DNA from: an uncultured Neglectibacter sp.
Lineage (GTDB): Bacteria > Bacillota > Clostridia > Oscillospirales > Acutalibacteraceae
Assembly (NCBI GenBank): GCA_946554335.1
Contig: CAMNSA010000009.1
Span: 1-64,000 of the forward strand
Direction of reading: 5' to 3'
Length of the DNA stretch: 64,000 nt
The notes below the pieces were generated by a model, which worked only from the letters and a program-made list of their open reading frames with translations, was not told where the DNA came from and ran no database searches. Shown piece after piece: positions 1-64,000 of this stretch (within the stretch, counting starts at the first letter, position 1; each line of letters opens with the position of its first letter). Position numbers and translations under genes: made by a program.

Positions 1-62
1 TTGTTTTTTTTTTTAACCGCCGGGCTGTGTTCTTGGGGGGGTACTTTTTTAAACGATAGCCG

Positions 63-90
63 CGGGGGCCGCATGACGCGGCCCGCTTTT
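63..90 (+). terminator. Terminator-like GC hairpin
   Basis: Inverted repeat GGGCCGC (66-72) and GCGGCCC (78-84) with a 5-nt loop, followed by a short T-run (87-90). It would end transcription from a gene lying to the left of the window. The first ~60 bases carry only T-rich and G-rich runs and no coding signal. Confidence 0.55.
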
Positions 91-105
91 CTCTTCCCAT
101 GAAAC

Positions 106-133
106 TTGACAACGCCTTTTTCCCTGTTAAAAT
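106..133 (+). promoter_or_regulatory. Sigma-A type promoter of the FMN reductase
   Basis: TTGACA (106-111) and TAAAAT (128-133) with a 16-nt spacer, 28 bases ahead of the start codon at 161. A purine-rich Shine-Dalgarno (AAGGCGG, 147-153) follows. Confidence 0.65.
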
Positions 134-160
134 AGAGAGAAAAAGAAAGGCGGAGATCGG

Positions 161-727
161 ATGAAAGCAGTGTGTATTGTGGGAAGTCCCAGAAGCAAGG
201 GAAGCTGCGCCTATTTGATCGATACGATGATCAAGGGAATGGAGGAAGCGGGGATCGAAGCAGAGAAATTCTCTCTGGGGGAAATGGATATTCAGTATTG
301 CAGAGGCTGCAAACAGTGTTATCAAGCGAGGAAATGCGTGATTCGGGACGACAGCCAGAAAATTCTTTCTGCGGTTTTAAACGCGGACTTTACAGTGATT
401 TGCGCCCCTTCCTATTGGGCCGATGTTCCCGGACAGCTCAAGGTGCTTTTTGACAGAAGCACCCCCTATGGAGATACAAACCCCAATCGGTATCCAACGG
501 AAGCAGGCAGAAGGAAAGGGATCGCCATTGCGGTGCGCGCAGGGACTCGCCCGCAGGAAAACGAGGGGATCCTGGATTCGATCCAGCATTATTTCGGCCA
601 TTTGGGGATCGAGACGGTAAAGCGTCTGTCCCTTTGCGAAAATGATTCTTTAGAGGATCTGAAAACGAAGCATCAGGAGTTTATCAAAGAGGTTTTTTTC
701 CTGGGGAGGAACCTCAAAACGATGTGA
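161..727 (+). CDS. NADPH-dependent FMN reductase / iron-sulfur flavoprotein family
   Basis: A 188-residue flavodoxin-fold protein. The N-terminus has the FMN phosphate-binding loop 'GSPRSKGSC' after the first beta strand, and residues ~47-59 hold the Cys cluster 'CRGCKQCYQARKC' typical of the multimeric flavodoxin-like NAD(P)H oxidoreductases. 'APSYWADVPGQLKVLFDR' is the second FMN-contact region of the family. Known members move electrons from NAD(P)H to quinones, iron or other acceptors; the substrate here cannot be told. It is a single-gene unit with its own promoter. Start at 161 is set by the Shine-Dalgarno 8 nt upstream. Confidence 0.85.
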   Translation: MKAVCIVGSPRSKGSCAYLIDTMIKGMEEAGIEAEKFSLGEMDIQYCRGCKQCYQARKCVIRDDSQKILSAVLNADFTVICAPSYWADVPGQLKVLFDRSTPYGDTNPNRYPTEAGRRKGIAIAVRAGTRPQENEGILDSIQHYFGHLGIETVKRLSLCENDSLEDLKTKHQEFIKEVFFLGRNLKTM

Positions 728-756
728 AAATAACTCTCCCTCAGTGGGTTTCGGGG

Positions 757-785
757 TTGACAGGGGAACAAAGAAGTGGTATGAT
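757..785 (+). promoter_or_regulatory. Strong promoter of the methionine transporter operon
   Basis: TTGACA (757-762), 17-nt spacer, TATGAT (780-785). Transcription would begin near 792, giving a leader of almost 400 nt before the lipoprotein gene at 1191. The 5' part of the leader can close a stem between CCAAGG (815-820) and CCTTAGG (860-866). No S-box (SAM-I) or T-box signature is present in the leader. Confidence 0.75.
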
Positions 786-866
786 GACGGCAATCTGCTG
801 TAGTTTTCAGCGTGCCAAGGACAGAGGCAGAACGATAAAATTTTTCGGGAAAGGGAGAGCCTTAGG

Positions 867-992
867 ATGAAGAACCGTTTCACAGCGATTTTTCGGATGA
901 TGGATATGCGGATGCGCCCCATGTGCGCTCGCTTTTCTATGCCTTTTTCCCATCTGCTTTCCGTTTCCGCAAAACTTTGCCGCGCACAGTGA
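867..992 (+). CDS. Met-rich leader peptide (candidate methionine attenuator)
   Basis: A 41-codon reading frame with a good Shine-Dalgarno (AAGGGAGA, 851-858, 8 nt before ATG). Seven of 41 residues are Met: codons 1, 11, 12, 14, 16, 19 and 25, five of them packed into 'MMDMRMRPM' (897-923). It ends at TGA 990-992, 22 nt before the terminator hairpin, and lies in the leader of a methionine ABC transporter operon. This is the layout of a ribosome-mediated attenuator, in which scarcity of charged tRNA-Met stalls the ribosome on the Met cluster. The function is inference; I know of no named family for this peptide. Confidence 0.6.
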   Translation: MKNRFTAIFRMMDMRMRPMCARFSMPFSHLLSVSAKLCRAQ

Positions 993-1014
993 GGCGCAAG
1001 CTGATTTGCTTTTT

Positions 1015-1053
1015 ACCGGAAGGCTTCCTGGGGAGGCTTTCCGGTTTCTTTTT
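1015..1053 (+). terminator. Attenuator terminator ahead of metQ
   Basis: Fourteen-base-pair stem (1015-1028 with 1032-1045, two G-U pairs, 3-nt loop) followed by TTCTTTTT (1046-1053). Because promoter and leader peptide lie upstream and metQ downstream, it can act as a conditional terminator. CUUUCCG (957-963) inside the leader frame, and a second UUUCCG (964-969), are complementary to CGGAAGG (1017-1023) in the 5' arm and could form the competing antiterminator when a ribosome is stalled upstream. Confidence 0.7.
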
Positions 1054-1079
1054 GCCGGAAAATTATGGGAGGGATCTGT

Positions 1080-1148
1080 ATGAACATGACGGAATTTCTT
1101 ACTGCTGCCAATCTGAAAAATGAACGAATGTGTCTTGCGCAAAGCTGA
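1080..1148 (+). CDS. Second short upstream reading frame, function unknown
   Basis: A 22-codon frame between the terminator and metQ, with an excellent Shine-Dalgarno (GGAGGG, 1068-1073, 6 nt before ATG 1080) and stop TGA at 1146-1148. It contains three Met codons (1, 3, 17). It could be a second leader peptide, a translational coupler, or the remnant of a lost gene start. I recognise no family. Confidence 0.35.
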   Translation: MNMTEFLTAANLKNERMCLAQS

Positions 1149-1190
1149 CTCAACGATTTTTCACAACAACCAAACAAAGGAGTTTTTATC

Positions 1191-2033
1191 ATGAAAAAAA
1201 TTATTTCTCTGCTTCTCGTTCTCGCTCTCGCACTGGTTTCCTTCTCCGCCTGTTCAGGGAAAGGCCTGTCCATCGCCATTCCCAACGACACCACCAACGA
1301 GGCCCGCGCGCTGCTGCTTTTGGAGGACCTGGGCTATCTCACTTTGAATGAGGGCGCCGGGATCACCGCTACCGTCCGGGATATCAAGGAGAATCCCTAC
1401 AACATCTCCTTCAAGGAGGTGGAGGCCGCTCAGCTTCCCAATGTGCTCTCCGATGTGGACTATGCCGTGATCAATTCCAATTACGCCATCTCAGCCAATC
1501 TGGACCCGGTGACCAACGCGCTGGCGCTGGAGGGCTCTTCCTCCGCCTACAGCAATATTCTGGCCGTGAAGGAGGGCAGCGAGAACTCGGATCTGATCAA
1601 GGCGCTGACGGCGGCTCTCCAGAGCCGTCAGGTGGCGGACTTTATCAGCGAGACCTACGGCGGCGCCGTGGTATCGGTAGTGGAAAATCCTACCGATGGC
1701 TTTGACGCTTCTCTGGACTATAACGCTCTTTCCGGCAGCACGGTCACCGTTGCGGCTTCTCCCACGCCTCACGCCGAGATATTGAAGGTGGCAAAGGAGA
1801 TCCTGGCCGAGAAGAATATCACCCTGGACATCCGGGAATTCACCGATTATGTACAGCCCAACAATGTGGTGGAAAGCGGCGAGATCGACGCCAACTATTT
1901 CCAGCATCTGCCCTATTTGGAGGATTTTAATAAGGAGAACAACACCCATGTGGTGTCCGTGGCCGCCATTCATGTGGAGCCCCTGGGCATTTACGGGGGA
2001 AAGCAGAAGAGCCTGGACGCCATTAAAAACTGA
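1191..2033 (+). CDS. metQ: Circularly permuted MetQ-like methionine-binding lipoprotein
   Basis: A 280-residue secreted lipoprotein: signal peptide 1-20 and lipidated Cys21 ('SFSAC'). The mature part has both MetQ halves, but in reversed order. Residues ~26-165 match what is normally the C-terminal half ('IAIPNDTTNEARALLLLE', 'EAAQLPNVLSDVDYAVIN', ending 'FISETYGGAVV'). A linker (~166-183) follows, then residues ~184-280 match the normal N-terminal half ('AASPTPHAEIL', 'DANYFQHLPYLEDFN', 'HVEPLGIYGGKQKSLDAI'). In E. coli MetQ the order is the opposite. The new termini fall exactly at the 'KSLDEL-DG-IAIPND' crossover. The frame is intact with a good Shine-Dalgarno (AAAGGAG), and metN and metI follow, so it probably delivers methionine to that permease. 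Confidence 0.85.
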   Translation: MKKIISLLLVLALALVSFSACSGKGLSIAIPNDTTNEARALLLLEDLGYLTLNEGAGITATVRDIKENPYNISFKEVEAAQLPNVLSDVDYAVINSNYAISANLDPVTNALALEGSSSAYSNILAVKEGSENSDLIKALTAALQSRQVADFISETYGGAVVSVVENPTDGFDASLDYNALSGSTVTVAASPTPHAEILKVAKEILAEKNITLDIREFTDYVQPNNVVESGEIDANYFQHLPYLEDFNKENNTHVVSVAAIHVEPLGIYGGKQKSLDAIKN

Positions 2034-2067
2034 GCCTTTCAGAGCTTGGGGAAAAGAGGAGAGGCTT

Positions 2068-3063
2068 ATGATCGAAATCAGGAATTTGTGTAAGACCTAC
2101 TCCGTGGGGGACGGGAAGGTGCAGGCGCTCAAGCAGGTTTCTCTCTCCATTCCGGACGGAGATATTTTCGGAATCATCGGTATGAGCGGAGCGGGAAAAA
2201 GCACTTTAGTGCGGTGTATCAATTATCTGGAGCCTCCCACCTCCGGAACGGTGGAGATCGACGGGAGAGATCTCAGTAAGCTTTCCTCTGTCGAGTTGCG
2301 CGGGGTGCGCAGGGAAGTGACCATGATCTTTCAGGGCTTTAACCTGCTTTTGCAGCGCACTTGTCTGAAAAATGTGTGTTTTCCCCTGGAGCTTTCCGGT
2401 GTGAAGAAGGCGGAGGCCCAAAAGAGGGGAAGGGAGCTTTTGAAGCTGGTGGGCCTTGAGAGCAAAGCGGACGCCTATCCCGCCCAGCTCTCCGGCGGCC
2501 AGCAGCAGCGAGTGGCCATTGCCAGGGCTCTTGCCACCCGGCCGAAGGTGCTTTTGTGCGACGAGGCCACCAGCGCGCTGGACCCCACCACCACCCATTC
2601 TATTCTGGAGCTGATCCGGGACATCAACCGGGAGCTGGGGATCACGGTGATCGTGATCACTCACCAGATGAGCGTGGTGGAAAGCATTTGCCGCCATGTG
2701 GCCATTTTGGACGAGGGCGAGGTAGTGGAGCAGGGCGAGGTCAGCGAGGTGTTTTCTGCCCCCAAGTCTCCTGCCGCGAAGCGCCTGATGTTCCCCATGG
2801 GCAGCGAGGAGGAGACGGTACGCAAGGAACACACGATCCGTCTTTTCTTCGACGGGACCAAGGCGGGCTCTCCGCTGATTTCCCGAATGGCTATAGAAAA
2901 GGGGATCGAGGCCAATATCATTTCTGCCTCCACCCGCACGCTGGAGGGAAAGCCTGCCGGCGTGATGCTGTTAAGCATTCCCGGCGGGGAACAGGCGTTA
3001 AAGGACGCGTTGGAGTACTTGGGTCAGGAACCCGGCGTTTTGGCAGAGGAGGTGGCGCCATGA
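2068..3063 (+). CDS. metN: Methionine ABC transporter ATP-binding protein
   Basis: 331 residues, the usual MetN length. Walker A 'GMSGAGKS' at residues ~38-45, Q-loop 'FQGFNLL', signature 'LSGGQQQRVAIARAL', Walker B 'VLLCDEATSALDP', and H-loop 'VITHQM'. The C-terminal ~80 residues form the NIL regulatory domain ('IRLFFDGTKAGSPLISRMA...'), which in MetN binds methionine and shuts transport off. Start ATG 2068 follows GAGGAGAGG (2055-2063); the frame is open further upstream inside metQ but without a better site. The stop overlaps the metI start (ATGA). Confidence 0.93.
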   Translation: MIEIRNLCKTYSVGDGKVQALKQVSLSIPDGDIFGIIGMSGAGKSTLVRCINYLEPPTSGTVEIDGRDLSKLSSVELRGVRREVTMIFQGFNLLLQRTCLKNVCFPLELSGVKKAEAQKRGRELLKLVGLESKADAYPAQLSGGQQQRVAIARALATRPKVLLCDEATSALDPTTTHSILELIRDINRELGITVIVITHQMSVVESICRHVAILDEGEVVEQGEVSEVFSAPKSPAAKRLMFPMGSEEETVRKEHTIRLFFDGTKAGSPLISRMAIEKGIEANIISASTRTLEGKPAGVMLLSIPGGEQALKDALEYLGQEPGVLAEEVAP

Positions 3064-3764
3064 GCGAGCTTTTTTCCAGTGAAGTTCTTTCGGAGGCCTG
3101 GGAGATCATCTACAGCGAATTCCCCCTGGCTCTCTGGGAGACGCTGTATGTCACCCTACTTGCTTCCTTCTTCTCCTTTTTGATTGGGCTGCCTCTGGGC
3201 GTACTGCTGGTGGCGGGGGAAAAGGACGGCGTTATGCCGCTGCCCGCTTCCGTGATGAAGATTCTGGGGGCGGCGGTCAATCTCCTGCGTTCTGTACCCT
3301 TTTTGATCCTGATGATCCTGGTGTTTCCGCTGACACGCCTGATCATGGGAACGGTGGTGGGAACGGCAGCCTCCATTGTTCCGCTGGTGATCGCGGCCTT
3401 TCCCTTTGTGGCGCGGCTTGCGGAAAGCAGCCTGCGGGAAACCAACCCCAATATCATCGAAATGGCCCAAAGCATGGGGGCTTCTCCCATCCAGGTGATC
3501 GTCAAGGTGATGATTCCGGAAAGCGTGCCCTCACTCATCTCCAACGCTACCATAGCGATCACTACGATCCTGGGCTATTCTGCTATGAGCGGGATTATCG
3601 GGGGCGGGGGCCTGGGGAAGATCGCCATCAATTACGGGTATTACCGCTACAAATACCTTGTCATGCTGCTGGCCGTGGTGCTGCTGGTGGTGTTGGTGCA
3701 GCTGTTCCAAAGTGTGGGCTCAACGCTTACGGTGAAATTTGACAAGAGATTAAAGAACAAATAA
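3060..3764 (+). CDS. metI: Methionine ABC transporter permease
   Basis: 234-residue inner-membrane protein with about five hydrophobic segments and the ABC permease coupling motif around 'EMAQSMGASPIQVIVKVMIPES'. It partners MetN and the permuted MetQ. Translational coupling with metN is shown by the 4-nt ATGA overlap. It is the last gene of the operon; a terminator follows. Confidence 0.92.
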   Translation: MSELFSSEVLSEAWEIIYSEFPLALWETLYVTLLASFFSFLIGLPLGVLLVAGEKDGVMPLPASVMKILGAAVNLLRSVPFLILMILVFPLTRLIMGTVVGTAASIVPLVIAAFPFVARLAESSLRETNPNIIEMAQSMGASPIQVIVKVMIPESVPSLISNATIAITTILGYSAMSGIIGGGGLGKIAINYGYYRYKYLVMLLAVVLLVVLVQLFQSVGSTLTVKFDKRLKNK

Positions 3765-3813
3765 AAGCCGCCTATATCAGTTATGCAGCATCGGTTTGAA
3801 AAGCGCCTTAAGC

Positions 3814-3862
3814 AAAAAACGGGGAGTGCTAAGTCAAAATGACTTTACACTCCCCCTTTTTT
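3814..3862. terminator. Bidirectional terminator between metI and comM
   Basis: Stem GGGGAGTG (3821-3828) with CACTCCCC (3848-3855) and inner stem AAGTCA/TGACTT. It is flanked by an A-run on the left and a T-run (3856-3862) on the right, so it serves both convergent transcripts. Confidence 0.85.
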
Positions 3863-3869
3863 GCTCTTT

Positions 3870-5393
3870 TCAGGCCTGCCAGTATTTTCTGTCCAGGCTG
3901 CGGTATTGTACCGCTTCCGCGGCGTGGGCGCTGTCGATCTTTTCGCTGTGGTCCAGGTCCGCGATGGTGCGGGCCACCTTTAAAACCCGCTCATAAGCTC
4001 TGGCGGAAAACCCGAACTTCTCAAAGGCCCTTTTCAATAACTGCTCCGCCGCCTGAGTGGTGGGACAACATTCTTTGAGCCTGGAGGCGGGAATATTGGC
4101 GTTAGAGGTAATGCCGGTTTGGAAAAACCGCTGGTTCTGCAGCTCCCGGGCGGCGTTCACCCTTTCCCGGATAAGGCTGGAGGGCTCACTTTCTTCCCTG
4201 CGGGACAGCTCGTCGAACTCCACCGGAGGCACCTCGATATGCAGGTCCAGCCGGTCCAGCAGAGGGCCGGAGACCTTGTTTAAGTATCGCTCTACGCTTC
4301 TGGGAGAACAGGTGCAGGGCCGTGTGGGATGACCAAAATAGCCGCAGGGACAGGGATTCATGGCGGCGATCAGCATGATGTTGCAGGGATAGGTGGCAGT
4401 CCCGTTTACCCGGGAGATGGTGACCATCCCATCTTCAATGGGCTGGCGCAGCACCTCCATCGCGCTGCGGCTGAATTCCGGCAGCTCGTCCAAAAACAGC
4501 ACGCCGTTATGGGCGAGGGAGATCTCTCCGGGTCGGGGAGTGGGGCCGCCGCCAGAGAGACCGGCGGTGGAAATGGTGTGATGGGGAGAGCGGAAGGGCC
4601 GCTGGCGGATGAGAGCCGTGCCCTTGGGGAGTTGTCCCGCGATGGAGTGGATCTTTGTGGTTTCGATGGATTCCTCAAAGGTCATTTCCGGAAGGATGGA
4701 GGGTACGCGCTTGGCAAGCATGCTTTTCCCGGTGCCGGGAGGGCCGATAAGCAGCACATTATGGCCTCCGCTGGCAGCGATTTCCAGTGCCCGCTTGGCG
4801 TCCAGCTGTCCCTTGACATCCGAAAAATCCGGAAAGCTGACCGGGATCTCTTCTCCGGAAATCGGCTTTTGCACTTCTATTTCCTCTGCGCCGCGCAGAT
4901 GATTTAACAGCTGGGGTACATTTTTGACAGGATAGACCTGGATCCCCTCCACTACGGCGCCCTCCGGGGCGTTGTCCTCCGGCACGAACAGCCGCTTGAA
5001 GCCCTTCTCCTTGGCGTGTACCGCCATAGGCAGCACGCCCCGTACCGGGCGCACTTCTCCGGAGAGGGAAAGCTCCCCTAAAAAGACGCAGTCGTCCGTG
5101 CCGCATAGTAATTGTCCGGAAGCCTTCAGAAGAGAGATCAAAAGGGGAAGGTCGTAAACGGGACCTTCTTTACGCTTGTCGGCCGGAGCCAGATTCATGG
5201 TAATGCGGCTGACGGGAAAATCAAAGCCGCAGTTTTTTAAGGCGGAGCGCACCCTGTCCCGGGATTCCTTCACCGCGGCGTCCGGCAGGCCCACCAATTC
5301 ATAGGCGGGGAGACCCTGGGAAAGATCGGTCTCCACCTCCACCTGAAAGGCGTCAAGCCCAAAGATCCCCATGCTGTACGATGTCGCTACCAT
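3870..5393 (-). CDS. comM: YifB/ComM-family Mg-chelatase-like AAA+ ATPase
   Basis: 507 residues, the normal family length. The N-terminal ~170 residues are the Lon-like ChlI domain ('VGLPDAAVKESRDRVRSAL'). Then comes the AAA+ Mg-chelatase domain with Walker A 'GPPGTGKS' at 217-224 and Walker B 'VLFLDELPEF', followed by 'CPCGYFG' and a C-terminal lid domain ending 'HAAEAVQYRSLDRKYW'. In naturally competent bacteria ComM drives branch migration during integration of incoming DNA; in clostridia the role is less certain. Start ATG 5393 follows GGGAGA on the minus strand. Confidence 0.9.
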   Translation of the reverse strand: MVATSYSMGIFGLDAFQVEVETDLSQGLPAYELVGLPDAAVKESRDRVRSALKNCGFDFPVSRITMNLAPADKRKEGPVYDLPLLISLLKASGQLLCGTDDCVFLGELSLSGEVRPVRGVLPMAVHAKEKGFKRLFVPEDNAPEGAVVEGIQVYPVKNVPQLLNHLRGAEEIEVQKPISGEEIPVSFPDFSDVKGQLDAKRALEIAASGGHNVLLIGPPGTGKSMLAKRVPSILPEMTFEESIETTKIHSIAGQLPKGTALIRQRPFRSPHHTISTAGLSGGGPTPRPGEISLAHNGVLFLDELPEFSRSAMEVLRQPIEDGMVTISRVNGTATYPCNIMLIAAMNPCPCGYFGHPTRPCTCSPRSVERYLNKVSGPLLDRLDLHIEVPPVEFDELSRREESEPSSLIRERVNAARELQNQRFFQTGITSNANIPASRLKECCPTTQAAEQLLKRAFEKFGFSARAYERVLKVARTIADLDHSEKIDSAHAAEAVQYRSLDRKYWQA

Positions 5394-5424
5394 TTCCCAA
5401 AATCTCCCTTCGCCAGTTTTCCCT

Positions 5425-5453
5425 ATTATACGCCATTATGAGGATTCCTGCAA
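5425..5453 (-). promoter_or_regulatory. Promoter of comM
   Basis: On the minus strand, TTGCAG (5448-5453), 17-nt spacer, TATAAT (5425-5430), about 30 bases ahead of the comM start. It is back to back with the sigma factor promoter. Confidence 0.65.
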
Positions 5454-5481
5454 TCACAGTTTCTTTTAACAGAAAAACTTC

Positions 5482-5510
5482 TTGACTACCTTAAAAATTT
5501 AGTTTATCAT
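5482..5510 (+). promoter_or_regulatory. Promoter of the SigH-like sigma factor
   Basis: TTGACT (5482-5487), 17-nt spacer, TATCAT (5505-5510), 38 bases before the start codon at 5549. The surrounding DNA is AT-rich. Confidence 0.65.
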
Positions 5511-5548
5511 TATAAATAACAGGAAGATTTTTGGGATGAGGTGCCTGT

Positions 5549-6121
5549 ATGTCCCCAAGCTATCACGAGCTCAACGACAGCCAGTTAGCCGATCTGGTAA
5601 AAAGGGAGAATTATGATGCGTTCGCGGAGCTGGGGGCGAGGTACCTGTGGCTGATCCGGACAAAGGCCTCTCAGTTTGAGAGTGCCGCCGCTTTGGAGCG
5701 GGAGGACCTTTGCCAGGAGGGCTTTTTGGGGTTGTATTTTGCTGCCTGTTCCTACGAAAAAAAAGGCGGGGCAGCCTTTAAGACCTATGCGGGAGTCTGT
5801 ATTCAAAACAGAATGACCAGCGCGGTGCGCAACCATAAAAACGCAGGGAACCGGCCGTTAAACGAGTCTGTTTCTCTGGAGGCAGCCGGGGATGCACCCG
5901 CCGCCTTTTGGGATGAGCCGGAGGCGCTTTTGGAGCTTCGGGAAAGCTTTGAGGGGTTTCTTTCCAAAATGAAGCTTGCGCTGTCCCCTTTGGAGCGCCG
6001 GGCTTTGTCTCTCTATTTAAGCGGTCTGAAGCGTGAGGAGATCCCGAAAAAAGCCGGGCTTTCTCTCAAGTCTTTTGACAACGCGCTGGGGCGGGTAAGG
6101 AGTAAGCTGCGGTCCATGTAA
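5549..6121 (+). CDS. RNA polymerase sigma-70 family factor, SigH-like
   Basis: 190 residues. Region 2 spans about residues 10-95 ('DAFAELGARYLW', 'REDLCQEGFLGLYFAACSY', 'FKTYAGVCIQNRMTSAVRN'), as in SigH/Spo0H. Region 4 is near the C-terminus ('LSPLERRALSLYLSGLKREEI', 'SFDNALGRVRSKL'). Region 3 is absent, as in small alternative sigma factors. SigH proteins act in the transition state and early sporulation. No anti-sigma factor gene lies beside it, unlike ECF sigma loci, so control is probably transcriptional or by stability. It could instead be a lineage-specific paralogue of SigH. Confidence 0.8.
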   Translation: MSPSYHELNDSQLADLVKRENYDAFAELGARYLWLIRTKASQFESAAALEREDLCQEGFLGLYFAACSYEKKGGAAFKTYAGVCIQNRMTSAVRNHKNAGNRPLNESVSLEAAGDAPAAFWDEPEALLELRESFEGFLSKMKLALSPLERRALSLYLSGLKREEIPKKAGLSLKSFDNALGRVRSKLRSM

Positions 6122-6250
6122 GAAGCCTTCGGGCCCTCTGCCCGCGGGTTTTGATACAAAAAGCATGGCTCTGCGCCGCTTTGCCGGACAAAGGCACGGC
6201 TAAACGGCGGGAAGAGCTCTGCCGATTAACGCAAAGCGAGGTAGAAGTAA

Positions 6251-6532
6251 ATGTACGAAGACAAAACTCTCATCTGCAAAGAATGCGGCAAGGAATTTGT
6301 ATTTACCGCCGGCGAGCAGGAGTTCTACGCCGCCAAGGGCTTTGTAAACGAGCCCCAGCGCTGTAAGGAATGTCGTGACGCCCGCAAGGCAGCTGCAAGA
6401 GCCGGACGGGAAATGTTCACCGCCGTTTGCGCTTCCTGCGGTAAGGAAGCCACCGTTCCCTTCAAGCCCCGGGAAGATCGCCCTGTTTATTGCAGCGAGT
6501 GTTTTGCCCGTATGCGGGAAGAGCAGGAATGA
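6251..6532 (+). CDS. Small zinc-ribbon protein
   Basis: 93 residues with two zinc-ribbon knuckle sets: 'CKECGKEF' with 'CKECRDAR' in the first half, and 'CASCGKEATVPF' with 'CSECF' in the second. This matches the probable zinc-ribbon (zf-trcl-like) family common in clostridia, whose role is unknown; nucleic acid or protein binding is likely. The 130-bp gap after the sigma gene holds no clear terminator, so they may be cotranscribed. Confidence 0.8.
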   Translation: MYEDKTLICKECGKEFVFTAGEQEFYAAKGFVNEPQRCKECRDARKAAARAGREMFTAVCASCGKEATVPFKPREDRPVYCSECFARMREEQE

Positions 6533-6540
6533 TTTGTGGA

Positions 6541-6571
6541 GAGAGCCCGTCTGAAAGACGGGCTCTCTTTT
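6541..6571 (+). terminator. Intrinsic terminator
   Basis: Perfect 11-bp stem GAGAGCCCGTC (6541-6551) / GACGGGCTCTC (6557-6567) followed by TTTTG, starting 9 bases after the zinc-ribbon gene. Confidence 0.9.
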
Positions 6572-6630
6572 GTGTCTATCGCCGGACAGATCTTCTTTTT
6601 TCAGAAAACAGATTTCTTTTTATTTCCATA

Positions 6631-6659
6631 TTGCACGAAATATGTTTGGGTATTATAAT
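6631..6659 (+). promoter_or_regulatory. Promoter of the DUF1858 gene
   Basis: TTGCAC (6631-6636), 17-nt spacer, TATAAT (6654-6659), followed by a strong Shine-Dalgarno AGGAGGAG ahead of 6693. Confidence 0.75.
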
Positions 6660-6692
6660 AAGGATATCAATGAATAGGAGGAGATCTGCATT

Positions 6693-6896
6693 ATGGCGTC
6701 TGTCACAAAGGATACGATCATCGGAGAGATCCTTGATTTAGACCAGAGCACGGCTCCCTTCTTCCTGGAGATGGGGATGCACTGCCTTGGCTGCCCTTCT
6801 GCCCGTGGTGAAACATTGGAGCAGGCTTGTGCCGTTCATGGCGTAAGTGCGGACGAGCTGGTGGAGAAGATCAACGCCCACCTTGCGGGAAAGTAA
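6693..6896 (+). CDS. DUF1858 redox-disulfide domain protein
   Basis: 67 residues. It matches the DUF1858 / hybrid-cluster-protein-associated redox disulfide domain: 'ILDLDQSTAPFFLEMGMHCLGCPSARGETLEQACAVHG', with CxxC and a third Cys 14 residues later. In anaerobes this domain occurs alone or fused to hybrid cluster proteins and is thought to act in redox or metal handling. It has its own promoter and a downstream terminator, so it is monocistronic. Confidence 0.85.
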   Translation: MASVTKDTIIGEILDLDQSTAPFFLEMGMHCLGCPSARGETLEQACAVHGVSADELVEKINAHLAGK

Positions 6897-6919
6897 TTTC
6901 TTTGCGAAAGGTTCCGTAG

Positions 6920-6955
6920 CTGCCGCGCGGCTGTTGCCTCGCGGCAGAACTTTTT
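6920..6955 (+). terminator. Intrinsic terminator
   Basis: Stem CTGCCGCG (6920-6927) / CGCGGCAG (6940-6947), 12-nt loop, then AACTTTTT. It separates the DUF1858 gene from trmK. Confidence 0.8.
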
Positions 6956-6973
6956 ATAAGGAGCTCTCAGACT

Positions 6974-7690
6974 ATGGCAAGACCGCTGTTTCAGCTGGGC
7001 CCCCGGCTTGCTGCCTGCGCCTCCCTTTTAAAAGGGGGTCAGCCGGTAGCGGATATCGGGACGGATCACGCCTATCTGCCCATCTGGCTATTAAAAAAAG
7101 ACCTGGTTCCCAAAGCCCTGGGAGCGGATCTGCGGCCGGGTCCCCTGGAGACTGCCCAAAAAAACGCCTTGCGCTATCGGGTGTCTGACCGGCTTACTCT
7201 GGTGCTGTCTAACGGCCTTTCCCAGGTTCCGCCGGAAGAGGCGAAAGAGGTTGTGATTGCCGGAATGGGGGGAGAGCTGATTCTTCGCATTGTGGAGGAC
7301 GCCCCCTGGCTGAAGGAGGGGGAGCGCCGCCTGGTCCTTCAGCCTATGACAAACGCGCCGATGCTGCGGGCCGGGCTTTCCCGTTTGGGGTTTGCCATTG
7401 AAAAGGAGTACGCGGTTGAGGATACAGGCAGATACTATTCCGCCTTTTCCGCCCGGTACATAGGCGCTTCCTTTGGGGCGGAGGGAGTGTTTCCCTATAT
7501 GGGCAAAATTTCTCCCGGAACTCAGGCTTCTTCACAGTACGCGAAAAAGGTCCTTGCCGGTCTTTCCGGAGAGATCCGGGGCCTTTCTCACAGAGGACAG
7601 CAAAGGGAAGCGGATCAGCTTAAAGAGATCTTTCTTCAGATTCAAAAGAAATACCTGCCGGAGGGCTTTTGGGAGGGGGAGAAAGCGTGA
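6974..7690 (+). CDS. trmK: tRNA (adenine(22)-N(1))-methyltransferase
   Basis: 238 residues. Class I SAM-binding fold: 'VADIGTDHAYLPIWL' is motif I, 'ALGADLRPGPLETAQKN' carries the ribose-binding acidic residue, and 'VVIAGMGGELILRIVED' is the conserved catalytic-site segment of TrmK/YtlQ-type enzymes. Later 'LVLQPMTNAPMLR' is also family-typical. It methylates A22 N1 of tRNA. Pairing with nif3 directly downstream (4-nt overlap GTGA) is the usual Firmicutes arrangement. Shine-Dalgarno AAGGAG sits at 6957-6962. Confidence 0.92.
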   Translation: MARPLFQLGPRLAACASLLKGGQPVADIGTDHAYLPIWLLKKDLVPKALGADLRPGPLETAQKNALRYRVSDRLTLVLSNGLSQVPPEEAKEVVIAGMGGELILRIVEDAPWLKEGERRLVLQPMTNAPMLRAGLSRLGFAIEKEYAVEDTGRYYSAFSARYIGASFGAEGVFPYMGKISPGTQASSQYAKKVLAGLSGEIRGLSHRGQQREADQLKEIFLQIQKKYLPEGFWEGEKA

Positions 7691-8463
7691 TCACGATAGG
7701 GAATATAGTGGATGCCGTGGATCGGATCGCCCCCTTTTCCGGCGCGCTGGATTTTGACAATGCAGGGCTTCTGGTAGGGGAACGGGATACGGTAGTCCAA
7801 AGAGTCCTGCTGGCGCTGGACATTACCGCTCAGGTGATTGGGGAGGCGGAAGAGCTGGGTGCACAACTGATCCTCAGCCATCACCCGGTGATCTTTCATC
7901 CCCTGAGGACTTTGGAGCCGCAAAGCGTTCCCTATCAACTGGCAAAAAAGGGGATCGCGGCGCTGTGCTGTCACACCAATCTGGATCTCTCGCCTGAATG
8001 GGGCACCAATATCGCCCTGGCAAAGCGTTTAGAGCTTCAAAATGTGAAGGGAGAGTTGCCCTGTGCTGAGGGATATCTTCTCTATTCCGGAGAGCTTCCC
8101 AAAGCCTATTCGCCTTTGGACTTTGCCCGGTTCACAAGAGAACGGCTCTCTTGCGAAGCGCTCCGCTTCTACCCGGGAGAAGGGCCTGTCAGGCGTGTCT
8201 TTTTCTGCACAGGGGCAGGAGGGGAGTACCTTTTGCCGGCGGCCCAAAAGGGAGCCGACGCCTTTGTGACAGGAGAGGTGCGCCATCACGAGGCTTTACT
8301 TGCCGCTTCGCTGGGGATCACGGTTTTGGAAGCGGGCCACTATGAAACGGAAAGGCCTTTTGAAGAACTGCTGTCCTCCTATTTGCAAAAGCAGTTTCCT
8401 GAGATACAGTTTTTCTGCTCTCAAAGAGAGCGTCCTCCTCTGTTGGGACTGAGCGGGGAATAA
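7687..8463 (+). CDS. Nif3-like dinuclear metal centre protein
   Basis: 258 residues. 'FDNAGLLVG' near the N-terminus, 'LILSHHPVIFHP' and 'CCHTNLD' are the His-rich metal ligands of the Nif3/YqfO/GCH1-I family, with the C-terminal 'DAFVTGEVRHHEAL' and 'VLEAGHYETERP' completing the site. The biochemical role is not settled. I chose GTG 7687 because GGAGGGGGAG sits 5 nt upstream and it overlaps the trmK stop; an in-frame upstream ATG (7669) lacks a Shine-Dalgarno. Confidence 0.9.
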   Translation: MITIGNIVDAVDRIAPFSGALDFDNAGLLVGERDTVVQRVLLALDITAQVIGEAEELGAQLILSHHPVIFHPLRTLEPQSVPYQLAKKGIAALCCHTNLDLSPEWGTNIALAKRLELQNVKGELPCAEGYLLYSGELPKAYSPLDFARFTRERLSCEALRFYPGEGPVRRVFFCTGAGGEYLLPAAQKGADAFVTGEVRHHEALLAASLGITVLEAGHYETERPFEELLSSYLQKQFPEIQFFCSQRERPPLLGLSGE

Positions 8464-8521
8464 AAGCCGAGGGGCTCCCTGGCGCAAGGGGCCGCGTTCA
8501 CGGAAAGGAAGGAAGTATACT

Positions 8522-10282
8522 ATGGCGTTAGACGGAGGATTTCTGCGTCATTTGAAAAAAGAAATAGAAGAGAAGCTTGGCGGCGCTCGGGTAGATAAGA
8601 TCTACCAGCCCAGCCGGGAGGAGCTCGTTTTGGCCCTTCGCACGCGGGAAAGCGCCTGGAAGCTGCTGCTTTCCGCCAGGGCCAACAGCGCGCGGGTCCA
8701 CTTTACCCAGGTCGCGCTGGAAAACCCGAAGCAGCCTCCCATGCTGTGTATGCTCCTTCGCAAAAAGCTTCTGGGGGCAAAGCTTATCGGGCTGCGTCAG
8801 CCCGGCCTAGAGCGCCTGCTGCATTTCGACTTTGATACGGTAAATGAGCTGGGAGATCATGTCACTCTTACCCTCACCATAGAGATCATGGGCCGCTACA
8901 GCAATGTGATTCTCACGGACGAGCAGGGGAAGATCATCGATTCCCTGAAGCGGGTAGACGCGGAGATGTCCTCACAGCGCCTGGTGCTTCCCGGGCTTAC
9001 CTATCAGCTTCCTCCCCCGCAAGACAAGCTTTGTCTGTTGACCGCCGGAATCCAGGAGGTGGTGGCGGCTATTAAAAATCTGCCGGGGGATATGTCCCTT
9101 TCCAAAGCGCTGCTCACAGTCCTGCAGGGGGTGTCTCCCGTGGTGTGCAGAGAGCTGGAGCACCGCGTGGGCAGGGGAGCGGATCTGTACATCAAAGAGA
9201 TGGACGAAGAACAGTATTTTCGCACCGGCTTTTTCACCCAGAAGCTGAAGGAAACTTTGGAAACTGCTTCCGGCGTTCCCTCTATGGCGGTGGATCGGCA
9301 GAAAAAACCCATGGATTTTTCCTTTTTTGAAATTCAGCAATACGGTACGGCGGCAGTGGTCAGCAAAGAAGAAAGCTTCTCCACCCTTTTGGACCGCTTC
9401 TATTCCGAGCGGGATCAGCTGGAACGGATGCGCGTGAGAGAACAGGACCTCCTGCGTCTGCTTTCCAACGCCTCTGACAGGCTTTCCAGAAAGATCAATC
9501 TCCAGCGGGCAGAGCTTTCTCAATGCGCCCAGCGCGATGTCTTGCGTGTGGCCGGAGACCTGATCAACGCCAATCTCTATGCCATGGAAAAGGGTGCTGA
9601 AAGCGTGGAGCTCGCTAATTTTTATGATGAGGGGAAGCCCATGCTCATCGCGCTGGATCCTGCGCTTTCTCCTGCCCAGAACGCTCAGAAATACTATAAG
9701 GAATACCGCAAGGCAAAAACCGCCGAGGAAAAGCTCACAGAGCAGATTGAGCTGGCCCGGAAGGAACTGGAGTATTTGGATACGGTGTTGGACGCTCTTT
9801 CCAGGGCTGCCACCGCGCAGGACCTGGCGGAGATCAGGGCGGAATTGGGTGCGGAGGGGTATGTGCGTATCGACCGGCGCAGAAAAGAGAAGCCGGTGCT
9901 TGCCGGAGCGCCTATGAAATTTGAAACCTCAGACGGGCTCACCGTACTGGTGGGGAGAAATAACCGTCAAAACGATAAGCTTACTCTGAAGACAGCGAGA
10001 AACGGAGATGTCTGGTTTCACACCAAGAATATTCCCGGCTCTCACACCGTTTTGGTCACGAATGGGAAAGAGCCCTCTCAGCAGGCTATGGAGGAGGCAG
10101 CCGTATTGGCGGCCAGATACAGCCGGGCAAAGGATTCCTCTCAGGTCCCGGTGGATTATACACAGATCCGCAATGTGTCAAAGCCCCAGGGGGCAAAGCC
10201 GGGTATGGTGATTTATGTAAACTACAAGACCGTATTCGTAGACCCGCAAAAAGAGCTTGCGGTGAAGAGAACAGGGGCATAG
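8522..10282 (+). CDS. rqcH: RqcH/NFACT family ribosome quality control protein
   Basis: 586 residues. The NFACT-N domain fills the first ~230 residues ('LGGARVDKIYQPSREELVL', 'EIMGRYSNVIL'). A coiled-coil arm is at about 290-450. The C-terminal NFACT-R domain has 'NDKLTLKTARNGDVWFHTKN' and 'IPGSHTVL'. Bacterial RqcH binds obstructed 50S subunits and recruits tRNA-Ala to add C-terminal alanine tails to stalled peptides. Older annotations call this family fibronectin-binding protein FbpA. Shine-Dalgarno GGAAGGAAG precedes 8522. Confidence 0.92.
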   Translation: MALDGGFLRHLKKEIEEKLGGARVDKIYQPSREELVLALRTRESAWKLLLSARANSARVHFTQVALENPKQPPMLCMLLRKKLLGAKLIGLRQPGLERLLHFDFDTVNELGDHVTLTLTIEIMGRYSNVILTDEQGKIIDSLKRVDAEMSSQRLVLPGLTYQLPPPQDKLCLLTAGIQEVVAAIKNLPGDMSLSKALLTVLQGVSPVVCRELEHRVGRGADLYIKEMDEEQYFRTGFFTQKLKETLETASGVPSMAVDRQKKPMDFSFFEIQQYGTAAVVSKEESFSTLLDRFYSERDQLERMRVREQDLLRLLSNASDRLSRKINLQRAELSQCAQRDVLRVAGDLINANLYAMEKGAESVELANFYDEGKPMLIALDPALSPAQNAQKYYKEYRKAKTAEEKLTEQIELARKELEYLDTVLDALSRAATAQDLAEIRAELGAEGYVRIDRRRKEKPVLAGAPMKFETSDGLTVLVGRNNRQNDKLTLKTARNGDVWFHTKNIPGSHTVLVTNGKEPSQQAMEEAAVLAARYSRAKDSSQVPVDYTQIRNVSKPQGAKPGMVIYVNYKTVFVDPQKELAVKRTGA

Positions 10283-10314
10283 CTTGAAAAAGCCTAAAGC
10301 CTAAGGAGGCCCTT

Positions 10315-12030
10315 ATGAGAGAAAAATGGAACGGGATCGCGGCTTCTCCGGGGATCGCCATCGGGAAGGTGCTGTGGTATCGGGAAAGCGTCTGGAAGTC
10401 CCCTCACGGTCAGGTGGAAAATGTGGAGGCGGAGCTGGAACGGTATCACCTGGCGGTGGCCCGCTTTTGCGCCAATATTGAAAATCGGACTCAAAAGGCT
10501 TCGGCAAGGGTGCGAAAAGAGCAGATCGAGATCCTCAATACCCATGTGGCCATGGCGAAGGACCCTTACCTCAATGGCCAGATCGAGGGAAGGATCGGCG
10601 CGCATCAGTGCGCGGAATGGGCCATAGAAGCGGCCTGCGGCACCTTTATGACACTGCTTTCCTCCTCCGCGGACGAACTGATCCGCCAGAGAGCTTCCGA
10701 TGTAAAGGATGTGCGGGATGGGCTTCTGCGGCTTTTGATGAACATACCGGAGGGAGATCTCTCGTTTGTGCAGCCGGGTACGGTTTTAGTGGCGGACGAG
10801 CTGCCGCCCTCGGTAGCGGCTCAGATCGATCCCAGACGCATTATCGGGATCATTACCCGAAAGGGAGGCACTACCTCTCACAGCGCTATTTTGGCCCGGG
10901 CCATGGAGATCCCGGCGGTTCTGGGCGTTGCGCTGCCGCCCTTAGAGCTGCTGGACGGAGAGCCTGTCATTGTGGACGGCAACCTGGGCTTTGCTCTGAT
11001 TTCCCCCAGTGAGAAAGAAATTTCCGATTACCGCAAAAAGCAGGCGGCGGATCTGAAAAACAGAAGCGCCTTAAAGCATTTCATCGGGAAAGAAACAAGG
11101 GCCGCGGACGGGACACGGATCATTCTGGAAGCCAATGTAGGCGGCTTTGAAGAGGCGGTGAGAGCGGCGGAGTACACAGCAGAGGGGATCGGGCTTCTTC
11201 GCACGGAATACCTCTATATGGAGAATCCCTCCCTGCCCAGCGAAGAGGAGCAGCTGGAGGCTTATCGCAGAGTGTTTTCTGCTGTGGGGGGAAAGCCTAC
11301 CGCCATTCGCACTTTGGACATCGGTGGGGATAAGGCGCTTCCCTATTTGGAGCTGGACAAAGAGGAAAATCCCTTTCTGGGGTATCGCGCCATTCGGTTT
11401 TCCCTGGAGGAAAAGGAGATGTTCCGCACACAGCTGCGCGCTATTCTGCGGGCGGGCGCTTTTGCGCCGGTGAAGCTGATCCTGCCCTTTGTCACAAGTC
11501 TCAGAGAGATCGGAGAGGTCAAAGAGCAGTTGGCCCTTGTCAGACAGGAGCTGGAAGAGCAGGAGAAAGAGTATGGAAAGGAGATCCCCCTGGGCGTGAT
11601 GGTGGAGACTCCCGCCGCCGTTATCATGGCGGAGCAGCTGGCAAGAGAGGTGGATTTCTTCAGCATTGGGACCAACGATCTGACGCAGTATGTCCTCTCT
11701 GTGGATCGAGGCAATCCGCAGGTGGCCTCCTTCTATTCCTATTTTGATCCCGCGGTGCTGCGGTGTGTGAAGTGGGCGGTGGAAAAGGGGCGAGAGGCTG
11801 GGATCCCGGTGAGCATCTGCGGCGAAGCGGCTTCCGACCCGCTTTTGACGCCGGTGTTTCTCGCCTTTGGAGCAGCCTCTCTCAGCGTAGTCCCCGGCGC
11901 GCTTCTTTCTATTCGCAGGGAGATCTCCTTCTGGAACCTGAAGGAGGCTGCGGAAGTTACCAAAGAAGCCCTTTCTCTCTCCTGTGAGCGGCAGGTCAAG
12001 GAATTGCTGCTTAAAAAGCGGCGGGGTTAG
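10315..12030 (+). CDS. ptsI: Phosphoenolpyruvate-protein phosphotransferase (PTS enzyme I)
   Basis: 571 residues, full length. 'GGTTSHSAILARAMEIPAVLG' holds the phosphorylated active-site His. The C-terminal PEP-binding TIM barrel has 'GLLRTEYLYM', 'RTLDIGGDKALPYL', 'GVMVETPAAV' and 'FFSIGTNDLTQYVLSVDR'. Enzyme I transfers phosphate from PEP to HPr. HPr (ptsH) and sugar-specific components are not in this window, so enzyme I stands apart from its usual partner. It lies 32 nt after rqcH and 12 nt before cca and may share their transcript. Confidence 0.95.
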   Translation: MREKWNGIAASPGIAIGKVLWYRESVWKSPHGQVENVEAELERYHLAVARFCANIENRTQKASARVRKEQIEILNTHVAMAKDPYLNGQIEGRIGAHQCAEWAIEAACGTFMTLLSSSADELIRQRASDVKDVRDGLLRLLMNIPEGDLSFVQPGTVLVADELPPSVAAQIDPRRIIGIITRKGGTTSHSAILARAMEIPAVLGVALPPLELLDGEPVIVDGNLGFALISPSEKEISDYRKKQAADLKNRSALKHFIGKETRAADGTRIILEANVGGFEEAVRAAEYTAEGIGLLRTEYLYMENPSLPSEEEQLEAYRRVFSAVGGKPTAIRTLDIGGDKALPYLELDKEENPFLGYRAIRFSLEEKEMFRTQLRAILRAGAFAPVKLILPFVTSLREIGEVKEQLALVRQELEEQEKEYGKEIPLGVMVETPAAVIMAEQLAREVDFFSIGTNDLTQYVLSVDRGNPQVASFYSYFDPAVLRCVKWAVEKGREAGIPVSICGEAASDPLLTPVFLAFGAASLSVVPGALLSIRREISFWNLKEAAEVTKEALSLSCERQVKELLLKKRRG

Positions 12031-12042
12031 GGAGAAAGGGAT

Positions 12043-13389
12043 ATGAGCTTAGAAAAGATTTCTGTCCCCGCCCACATCAGCGAGGTCATCCAGCGGCTGG
12101 AGGAAAAGGGCTTTGAAGCCTGGTGCGTAGGGGGCTGTGTGCGGGATAGCCTTTTGGGAAATTCTCCTCATGACTGGGACCTGACCACCGCGGCCCTGCC
12201 GCAGGAGATCAAAGCTTGTTTTCCGGAATTCGGCACGGTGGACACCGGGATCCGCCATGGCACCGTGACCTTACTGCTTCCGGAGGGCCCGGTGGAGATC
12301 ACCACCTTCCGCGTAGACGGCGGGTATCGGGATAACCGGCACCCGGAGCTGGTGCGCTTTTCCATGAACCTCAGGGAGGACCTCTCCCGCCGGGACTTTA
12401 CCATCAACGCTATGGCCTATGAAGAAAAGAAAGGCCTTGCGGATCCCTTCCACGGGCGAGAGGATCTGGAGCATAAGCTATTGCGGTGTGTGGGAGACCC
12501 CAGACGGCGCTTTTCGGAGGACGCTCTGCGGATCCTACGCGCCTTGCGGTTTGCTTCCCGCTTAGGCTTTTCCATTGAAGAAGAGACTAGAAAGGCTGCC
12601 TGGATGGAGCGAAAGCGTATGCAGGCCCTTTCCCAGGAGCGGATCTGTTCGGAAATTAAGGGGCTGCTGTGCGGCGCTTATGCTTCGCAGGTCCTGCGGG
12701 AAAATCGGGAGATCCTCTTTGAAGTCCTTCCGGAGCTTATCCCGATGGTTTCCTGCACCCAGGAAAATCCCTTTCACTGTTTTACCGTCTGGGAGCATAC
12801 CCTCCATGTGCTGGACGCATCTCCCAGGGATTTTGTGGTGAGAATGGCGGCGCTTCTTCACGACTGCGGAAAGCCCGCCTGCAAAACCATAGGGGAGAAC
12901 GGCGTGGCTCACTTTTACGGCCATCCCAAAGAAAGCGCGGCTCAGGCCGCGAAGATCTTAGAGCGTCTTCGCTGCTCCAAAAAGGAGAGCGAGGAAATTC
13001 TGGAGCTTGTCCGCGCCCACGGGCAGGAGCTGCCCTTTACCCCGGGAAGAGTGAAGAAGCTTCTGAACCGATTGGGGGAGACGCAGCTATCCCGCCTTTT
13101 TTTCCTTCTGCGCGCGGATCTTTCCGGCCAGCCCTCTTCTCTGTGGGAAGAGCGAAGCAGGTGGATCCTGGAGGGAGAGCGGATGGCAGGAGAGATCCTG
13201 GAACAACGGGAGTGCTTTTCCCTAAAGGATCTTGCGGTAAACGGCAGGGATCTCCTTCAGTTGGGCTTTCCCGGGGACAGGAGGCTGGGCGAGGCCCTTT
13301 CCCGGCTGCTTGGCGCCGTGCAGGAAGGAGAGCTTCCCAATGAGAAAGAGGTCTTGTTGGCAAAGGCGGAGGAGCTGCTTCGTCTATAG
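12043..13389 (+). CDS. cca: CCA tRNA nucleotidyltransferase with HD domain
   Basis: 448 residues. The head domain carries 'CVGGCVRDSLLG' and 'DWDLTTAA' (catalytic carboxylates), then 'RRDFTINAMAY' and 'EDALRILRALRFASRLGF' (template motif). The C-terminal half has an HD-type motif 'VRMAALLHDCGKPA' and 'FYGHPKESA'. It builds or repairs the CCA 3' end of tRNAs. The one tRNA gene in this window (22255-22338) encodes CCA, so the enzyme is mainly a repair or quality-control factor there. Confidence 0.94.
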   Translation: MSLEKISVPAHISEVIQRLEEKGFEAWCVGGCVRDSLLGNSPHDWDLTTAALPQEIKACFPEFGTVDTGIRHGTVTLLLPEGPVEITTFRVDGGYRDNRHPELVRFSMNLREDLSRRDFTINAMAYEEKKGLADPFHGREDLEHKLLRCVGDPRRRFSEDALRILRALRFASRLGFSIEEETRKAAWMERKRMQALSQERICSEIKGLLCGAYASQVLRENREILFEVLPELIPMVSCTQENPFHCFTVWEHTLHVLDASPRDFVVRMAALLHDCGKPACKTIGENGVAHFYGHPKESAAQAAKILERLRCSKKESEEILELVRAHGQELPFTPGRVKKLLNRLGETQLSRLFFLLRADLSGQPSSLWEERSRWILEGERMAGEILEQRECFSLKDLAVNGRDLLQLGFPGDRRLGEALSRLLGAVQEGELPNEKEVLLAKAEELLRL

Positions 13390-13391
13390 AT

Positions 13392-13427
13392 AAAAAAGCG
13401 GAAGGCTCAAATGAGCCTTCCGCTTTT
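13392..13427. terminator. Bidirectional terminator between cca and the alcohol dehydrogenase
   Basis: Near-perfect palindrome: AAAAAGCGGAAGGCTCA and its complement around a 2-3 nt loop, with A-run and T-run flanks, so it serves both converging genes. Confidence 0.9.
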
Positions 13428-13454
13428 TGCGGCCGAAAAAGTTCAGAGTCTCTT

Positions 13455-14642
13455 TTATGCCTTTCCCTTTAAGGCCATCCGATAGATCTTCTCCATATCC
13501 ATTTGGTCCAGCGCCCGGAAGCTTCCGATGGTGCGCCCGCCGTAAGCACATTTTTTGGCCAACTCCCGGATCTGTTCGTCTGTAACGGAAAGGCCCAGCT
13601 CCTCTAAGTTAGTGGGCATGTGGATACTGCGGTAGAAGTCCTCCATGGCTTCTATCCCCAAGAGAGCGGCCTTTTTAGGATTTCCCGTTTCCGGGATCCC
13701 GAAAACACGATTTGCAAATTGGGCGAAGCGCTCCGGCTTTTCCTCATACACATATCTTGCCCAGCTTCCCCATACGGCGGCAAGCCCTGCGCCGTGGGCC
13801 ACATCGAACATTCCGCCCAGCTCGTGCTCCAGCTGATGGGAGGCCCAGTCGCCCTTGGGACCCCCGCAGTTCATCAGGCCGTTATGAGAGAGGCTTCCGG
13901 CCCACATGATCTCTGCCCGGGCCTTATAATTCCTGGGGTCGTCCTTTAAGATCAGCGCGTTTTTCATCACGGTGCGCAGCAGCGCCTCTGCCATGCCGTC
14001 CGTCAGCTCCAGCGTGTCCTCCGTGACAAAATAGCGCTCCATGGTGTGCATCATAATATCCACTGCGCCGCTGGAGGTTTGGTAGGGGGGAAGGGTATAG
14101 GTGAGCTCCGGATCCATCACCGCGAATTTACAGCGGCACAGAGCGCTGTTGTAGCCTCTTTTGATCCCGCCTTCATCCTTGGTGATCACGCTGGAATCGC
14201 TCATCTCACTGCCCGCGGCAGCGATGGTGAGCACACAGCCGATGGGCATACAGGCCGACGCCTCCCGCTTTTTGTCGTACAGCTCCCATACATCAAAGTC
14301 GTTAGCAAGTCCGTAGCCGATGGCTTTGGCGGAATCGATCACGCTGCCTCCGCCCACGGCCAGCAGGAAATCCACCCCTTCCTTTCTGCACAGCTCAATG
14401 CCCTCGTAAACCAGGGAAAGCCTGGGGTTGGGCACTACGCCTCCCAGGGTGACAAAGGCGACCCCTGCCGCCTCGCAGGCCTTGCAGACTTTATCCAGAA
14501 GTCCGCTTTCTTTTGCACTTCTTGAGCCGTAATGGATCAAAACCTTCTTTGCGCCCTGCTCCTTCAGAAGGTCGCCAACCTGTGAGACGGCGCCCTCACC
14601 AAAGAGGACTTTTGTGGGAGCCTGATAAGTAAAGCTTGTCAT
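13455..14642 (-). CDS. Iron-containing alcohol dehydrogenase (YqhD/BdhA-like)
   Basis: 395 residues. 'LLAVGGGSVIDSAKAIGYG' is the nucleotide-binding signature. The metal site is built from 'VDIMMHTMERYF' and 'HQLEHELGGMFDVAHGAGLAAV'. The opening 'FTYQAPTKVLFGEGAV' and overall length fit the NADPH-dependent butanol/aldehyde reductase branch. It would reduce short aldehydes to alcohols in fermentation. It follows the D-2-hydroxyacid dehydrogenase on the same strand by 33 bp and is probably its operon partner. Confidence 0.9.
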   Translation of the reverse strand: MTSFTYQAPTKVLFGEGAVSQVGDLLKEQGAKKVLIHYGSRSAKESGLLDKVCKACEAAGVAFVTLGGVVPNPRLSLVYEGIELCRKEGVDFLLAVGGGSVIDSAKAIGYGLANDFDVWELYDKKREASACMPIGCVLTIAAAGSEMSDSSVITKDEGGIKRGYNSALCRCKFAVMDPELTYTLPPYQTSSGAVDIMMHTMERYFVTEDTLELTDGMAEALLRTVMKNALILKDDPRNYKARAEIMWAGSLSHNGLMNCGGPKGDWASHQLEHELGGMFDVAHGAGLAAVWGSWARYVYEEKPERFAQFANRVFGIPETGNPKKAALLGIEAMEDFYRSIHMPTNLEELGLSVTDEQIRELAKKCAYGGRTIGSFRALDQMDMEKIYRMALKGKA

Positions 14643-14675
14643 GGGACGATCATTCCTTTCGTATTGTATTTGCCG

Positions 14676-15626
14676 CTATGGATTTACTACATGCTGGGTC
14701 TCGCCGGATAAAAAGCCCTTTAAATTATCCGCGACGATCTGGATCAGCCGTTGCCTAGCCTCTTTGGAGGACCAGGCGATATGGGGAGTGAGGATGCAGT
14801 TTTTGGCGTGCAGCAAGGGATGGTCTTCAGCGGGCGGCTCCTGGGAAAGCACATCCACGCCCGCTCCGGCAATGCGCCCCTCGTTCAACGCCTGGGCCAG
14901 ATCCTTCTCCCGGACGATGGCGCCCCGGGCCGTGTTGATCAAAAGGGCGGTGGGCTTCATGGAGAAGAGCAGATGCTTGTCCACCAGGCCCCGGGTCTCG
15001 TCTGTCAGGGGACAGTGGATGGAAAGCACATCGCTTCTTTGAAACAATTCCGGAAGAGAAACCTGCGTGCAGCCCGGGAAGTCCTTTTTGCTGCGGTTAT
15101 AAAAAATGACCTCCATGGAAAACGCCAAAGCGATCCTTGCCGCGGCCTGTCCGATATCTCCAAAGCCCAGGATCCCGAAGGTTTTTCCGAAAAGCTCCGG
15201 AATGGGGCTTTGCATGACGGCACGCTCAGCTGTTTCCCAGCCCTTCTCCTTTACGCTTCGGCTTTGGCTTTCGCAGCGGCCGCAGAGCGAAAGCAGCAGA
15301 GAAAAGGCGTGCTGGGCCACAGAGCTTGTGCAGTAGTCCGGCACATTGCACACCGGGATCCCCCTCTCTCTGGCAGCTTCTGTGTCGATAGAGTTGTAGC
15401 CGGTGGCAAGCGTCCCCAGAAAGCGCAGCCTGGGAAGCCTGGACATCAAAGGGCGGTCGATCACACAGCGGTTTAAGATGACGGCCTCTGCCTCCTTTGC
15501 CCGGGAGACGATCTGATCGTAGGACGTGTCGTCGTATACGGTAAGCTCTCCCAGAGCCTCCAGCGGCTTCCAGGAAAGATCTCCGGGGTTGGTGCTTTTT
15601 CCGTCCAACACTACGATTTTGATATG
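14676..15626 (-). CDS. D-2-hydroxyacid dehydrogenase (NAD-dependent)
   Basis: About 316 residues. The Rossmann motif is 'FGILGFGDIGQAAARIAL'. The catalytic Arg is in 'LINTARGAIV', the Glu in 'GAGVDVLSQEPP', and the His in 'CILTPHIAWSS'. It is a hydroxypyruvate/glycerate or 2-ketoacid reductase; the substrate cannot be assigned. The start is odd. Family members begin 'MKIVVLDG..NPGDLSW', and here the aligned Met codon is ATC (15624-15626), 9 nt after a good AAAAGGAGTG. GTG 15612-15614 and TTG 15609-15611 are the nearest standard starts but remove the first beta strand and sit ~20 nt from the Shine-Dalgarno. Confidence 0.88.
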   Translation of the reverse strand, partial: HIKIVVLDGKSTNPGDLSWKPLEALGELTVYDDTSYDQIVSRAKEAEAVILNRCVIDRPLMSRLPRLRFLGTLATGYNSIDTEAARERGIPVCNVPDYCTSSVAQHAFSLLLSLCGRCESQSRSVKEKGWETAERAVMQSPIPELFGKTFGILGFGDIGQAAARIALAFSMEVIFYNRSKKDFPGCTQVSLPELFQRSDVLSIHCPLTDETRGLVDKHLLFSMKPTALLINTARGAIVREKDLAQALNEGRIAGAGVDVLSQEPPAEDHPLLHAKNCILTPHIAWSSKEARQRLIQIVADNLKGFLSGETQHVVNP

Positions 15627-15718
15627 GCGTCACTCCTTTTATCGCGCTTGTGGCAGGCTCTCGTGGGCCGTTTTGGTACAAATTGAAAGTGGAGCTCTCT
15701 GTTGTTGCTCTTTCTGAC

Positions 15719-15748
15719 ATTGTAGCATGGAACAGGGCCTGCTGACAA
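15719..15748 (-). promoter_or_regulatory. Promoter of the D-2-hydroxyacid dehydrogenase operon
   Basis: On the minus strand, TTGTCA (15743-15748), 18-nt spacer, TACAAT (15719-15724). It gives a ~85-nt leader before the gene. Confidence 0.6.
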
Positions 15749-15895
15749 GGGATAGGCTTTGAGAAAAGATATCCAGAGAGAATAGTCCCGCAAGTTATTT
15801 TTACCGGGCCCAAAAGGAATTTATGGCCTTTTTGAATGGTTTTGGCGGTTTGGCTCGTATTTAAAAATAGAATAAGAGATAGGAGGAAGGGCAAT

Positions 15896-16768
15896 ATGCT
15901 GGTAAGTCAGATCTTTGCCTGGGTTTCTTTGGCTTTCTGCCTGATAGAGATCCTGCGGTTTGCAGCGCGGGTCAGCGGGGTGAGAGCCCTGAATCGCTTT
16001 TTTCATAAACTTCATATTCCCTGTGGGATACTGATGCTGGTCTTCGGGGCTGCTCACGGCCTGTTGGCAGGGAATTTTCCGGACGCATCCGGGAATGACA
16101 TCGTGCTTGCGCCGGTCCTTTTTACCCTGAATTTCGGAAGTGTGTGCTTCCTTTTTACGATTTTATTGGCGCTTAGCTATTTGCTGAGAAAGCGGCTTGG
16201 AAAAAAATGGATGCCCGCCCACAGGCTTTTGACGGTATGTCTGGCGGCTTTGCTTATTTTTCACTTAGCGGATGTTGGGATCCATCTGCCGGAACGATGG
16301 TCCGCAGAGGCGCGGGAGAGTGTCAGCAAGGCGCCGGTAAGCTCTGCCGCTGAGCAGCCGGTCAGCTCGAAGCCTACTGCCTCGCCCGCTTCTGAAAGGG
16401 AGACCCCCGCGCCCTCTGATACGCCAAGCCCCGCCCCTGTTTCAGAAGGTCCCATTTCGGAAAGCTCCGTTCCGGAACCGGAAAGCTCAGAACCTGCTTT
16501 TCCGGAAACGGGCCTTGCAGACGGAGTTTATACCGGATCCGCCCAGGGGCGCAACGGCCCGATCACGGTGAGCGTTACCGTATCCAACGGGCAGGTCACA
16601 GAAATCCAGGTGGTCGATCATACGGAAACGCCCCGCTATTTTTCCCGCGCGGAAGAGGTGATCGGCCTGATCCTGTCTTCCCAGTCTACACAGGTGGACG
16701 CGATCACCGGCGCCACCATTTCCTCCGAAGGAATCAAAGACGCTGTTGCTGACGCTTTGGGATGGTAA
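15896..16768 (+). CDS. Membrane heme-like/FMN-binding (flavinylated) electron-transfer protein
   Basis: 290 residues in three parts. Residues 1-~130 form about four membrane helices with paired His ('HKLHIPCGILMLVFGAAH', 'HRLLTVCLAALLIFH'), like the heme-binding ferric reductase-like domain. A Ser/Pro/Glu-rich linker spans ~140-215. The C-terminal ~75 residues are an FMN-binding domain ending in 'DAITGATISS', where Thr274 fits the covalent flavinylation site used by ApbE. Such proteins carry electrons from the membrane to extracytosolic flavin. No apbE is nearby. Start ATG 15896 follows AGGAGGAAGG; the frame is open upstream without a Shine-Dalgarno. Confidence 0.82.
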   Translation: MLVSQIFAWVSLAFCLIEILRFAARVSGVRALNRFFHKLHIPCGILMLVFGAAHGLLAGNFPDASGNDIVLAPVLFTLNFGSVCFLFTILLALSYLLRKRLGKKWMPAHRLLTVCLAALLIFHLADVGIHLPERWSAEARESVSKAPVSSAAEQPVSSKPTASPASERETPAPSDTPSPAPVSEGPISESSVPEPESSEPAFPETGLADGVYTGSAQGRNGPITVSVTVSNGQVTEIQVVDHTETPRYFSRAEEVIGLILSSQSTQVDAITGATISSEGIKDAVADALGW

Positions 16769-16812
16769 CCTTTAAGGTTTTCCTGGTTCCCTCATTCGGC
16801 AGCGGCGGGAAA

Positions 16813-17982
16813 TTAACGGGAAAGAGGAGTGCCTTTCGATTTGCAGCAGCCCAAAAGCAGGCAGGCAAAAAGGCAAAAGCCTCCGCCGATCCGGAAAGCC
16901 AAAGGCAAGGAGAGATCCGCCGCCCTCCCGAAAACAAGATTGGTAAAGACTGCAGCGCTGTCCAGAATCATGGCGTATACGGAGAGTTCGGCTGCGCGAT
17001 AGGGAGTGAGGACCTCACGGTTTTGCAGCACAGATTGCAGAGGGGAAAGAAGGCTTCCGGACAGCGTCAGTGCGGCAACTCCCAGGACGGACAGGATGGG
17101 GGAGGCCGTCTGGGCTAACATCAAGCAGGATAGACCGCCCGCTCCCGTCAGGAAAAGCAGAGAGGCTCGCTCTCCCAAAAACCTGGTAAGCTCTTCTGAA
17201 AAAATACCTAAGAGCCCTAACAGCTGCATCCCTCCCAGGATCACTCCCCACAGATCCTCCGAAACGCCGGCCCGCTGGTATTGAAGCTGATTCAAAAACA
17301 CGGTGACGGTTTGCCGGGTTTCCTGAAAAAGGGCAAAGGCCAGCAGCAGCAAAAGGAGCCTGGGACGCTTCACTATGGAAAGGATTACCTTCCCCAAAAC
17401 GCCTTTCTCTTCCGAAGATCGGGGAGGGTGAGGGGGCTCTGTAAGAAAAAAGGAGAGGACCATGGCTGCCCCGTAAGCGATCATTGTCCAGAATGCGGCC
17501 CTGCGGTGATCTTCGGAAAAGCATAGGGAAAAAAGGAGAGAAGCAGTCAACAGCCCGGCAGTTCCCAACGCTTCGTAGAGGGAAAAGACCTTTTGACGGC
17601 TTTGGGGAGAGGCGGAGAGATAGAGCAGAGCGGAATCCACTCCCGACAGGCCGGAAAGCACCACGGAAAGCATCAGCCGTTCGATCAGGAAGGCGGGAAA
17701 ACCGTGAGCCTGCCAAAAGACGACCTTTGAGAGGAAAAAAAGACAACAGCACACCACCATGGTGTTTTTATAGCCGATACGATCCGCAGCGATCCCCCAA
17801 GGCATTTCCAGTAATAAGGAAAGTAGCAGAGAACAGCTTTCAATCAAAGCGATCTGCTCCATGGAAAGCCCGGAAGATTTTCGATATAGGGTGGCAATAG
17901 GGCCGTAAAATACCAGTCCCTGCAAAAGGGAGACAGTGCAAAGGCAAAAGATATTTCGATTGAAAGGGTTGTATTTGGGCAT
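16813..17982 (-). CDS. Major facilitator superfamily transporter
   Basis: 389 residues with about 12 hydrophobic helices. The first-loop signature region reads 'GIAADRIGYKNTMVV', as in drug/H+ antiporter-type MFS proteins. Substrate unknown. It converges on the FMN-binding gene with 44 bp between the stops. Shine-Dalgarno AGGAGTG precedes ATG 17982 on the minus strand. Confidence 0.85.
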   Translation of the reverse strand: MPKYNPFNRNIFCLCTVSLLQGLVFYGPIATLYRKSSGLSMEQIALIESCSLLLSLLLEMPWGIAADRIGYKNTMVVCCCLFFLSKVVFWQAHGFPAFLIERLMLSVVLSGLSGVDSALLYLSASPQSRQKVFSLYEALGTAGLLTASLLFSLCFSEDHRRAAFWTMIAYGAAMVLSFFLTEPPHPPRSSEEKGVLGKVILSIVKRPRLLLLLLAFALFQETRQTVTVFLNQLQYQRAGVSEDLWGVILGGMQLLGLLGIFSEELTRFLGERASLLFLTGAGGLSCLMLAQTASPILSVLGVAALTLSGSLLSPLQSVLQNREVLTPYRAAELSVYAMILDSAAVFTNLVFGRAADLSLPLAFRIGGGFCLFACLLLGCCKSKGTPLSR

Positions 17983-18322
17983 GAAAAAAACACTCCTATC
18001 CGGGGAACAAAAAATCAGGCCTGACAGCTGTATGCCAAGCTTATTTACGATTTTTTATTCGAATCAGATACGAGTGTTCATGGAAATATCCTTTCTGTAA
18101 GGTGAAACAAATTACTCTTATAACACAATCATATCATGGTTTTCCGGAGAAGTCCAGTGATTTGGCGCTGCGGGAGGCAAAACCTTGCGGCGTATGCGAT
18201 CGCCGAAACGCTTCCGGCAGCTAAACGCAACAGGATTTCTCTGTTTTTGCAATGTTTGGAATATAGTCTTTTTTGCAGCTATGTGTTACAATAATCATAC
18301 AAATTTGACTTAGGGGGAAATT
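17983..18322. other. 340-bp divergent intergenic region
   Basis: It separates the MFS gene from the ABC operon. On the plus strand TACAAT (18287-18292) is a plausible -10 for the ABC genes, with only a weak -35. A 10-bp palindrome TCAGGCCTGA lies at 18015-18024 close to the MFS start. I see no gene, RNA or terminator here. Confidence 0.5.
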
Positions 18323-19042
18323 ATGAGCATTGTAACGGTAAAAGGCCTGCGGAAGGAATATCCCTCCTTTCGGCTGAATGATGTCTCATTTGAACTGGAA
18401 AAAGGCAGAATAACGGGTTTTGCCGGTCGAAACGGTTCCGGCAAGACCACTACGATCAAATCCATGCTGAATCTCATTCATCCAAACGCCGGGGAGATCA
18501 CCTATTTTGGGATTCCCCTGATCGGGAACGAGGCTCAGATCAAGCAGCGGATCAGCTATTCTACCGGCACGGTCAGCTGGTATCCCAGAAAGAAGCTGAG
18601 GGACATTGTTTCAGTGACGAAACGCTTTTACCCCAACTGGGACGATTCCGCCTATCAAAGCTACAGAAAGCTGTTCGCTTTGGAAGAGAACAAAACGCCG
18701 CTGGAGCTTTCCGAGGGTATGAAGGTGAAATTTAATTTGCTTTTGGCCCTTTCTCACAGATCACAGATCCTCATTTTAGATGAGCCCACCAGCGGACTGG
18801 ACCCCTTCTCCCGGGACGAGCTGCTGGATATTTTTACCGGGCTTCGGGACAAGGGTGTTTCGGTGTTCTTTTCTACCCATATCATTTCGGATCTGGAAAA
18901 ATGCGCGGATGATATTATCTATATTTCGGCGGGGACGATCCGGGCTGCCATGTCGGTCCGAAGTTTTCAGGATTCCTTCTCTCTTTCCGGGGAGACCCTG
19001 GAACAAACTGTCCTGCGCTTGGAAAAGGAGGCGAGGACATGA
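18323..19042 (+). CDS. ABC transporter ATP-binding protein
   Basis: 239 residues. Walker A 'GRNGSGKTTTIKSMLNL', signature region 'LELSEGMKVKFNLLLALSH' (divergent, LSEGM instead of LSGGQ), Walker B 'ILILDEPTSGLDP', and H-loop 'FFSTHIISDLEKC'. This is the YtrB/EcsA-like exporter subclass found with GntR- or XRE-type regulators. It overlaps the next gene by ATGA. The likely role is export or resistance, substrate unknown. Confidence 0.88.
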   Translation: MSIVTVKGLRKEYPSFRLNDVSFELEKGRITGFAGRNGSGKTTTIKSMLNLIHPNAGEITYFGIPLIGNEAQIKQRISYSTGTVSWYPRKKLRDIVSVTKRFYPNWDDSAYQSYRKLFALEENKTPLELSEGMKVKFNLLLALSHRSQILILDEPTSGLDPFSRDELLDIFTGLRDKGVSVFFSTHIISDLEKCADDIIYISAGTIRAAMSVRSFQDSFSLSGETLEQTVLRLEKEART

Positions 19043-19692
19043 AAAATATTTTGAAAAAAGAACTGACGCTCAGCGCCTCTGTTTTGTCCTATCTGTTTAT
19101 CGCTTTCGGGCTTCTGTTTTTGGTTCCCGGATATCCGATTCTCTGCGGTGTATTCTTCGTGACTCTGGGCATTTTCCAGAGCTTCCAAAGTGCCCGGGAG
19201 GCAAATGATGTTGTCTTTTCAGCCTTACTTCCGGTGGCCAAAAAGGATATAGTGAAAGGCAAGTTCCTCTTCTCCTGCTTTATTGAGCTGTGCGCCATGC
19301 TCTTGATGACAGGCGTGACCGCAGTGCGCATGACACTTTTAAAGGACGCTGCGGTGTACAAAAGCAATGCCTTGATGAACGCGAATCCCTTTGCTTTGGG
19401 CGTGGCGTTTTTCATTTTCGGCTTATTTAACCTCCTTTTTATCGGCGGGTTCTTCAGAACTGCCTATCGATTCGCAAGGCCCTTTGTCACCCATATTATC
19501 GCGGCCTTTCTTGTGATCGGGGCAGGGGAGACCCTGCACCATATTCCGGGCCTGGAAAGCCTCAATGCCTTTGGCTTTGAACACTTCTCTTTACAGCTTC
19601 TCCTACTCGCTTTGGGGATCCTTTCTTATCTGTTCCTCACGGCGCTGTCCTATCGGGGCGCTTGCCGAAGCTTTGAAAGAATTGATCTTTAA
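19039..19692 (+). CDS. ABC-2 type permease subunit
   Basis: 217 residues with six predicted membrane segments, starting 'MKNILKKELTLSASVLSYLF', and a conserved cytoplasmic stretch 'SAREANDVVFSALLPVAKKDIV'. It is the membrane partner of the ATPase just upstream (4-nt overlap). Clostridial exporters of this small type often accompany a DNA-binding regulator, as here. Confidence 0.82.
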   Translation: MKNILKKELTLSASVLSYLFIAFGLLFLVPGYPILCGVFFVTLGIFQSFQSAREANDVVFSALLPVAKKDIVKGKFLFSCFIELCAMLLMTGVTAVRMTLLKDAAVYKSNALMNANPFALGVAFFIFGLFNLLFIGGFFRTAYRFARPFVTHIIAAFLVIGAGETLHHIPGLESLNAFGFEHFSLQLLLLALGILSYLFLTALSYRGACRSFERIDL

Positions 19693-19703
19693 GGAGAATA
19701 GGT

Positions 19704-20147
19704 ATGCTGAAGAATAATCTGATGATGCTTAGGAATATGCACGGGCTTTCTCAGGAAGCGCTTGCGGAAAAGATCGGGATCTCCCGCCAATCCTACGCAA
19801 AGTGGGAGAGCGGAGCCACCACGCCGGACATCGAAAAATGTAAGCGTCTGGCGGACTTTTACGGCGTTACCATCGACAGTCTTCTGAAAACGGAAACAGA
19901 GGAGAAAATCGGTATGCTCCCTCCGGCGCCCAAGGGCAAGAATGTTTGGGGCAGCGTCACCATCAACGAACGGGGACAGCTGGTGATCCCCAAGGCCGCA
20001 AGGGAGAAATTCGGACTCACCGGCGGGCAGCGGTTGATCGTGCTCAGCAGCGACGAGGAAGGGCTTGCCCTGGTCCCTGCGCCGTTGTTTGAGTCGAGGC
20101 TGAAAGCGCTGATGAAATATGCCTCCGTCATGAACGAAGAGGAATAG
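19704..20147 (+). CDS. XRE helix-turn-helix plus AbrB-like transcription regulator
   Basis: 147 residues with two DNA-binding domains. Residues 1-~65 are an HTH_3/XRE domain ('LSQEALAEKIGISRQSYAKWESGATTPDI'). Residues ~82-140 are a SpoVT/AbrB/MazE swapped-hairpin domain ('TINERGQLVIPKAAREKFGL'). It follows the ABC exporter genes by 11 bp and probably regulates them. Shine-Dalgarno AAGGAG lies 9 nt before ATG 19704. Confidence 0.85.
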   Translation: MLKNNLMMLRNMHGLSQEALAEKIGISRQSYAKWESGATTPDIEKCKRLADFYGVTIDSLLKTETEEKIGMLPPAPKGKNVWGSVTINERGQLVIPKAAREKFGLTGGQRLIVLSSDEEGLALVPAPLFESRLKALMKYASVMNEEE

Positions 20148-20239
20148 GAACCGCAGGTTCAGCCAGTTGAATGACAGAAAACACTCCTTTTATCCGGAAA
20201 GGAAGATGGGGAAGAATCTCTGCCTGGTGAGGAAAATCG

Positions 20240-20268
20240 TTGTAATCTTTTTCGCTATCCTCTATAAT
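20240..20268 (+). promoter_or_regulatory. Promoter of the DUF5684 gene
   Basis: TTGTAA (20240-20245), 17-nt spacer, TATAAT (20263-20268), about 95 nt before the start at 20362. Confidence 0.65.
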
Positions 20269-20361
20269 GAGAGACAGAAGAACAGAGCTTTGTCCTGCTT
20301 CATGCTGAAAGAGTGAGGGGAAACCTGTGAAATTTGTGGTTATCTCCGGAAGGAGGCCGTT

Positions 20362-20877
20362 ATGGTGACTGAGCTTGTCAATCTGTTTCATGATTTGGGA
20401 GATGTTCTCTTAAAAGCCGAGATCGCCATCGCTGTTGCCGGTGTTATCCTGGGCGCTCTTGCCATGTTTTTCCTGATGAGCTATTTGCTGCAGGTGGTAG
20501 CTTACTGGCGTCTTTTCAAAAAGGCGGGCCAGGGCGGCTGGAAGAGCCTGATCCCTATTTACAGCAGCTATATCCGCTATAAGATCTCCTGGAGGCCCCT
20601 GTGGTTCTGGATCAGCGGTTTTTTGATCGCGCTGGGCTTCGTTTTGGAAGGATTTTTCGGGCAGTACCCTATAGAGCGCGCAGCCTCTGTTGTCGTTACA
20701 ATAACTGGCTGGGTCATCTACGCCATGTCCATGTATAAGCTGAGCAGAGCCTTCGGCCACGGCTTTCTTTATGCTATCGGTTTGATTTTTCTCCAGCCTT
20801 TGTTTACTATGATCCTGGGCTTTGGTGTCTCTCCCTGGCTGGGAGAAGCCAAACAGCGCGGGGACGAAGAGAATTGA
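20362..20877 (+). CDS. DUF5684-like membrane protein
   Basis: 171 residues with four or five hydrophobic segments. The 'KAGQGGWKSLIPIYSSYI' stretch after the first helix is the recognisable element of the DUF5684 family, seen in many clostridia beside signal peptidases or as a single gene. No function is established. Shine-Dalgarno GGAAGGAGG precedes the ATG. It has its own promoter and a strong terminator. Confidence 0.7.
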   Translation: MVTELVNLFHDLGDVLLKAEIAIAVAGVILGALAMFFLMSYLLQVVAYWRLFKKAGQGGWKSLIPIYSSYIRYKISWRPLWFWISGFLIALGFVLEGFFGQYPIERAASVVVTITGWVIYAMSMYKLSRAFGHGFLYAIGLIFLQPLFTMILGFGVSPWLGEAKQRGDEEN

Positions 20878-20903
20878 TCGTTTCATTTGCGGTTCTGCGA
20901 ACA

Positions 20904-20943
20904 AAAAATCCAGGCAAGCGTTAACGCTTGCCTGGATTTTTTA
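20904..20943. terminator. Bidirectional palindromic terminator
   Basis: AAAAATCCAGGCAAGCG, a TTAA loop, then the exact complement ending in TTTTTT. Perfect symmetry with A and T flanks lets it stop transcripts from both sides. Confidence 0.92.
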
Positions 20944-20944
20944 T

Positions 20945-20966
20945 TGCAGGTTCAAGTCCAGTTTTT
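20945..20966 (+). repeat. tRNA T-arm-like direct repeat, left copy
   Basis: Contains TGCAGGTTCAAGTCC, identical to the T-arm sense sequence of the tRNA-Leu at 22255-22338 (minus strand), and continues into a T-run. It matches the right copy (21894-21915) at 20 of 22 positions. See that entry for its meaning. Confidence 0.6.
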
Positions 20967-20992
20967 GTAATAGCGAAACACTATAGATGTTT

Positions 20993-21655
20993 TTATGCCC
21001 ACTCAAAATTATCTTTCCCAGCACCGACTTCAAAATGATACCTTCCGATGCCCAGATCAATGCCTGCAAAATGGCCGCTGTTACAGGTAAGGTACACTCT
21101 GTTTCCGTCGCCCCTGACTGTGAATGCCTGCTTGTTCAGAGCAGTAGGAGCCAGAAGCAAGGCGTCTACACCATCAATGAACCACTGAGGAGCGGTTCCC
21201 TCGTAGCTGCTGATTTCCGCTGCGGTTTTGGACTTATGCGGAATACCCTGTGTCTGACCATAACCGATTGCCAGCACACCGTTGATACGCACAGCTCCGC
21301 TGTTCATGTTTTTCTGTGCGCCCTTGGCATTGTACATTCCACCAACCCACCAGGTGTTGAGACCAAGAGTCTGTGCATACAAAATCATATCTGCGCCACA
21401 GTAGCCCAGCTTTTCGTTAAGGTCAGCTGAGTCCGGACCGGCCAAAACAATATAATTCTTGACCCCCTTGCCGAGCATCTTTGCCAAAGCCCCCAAGCCA
21501 TCAGCGTTTCCTGTCACAAGGGAAAGAGAGAGACTATGTGTCTGATTGTTTTCTGCGATTCTGGTGTTCAGTTTTTCCACCAAATCACTGGGAATGGGTC
21601 TATCAATGTATTTGCGAACCATGTGTCTTTCTTTCATGGCCTCTTTGATGGTCAT
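20993..21655 (-). CDS. Nitroreductase family protein (TM1586-like)
   Basis: 220 residues. 'MTIKEAMKERHMVRKYIDRPI' is the usual N-terminal Arg-containing FMN-phosphate site, and 'LGYCGADMILYAQTLGLNTWWVG' is the core helix of the putative nitroreductase family. It should bind FMN and use NAD(P)H; the substrate is unknown. It lies between two direct repeats of a tRNA T-arm and looks more AT-rich than its neighbours, which may mean acquisition. Shine-Dalgarno AGGAGGAA precedes ATG 21655. Confidence 0.85.
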   Translation of the reverse strand: MTIKEAMKERHMVRKYIDRPIPSDLVEKLNTRIAENNQTHSLSLSLVTGNADGLGALAKMLGKGVKNYIVLAGPDSADLNEKLGYCGADMILYAQTLGLNTWWVGGMYNAKGAQKNMNSGAVRINGVLAIGYGQTQGIPHKSKTAAEISSYEGTAPQWFIDGVDALLLAPTALNKQAFTVRGDGNRVYLTCNSGHFAGIDLGIGRYHFEVGAGKDNFEWA

Positions 21656-21765
21656 ATTGTTTCCTCCTGTTCTTTGGTAGGTGTTCTCAAGTTATCATTT
21701 AAAAATAATATAATTTCATTGTACAGCGTTTCTCCGTAAAACGCCATAATAAACATACAATGTTT

Positions 21766-21806
21766 ACAAAAAGTTGACAGACCATCCTCTGGCGGTCTGT
21801 CAACTT
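21766..21806 (-). terminator. Strong minus-strand terminator
   Basis: Thirteen-bp perfect stem AAGTTGACAGACC (21771-21783) / GGTCTGTCAACTT (21794-21806), 10-nt loop, followed on the minus strand by TTTTTTGT. No coding gene ends just before it, so it must end an RNA or a readthrough transcript from the tRNA side. Confidence 0.8.
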
Positions 21807-22219
21807 ATCTGTGCGGGCAAGCGGGGCAAAAGATCTTCTCGCTTTGCTCGGAGATCTTCTGAAGTTTCCCTGCGGGAAACTTCTCTTAATAAATGCAGTT
21901 TCAAGTCCTGTTTTTTATCATAAAAACCGGAAGAGGGATATAAATCCCTTCTTCCAGTTTTTGTGGTTTTGCTACAAAAAAGATATTTCCGCTCTCTTTT
22001 GAAAAAATTGTCCAGTGACCATGCAAATTTTAGACTTTGCAGAACTGTGTAATACAAAAAAGATGTCCTTTGCCTTTGCCCGAAAAAAGTTGGTAGCGCA
22101 GTGGAGCCGTCGTGATGTGCGCAAGCGGCTTTTAGTCGCTGCAAGCGAACAGGCGAAGCAAGCGTGACTTTTTTCGGAGAGGAGCGGCAATCCAAACGGT
22201 GAAGCCGAATTTTGCGCAG
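21807..22219. other. Non-coding region with several hairpins
   Basis: About 410 bp without a credible gene. It holds the perfect inverted repeat GAAGTTTCCC/GGGAAACTTC (21861-21870, 21874-21883); the right T-arm repeat; and a terminator-like hairpin at 21926-21958 (ACCGGAAGAGGGAT / ATCCCTTCTTCCAGT) with T-runs on both strands. An 11-bp inverted repeat CCGAAAAAAGT/ACTTTTTTCGG (22080-22090, 22167-22177) encloses a GCAAGCG-rich stretch. Minus-strand reading frames here have no recognisable domain and run across the hairpins. A small RNA or decayed element is possible. Confidence 0.5.
21894..21915 (+). repeat. tRNA T-arm-like direct repeat, right copy
   Basis: Contains TGCAGTTTCAAGTCCTGTT, 18/19 identical to the tRNA-Leu T-arm region and 20/22 identical to the left copy at 20945-20966. 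The two copies are in the same orientation, 949 bp apart, and bracket the nitroreductase gene. Direct repeats of a tRNA 3' portion are a hallmark of site-specific integration scars, but no integrase is present. Confidence 0.6.
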
Positions 22220-22250
22220 AAAAATGCGGCGAACCACAAGGATTCGCCGC
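22219..22250 (-). terminator. Terminator of tRNA-Leu
   Basis: Minus-strand stem GCGGCGAA / TTCGCCGC (22243-22250 with 22226-22233), 9-nt loop, then ATTTTTCTG. It begins 4 nt after the tRNA CCA end. Confidence 0.8.
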
Positions 22251-22254
22251 GATG

Positions 22255-22338
22255 TGGTGCGGGCAACAGGACTTGAACCTGCACATCGAAGATACCAGAA
22301 CCTAAATCTGGCGCGTCTGCCAATTCCGCCATGCCCGC
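22255..22338 (-). tRNA. tRNA-Leu (anticodon UAG)
   Basis: 84 nt including an encoded CCA. Acceptor stem GCGGGCA/TGCCCGC, D-arm with 'TTGGCAGACG', anticodon stem CCAGA/TCTGG with loop TTTAGGT (anticodon TAG, reading CUN Leu codons), a long class II variable arm, and T-arm GCAGGTTCAAGTCCTGT. Discriminator A as expected for tRNA-Leu. It is transcribed leftward. Confidence 0.95.
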
Positions 22339-22428
22339 AGAATCATAAAACCTATTATATGCGATTCTGCGAAAAACCGCAAGAGAGAAAACAGCTTTTC
22401 CATATAGCAAGGAAACAGCAGTCGTATC

Positions 22429-22457
22429 TTGATTTTCCCTCTGAAAAATAGTATTCT
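22429..22457 (+). promoter_or_regulatory. Promoter of queT
   Basis: TTGATT (22429-22434), 17-nt spacer, TATTCT (22452-22457). It gives a ~95-nt leader carrying a GCC-rich hairpin (ACGGC/GCCGT, 22465-22484) and then the preQ1-type element. Confidence 0.6.
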
Positions 22458-22510
22458 ATAACATACGGCGTGAATTTTTTGCCGTACGGTTTTTACCCCG
22501 TGCGTACGCC

Positions 22511-22554
22511 GTGGTCAGTCGCGACATCCTGACCTTAAAAAATACTAGGAGGAA
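22511..22554 (+). promoter_or_regulatory. Candidate preQ1-I riboswitch
   Basis: Stem GGTCAG (22513-22518) / CTGACC (22529-22534) with loop TCGCGACATC, followed at once by an A-rich tail TTAAAAAATACTAGG that runs into the Shine-Dalgarno AGGAGGA of queT. This stem, A-rich tail and masked ribosome site are the compact preQ1 class I design. A QueT-family transporter directly downstream supports it. Pseudoknot pairing was not verified by folding. Confidence 0.7.
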
Positions 22555-22560
22555 CTAAAT

Positions 22561-23097
22561 ATGAGAACTGGGGGAAAAGTCCGCTTTCTGGCGCAGGGCG
22601 CTGTGATCGCGGCGCTTTACGCTGTCCTTACTTATCTGGCGGCGGCGATGAATTTGGCTTATGGAGCGGTGCAGTTCCGGTTTTCTGAGGCGCTTTGTGT
22701 ACTGCCGGTATTTACTCCCGCCGCGATTCCGGGGCTTACGCTGGGCTGTTTTCTTTCCAACCTCGCAAGCCCTCTGGGGATCGTGGATTGGGTGTTCGGA
22801 ACAGGGGCAACGCTTTTGGCCGCCCTTGGCACAACGGCGGCTAAAAGGATCCGGATCAAGGGCGTGCCTGTTTTGGCTCCGCTGCCTCCTGTGCTGGCAA
22901 ACGGCCTGATCGTTGGCCTGGAGGTCGCCTGCTTGTCCGATGCCGGAGTGTTTTCCTGGGGCAATTTCTCCCTCGCCGTTTTTGGAGCCGGTTTTTTGTC
23001 TGTGGCTGTGGGAGAGCTTGTGGTCGGCTACGCGTTAGGGCTCCCGCTGATTCTGGCTTTGCAGAAGATGCCGGTGTCACAAAAGCTATTTGCCTGA
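22561..23097 (+). CDS. queT: QueT family queuosine-precursor ECF transporter S component
   Basis: 178 residues with about five hydrophobic helices. 'GAVIAALYAVLTYLAA', 'YGAVQFRFSEALCVLPVFTPAAIPGLTLGCFLSNL' and 'GIVDWVFGTGATLLAA' are characteristic of the QueT family. It is thought to import preQ1 or another queuosine precursor with a shared ECF module that is encoded elsewhere. The riboswitch in its leader would shut it off when preQ1 is plentiful. Confidence 0.88.
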   Translation: MRTGGKVRFLAQGAVIAALYAVLTYLAAAMNLAYGAVQFRFSEALCVLPVFTPAAIPGLTLGCFLSNLASPLGIVDWVFGTGATLLAALGTTAAKRIRIKGVPVLAPLPPVLANGLIVGLEVACLSDAGVFSWGNFSLAVFGAGFLSVAVGELVVGYALGLPLILALQKMPVSQKLFA

Positions 23098-23134
23098 GTT
23101 CAAAGGCTTTTCAGAGAGGGATTGGAGGCTTTAG

Positions 23135-24523
23135 ATGGCTGCGTTATGGATGAGAGAAAAAAAGGCGGGTTCAAGGAGAAAGGAGATTCCCCCGGTACGC
23201 CTGATCGTGATCAGCTTTGTGCTGTTGATCGTGCTGGGTACGATCCTGCTGTTCCTGCCCGTTTCCCACAAGTCTGGGGGCGTGTCACTGCTGGATTCGC
23301 TTTTTACCGCCACCTCGGCCACCTGTGTAACTGGCCTGTCTATCGGGGATACCTTCCGCACCTGGAGCCTTTTTGGGCAGGGCGTGATCCTGTTTCTGAT
23401 CCAGGTAGGGGGATTGGGCCTGGCCACTTTTGCCATTGGCTTTTCCCTTTTAATCCGCCGGAAAATGGGAATCCGGGAAATGTTGATTTTCAGCGAGACC
23501 TCCGGGGGACAGGTTCCGGAGCTTTCCTTCCTGCTGCGGCTCGTGCTGGGGTTTACCCTTCTCTGCGAAACCATCGGAGCGGGCCTTCTGATGCTGCGCT
23601 TTTTGCCTCTTTACGGCGAAAGGGGAGTGTGGCCCGCGGTATTTATCGCGGTTTCAGCTTATTGCAACGCGGGCTTCGATGTTTTGGGATTTATTCCCGG
23701 AAATTCCAGCCTTTCCGCCTTCGCGGGAGATCCGCTTGTCAGTCTGACCGTGTCATTTCTGATCATCATCGGCGGCCTGGGCTTCGTGGTGGTTGCCAAT
23801 ATCTACGAAAGCAAGCTGAAGGCGAGATTCCGCCGTCTGGAGAGGACGAAGCTCAATTTCCATTCTCAAATCTGCCTGCGTGTCTCTTTGGGCCTTCTTT
23901 TGCTGGGGACTCTGGGATTTTTCATCTTGGAATACGGGAATACCATGAAGGAGCTTTCCTTTTTTGAAAAGCTTAACGCCGCTTTCTTCCAATCTGCCAA
24001 TACCAGGACCGCTGGATTTGCCTCTGTGGATGTGGGAGCGCAAAAGGACATGACAAAGCTGCTGTCCGCTTTTCTGATGTTTATCGGCGGCTGTCCCGGG
24101 TCAACGGCGGGCGGCATTAAGGTGACGACCTTTGTGGTGCTGTTTGTAACGCTTCGCTCTACGATCCGCGGCGACAGAGAGCCGGTGACGCTCAAGCACC
24201 GCTTTTCTGAAAGCCAGGTATATAAGTCCTTTACTGTGGCAGTGCTGGGGCTTCTGCTGGTACTTCTGAATGTAGGGGTCATCACGGCCCTCAATCCCCA
24301 GGTATCCCTGCTGGACGCCCTGTTCGAGGCGGTTTCCGCTTTCGGTACGGTGGGACTTTCCGCCGGTGTTACACCTACGCTGGAGCCTGTTTCCAAGCTG
24401 TGTCTGATCCTTACCATGCTGATCGGGCGGGTGGGTCCCATCTCCTTTGGCCTTTCCATTATGATGAAGAAAAAGGGAAAGGGTGATTTGATCCTGCCGG
24501 AGGGCCGGATGCTCATCGGCTGA
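23135..24523 (+). CDS. TrkH/KtrB family potassium uptake protein
   Basis: 462 residues, a membrane channel-like protein with four pore repeats. Their filter regions are 'TSATCVTGLSIGD', 'SAYCNAGFDV', 'SANTRTAGFASV' and 'SAFGTVGLSAG', each with the expected Gly. It moves K+ (or Na+/K+) across the membrane. The regulatory KtrA/TrkA partner is not adjacent and must be encoded elsewhere. Length and short N-terminus fit KtrB better than TrkH. Shine-Dalgarno TTGGAGG precedes ATG 23135. Confidence 0.9.
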   Translation: MAALWMREKKAGSRRKEIPPVRLIVISFVLLIVLGTILLFLPVSHKSGGVSLLDSLFTATSATCVTGLSIGDTFRTWSLFGQGVILFLIQVGGLGLATFAIGFSLLIRRKMGIREMLIFSETSGGQVPELSFLLRLVLGFTLLCETIGAGLLMLRFLPLYGERGVWPAVFIAVSAYCNAGFDVLGFIPGNSSLSAFAGDPLVSLTVSFLIIIGGLGFVVVANIYESKLKARFRRLERTKLNFHSQICLRVSLGLLLLGTLGFFILEYGNTMKELSFFEKLNAAFFQSANTRTAGFASVDVGAQKDMTKLLSAFLMFIGGCPGSTAGGIKVTTFVVLFVTLRSTIRGDREPVTLKHRFSESQVYKSFTVAVLGLLLVLLNVGVITALNPQVSLLDALFEAVSAFGTVGLSAGVTPTLEPVSKLCLILTMLIGRVGPISFGLSIMMKKKGKGDLILPEGRMLIG

Positions 24524-24526
24524 ACA

Positions 24527-26083
24527 TCAATGCAAGAGAGACCGAGAAAGGTTGTTTTGTGAGAAACTGCTTTTTGTGGTCTCTTTTTTTGCCCAATAGC
24601 CTTTTTCCAGACCAAAATATCCGGCAGAGAACAGGATACCGGAGCATAATAGCTGCAAAAAGAGCAGAGAAAAGGAGTTTTGAACGGAGATCCCGGAAAG
24701 GACCGCCCGGCAGATCAACACGGAGGCCGCCGCGCAGAATAGTGGAGAAAGGATGGTTTTTCCAAGAGAAAGCTGAACTTTCGCCACCTTTAACAAGCGG
24801 TGCAGGCTTAAGGCGGCGTTGAAAATAGTGCTGAAAAACAAGATCCCCACATAGCTCTCCATCCCGAAATTACGCAGCAGGCAGAGCACCAGGATCACCC
24901 GGATCAGCGAGTCGGAAAAGTTGTATTTCATGGAGTTGAACTGCTCGTCAAGCCCTTTGAGGAGGCTGTCTACCACCACATCCAAATAGATGAGCGGGAC
25001 GATGGGCGCGAGAACGGTCAGATATTGCCCGGCGCTTTCGCTGTGGTAAAACGCTTGCCCCCAGCTGTTTCCAAAGGTGAGAAAGATCGCTGAAAAGAAA
25101 AACCCGAAAGCAATGGCGTAATGGACCGCCTTTGCCGTGATATGAGCTACGGCTTTTTCATGGTGTTTTTCCCGCTCCTTTGCAATTTTGGGGATCAGCA
25201 GAGAGGCAAAGGAGGTCAGAAACGAAGAGGGAAAATAGAGCATTGGCATGGCCATTCCCTGTAAAAGGCCGTATTGGGAAAGAGAAACGGAGTAACTAAG
25301 GCCAAAGCGCTGCAGCTCTCGGGGGATCAAGAGGTTTTCTCCCGTGTTCAAAAGACTTCTTGCCGCAGAGCTCAAGGTGCAGGGCAAAGCGATGTGGGCA
25401 AGACCTCTCAGGACTCCTTTGGCTTTTTTTCCTTTTTTTGCCGCGTTTTTTCTCAGGCTTCTGCGGTAGGCCAAAAAACTGCTGAGAAAGGAAACGGCCT
25501 CGCCCAAAGAGGAGGCGGTCATAGCGGCAAGACAGGCGGCTTCGATCCCCTGAGGGGCAAAATGCCAGAAAAAGAACACCGTGGCTAGGATAGTCAAAAT
25601 CTGTTCCAGGGCATCAGAAGAGGCGGTGTAAAGGGATTCGTCCACCGCTAAAAAATAGCCCTTCATACAGGTACACAGGGCCATGAAGGGGAGGCCGAGG
25701 CCCAGAATCTTCAGGCATGGGGCCGCTTCTTTGTTATTGAGGAAAACTTCTGCGGCCGGATCGGAAAGGAAGAAAAGCAGAGCGGCGATAGAAAGGCTGA
25801 TGATAAGGCAAAAGGCAAAGCATCGGGCTACGATGGAGCGGATGGTCTCCCTGCGGTTGGCCGCAATAGCGGCAGAGACCATTCGTGTGACCGCCAGACT
25901 GATGCCGGAGGTGGAGAGGGTAACAGTGAGGGTGAAAACGGAGAACACCAGCTGATAAAGCCCCATACCCTGCGAGCCAATCTTTTGGGAAAGATAAGAG
26001 CGGTATCCCATATTGGTGATCCGCAGAAACAGAGAGACCAGCGTGAGCAGAGCGCCCTGGATCAGAAATTTCCTTTTCGTCAT
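24527..26083 (-). CDS. SpoVB/MurJ-like polysaccharide flippase (MOP superfamily)
   Basis: 518 residues with 12-14 hydrophobic helices. 'GALLTLVSLFLRITNMGYRSYLSQKIGSQGMGLYQLVFSV' matches the start of the stage V sporulation protein B/MurJ-like family, and 'ALPCTLSSAARSLLNTGENLLIP' is a second conserved block. Members flip lipid-linked cell-wall or spore cortex precursors. I chose ATG 26083, after AAAGGGA; the frame extends 52 codons upstream but that part is hydrophilic and overlaps the divergent prmA promoter. Confidence 0.85.
   Translation of the reverse strand: MTKRKFLIQGALLTLVSLFLRITNMGYRSYLSQKIGSQGMGLYQLVFSVFTLTVTLSTSGISLAVTRMVSAAIAANRRETIRSIVARCFAFCLIISLSIAALLFFLSDPAAEVFLNNKEAAPCLKILGLGLPFMALCTCMKGYFLAVDESLYTASSDALEQILTILATVFFFWHFAPQGIEAACLAAMTASSLGEAVSFLSSFLAYRRSLRKNAAKKGKKAKGVLRGLAHIALPCTLSSAARSLLNTGENLLIPRELQRFGLSYSVSLSQYGLLQGMAMPMLYFPSSFLTSFASLLIPKIAKEREKHHEKAVAHITAKAVHYAIAFGFFFSAIFLTFGNSWGQAFYHSESAGQYLTVLAPIVPLIYLDVVVDSLLKGLDEQFNSMKYNFSDSLIRVILVLCLLRNFGMESYVGILFFSTIFNAALSLHRLLKVAKVQLSLGKTILSPLFCAAASVLICRAVLSGISVQNSFSLLFLQLLCSGILFSAGYFGLEKGYWAKKETTKSSFSQNNLSRSLLH
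24534..24590 (+). terminator. Terminator of the K+ transporter gene, inside the converging gene
   Basis: AGAGACC (24536-24542) pairs with GGTCTCT (24578-24584) around a 35-nt loop and is followed by TTTTTT. It lies within the last codons of the minus-strand flippase gene because the two stops are only 3 bp apart. Confidence 0.5.
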
Positions 26084-26109
26084 AGCGAAGTTCCCTTTCT
26101 TGATTCGGG

Positions 26110-26138
26110 TTGAAAAATGGTGGGAAGTAGGATAAAAT
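26110..26138 (+). promoter_or_regulatory. Promoter of the prmA operon
   Basis: TTGAAA (26110-26115), 17-nt spacer, TAAAAT (26133-26138), about 75 nt before prmA. Confidence 0.6.
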
Positions 26139-26213
26139 AAATCAGAAGTCTTGGAGGAATATTCAGAAACGGCAGGTTTTGAAACAGCGCCGTAGAAAAG
26201 GATGATGGGGAAG

Positions 26214-27140
26214 ATGGAGACAAACTGGACAGAGATCATTTTGGAGGTGCCGGCTCAGCAGGCTGAGTTGGTGGCCAGTATTGCCAATATGGTAGTGCCC
26301 TATGGCATTTATATGGAAGACTATTCCCATTTAGAAGAAGAGGCGCTGGAGATCGCTCACATCGATCTGATCGACGAAGAGCTTTTGAACAAGGATCGCT
26401 CAAAGGCGTGGATCCATGTGTATATCAGCCCGGAAGAAAATCCCAATGAAGCGGTCTCCTTTTTGCAGGAGCGCTGTACAGCGGAACAGATCCCCTGTGA
26501 GGTCACCTGCGCAAGCTGCGCCCAGGAGGATTGGATCAACAACTGGAAAAAATATTTTAAGCCTGTTCCCGTGGGGGAGAAGCTTTTGATCCGGCCCATT
26601 TGGGAAGAGAGCTTTGAAGCACAGGGAAGGATCGTTTTGAATCTGGAGCCTGGGATCGCCTTTGGGACCGGGACCCACGAGACGACCCGGCTGTGTCTGG
26701 AGCTGTTGGAAAAATATGTCGTCCCCGGGTCGGATTTTTTGGATGTGGGCTGCGGAAGCGGAATTTTGTCGGTGGCGGCGCTGCTTTTGGGTGCGCGAAG
26801 CGCGGTGGGCGTGGACATTGACCCCCTGGCGGTAAAGACGGCAAGGGAAAACGCGGCCAACAATCAGGTGGAGAAGCAATTTACCGGGATCTGCGGCAGC
26901 CTGGCAGAGAAGGTGACGGGGAAATTCCAGGTGGTCGCGGCCAATATTGTGGCTGATGTGGTGATCGAGCTGACGCGGGATGTGCCTTCTTTTTTACAGC
27001 CGGAGGGCGTTTATATCATCAGCGGGATCATCGACCAGAGAGAAGCGAATGTGCTGGAAGCGGTGGAAAAGGATTTTGTGGTCCTGGAACGCCGGGAGGA
27101 AAAGGGCTGGGTCGCCATGGCGCTCGCCCTAAAAAAATGA
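26214..27140 (+). CDS. prmA: Ribosomal protein L11 methyltransferase
   Basis: 308 residues. The N-terminal L11-recognition domain starts 'METNWTEIILEVPAQQAELV'. The linker 'QEDWINNWKKYFKPVPVGEKLLIRP' and catalytic domain 'PGIAFGTGTHETTRLCLELLE', 'FLDVGCGSGILSVAALLLGA' and 'VAANIVADVV' are PrmA hallmarks. It trimethylates L11. ATG 26214 fits the family start; ATGs at 26202 and 26205 are alternatives. Confidence 0.94.
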   Translation: METNWTEIILEVPAQQAELVASIANMVVPYGIYMEDYSHLEEEALEIAHIDLIDEELLNKDRSKAWIHVYISPEENPNEAVSFLQERCTAEQIPCEVTCASCAQEDWINNWKKYFKPVPVGEKLLIRPIWEESFEAQGRIVLNLEPGIAFGTGTHETTRLCLELLEKYVVPGSDFLDVGCGSGILSVAALLLGARSAVGVDIDPLAVKTARENAANNQVEKQFTGICGSLAEKVTGKFQVVAANIVADVVIELTRDVPSFLQPEGVYIISGIIDQREANVLEAVEKDFVVLERREEKGWVAMALALKK

Positions 27141-27173
27141 TGAGTGCAGCGAGTTGGCAACCGGGAGGAAAGA

Positions 27174-28259
27174 ATGGTTTTTGAAAATGCGATCTCAACG
27201 CGGCGGGTTTTTCTTCGTCCCTGGAAAATGGAGGACGCGGAAGATCTTTTTGAGTACGCTCGGGATCCCCAGGTGGGACCGAACGCCGGATGGGAGCCCC
27301 ATGAAACAAAAGAGGAAAGCCGTGCTGTGATCCAATTATTCACCGATCCTGAGAAACCCGCGATGGTCTTTGCTATGGAGGACCGGGAAAGCGGAAGGGT
27401 GATCGGTTCCGTCGGCATAGAGCCGGATGTGCGGCGTCCGGGCGTGGAAAAGGCGTTGAGCCTGGGATATGCCCTTTCCAGAAGCTATTGGGGAAAGGGC
27501 TTGATGACAGAGGCCTGCGAAGCGGTGATCGATTATGTGTTTCAGACCCGTCAGGCAAAGATCCTTTCCATCACGCATTACCCGGAGAACGACCGTTCCC
27601 GGCGTGTCATTGAAAAATGCGGGTTTCGGTTTGAGGGAAGGCTTTCTCAGGCTACCGTGCTCTATAACGGCGATGTGCGCGACCTGTGCTTTTACTCGAT
27701 GACTGCTGCCGAATACTACCGGAAGCAGGCGGAGAAGAGAGGGCTTTCTCTCATTTTACCGGAAGAGGCAAAGCGGGAAGAAATAGAGGTATATCGGGAA
27801 GCGTGGGGAAAAGAGCGAATTATCCCCGGCTCTTTGAAGCGAAGAGGGGAAGAGAGTCTTGACGAGTGGTTAAAGCAGAATATCGCCGGGCGCAGTTTCC
27901 GGGAAGATTCAAAGCTGGTCACCTCCCACACTTATTTTTTGACAGATCCATCCGGAGCGCTTTTGGGAGCAGTAGACCTGCGTCACCATCTGACAGACGC
28001 GCTGTTTCGTACCGGCGGGCATATCGGCTATGGGATTCGCCCCTCCTGCCGGGGAAAAAATTACGCGCCCTGTATGCTGGCGCTGTGTCTGGAAAAGGCA
28101 AAGGAACGGGGCATAGAACGGGTGCTGGTTACCTGCCGGGAAGAAAACCGCGCTTCGGCCGCGGTGATTGAGGCCTGCGGCGGTGTAATGGAAAACAGGA
28201 TAGAAGAAAATGGAGAATGTTTTCGTCGCTATTGGATCGCGCAGGAAGGGGGAAAATAA
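27174..28259 (+). CDS. Tandem GNAT acetyltransferase (two domains)
   Basis: 361 residues, two GNAT folds in one chain. The first (~1-185) is RimJ/RimL-like ('TRRVFLRPWKMEDAEDLFEYARD', acetyl-CoA loop 'SRSYWGKGLMTEACEAVIDY', 'ENDRSRRVIEKCGFRFEG'). The second (~190-361) is a distinct GNAT ('IGYGIRPSCRGKNYAPCMLAL', 'CREENRASAAVIEACGG'). Both acetyl-CoA loops look intact. Substrates unknown. Start ATG 27174 follows GGGAGGAAAG and is preferred over an upstream in-frame ATG at 27144. Confidence 0.85.
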   Translation: MVFENAISTRRVFLRPWKMEDAEDLFEYARDPQVGPNAGWEPHETKEESRAVIQLFTDPEKPAMVFAMEDRESGRVIGSVGIEPDVRRPGVEKALSLGYALSRSYWGKGLMTEACEAVIDYVFQTRQAKILSITHYPENDRSRRVIEKCGFRFEGRLSQATVLYNGDVRDLCFYSMTAAEYYRKQAEKRGLSLILPEEAKREEIEVYREAWGKERIIPGSLKRRGEESLDEWLKQNIAGRSFREDSKLVTSHTYFLTDPSGALLGAVDLRHHLTDALFRTGGHIGYGIRPSCRGKNYAPCMLALCLEKAKERGIERVLVTCREENRASAAVIEACGGVMENRIEENGECFRRYWIAQEGGK

Positions 28260-28261
28260 AA

Positions 28262-28750
28262 GTGGATCAGTCCGCTTTGGTTTTAAAAATGTCAGAGTAT
28301 GAGGCCGGCTGTGTGGAGCGGGTCAACCACTTTTTGAAGGCTTACGCCTTTGCCAAAACCATAGGCGAGGGGGAGGGCTTCTCCGGATCACTTCAGGATA
28401 TATTGGAAACGGCGGCGCTAGTGCACGATATTGGTATCAGGCCCAGCCTGGAGAAGTACAAAAGCGCCGCGGGGGAGTATCAGGAAAAGGAGGGCCCGGG
28501 TATTGCGAAGGAGATGCTTCAGGGCTTGGGATATTCCAAGGAGCTGATTGAGCGCGTCTGTTTCCTGGTGGGTCATCATCATACCTATGATAAGATCGAC
28601 GGGGCGGATTATCAGGCATTGGTGGAAGCGGATTTTCTTGTAAATATTTTTGAGGGAAATATGGAACAAAGCGCGGTGGAAAAAGTGAAAGAGACGATTT
28701 TCCGCACAAAGACCGGCACAAGGCTTTTAGAGCTGCTTTTTCTGGACTGA
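28262..28750 (+). CDS. HD-domain hydrolase
   Basis: About 162 residues. 'ETAALVHDIGI' supplies the HD pair and 'CFLVGHHHTYDKIDG' further metal-binding His residues. Such small HD proteins are phosphohydrolases acting on nucleotides or related phosphate esters. GTG 28262 lies 8 nt after AAGGGGGAAA at the end of the GNAT gene, so translation is coupled; ATG 28289 is an alternative start. Confidence 0.82.
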   Translation: MDQSALVLKMSEYEAGCVERVNHFLKAYAFAKTIGEGEGFSGSLQDILETAALVHDIGIRPSLEKYKSAAGEYQEKEGPGIAKEMLQGLGYSKELIERVCFLVGHHHTYDKIDGADYQALVEADFLVNIFEGNMEQSAVEKVKETIFRTKTGTRLLELLFLD

Positions 28751-28773
28751 TCCCGGATTTTTAAGGAAGAAGA

Positions 28774-28807
28774 AAGGCGCCCACAGCCAGATGACTGTGG
28801 GCGCCTT
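28774..28807. terminator. Hairpin between converging genes
   Basis: Thirteen-bp stem AAGGCGCCCACAG (28774-28786) / CTGTGGGCGCCTT (28795-28807). The T-tract on the right is weak (GTCTATG) and the left flank is A-rich, so it suits leftward termination somewhat better. Confidence 0.65.
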
Positions 28808-28825
28808 GTCTATGATATTATTCTT

Positions 28826-29677
28826 TCAGATATTTGCCTTGAGCCAGGCGATGTCTTCCTTCAGGCAGGAGATCCTGTCTTTCCCGCCATAGTTCGCCTC
28901 GCGCTCTACCACATAGAGCACATCGCTGCGCTGAGCGTCGGCAGCGGCTTTGACCGCTTTCCAGTCTACGATTCCGGAGCCCTGAGCCACATTCAGCTTT
29001 TCCCGCGCCTGTATCTTTTTCAGGAATTCCGGCGGGAAAATAGGTTTGCCGTTCTCGTCCAAATCAAACTTGGGCTGGGGCGTTTTGTCATAACGGGAGC
29101 GGGGCGGATCCGCTCCGATGACATCACTGTTTTCCTTGATGTGGATGGCCGCGATGCGTCCGGCGTGCTTCTGAATGTAGGCGATGGGGTCAACGCCGGC
29201 AGCGGAAGCCCATCCGCAGTCAATCTCAAAGGCGACCAGGTCCGGGTCGCTGTACTCGATGAGCCAGTCCATCAGATACTTTCCGCCGTCCTCGGTAAAC
29301 TCGCTGGTGTGGTTGTGATAGCCTACGAACATGCCGTGCTGTTTTGCCATTTTTCCGAAACGGTTCAGGTCTTCCGCAAGCTCCTTGGCCTCTTCTTTAT
29401 TGGAAAAGGCAGCGGAAGGACAGAACACGGCTTTGACGCCCAGCTTGGCAAGATAGGGAATATCCTCCTCCATAAAGTTCAGCATCACATGCGCGGAAAC
29501 AGCCTTTGCACCGGACTCGTCCAGCGCCTGCTTTACCGTCTCCACAGGGAGGTCTTCATAGCCGCGGGCAAATTCCACGCCGGAAAAGCCCATCTGGGCA
29601 GCGGTCTTGATTTTCTCTGTCAGGCTGAGCGTGCACTCATGGCCGAAGGAGTAAAGCTGTAAATTGATATGATCCAT
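28826..29677 (-). CDS. Sugar phosphate isomerase/epimerase family TIM barrel
   Basis: 283 residues, the AP-endonuclease-2/xylose isomerase-like fold. Metal-site segments are 'FVGYHNHTSEF', 'VAFEIDCGWASAAGVDP', 'IAAIHIKENSD' and the final 'YVVERE'. It follows the Gfo/Idh/MocA dehydrogenase on the same strand, a pairing typical of inositol, inosose or keto-sugar breakdown. ATG 29677 is preferred (8 nt after AAAGGA) over ATG 29686, which abuts the Shine-Dalgarno. Confidence 0.86.
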   Translation of the reverse strand: MDHINLQLYSFGHECTLSLTEKIKTAAQMGFSGVEFARGYEDLPVETVKQALDESGAKAVSAHVMLNFMEEDIPYLAKLGVKAVFCPSAAFSNKEEAKELAEDLNRFGKMAKQHGMFVGYHNHTSEFTEDGGKYLMDWLIEYSDPDLVAFEIDCGWASAAGVDPIAYIQKHAGRIAAIHIKENSDVIGADPPRSRYDKTPQPKFDLDENGKPIFPPEFLKKIQAREKLNVAQGSGIVDWKAVKAAADAQRSDVLYVVEREANYGGKDRISCLKEDIAWLKANI

Positions 29678-29730
29678 CTTACTCATCCTTTCTATGATTT
29701 GATTGGTTTCAGGAAGACCTGATAGAAATT

Positions 29731-29756
29731 GTGCCTTTGCGGTTAGGCAAAGGCAC
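29731..29756. other. Intercistronic hairpin
   Basis: GTGCCTTTGC (29731-29740) and GCAAAGGCAC (29747-29756) form a 10-bp stem between the dehydrogenase and isomerase genes. It lacks a good T-run, so an RNA stability or processing element is more likely than a full terminator. Confidence 0.5.
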
Positions 29757-29781
29757 AGGATAGATCAGAGATAGGAAAAAC

Positions 29782-30927
29782 TTAGTCGAAGATCGGCATG
29801 CCTTCACTGTCAAAATAGACAGGCTTGTTGTGCTTGGAAGAATAGTAGATAGAGTCAAGGATCTTTGTAACGCAGAAAGCCTGATCTGCCGTGACGAAGA
29901 GCTCGCCCTCGCCGCGAAGAGCCTTTACCCAGATCTCATGCTCCTTGGAGATGGGAGCGGGACCCTGGCTGAACCCGGGGATATAACCGGCAACCTTCTC
30001 GCCAACCCAGGAAACGGTGGGATATCCGCCGACGATATGGTTCAGGCGAACGCGGTCCTCCTTGGTGTCCAGGCCGCCCTTGGTGCCTGCCAGTGTAGTG
30101 TAGGCCTCGTTATTTGCGCCGGTTTCTTTCGCCATGTTGATGGCCCAGGAGGCACGCAGGTTGATGACGGCGCCGTTCTTCATCTTGATATGGCCTACAG
30201 CGGAATCTTCCACATCGTAGGTCTCGTTATTCCAGGAGTTGGGGTTTCCGCGATGGTCATACTGGCCCTGATGAGCGGGATCCAGAATACGGCCCAGCTT
30301 CTCAAAGGAAGTTCCCACAACATACTCTACATCATAGTTGTTCATCAGGAACAGGGTGAAGTCCAGAGTGTGGGTGCCGATGTCGATCAGGGGTCCGCCG
30401 CCCTGCTTGGACTTGTCGGTAAATACGCCCCAGGTGGGAACGCCGCGATAACGCAGATAAGAGGCCTCAGCATAATAGATATCGCCCAGCCATCCCTCGT
30501 CAACAACCTTCTTTGCCACCTGATTGGCGGGGAAGTGACGATACTGATAGCCAATGGTCAGCATTTTGCCGGTGCGGTCTCTGGCCTCCAGCATTTTTTT
30601 GGCATCCGCGGTGGTAGCGGCCATAGGCTTCTCGCAAAGCACATGCTTGCCGGCCTCCAAAGCGGCGATGGTGATCTCACAGTGAGCGATGTTGGGGGTA
30701 AGTACGTGAACAGCGTCGATCGTGGGATCGGCCAGAAGCTCATGATAGTCGGTATAGACCTTCGCGTCGGGAGTGCCGTACTCCTTTGCCGCCTTCTCTG
30801 CTCTCTCGGGGATCAAATCGCAGAAAGCGACCAGGTCGACATACTCTTTCTGCTGAGACATGCCGGGGAGATGCTTCTGATTAGCGATTCCACCGCAGCC
30901 GATGAAACCAATCTTTAACTTTGCCAT
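29782..30927 (-). CDS. Gfo/Idh/MocA family oxidoreductase
   Basis: 381 residues. The N-terminal Rossmann domain starts 'KIGFIGCGGIANQKHLPGM' and includes 'VHVLTPNIAHCEI' and the 'CEKPMA' motif holding the catalytic Lys. The C-terminal alpha/beta domain has 'GGGPLIDIGTHTLDFTLFLM' with the catalytic Asp/His region. It oxidises or reduces a sugar or polyol with NAD(P). First gene of the unit with the isomerase. Shine-Dalgarno AGGAGGAAA precedes ATG 30927. Confidence 0.9.
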   Translation of the reverse strand: MAKLKIGFIGCGGIANQKHLPGMSQQKEYVDLVAFCDLIPERAEKAAKEYGTPDAKVYTDYHELLADPTIDAVHVLTPNIAHCEITIAALEAGKHVLCEKPMAATTADAKKMLEARDRTGKMLTIGYQYRHFPANQVAKKVVDEGWLGDIYYAEASYLRYRGVPTWGVFTDKSKQGGGPLIDIGTHTLDFTLFLMNNYDVEYVVGTSFEKLGRILDPAHQGQYDHRGNPNSWNNETYDVEDSAVGHIKMKNGAVINLRASWAINMAKETGANNEAYTTLAGTKGGLDTKEDRVRLNHIVGGYPTVSWVGEKVAGYIPGFSQGPAPISKEHEIWVKALRGEGELFVTADQAFCVTKILDSIYYSSKHNKPVYFDSEGMPIFD

Positions 30928-30992
30928 GCTTTTTTCCTCCTAAGGTTCAGAAATAATGACAGCCATCAAAGGGCTTGCCGTAGGATATCTTT

Positions 30993-31021
30993 ATTCTATT
31001 ACAGAGTTTCTAAAAAGTAAA
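30993..31021 (-). promoter_or_regulatory. Promoter of the dehydrogenase-isomerase operon
   Basis: On the minus strand, AGTAAA complement TTTACT (31016-31021), 17-nt spacer, TAGAAT (30993-30998), about 66 nt before the gene. Confidence 0.55.
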
Positions 31022-31066
31022 GGTTTTCCAAGAAGAAAAAGTGAGTATTTTCCAAAAAACGCGCTT

Positions 31067-31081
31067 TTGAAACCGGTTTAA
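31067..31081. promoter_or_regulatory. Candidate LacI-family operator
   Basis: The palindrome AAACCGGTTT (31070-31079) has flanks TG and AA, resembling LacI/GalR operators with a central CG. It sits about 46 bp upstream of the -35 of the sugar operon and overlaps the proS stop codon. No regulator gene is adjacent. Confidence 0.35.
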
Positions 31082-32517
31082 TACTGTCTTCCCCAATACA
31101 CCATATGGCGGGCGGGCTTCCCGCAGCAGACGCACACATCGGAAAGATGCTCTTCCTCAAAGGGGATGCAGCGGGATTTTACGCCGCCGGTCTCTTCCTT
31201 GATCCTGTCCTCGCAGGCGCTGTCTCCGCACCACATGGCCTTGATAAAGCCGGGCTTGTTCTGGGAAATATCCAGGAACTCCTCGTAATTTCTGGCAGCG
31301 AAGGTTTTGGAATCCCGGTTGAGAAGGGCCCGCTGGTACAGGTTCTGATGCAGGGAGGAGAGAAGGCTTTCAACGGTTTCCTCCAGATTGTCAAGAGAGG
31401 TGAAGATCTTTTCCCGGTTATCTCTGCGCACCAATACGCACTGGCCCTGCTCAAGATCCTTGGGGCCAATCTCCAGGCGCAGCGGAACGCCCTGCATTTC
31501 ATACTGGGCGAATTTCCATCCGGGAGAGTTGTCGCTTTCGTCCAGCTTGACCCGGAATTTTTCCTGTAGTCGGTCCGCAAGCTCTCTGGCCTTTTCCAGA
31601 ACGCCCCCCTTATGCTGGGCGATGGGAACAATCACTACCTGAACGGGGGCGATCTTCGGGGGAAGCACCAGGCCGTTGTCGTCTCCGTGAACCATGATCA
31701 GCGCGCCAATCAGGCGGGTGCTCATGCCCCAGGAGGTTTGGAAGGGATGCTGTAGAGCATTGTCTCTTCCGGTAAAGGAGATATCGAAGGCCTTGGCAAA
31801 ACCGTCTCCGAAATAGTGAGTGGTGCCGCCCTGAAGGGCAACGCCGTTGTGCATCATGGGCTCCAGAGTATAGGTCGCTTCCGCACCGGCAAACTTTTCT
31901 TTCTCCGTCTTTCTGCCCACTACGGGAGGAATGGCCAGGGTATCCCGATAGACATCCTCGTAGACTCGCAGCATTTTTAAAGTGAATTCCTGGGCTTCCT
32001 CGGCTGTTTCGTGCATAGTGTGGCCTTCCTGCCACAAAAATTCCATGCCTCTGAGGAAGGGACGGGTGGTCTTTTCCCAGCGAAGCACAGAGCACCACTG
32101 ATTATAGAGCTTGGGAAGGTCGCGGTAGGAATGAATGATCTTCTGATAGTGCTCGCAGAAAAGCACCTCGCTGGTGGGCCGGATAAAAAGCTTTTCCGTC
32201 AGCTTTTCTCCGCCGCCCTGGGTGACCACCGCGCACTCCGGGGCAAAGCCCTCGATATGGTCCTTTTCCTTCTGCAAAAGGCTTTCGGGGATCAGAAGGG
32301 GCATGTACACATTTTCTACGCCCAGCTTCTTGAAGCGGGCGTCCATGTCCTTCTGAATATTCTCCCAAATGGCGTAACCATAAGGCTCAATGACCATGCA
32401 GCCCTTTACGCTGGAATATTCCATGAGCTGGGCCTTTTTTACCACATCGGTGTACCACTGGGCAAAGTCTTCCTCCATGGAGGTGATGCTTTCCACCATT
32501 TTTTTCTGCTGTGCCAT
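31078..32517 (-). CDS. proS: Prolyl-tRNA synthetase, archaeal/eukaryal type
   Basis: 479 residues, the shorter ProRS class without the bacterial editing insertion. Class II motifs are visible: motif 2 '[28 protein letters not shown]', motif 3 '[24 protein letters not shown]', and the anticodon-binding domain '[12 protein letters not shown]'. The C-terminus has the Cys pattern 'CVCCGKPA' and ends with Tyr ('YWGRQY'), typical of this class. ATG 32517 ('[10 protein letters not shown]') follows AAAGGACTG. There is no T-box in front of it. Confidence 0.94.
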
Positions 32518-32584
32518 AACAAACAGTCCTTTCGGGCAAAAATTGTCTTTTGTCAAATTATATCGGGAAAGGCCGTGTTTTGCA

Positions 32585-32616
32585 AGAAAAAGCGCCTGAA
32601 AACGGTTTCAGGCGCT
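32585..32616 (-). terminator. Terminator of acpP
   Basis: Eleven-bp stem AGCGCCTGAAA (32591-32601) / TTTCAGGCGCT (32606-32616), 4-nt loop; on the minus strand it is followed by TTTTCTTG. Confidence 0.85.
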
Positions 32617-32651
32617 AAAATTTTGCAAAGAAAAGAATTGTGCCGTGAAAA

Positions 32652-32885
32652 TCAGGTGTTGGACTTACTTTCGATGTACTCCACCAAAGCGCCAACCGTC
32701 TTAATATTCTCTACATCTTCGTCCGGGACCTCCACCTCAAACTCGTCCTCGATGGACATCAAAAGATCCACCACATCGAGAGAATCGGCGCCCAGATCAT
32801 CAGCTAAAGCGGTCTCTGGGGTAATGGAGTCTTCGTCCACACCAAACTGCTCGCAGAGAATGGTCTTGACTTTTTCTAACACCAT
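32652..32885 (-). CDS. acpP: Acyl carrier protein
   Basis: 77 residues. The phosphopantetheine attachment site is the Ser in 'DDLGADSLDVVDLLMSIE'; the acidic helices and length are typical. It shuttles acyl chains in fatty acid synthesis. It stands alone here rather than in a fab cluster, with its own terminator. Shine-Dalgarno TTAGGAGGAA precedes ATG 32885. A specialised ACP is possible, but the sequence looks like the housekeeping form. Confidence 0.93.
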   Translation of the reverse strand: MVLEKVKTILCEQFGVDEDSITPETALADDLGADSLDVVDLLMSIEDEFEVEVPDEDVENIKTVGALVEYIESKSNT

Positions 32886-32919
32886 TTCTTGTTCCTCCTA
32901 ACTTTCTAATCTGAATTTG

Positions 32920-32964
32920 CCACAGGCAGCGGTATGGACAAAACCGGCCCGCCTGTGGTACAAT
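32920..32964 (+). promoter_or_regulatory. Promoter of aroE with flanking inverted repeat
   Basis: TGGACA (32935-32940), 18-nt spacer, TACAAT (32959-32964). An 8-bp inverted repeat CCACAGGC (32920-32927) / GCCTGTGG (32951-32958) brackets the -35 and touches the -10, which is a suitable operator position. The promoter faces right, away from acpP. Confidence 0.5.
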
Positions 32965-33090
32965 CCATTGCACAAAGCTTTTACTGCTGTGCGGGATTTG
33001 GTTATCTACATTTTATTGACTGGATTCTGCTTTGTCAATATGGGAAACGGAAATATTTTAGAAATCCCGGAAGAAAGGGGCTCTTTCCCT

Positions 33091-33960
33091 ATGAAAATTC
33101 AAAAAGCGGCCGTGATCGGCCACCCGATCGCTCACACCATGTCTCCGTTTATTCAGGAACGCCTGTTTCGCCTTTCCGGGATCCCCATGGAGTATGAGGT
33201 GATGGATGTGCCGGATCTGGAAGCGGCTATGCCCCGGCTTCGGGGGCTTGACTGCTTCAATATCACAATTCCCCATAAGAGCGCGATCATTCCCTATCTG
33301 GATGAGATTGACGATCGGGCGAAGCTGTGCGGTTCCGTAAACACGGTAAAAGTGGCGCAGGGCAGATTGCTTGGCTCTACCACTGACGGCCCCGGCGCGG
33401 CGGTCTCTCTGTCTGTCCATTCGCTGAGCCTTCGGGGAGAGCTTTTGATTTTGGGCAACGGCGGCGCCGCGAAGGCCATTGCCTTTCAGGCGGCGGAGCA
33501 TCCCGATTTTCATATCACACTGGCACACCGCAGCGGTTCCTATGAAAAGGCGCACGCTTTGGCGGAAGGGCTTGCGAAGCACGCCAGAGCCCGGGAGGAT
33601 AAGAATTTTCTCATCACGGTGCAGTCCTATGAAGAGTTGGAGTCAGCGTGTAAACGCTATGATCTTCTGATCAATACCACCAGTGTTGGAATGTACCCCA
33701 ATATCGATGTCAGCCCGGTGAGCGAAACAGTGATCGGCCGATGCGCGGCGGTGTTTGACGCGGTGTTTAATCCCGCGCAGACAGAGCTTATGAAGCTGGC
33801 CCAAAAGCAGGGGATCAAGGCAGTGGGAGGTATGGGGATGTTGGTGTGTCAGGCCGCTTATTCCCATAAAATATGGTACGGCACTGAGTTTCAAAACGGC
33901 GACCTGCTAAGGCTGATCCACGACGCGCAGGCAGAGCTGGAACGCCGTTTCGGAGGATGA
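33091..33960 (+). CDS. aroE: Shikimate dehydrogenase
   Basis: 289 residues. 'AVIGHPIAHTMSPFIQERLF' is the shikimate-binding start, 'FNITIPHKSAIIPYLDEID' has the catalytic Lys, and 'LILGNGGAAKAIAFQA' binds NADP. 'LLINTTSVGMYP' and 'DAVFNPAQTELM' complete the family pattern. It reduces 3-dehydroshikimate. ATG 33091 follows AAAGGGG by 10 nt and matches the family start; the frame stays open upstream without similarity. aroK begins 3 nt after its stop. Confidence 0.93.
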   Translation: MKIQKAAVIGHPIAHTMSPFIQERLFRLSGIPMEYEVMDVPDLEAAMPRLRGLDCFNITIPHKSAIIPYLDEIDDRAKLCGSVNTVKVAQGRLLGSTTDGPGAAVSLSVHSLSLRGELLILGNGGAAKAIAFQAAEHPDFHITLAHRSGSYEKAHALAEGLAKHARAREDKNFLITVQSYEELESACKRYDLLINTTSVGMYPNIDVSPVSETVIGRCAAVFDAVFNPAQTELMKLAQKQGIKAVGGMGMLVCQAAYSHKIWYGTEFQNGDLLRLIHDAQAELERRFGG

Positions 33961-33963
33961 AAA

Positions 33964-34482
33964 ATGGGAAAATGTATTGCCCTTTGTGGGTTTATGGGGT
34001 GTGGAAAATCCACCATCGGCAAGCGTCTCGCAAGAGAGCTTTCCCTGGAGTTCTGCGACCTGGACCGGTATATCGAAGAACAGGAGGGAAGGACCGTCAC
34101 GGAGATGTTCCAAAAGTTTGGGGAAACGGGGTTCCGGGCACGAGAGCGGCAGGCTGTCCGGGAGCTGTCCAAAAGGGAGGAAATTGTGATTGCCTGCGGC
34201 GGAGGTACGGTTTTGTTTCCTGAGAATGTGGAAGCGTTTCATAAAAACGGCGCTAAGATCCTCTATTTAAAGGTGCCCCTGCCGTTTCTCCAGGAAAGAC
34301 TGAAAAACGACAGGAAAAGGCCTCTTTTACAGCGGACTGACCGAAGAGAGTTCATTGAGAGGCTTTACCGCGAACGCTGTCCTCTTTATGAGAAGGCGGC
34401 GGATCAGGTGATAGAGGCGAGGGTTTCCAAGGCGGCGGTGGTCAGGAAGATCCTGGAGCTTTATCCCGATTTGTCGCTTTAA
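33964..34482 (+). CDS. aroK: Shikimate kinase
   Basis: 172 residues. P-loop 'GFMGCGKSTIGKRLA', shikimate-binding 'DLDRYIEE' and 'FRARERQAVRELS', 'CGGGTVL', and lid 'RPLL'. It phosphorylates shikimate with ATP. Coupled to aroE (3-nt gap). The next aro genes are separated by a promoter and attenuator. Confidence 0.94.
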   Translation: MGKCIALCGFMGCGKSTIGKRLARELSLEFCDLDRYIEEQEGRTVTEMFQKFGETGFRARERQAVRELSKREEIVIACGGGTVLFPENVEAFHKNGAKILYLKVPLPFLQERLKNDRKRPLLQRTDRREFIERLYRERCPLYEKAADQVIEARVSKAAVVRKILELYPDLSL

Positions 34483-34494
34483 AGCACAAAATTC

Positions 34495-34523
34495 TTGACA
34501 AATGCTTTTTTAAGGGGTAAGAT
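34495..34523 (+). promoter_or_regulatory. Promoter of the aroF operon
   Basis: TTGACA (34495-34500), 17-nt spacer, TAAGAT (34518-34523). Transcription from about 34530 gives a 300-nt leader with a peptide frame and a terminator. Confidence 0.8.
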
Positions 34524-34553
34524 AAAGAAAACAGTCCGGAGGATACAGGATAT

Positions 34554-34643
34554 ATGGTCTCCTTAAACGCAGAACGATTTAGCCGCTATTTTATTGGTTC
34601 ACGATTTATGATTTCGTGGGCTTTTTCTCCTGTGTGGAAATAA
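34554..34643 (+). CDS. Aromatic-rich leader peptide (candidate attenuator)
   Basis: A 29-codon frame with Shine-Dalgarno GGAGGAT (34538-34544) before ATG 34554 and stop TAA at 34641-34643. Seven of 29 residues are aromatic: Phe9, Tyr12, Phe13, Phe18, Trp22, Phe24, Trp28, the last four within 'RFMISWAFSPVWK'. It sits between a strong promoter and a terminator upstream of DAHP synthase, the first step of aromatic synthesis. The layout is that of a leader peptide sensing Phe/Tyr/Trp supply by ribosome stalling. I do not know a named family for it. Confidence 0.65.
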   Translation: MVSLNAERFSRYFIGSRFMISWAFSPVWK

Positions 34644-34647
34644 CGGC

Positions 34648-34748
34648 GGCTGCGTTTCCGGATTTTGCCTTTTTCCGATACTTTGCGGTATTGGAGAGAG
34701 CAGTGTTTTGAAGTGGAAAAAACGGAGCCAGGGGGCTCCGTTTTTTTG
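34648..34748 (+). terminator. Attenuator terminator ahead of aroF
   Basis: Terminator stem AACGGAGCC (34721-34729) / GGCTCCGTT (34734-34742), then TTTTTT to 34747. Directly after the leader peptide stop, GGCTGCGTT (34649-34657) is complementary to AACGGAGCC at 8 of 9 positions and can form the competing antiterminator. Termination about 215 nt into the transcript would silence the six aro genes downstream. Confidence 0.75.
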
Positions 34749-34829
34749 TGTCGGAAGCTAAGGTTGACACAAGTGGATCGATCCATTGCCGGGACTCCCT
34801 GACAAAGCGAAGGAAGAGAGGAAACAAAA

Positions 34830-35843
34830 ATGATCATTGTATTAAAACCCAACCAAAAGCAGGAGACGATAGACGCTTTTATCAAAAAGCTGACTGCTGA
34901 ATACGAGGTGCAGGTCAACACCTGGGTGGGCACTCACAGCACGGTGCTGGGCTTGATCGGTGATACCACCGTGATCGACAGCGAATATGTGGCGGCTCAG
35001 GATTTTGTGGAAAGCGTAAAGCGGGTACAGGAGCCCTATAAGAAGGCAAACCGCAAGTTCCACCCGGACGACACGGTGATCACTCTGCCGGGAGGGCAGA
35101 AGATCGGCGGGGGCAGCCTTACGATGATCGCCGGGCCCTGTTCTGTGGAAAGCGAAGAGCAGATCTGTCTTGTGGCGGAAAGCGTGAAAAAATCCGGCGC
35201 ACAGTTTCTGCGGGGAGGCGCCTTTAAGCCCCGCACCTCTCCCTATGCCTTTCAGGGAATGAAGGCACAGGGCCTGGAGCTTTTGAAAAAGGCCAGAAAG
35301 CTCACGGGGCTTCCCATCGTGACAGAGATCATGAGCATTGAACACCTGGATCTGTTTGAGGATGTGGATGTAATCCAGGTGGGAGCAAGAAATATGCAGA
35401 ATTTCGAGCTTTTGAAGCAGCTTGGAAAGCTTGATAAGCCTATTTTGCTGAAAAGGGGCCTGGCCAATACCATTGAAGAGCTTTTGATGAGCGCCGAATA
35501 CATCATGGCGGAGGGAAACGAGCAGGTGATCCTTTGCGAACGGGGGATTCGCACCTATGAGACCATCACCCGGAACACGCTGGATATTTCGGCTGTACCC
35601 GTGATCAAAAGGCTTTCTCATCTGCCCGTGATCGTGGACCCGAGCCATGCCTCCGGGATCAACTGGCTCATTGAACCCCTTGCCATCGCCGCGGCCGCTA
35701 TTGGGGCGGACGGCCTGATCATCGAGGTCCACAACGACCCCAGCCACGCCCTCTGCGATGGGGCTCAGTCCATCACACCCGACCAGTTTGAGGTCCTTTC
35801 CAGGAAGGTAAACCGGGTCTTTGAAACCGTGAGCGCATTATGA
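34830..35843 (+). CDS. aroF: 3-deoxy-7-phosphoheptulonate synthase (DAHP synthase, type I beta)
   Basis: 337 residues. An N-terminal ferredoxin-like regulatory domain (~1-75, 'MIIVLKPNQKQETIDAFIKK') is followed by the TIM barrel: 'MIAGPCSVESEEQI', 'LRGGAFKPRTSPYAFQG', 'VGARNMQNFELL', 'LKRGLANTIEE', 'CERGIRTYE' and 'VDPSHASG'. It condenses PEP and erythrose 4-phosphate. The N-terminal domain in this subclass mediates feedback inhibition by aromatic products. It overlaps tyrA by ATGA. Confidence 0.95.
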   Translation: MIIVLKPNQKQETIDAFIKKLTAEYEVQVNTWVGTHSTVLGLIGDTTVIDSEYVAAQDFVESVKRVQEPYKKANRKFHPDDTVITLPGGQKIGGGSLTMIAGPCSVESEEQICLVAESVKKSGAQFLRGGAFKPRTSPYAFQGMKAQGLELLKKARKLTGLPIVTEIMSIEHLDLFEDVDVIQVGARNMQNFELLKQLGKLDKPILLKRGLANTIEELLMSAEYIMAEGNEQVILCERGIRTYETITRNTLDISAVPVIKRLSHLPVIVDPSHASGINWLIEPLAIAAAAIGADGLIIEVHNDPSHALCDGAQSITPDQFEVLSRKVNRVFETVSAL

Positions 35844-36673
35844 AAAAGAAAATTGTTATCGTAGGCCTGGGACTGATCGGCGGGTCGCTGGCAAAAGCGC
35901 TGAAGGTACAGGACGATTACGAGGTCCTGGGCATTGACACCGATGAGGAAACCTTGCTGGACGCCTGTTCGGAGGAAGCTATTGGGGGAAAGGCGACGGT
36001 CTCTGACCTGAAAGAGGCAGACCTTATTTATCTGTGCGTCTATCCGGAAGCGGCTGTGGAATTTGTCCGGCAGCATGGAGAGCTTTTCAAAAAGGGCTGT
36101 ATCGTGACGGATACCTGCGGCATCAAAAGCGCGGTGTGTAAAGGAATGGAGCAGCTGAAAGAGCGGCGGGAGTTTATTTTTGTGGCGGGGCACCCCATGG
36201 CGGGAAAAGAGTTCAGCGGCTTTTCCGCCAGCGACCCCAGCATCTTTGTGGGGGCTTCCTATTTGATCGCTCCCTGCGGCGCGCCGGATTGGGCTGTAGA
36301 GGAGGTCGCTTCTCTGGCCCGGAAAATGGGCTTTGGGAGAATTGTTATGACAACGCCTCAGCAGCATGACCGGGTGATCGCCTTTACCTCTCAGGCGCCT
36401 CATGCCCTGGCCTGCGCCTATGTGATGAGTCCCCGCTGCCGGGAGCATAAGGGATTCTCCGCCGGAAGCTACCGGGATGTTTCCCGAGTGGCCCGCATCA
36501 ACGATGTGCTTTGGAGCCGGCTCTTCCTCGATAACAAAGAGGCTTTGGTGACAGAGCTTGACACCCTTACGGAAAACCTGAAAAAGATCCGGGACGCTGT
36601 GGAAAAGGGAGAGGAAGACGCCCTTCGCTCTCTGCTTAGAAAGGCGGCAAAAATTAAAGAGGAAGAGGGATAA
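35840..36673 (+). CDS. tyrA: Prephenate dehydrogenase
   Basis: 277 residues. 'IVIVGLGLIGGSLAKALK' binds NAD; 'CGIKSAVCKGMEQL', 'FVAGHPMAGKEFSGFSASDP', 'HDRVIAFTSQAPHALACAY' and 'GSYRDVSRVARIND' are the conserved prephenate-site blocks. It makes 4-hydroxyphenylpyruvate for tyrosine. No C-terminal ACT domain is present, so feedback must come from elsewhere. Start overlaps the aroF stop. Confidence 0.94.
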   Translation: MKKKIVIVGLGLIGGSLAKALKVQDDYEVLGIDTDEETLLDACSEEAIGGKATVSDLKEADLIYLCVYPEAAVEFVRQHGELFKKGCIVTDTCGIKSAVCKGMEQLKERREFIFVAGHPMAGKEFSGFSASDPSIFVGASYLIAPCGAPDWAVEEVASLARKMGFGRIVMTTPQQHDRVIAFTSQAPHALACAYVMSPRCREHKGFSAGSYRDVSRVARINDVLWSRLFLDNKEALVTELDTLTENLKKIRDAVEKGEEDALRSLLRKAAKIKEEEG

Positions 36674-36712
36674 ACGGCCCCTTCGCTTTTTCAGGGAAAG
36701 AGAGGAAAAAAG

Positions 36713-37756
36713 ATGGAAATTGAGATCAAGACGGCCCCAGCCTATGTGGTCACGGTGGAAAACGGCGTTCTGGATCGGGTGGGGCAGATCGCGCGGCAGC
36801 TGGAGAAACCGGGTTCAAAGGCGATGATCATCAGCGATACCAATGTGTTTCCCATTTACGGAGAACGGTTGGAGGCTTCTCTGAAGTCAGCGGGCTTTTC
36901 CGTAGCTCGGTTTGTGTTTCCCGCGGGGGAACCCTCTAAGCAGCTTTCCACCGTGTCTGAGATCTATGAAGCTCTTGGAAAGCAGGAATTTACCCGCAGT
37001 GATTTTCTTGTCACGCTGGGCGGTGGAGTCCCGGGAGATATGGGCGGATTTGCGGCGGCCACCTTTTTGCGCGGCATTGATTTTATTCAGGTGCCTACCT
37101 CGCTTTTGGCCCAGGTAGACGCCAGCGTAGGCGGGAAGACCGGTGTAGACCTCCCTTTCGGGAAGAACCTGGTGGGCGCGTTTTATCAGCCCGTTGCCGT
37201 GGCGGCCGATCCGGAAACGCTGCGGACGCTGCCTAAGCGCTATTTTAACGACGGCCTGGGAGAAGTGATCAAATACGGCTGTATCGAGGACGCGGAGCTT
37301 TTCCGGGATCTGGAGGCTAACCGGGCGCTTTCTGATCTTCCCGGCGTGATCTCCCGATGTGTGCTTAGCAAGAAGCATTTTGTAGAAGAGGACACAAAGG
37401 ACAGGGGGAAGCGGATGACCTTGAATTTCGGTCACACCTTCGGCCACGCTCTGGAAAAGCTGCACCACTTTCAGGACTTGTCTCATGGAGAGGCGGTGGG
37501 GCTTGGGATGGTGATGGCCGCCTTAGCCGGAGAAAAGCTGGGAGTCACCACCGAAGGGACTGCCCAGAGGATCCGGAAGGTGTTAGAGCAATACACCCTG
37601 CCGGTGGAGGATCCGTTCTCCGGGGAAGAGATCCTGGAAGCCACCGCTCTGGATAAGAAGACGATGGGGGACACGCTGAATCTGATCCTCCTTTCTGAAA
37701 TCGGGCAGAGCATGATCTATCCGCTGAAAAAGGAGAAGCTCAGCTCTCTTATTTAG
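36713..37756 (+). CDS. aroB: 3-dehydroquinate synthase
   Basis: 347 residues. 'LVTLGGGVPGDMGGFAAATFLRG' is the NAD-binding stretch, 'QVPTSLLAQVDASVGGKTGVDL' and 'KNLVGAFYQP' the substrate site, and 'NFGHTFGHALEK' with 'HGEAVGLGM' the Zn ligands. It converts DAHP to 3-dehydroquinate. The next step (aroD/aroQ) is not in the window. Confidence 0.95.
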   Translation: MEIEIKTAPAYVVTVENGVLDRVGQIARQLEKPGSKAMIISDTNVFPIYGERLEASLKSAGFSVARFVFPAGEPSKQLSTVSEIYEALGKQEFTRSDFLVTLGGGVPGDMGGFAAATFLRGIDFIQVPTSLLAQVDASVGGKTGVDLPFGKNLVGAFYQPVAVAADPETLRTLPKRYFNDGLGEVIKYGCIEDAELFRDLEANRALSDLPGVISRCVLSKKHFVEEDTKDRGKRMTLNFGHTFGHALEKLHHFQDLSHGEAVGLGMVMAALAGEKLGVTTEGTAQRIRKVLEQYTLPVEDPFSGEEILEATALDKKTMGDTLNLILLSEIGQSMIYPLKKEKLSSLI

Positions 37757-37786
37757 CGTTACTCCAATGATAAAAGGATGGTTTTG

Positions 37787-39109
37787 ATGGCGGAGGTAGT
37801 CTATCGGGGGGGGAATCTCAAGGGTACAGTAGCGCTTCCCTCCAGCAAGAGCGCTGCCCATAGGGCGCTGCTTTGCGCGGCGCTTTCCGGTGAAGATACG
37901 GTGGTTTCCCATGTGGATGAAAGCAGGGATATAGAAGCCATGCTCAGCGCAGTTTCCGCTTTGGGGGCACAGGCCGGATACCGTAAAGAGGAAAAGAGGG
38001 TCCTTTTTCGCGGTGCAGGTCTGCATCCGGGGAGCGGTGAAGAGATCAACTGTTTGGAGTCCGGAAACACCCTGCGTTTCGTGGTGCCGGTAGCCGCCGC
38101 CCTGGGAGGAGAGTGGATCTTTACCGGAAGCGGCAGGCTTCCGCAAAGGCCCATGTCCGTTTATCAGGAGGTCCTCCCGCAGAACGGCGCAGCCTATACT
38201 TCTCTTGGAACGCAGACGAATGAGAATCTTCCCCTGAAGCTTTCCGGCAAGCTGATGCCCGGCGTTTTCAGGATTCCGGGGAATATCAGCTCGCAGTTTA
38301 TTAGCGGGCTTTTGTTCGCCCTTCCCCTGCTGGATGGGGAAAGTGAGATCCTTTTGACTTCTCCGCTGGAATCAGAGGGATATGTAGAGCTGACACTCAG
38401 TGTGTTAAGAGATTTTGGAGTCTCCTGTGAGAGAACGAGGTTGGGCTGGAAGATCCCAGGACGCCAGAAATATTCCGCCGCGGAGTATCGTGTGGAGGGA
38501 GACTGGTCTCAGGCGGCCTTTTTCCTTTCTATGGCGGCTCTTTCCCCGGACGGGGGGAAACTTCGGCTTTCCGGGTTGGATCCGGATTCGGTACAGGGAG
38601 ACAAAGCCTGTGTTGACTGTTTTGAAAAATTCGGCCTGCGCACCTGCTGGGAAGACGGCACCCTGACTGCCTGGAACCCGAACTTCCACGAGCCCTTTGG
38701 AGGGCTTACCGGGATTGTGATCGACGCTTCTCAGATCAATGACCTGGTCCCGGCCTTGGCAGTGTGCGGCGCTTTGGCCCGGGGAGAAACCAGGATCATC
38801 AACGCTCAGCGCCTGCGCTTAAAAGAGAGCGACCGGCTTCACGCTATGCAGGAAGCGATCACCGGCCTGGGCGGCCGGGCAGAGGAAACTCCGGACGGGC
38901 TTTTGATCCACGGCGTTCCGGCCCTCTCGGGAGGAAGGGTAAAAGGAGAAAACGACCATCGCGTAGTCATGGCACTGGCGGCTGCTTCCCTTCGCAGCAA
39001 AGCGCCGGTCACGGTGACGGACGCCTGGAGTATTCAAAAGACTTATCCGCACTTTTATGAGGATCTGCAAAAACTGGGAGGTGTTTTTCATGTCATCGAT
39101 GTGGGGTGA
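37787..39109 (+). CDS. aroA: 3-phosphoshikimate 1-carboxyvinyltransferase (EPSP synthase)
   Basis: 440 residues. 'LPSSKSAAHRALLCAALS' is the phosphate-binding start. 'LESGNTLRFVVPVAAAL' and 'RPMSVYQEVL' follow (the family norm is G-N-A-G-T and R-P). 'KESDRLHAMQEAITGLGG' and 'NDHRVVMALAAASLRS' complete it. It joins PEP to shikimate 3-phosphate. The ESGNTLRF box matters for glyphosate sensitivity; here Gly is followed by Asn-Thr rather than Asn-Ala-Gly-Thr, a divergent form. ATG 37787 is favoured over 37778 by Shine-Dalgarno spacing. Its 3' end overlaps aroC by 20 nt. Confidence 0.93.
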   Translation: MAEVVYRGGNLKGTVALPSSKSAAHRALLCAALSGEDTVVSHVDESRDIEAMLSAVSALGAQAGYRKEEKRVLFRGAGLHPGSGEEINCLESGNTLRFVVPVAAALGGEWIFTGSGRLPQRPMSVYQEVLPQNGAAYTSLGTQTNENLPLKLSGKLMPGVFRIPGNISSQFISGLLFALPLLDGESEILLTSPLESEGYVELTLSVLRDFGVSCERTRLGWKIPGRQKYSAAEYRVEGDWSQAAFFLSMAALSPDGGKLRLSGLDPDSVQGDKACVDCFEKFGLRTCWEDGTLTAWNPNFHEPFGGLTGIVIDASQINDLVPALAVCGALARGETRIINAQRLRLKESDRLHAMQEAITGLGGRAEETPDGLLIHGVPALSGGRVKGENDHRVVMALAAASLRSKAPVTVTDAWSIQKTYPHFYEDLQKLGGVFHVIDVG

Positions 39110-58729: not shown

Positions 58730-59013
58730 GAATTAAATAGGAAAAGACGCAGAAGGGAAAAAGATATTGACGCAAGTCTTCAGAGAGCCGGTGGACGCTG
58801 AAAACCGGTGGCTGCCTCAATGTGGATAGCTCATCCCGGAGTCGCTTTTCTGAGCGGCCTTTGTCCGTTAAGAAAAGACGCGTAGCGGCGTTAAACGCTT
58901 TGCCTTGTTAGAGGTGCAGAGAGCGGTGGAGTGATCCGGCGCTGAATACGGGTGGTACCGCGAAATGCTTTTTCGCCCCGGAAGAGGAATTATCCTTTTC
59001 CGGGGTTTTATTT
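58730..59013 (+). promoter_or_regulatory. T-box leader upstream of the TIM-ANL fusion gene, probable alanine specificity
   Basis: Stem I apical part 'CAGAGAGCCGGTGG' (AG bulge and terminal loop), T-box core AATACGGGTGGTACCGCG (58945-58962), then terminator stem CCCCGGAA (58976-58983) / TTTTCCGGGG followed by TTTTATTTT. Aligning the 3' strand of the specifier loop with the Ile T-box at 63 kb (TGGA and TCCC anchors, equal length) places GCT (58829-58831, Ala) where that leader has ATC (Ile). AGC (Ser) overlaps at 58828-58830. The antiterminator bulge TGGT pairs with discriminator A, which suits tRNA-Ala and not tRNA-Ser (G73). Confidence 0.8.
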
Positions 59014-59037
59014 TATGTTGTGAAAGGAAGAAAGGTC

Positions 59038-61569
59038 ATGAAAATCAGTTTTTCTACGCTCGCCTGTCCTGATTACTCCTGGACAGACATCTATTCCATG
59101 GCGAAAGATCTGGGATTTGACGGCATTGAAATACGAGGACTGGGGATCGATATCTTTGCCGTGAACGCGAGGCCCTTCAGCGACGCCCAGCTGCCGAAAA
59201 CCGTGGAAAAGCTCAAGTCTCTGGGGCTGGAGATCCCCTGTCTTGCTTCCGGCTGCTGCTTGAAGGCCAAAGAGAACTACGATAAGAATATCTCTGAAAT
59301 CACTCAGTATATTGTACTGGCTAAAAAATTGGGGACTCCCTATATCCGTGTGCTGGGCGACCTGCTTCCCCAGCCGGACGGTGAGGTGGACGACGCCTTT
59401 GTAGCCGAAACTTTGAAGCTGTTGGGCACCATTGCCCAGGGCTTTGGCGTAACGCTTCTGGTGGAGACCAACGGCGTCTTTGCGGACACCGGCAGGCTGA
59501 AAAGACTGCTGGATCAGGTGGGGCTTCCCTCTGTGGCAGCTCTTTGGGATATGCACCATCCCTATCGTTACATGGGAGAGCAGCCTGAAACCACTGTCGC
59601 AAACCTGGGCTCTTACATCAAATATGTTCATGTGAAGGACAGTGTGATGGAGAATGGGGAGTGCCAGTACCGCATGATGGGCGAGGGAGATCTGCCGATC
59701 ACTCAGATGCTGGATGCTTTGCACGCCATCGGCTATGACGGCTATATTTCCCTGGAGTGGGTGAAGCGGTGGACGGAAGAGCTTTCTGACGCTGGTATCG
59801 TTTTCCCAAAGTTTGCCAATTTCATGCACGAGTATTCTGTCGCTCCCGTCAAAGTGGCGGGAGGACTGCAGGACAACCGTGCCCATACGGGCAAATATGT
59901 CTGGCCCAAGGAAACGCTGATCAACGAGACCTTTCCCGATGTGCTGGATCGTATGGTGCAGGAATTTCCGGATCAGTATTGCTTCCGTTATACGGAGCTG
60001 GACTACACCCGCACCTATACGGAATTCCGGGATGATGTGGACCAGTTTGCCAGAGCTCTGATCGCCATGGGCGTCAAGAAGGGAGATCATGTGGCCATCT
60101 GGGCCACCAATGTTCCCCAGTGGTATATCACCTTCTGGGCCACCACAAAAATCGGAGCTGTCCTGGTCACGGTAAACACTGCCTATAAGATCCACGAGGC
60201 GGAATATCTGCTGCGCCAGTCTGACACTCATACCCTGGTAATGATCGATGGCTATAAAGACTCGGATTATGTGAGGATCATGAAGGAGCTTTGCCCGGAG
60301 CTTTCTGACAGCCTGCCAGGAAAGCTTCACAGCAAGCGCCTTCCCATGCTGCGCAATATCATTACGGTGGACAGCCAGCAGCCGGGCTGTTACACCTGGG
60401 AGCACGCTGTAGGACTGGGTGATTCGGTGCCCCAAAGCGAAGTGGAGGTGCGCCGCCGCAGGATCCATAAGGATGATGTGTGCAATATGCAGTATACCAG
60501 CGGCACCACGGGCTTCCCCAAGGGTGTGATGCTCACCCACTACAATGTGGTGAACAACGGAAAGGCCATCGGCGACTGTATGGATCTTTCCACGGCGGAC
60601 CGTATGATGATACAGGTTCCTATGTTCCACTGCTTCGGTATGGTCCTGGCAATGACCGCGTCCATGACTCACGGCACCACCATGTGTCCCATCACCGCTT
60701 TCTCTCCCAGAAAAGGGCTGTTCTGTATCAATCAGGAAAAAATCACTGCGTTCCATGGAGTACCTACCATGTTTATCGCCATGCTGGAGCATCCTGATTT
60801 TGAAAAGACAGATTTCTCTCATATGCGTACCGGGATCATGGCGGGCTCGCCCTGCCCGGTGAAGGTGATGCAGGATGTGGTGGAAAAGATGAATATGACG
60901 GAGATCTGTATCACTTATGGCCAGACCGAGGCTTCCCCGGGCTGCACCATGAGCAAAACCACCGATTCTCTGGAGACCCGCGTCAATACTGTGGGCGGAG
61001 AGATGTTCGGCGTTTCCTGCAAGATCGTGGACCCGGAGACGGGGGAGGACCTTCCGGACAATATGGACGGCGAGTTCGTCGCCAAAGGCTACAATATCAT
61101 GAAGGGCTACTACAAAATGCCGGAGGCTACCGCGGCGGCCATCGATGAGAACGGCTGGCTGCACACAGGAGACCTTGCCCGCCGTACTCCTGACGGGAAT
61201 TATAAGATCACGGGACGCATCAAGGATATGATCATTCGCGGCGGAGAGAATATTTACCCCAAGGAGATCGAGGACTTTATCTACACTCATCCCAAGGTCA
61301 AGGATGTGCAGGTGATCGGAGTTCCCGACGAGCAGTACGGTGAGGAAATCATGGCCTGCGTGGTGCTCAAGGAGGGGGAGGTTTCCTCGGAAGAAGAGAT
61401 CAAAGAGTTTGTGCTTTCCCATATGGCAAAGCACAAGGTGCCCCGGTATGTCACTTTTGTTTCCGACTTCCCCATGAATGCCGCTGGAAAGATCCTGAAG
61501 TACAAGATGAGAGAAGACGCGGTAAAGCTTTTGCAGCTGCAAAAGGCCAACGAGGTTGAGACCGCATAA
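59038..61569 (+). CDS. Fusion: TIM-barrel sugar isomerase-like domain plus acyl-CoA synthetase (ANL) domain
   Basis: 843 residues, two enzymes in one chain. Residues 1-~265 form an AP-endonuclease-2/xylose isomerase-like TIM barrel with an apparently intact metal site: Glu143 ('LLVETNG'), Asp171 ('LWDMHH'), His198 ('YVHVKD'), Glu240 ('SLEW'). Residues ~290-843 are a complete AMP-forming acyl-CoA synthetase: 'YTSGTTGFPKG' 486-496, 'YGQTEASPG' 627-635, 'WLHTGD' 707-712, catalytic Lys818 ('NAAGKILKY'). Substrates are unknown; the ANL half resembles medium/long-chain acyl-CoA ligases. It is under a T-box and followed by a Gfo/Idh/MocA gene. ATG 59038 follows GGAAGAAAGG. Confidence 0.88.
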   Translation: MKISFSTLACPDYSWTDIYSMAKDLGFDGIEIRGLGIDIFAVNARPFSDAQLPKTVEKLKSLGLEIPCLASGCCLKAKENYDKNISEITQYIVLAKKLGTPYIRVLGDLLPQPDGEVDDAFVAETLKLLGTIAQGFGVTLLVETNGVFADTGRLKRLLDQVGLPSVAALWDMHHPYRYMGEQPETTVANLGSYIKYVHVKDSVMENGECQYRMMGEGDLPITQMLDALHAIGYDGYISLEWVKRWTEELSDAGIVFPKFANFMHEYSVAPVKVAGGLQDNRAHTGKYVWPKETLINETFPDVLDRMVQEFPDQYCFRYTELDYTRTYTEFRDDVDQFARALIAMGVKKGDHVAIWATNVPQWYITFWATTKIGAVLVTVNTAYKIHEAEYLLRQSDTHTLVMIDGYKDSDYVRIMKELCPELSDSLPGKLHSKRLPMLRNIITVDSQQPGCYTWEHAVGLGDSVPQSEVEVRRRRIHKDDVCNMQYTSGTTGFPKGVMLTHYNVVNNGKAIGDCMDLSTADRMMIQVPMFHCFGMVLAMTASMTHGTTMCPITAFSPRKGLFCINQEKITAFHGVPTMFIAMLEHPDFEKTDFSHMRTGIMAGSPCPVKVMQDVVEKMNMTEICITYGQTEASPGCTMSKTTDSLETRVNTVGGEMFGVSCKIVDPETGEDLPDNMDGEFVAKGYNIMKGYYKMPEATAAAIDENGWLHTGDLARRTPDGNYKITGRIKDMIIRGGENIYPKEIEDFIYTHPKVKDVQVIGVPDEQYGEEIMACVVLKEGEVSSEEEIKEFVLSHMAKHKVPRYVTFVSDFPMNAAGKILKYKMREDAVKLLQLQKANEVETA

Positions 61570-61626
61570 ATTTTGAGGAAAGACGGCTTTTCAGGAAATG
61601 TCCGGAAAGCCCGGTGGTGATTGATT

Positions 61627-62913
61627 ATGAAAGCGCCTATTACATTTGCCATTGCCGGTTTCGGGGACCGGGGGAGCACCTATGCTTCCATGCAGAAGCT
61701 TTTCCCCGACAAAATGAAAGTGGCGGCGGTGGCCGACCTGGACCCGAAAAAGGTGGAAAAGGCTCAAAAGCTTTACGGAATCCCGGAGGAAAACTGCTTT
61801 TCCAGTGCGGAAGAGATGTTAAAAAGGGAGCGGCTTGCCGATGTGATGGTGGTGTCCACCATGGACCGCCAGCATGTGGGCCATGCTATTCCCGCTATGG
61901 AAAAGGGATACCATATCCTTTTGGAAAAGCCTATTTCTCCGGAATTATCGAAATGCAGGGAGATCCTGAAGGCCGAAGAAAAGTATCAGAGAAAGATCAT
62001 TGTCTGCCATGTGCTTCGCTATACCGTTTTTTATGATACCCTCAAAGACCTGATCTCTCAGGGAAGGATCGGCGATGTGGTGAGCATCTGCGCCAATGAA
62101 AATGTAGGTTATTGGCATCAGGCCCATTCTTTTGTTCGGGGCAACTGGAGAAATTCCAGAGAGACAAGCCCTATGATCCTGCAAAAGTCCTGCCATGACA
62201 TGGATATTCTCACATGGCTGATGGGGAAAAAGTGCAAGTCTGTCTCTTCGGTAGGGGGAACGCAGCTCTTCCGTAAGGAGATGGCGCCCGTTGGCGCGGC
62301 ACCCTACTGCCTGGGAGGCTGCAAGGCGAAGGACAGTTGTGTTTTTGATGCCGAAAAGATTTATGTTACCAGTCCCAAGACCGGGTTGAAATCGGGAAAC
62401 AGCTGGATCTCTTCCATCCTCAGTGTGGAAAATACCCTGGAAAGCACCTATGAGGCTTTGAAAACCGGCCCTTACGGCCGGTGCGTCTATCATTGTGATA
62501 ACGATGTGGTGGACCATCAGCAGACAAATCTTCTCATGGAGGACGGCTCCACCATCAGCTTTACCATGTGCGCCTTTACGGAAAACTGTTACCGGTATTT
62601 TAAGGCGATGGGCACAAAAGGAGAGATCGAGGCAGATATGCGTTCTAATCTGATCCATATCAGGGAATTCGGCAAGGAAGAGGAAGTGATCGATGTGCGC
62701 ACGATCGCCTCAGACCTGAAGGGCCACGGAGGGGGAGACAGTGGGATCGTAGCGGACTTTTTGGATATGCTTTTAAGCGACCGCGAGGAAACGGAGCGTA
62801 CCACGACCCTTGTCAACTCCATGGAAAGCCATTTCATTGCTCTGGCGGCAGAGGAGTCCCGGCTAAAGGGCGGAGCTCCCGTGGAATTGGCAGAGTTCCG
62901 GAACCGCTCCTGA
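61627..62913 (+). CDS. Gfo/Idh/MocA family oxidoreductase
   Basis: 428 residues. Rossmann start 'ITFAIAGFGDRGSTYASMQ', then 'VVSTMDRQHVGHAIPAMEKGYHILLEKPISP' with the catalytic Lys, and 'KSCHDMDILTWLMG' in the substrate site. A Cys-rich insert 'CLGGCKAKDSCVF' is typical of a subgroup of long members. It lies 57 bp after the TIM-ANL fusion and shares the T-box-controlled transcript. ATG 61627 is preferred to TTG 61621. Substrate unknown; with the isomerase domain upstream, a keto-sugar or polyol is likely. Confidence 0.88.
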   Translation: MKAPITFAIAGFGDRGSTYASMQKLFPDKMKVAAVADLDPKKVEKAQKLYGIPEENCFSSAEEMLKRERLADVMVVSTMDRQHVGHAIPAMEKGYHILLEKPISPELSKCREILKAEEKYQRKIIVCHVLRYTVFYDTLKDLISQGRIGDVVSICANENVGYWHQAHSFVRGNWRNSRETSPMILQKSCHDMDILTWLMGKKCKSVSSVGGTQLFRKEMAPVGAAPYCLGGCKAKDSCVFDAEKIYVTSPKTGLKSGNSWISSILSVENTLESTYEALKTGPYGRCVYHCDNDVVDHQQTNLLMEDGSTISFTMCAFTENCYRYFKAMGTKGEIEADMRSNLIHIREFGKEEEVIDVRTIASDLKGHGGGDSGIVADFLDMLLSDREETERTTTLVNSMESHFIALAAEESRLKGGAPVELAEFRNRS

Positions 62914-62950
62914 CCGAAGAAAGGGGAGAAAGCTCATCACTGCTTTTCCC

Positions 62951-62979
62951 TTGACTTTTCCATTGGTTTATGGTAAAAC
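62951..62979 (+). promoter_or_regulatory. Promoter of ileS
   Basis: TTGACT (62951-62956), 17-nt spacer, TAAAAC (62974-62979), leading into the T-box leader. Confidence 0.6.
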
Positions 62980-62984
62980 TATCT

Positions 62985-63258
62985 CGATAGAAAAATGGCG
63001 TTGACGGAGTCAGTACAAGGGCCGAAAGGTTTCAGAGAGTTGGCGGAATGTGAAGAAAGCTTCACTGGGTGCGAGCCAATACAAGTAGGGTCTTCTGGAA
63101 AATCCCTCCCAAGCCGCGACCTGAACAGCCTATGCCAAGTAGGGAAGCCGGAATTTCCCCGTTATCGGAAAGCGTATTGGATACGATATTGCAGCATTGG
63201 GTGGTATAGCGAAGCAGCCTTCGTCCCGTCAGCCGCGGGAGGAAGGCTTTTCTTTTTC
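62985..63258 (+). promoter_or_regulatory. T-box leader of ileS (isoleucine)
   Basis: AG-bulge motif 'TTTCAGAGAGTTGGCGG' near 63030, specifier ATC at 63102-63104 within 'TGGAAAATCCCTCCC', T-box core TGGGTGGTATAGCG (63198-63211), and terminator stem GCCTTC-G-TCCCG (63217-63228) / CGGGA-G-GAAGGC (63236-63247) followed by TTTTCTTTTT. The core ends ATAGCG rather than the usual ACCGCG. The element CAAGTAGGG occurs twice (63082-63090 and ~63136). The Ile codon and IleRS gene agree. Confidence 0.88.
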
Positions 63259-63281
63259 AATGAAAGGAAAGGTGCGTTACA

Positions 63282-64000
63282 ATGGGAGTCTATCATGAGG
63301 TCTCCACAAATCTGAATTTTGTGGAACGGGAAAAGAAAACGGAAAAATTCTGGGAAGCGGAAAAGATCTTCGAGGAGAGCGTTGAGGGCAGAAAAGACGA
63401 CCCCTCTTATATCTTCTATGACGGTCCGCCGACGGCAAACGGGAAGCCGCATATCGGCCATTTGGAGACCCGTGCCTTTAAGGATCTGATCCCCAGATAT
63501 CAGACTATGAAAGGCCATATGGTGCCCAGAAAGGCCGGATGGGACACTCACGGTCTGCCGGTAGAGCTGGAAGTAGAGAAGCTGCTTCACATCAACGGCA
63601 AGGAGCAGATCGAGGAGTACGGGATTGCACCCTTTATTGAGAAATGTAAGGAAAGCGTCTGGAAATATAAGGGAATGTGGGAGGATTTCTCAAAGGCCGT
63701 GGGCTTTTGGGCGGATATGGAACGCCCCTATGTGACCTATGACAACTCTTTTATCGAGTCTGAATGGTGGGCGTTAAAGCAGATCTGGGAGCGGGGGCTT
63801 CTCTATAAGGGCTTTAAGATCGTGCCTTACTGCCCGCGCTGCGGAACGCCTCTGTCCTCTCACGAGGTGGCCCAGGGCTACAAGGAAGTGAAAGAGCGCT
63901 CCGCCATCGCAAAATTTAAGTGCAGGGGAGAAGAAGCCTTTATCCTGGCCTGGACGACAACTCCCTGGACGCTGCCCTCCAATGTGGCTCTTTGCGTCAA
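63282..64000 (+). CDS. ileS: Isoleucyl-tRNA synthetase, 5' part (runs off the window)
   Basis: About 239 residues visible, open to the last base. 'YDGPPTANGKPHIGHLETRAFKD' holds the HIGH motif; 'GWDTHGLPVELEVEK' and 'CPRCGTPLSSHEVAQGY' follow, and the editing (CP1) domain begins at 'AWTTTPWTLPSN'. It charges tRNA-Ile. The HIGH-region wording is like other clostridial IleRS, possibly the eukaryote-like type 2. ATG 63282 lies after GAAAGGAAAGG. The KMSKS part lies outside the window. Confidence 0.95.
   Translation, partial: MGVYHEVSTNLNFVEREKKTEKFWEAEKIFEESVEGRKDDPSYIFYDGPPTANGKPHIGHLETRAFKDLIPRYQTMKGHMVPRKAGWDTHGLPVELEVEKLLHINGKEQIEEYGIAPFIEKCKESVWKYKGMWEDFSKAVGFWADMERPYVTYDNSFIESEWWALKQIWERGLLYKGFKIVPYCPRCGTPLSSHEVAQGYKEVKERSAIAKFKCRGEEAFILAWTTTPWTLPSNVALCV

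Follow-up and report, generated by a model that had tools for sequence, protein, structure and literature searches.

Leader-peptide attenuation is seen as mainly a proteobacterial and actinobacterial device. In the proteobacterial trp and pheA leaders (Rfam Trp_leader and Phe_leader) a Shine-Dalgarno-led frame rich in the regulated residue is accompanied by a coding hairpin and by an antiterminator that overlaps the 5′ arm of the terminator. Firmicutes are expected to sense amino acids by T-boxes (RF00230), in which antitermination follows tRNA charging and which are the usual expectation for this group, or by TRAP in the case of Trp.

Upstream open reading frames (uORFs) associated with shikimate genes have been reported. 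The part of PMC8632094 that describes uORFC-13-1 presents it as a predicted uORF before aroF in Acholeplasma, with 24 sequences from Acholeplasma and environmental DNA only. The legend of Fig. 6b in PMC6429828 shows two shikimate-gene uORF candidates that contain Phe and Tyr, among the motifs of five searched genomes including Clostridium novyi; it does not specify their genome of origin, and contains neither a class-wide survey nor a ribosome-position test. The relevant parts of PMC2965389 (a His leader before hisZ and hisS paralogues of bacilli) and PMC5794164 (a leucine-rich attenuator peptide of S. aureus) present ordinary leader-peptide attenuation in Firmicutes for other amino acids and genes. 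Other uORFs are in print in sections of PMC11109978, and T-boxes are treated in part in PMC2494555. Among the matches listed, chiefly from non-subscription literature, none surveyed leader peptides rich in aromatic residues before clostridial aroF genes.

The window, which is the whole 64,000-nucleotide stretch of DNA analysed here, contains a candidate attenuator between aroK and aroF (Table 1). The candidate resembles the proteobacterial trp and pheA attenuators in its Shine-Dalgarno-led, residue-rich frame, its coding hairpin, the overlap of antiterminator and terminator, and the position of the terminator before the first structural gene. Unlike them, it showed no match to any Rfam family, including the amino acid leader families, at the gathering threshold; the strand predicted to hold the antiterminator lies at the Shine-Dalgarno/start region or the first codons, and the arms of the coding hairpin do not pair with strand C. 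It also differs from the charging-dependent T-box, as the RF00230 covariance model had no match in the leader. With uORFC-13-1, as far as that entry describes it, the leader shares a uORF before aroF, a promoter, a ribosome binding site, a U run that specifies one or more Phe residues and an adjoining terminator; this likeness is one of description, and the host range differs, being Acholeplasma and environmental DNA in that part of the source (PMC8632094). With the candidates of the PMC6429828 legend it shares a uORF containing Phe and Tyr that is tied to shikimate genes.

Table 1. Coordinates of the aroF leader and of the neighbouring genes in the window.
Feature	Position	Strand	Basis or remark
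aroK stop	34482		upstream neighbour; the leader sits between aroK and aroF (34830)
Promoter TTGACA - 17-nt spacer - TAAGAT	34495..34523	+	10/12 consensus positions
-35 TTGACA; -10 TAAGAT	34495-34500; 34518-34523	+	read from sequence
Shine-Dalgarno GGAGG of the leader frame	34538..34542	+	11 nt to ATG; sequence
Leader peptide gene, 29 aa, MVSLNAERFSRYFIGSRFMISWAFSPVWK	34554..34643	+	sequence and genus homologues; ATG 34554-34556, TAA 34641-34643; 4 F, 1 Y, 2 W
Strand 1 (AGCCGC), anti-antiterminator	34581..34586	+	predicted partner of the C region without a ribosome
Coding hairpin A:B, GGTTCACG - 11-nt loop - CGTGGGCT	34596..34622	+	encloses the codons of the second RF (CGATTT); a T run comes after it
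Strand C (CGGCTGCGTTT), antiterminator 5′ strand	34647..34657	+	alignment and folding
Strand D (AAACGGAGCC), shared by the terminator (5′ arm) and the antiterminator (3′ strand)	34720..34729	+	
Strand E, terminator 3′ arm GGCTCCGTTT plus T run	34734..34747	+	
Terminator AAACGGAGCC-AGGG-GGCTCCGTTT	34720-34743		located by folding; T run reaching 34747
aroF, 3-deoxy-7-phosphoheptulonate synthase	34830..35843	+	PRK08673 and TIGR01361 above cut-off
tyrA, prephenate dehydrogenase	35840..36673	+	prephenate dehydrogenase families, all under curated cut-offs
aroB, 3-dehydroquinate synthase	36713..37756	+	TIGR01357 above cut-off
aroA, 3-phosphoshikimate 1-carboxyvinyltransferase	37778..39109	+	TIGR01356 above cut-off
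aroC, chorismate synthase	39057..40181	+	TIGR00033 above cut-off; match from residue 21, true start probably downstream
pheA, prephenate dehydratase, N-terminal chorismate mutase-like part	40195..41331	+	PRK11898 narrowly passes its cut-off; chorismate mutase models do not reach theirs

The original prediction had named a promoter, a 29-codon aromatic frame with a Shine-Dalgarno sequence, an antiterminator strand with eight of nine complementary positions and a terminator, and all of its coordinates and counts proved correct. The complementary strands are GGCTGCGTT (34648-34656) and AACGGAGCC (34721-34729), which pair at 8/9 positions, the ninth being a G.G mismatch. A second stem, TTTTTCCGATAC...GTATTGGAGAGAG, was present at 34669-34700 (+), between strand C of the window and the terminator.

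Taken alone, the leader of the window makes a weak case. Its folding was better than that of shuffled sequences (z -3.49; 0/200 shuffles as good). The aromatic density of the frame was not significant, being matched by 30/100 dinucleotide shuffles of the upstream region, and the frame peaked at 4 aromatics in 12 codons, which is under the 6 used as the criterion for the class (see below). A scan of 34200-35000 found one promoter-like site (0.6 in shuffles) and one terminator-like site (0.9 in shuffles), the latter being the 34669-34700 stem and not the terminator at 34720. At equilibrium the terminator probability was 1.00 for every ribosome position, and the sequestration of D dropped only from 0.73 to 0.50 (0.65 and 0.56 when shuffled). 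Among the genus leaders, that of the window ranks with the weaker ones; its frame is unremarkable by itself, and the significance of the leader is drawn from its relatives.

Conservation of the frame, the lack of which in relatives had been set down in advance as refuting the attenuator, was examined in the genus. A homologous leader was found in 26 of the 28 same-genus relatives having aroF, giving 27 leaders with that of the window. The two relatives without a counted leader are one whose contig stops short of it (L019) and L011 (genome G008), the single same-genus relative that has the upstream DNA yet no leader before aroF. The search pattern demanded the second CGATTT and missed only the stretches of L011, L019 and L031; the last, from another genus of the same family, has an aromatic frame without the two CGATTT sites and is outside the 27. 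The peptide end ISWAFSPVWK, which had been proposed as a search key, closed 0/26 of the other leaders. A TTGACN-16..18-TANNNT promoter preceded the leader in 26/27, the 27th (L010) being lost to the end of its 450-nt stretch, and a purine-rich site stood before the chosen ATG in all 27, as judged by eye and with the site itself used in choosing the ATG.

Alignment of the leaders on the second RF dipeptide revealed where the aromatic residues are kept. At each position from -7 to -3 most leaders carried Phe or Tyr (14 to 21 of 27), Phe was fixed at +1, Phe or Tyr stood at +6 in 23/27 and Trp at +9 in 15/27. The codons CGA-TTT encoded the second RF (34602-34607 in the window) in 27/27 genus leaders and the first RF (34575-34580) in 25/27, the fixity of the second site being partly built in because the search pattern demands it. 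CGA is rare, at 3.2% of the Arg codons in 11 genes of the window. The first CGATTT site, which lies outside the hairpin, is conserved at the nucleotide level. Tyr codons in the genus leaders varied synonymously (TAT 38, TAC 29). Of the 27 genus leaders, 8 contained 6 or more aromatics in 12 codons, the window and 18 others falling below. The leaders are kin to one another, and the p-values therefore overstate independence.

The structural elements were also recovered across the genus. The hairpin around the second RF folded in 27/27 leaders and was followed by at least 4 T in 22/27, as counted by eye. In the 24 leaders of fixed geometry, a set that leaves aside the window, L010 and L028 with their other loop lengths, 183/192 cells of A:B were paired, and two positions had changed in both arms. 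The covariation is real but slight: re-paired arms averaged 178.6 and 10/2000 reached 183. The D:E terminator stem was present in 27/27 aligned leaders, with that of L004, L013 and L029 picked by hand over the automatic choice. The predicted C:D duplex started 5-15 nt past the Trp position in 20/27, often with one mismatch near CGGCTGCG, and strand C deviated in L018, L020 and L026. In many relatives strand 1 lay at the Shine-Dalgarno/start region and not at the first codons. The coding hairpin was considered as an anti-antiterminator and was ruled out, since without a ribosome C paired with A at 0.001 and with B at 0.000 on average.

The dependence of these pairings on the ribosome was modelled in silico, on the assumption that 13 nt separate the downstream edge of the ribosome from the A-site codon's first base. 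The mean equilibrium terminator probability while stalled was at least 0.99 in 8/27 leaders, so the decision must be kinetic; because D:E wins, the equilibrium test is little informative for many leaders, and the RNA was hence folded up to the end of D, that is, before E is made. Shuffling of the stretch bearing C served as the control. Strand D was sequestered at a probability of 0.716 with the ribosome stalled on aromatic codons before the end of the hairpin and at 0.440 with the ribosome past the Trp position, compared with 0.622 and 0.590 after shuffling. The drop occurred in 27/27 leaders and was larger than the shuffled drop in 25/27, whereas the stalled value by itself exceeded the shuffles in just 21/27. 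Without a ribosome, the start region and the initial codons together sequestered C at 0.598, against 0.184 with that region shuffled (24/27 above); in the window strand 1 held C at 0.67, against 0.16. Sequestration of D without a ribosome was 0.487, against 0.680 with the start region shuffled (lower in 22/27). This value is near that past the Trp position and below the stalled one, which is an off state without translation, in silico. In the models, then, the availability of the antiterminator follows the position of the ribosome on the regulated codons (25/27 in the genus), and the predicted folds reproduce the three-state logic of classical attenuation.

It is likely that a ribosome-mediated transcription attenuator adjusts the expression of aroF-tyrA-aroB-aroA-aroC-pheA to how much charged tRNA-Phe and tRNA-Tyr is available. 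In the absence of a ribosome, strand 1 in the start region or first codons would largely hold C, and the D:E terminator could form, leaving the operon off. A ribosome stalled at Phe or Tyr codons when charged tRNA is short would cover strand 1 and leave C free; C would then pair with D ahead of the synthesis of E, and RNA polymerase would continue into aroF. With Phe and Tyr plentiful, the ribosome would move beyond the last aromatic codons and cover C, D:E would form and the operon would again be off. The coding hairpin A:B is a possible transcription-pause site, which may synchronise RNA polymerase with the ribosome. Frame and strand conservation and position-dependent folding were both computed in silico; from these it is inferred that the frame would be translated, that the terminator would act in vivo, that polymerase may pause, that tRNA would be sensed and that the control would reach over the whole operon. 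The proposal of a trp/phe-type leader-peptide attenuator before aroF was supported, with conserved parts and position-dependent pairing in silico; its Trp component was not.

The operon downstream of the leader makes Phe and Tyr. Its AroF is 80% identical to that of Candidatus Heritagella intestinalis (Clostridia, NCBI), whose match place is shared with a genome of the window's family (G245); on this ground the class surveyed below is taken to be Clostridia. No internal forward promoter-like site was found within 34440-41500, and one forward terminator-like match lay inside aroB (36891-36909), the total of that scan being at chance level. Gene spacing and the absence of an internal promoter-like site suggest that the leader may control the whole operon.

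The frequency of such leaders was surveyed in the class Clostridia, a frame being counted if 6 or more aromatics fell in 12 codons. The initial sample comprised 127 upstreams, was biased towards near relatives and included two entries from the same contig (L026 and L032); 71 passed, compared with 1 on the reverse strand. A class sample was then drawn from the 185 genomes with a match, at one place per genome among the matches listed and picked before the upstream DNA was seen. It omitted the family of the window, the genomes already sampled, matches starting inside the protein and many additional members of genera already taken; for one genome (G295) the second copy was used and another (G299) was dropped. 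Ninety-nine upstreams were fetched and 97 were usable, two stretches being too short. An aromatic-rich frame was present in 71/97 upstreams and 7/97 reverse strands, in 31/37 families, and 26/97 upstreams were without one. For 70/97, at most 5/100 shuffles reached the observed aromatic value. A terminator lay past the frame in 69/71, but also in 18/26 of the upstreams without a frame. The class peptides were aromatic-rich without one fixed sequence.

For the 66 class loci whose terminator lies beyond the stop of the frame, folding gave 0.621 with the ribosome stalled and 0.323 with it at the stop, compared with 0.471 and 0.381 after shuffling; the switch exceeded that of the shuffles in 53/66 loci and 26/29 families. 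A T-box pattern was found in 4/97 class upstreams, which all belonged to family f30 and lacked an aromatic-rich frame, and the Rfam T-box upstream of aroF in 3/100 other loci (L071, L117 and L128). As L128 passes the aromatic criterion despite its T-box, some passes are due to chance. The suggestion that this lineage uses ribosome-mediated attenuation widely is supported at aroF in the class, by the 71/97 frames and the 26/29 families with a switch.

The original prediction held that one peptide could read all three aromatic amino acids, and an attenuator working as proposed here that senses Phe, Tyr and Trp is the most substantial of the alternatives, although we regard it as unlikely. Trp does occur in the leaders: the frame of the window has it as residues 22 and 28, more than half of the genus leaders have it nine codons past the second RF as described above, it makes up 2.5% of the genus residues up to that point (F 15.1%, Y 8.5%), and 25/71 class leaders contain it at least once. 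The leaders nevertheless did not come out as a three-residue (Phe, Tyr, Trp) sensor, although Trp reached that 2.5% in the genus, and class-wide it made up 1.0% of the residues, compared with 15.2% for Phe and 12.1% for Tyr. The conserved Trp borders on the stall zone: terminator probabilities for Trp in the A site were 1.00 in L007 and L016 as against 0.29 in L003 and 0.35 in L010. Genome content also argues against Trp. Chorismate_bind (anthranilate synthase) had no match in the genome of the window, which is 99.4% complete, and matched in 14/14 control genomes; it was absent in 24/28 same-genus relatives (25/29 genus genomes), several of them incomplete, and present in 3/20 genus genomes that are at least 90% complete, one of the 4 genus matches being partial. 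IGPS (TrpC) was above cut-off in 3/29 genus genomes and TrpB in 4/29. A weaker TrpB-like match in 27/29, including the genome of the window, fell mostly in frames of ~460-520 residues, which we assume are perhaps TrpB2, salvaging indole. Given the absence of Chorismate_bind and the low class-wide frequency of Trp, we conclude that the leader reads Phe and Tyr and probably does not read Trp; reading of Trp is thus the unsupported part of the prediction.

Two further explanations do not rely on codon starvation. A nascent chain, KRFxYYFSLRFTARAF, that stalls the ribosome on a ligand would suit the residue conservation and the rare CGA that stands ahead of Phe in each RF pair; this is improbable, as the SLRFTARA block is accounted for by the coding hairpin, the peptides of the class have no fixed sequence in common and Tyr codons vary synonymously. 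Retention of the CGATTT motifs and the hairpin at the nucleotide level could also be read as a leader RNA that binds a protein or metabolite, with the frame incidental. That we consider more improbable still, because the leader has no Rfam match, the aromatic-rich frames of 31 families lie mostly on the sense strand (71 vs 7 of 97) and the fold varies with ribosome position.

Two other leader-like regions were observed in the window. A Met-rich short frame, MKNRFTAIFRMMDMRMRPMCARFSMPFSHLLSVSAKLCRAQ, with a Shine-Dalgarno sequence is located at 867-992 (+), upstream of a lipoprotein-like frame at 1191 and of ABC-transporter-like frames; by eye these resemble MetQ/MetN/MetI, and the short frame is probably the Met leader to which the original prediction referred. 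The only T-box of the window, at 58741-58983 (+) with 104 bits, precedes an 849-residue frame (59020-61569) that fuses a xylose-isomerase-like barrel to an AMP-binding enzyme, an odd T-box target.

The mechanism is known and shikimate-gene candidates are in print, as far as the relevant parts of PMC6429828 and PMC8632094 present them; what is added here is breadth and a position-dependent switch. Across Clostridia, Phe/Tyr leader-peptide attenuation, and not a T-box or TRAP, appears on balance to be the prevailing and probably ancestral control of the aroF step, in which the peptide drifts while the aromatic codons, the terminator and the switch persist. The genus of the window would have gained a fixed coding hairpin, a U tract and CGA before Phe, which may time ribosome and polymerase. 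If this is true for most Clostridia, the picture of amino acid sensing in Firmicutes would have to be revised for a large group, a function could be given to many small frames, and the drifting peptide would serve as a natural experiment on how little conservation an attenuator requires.
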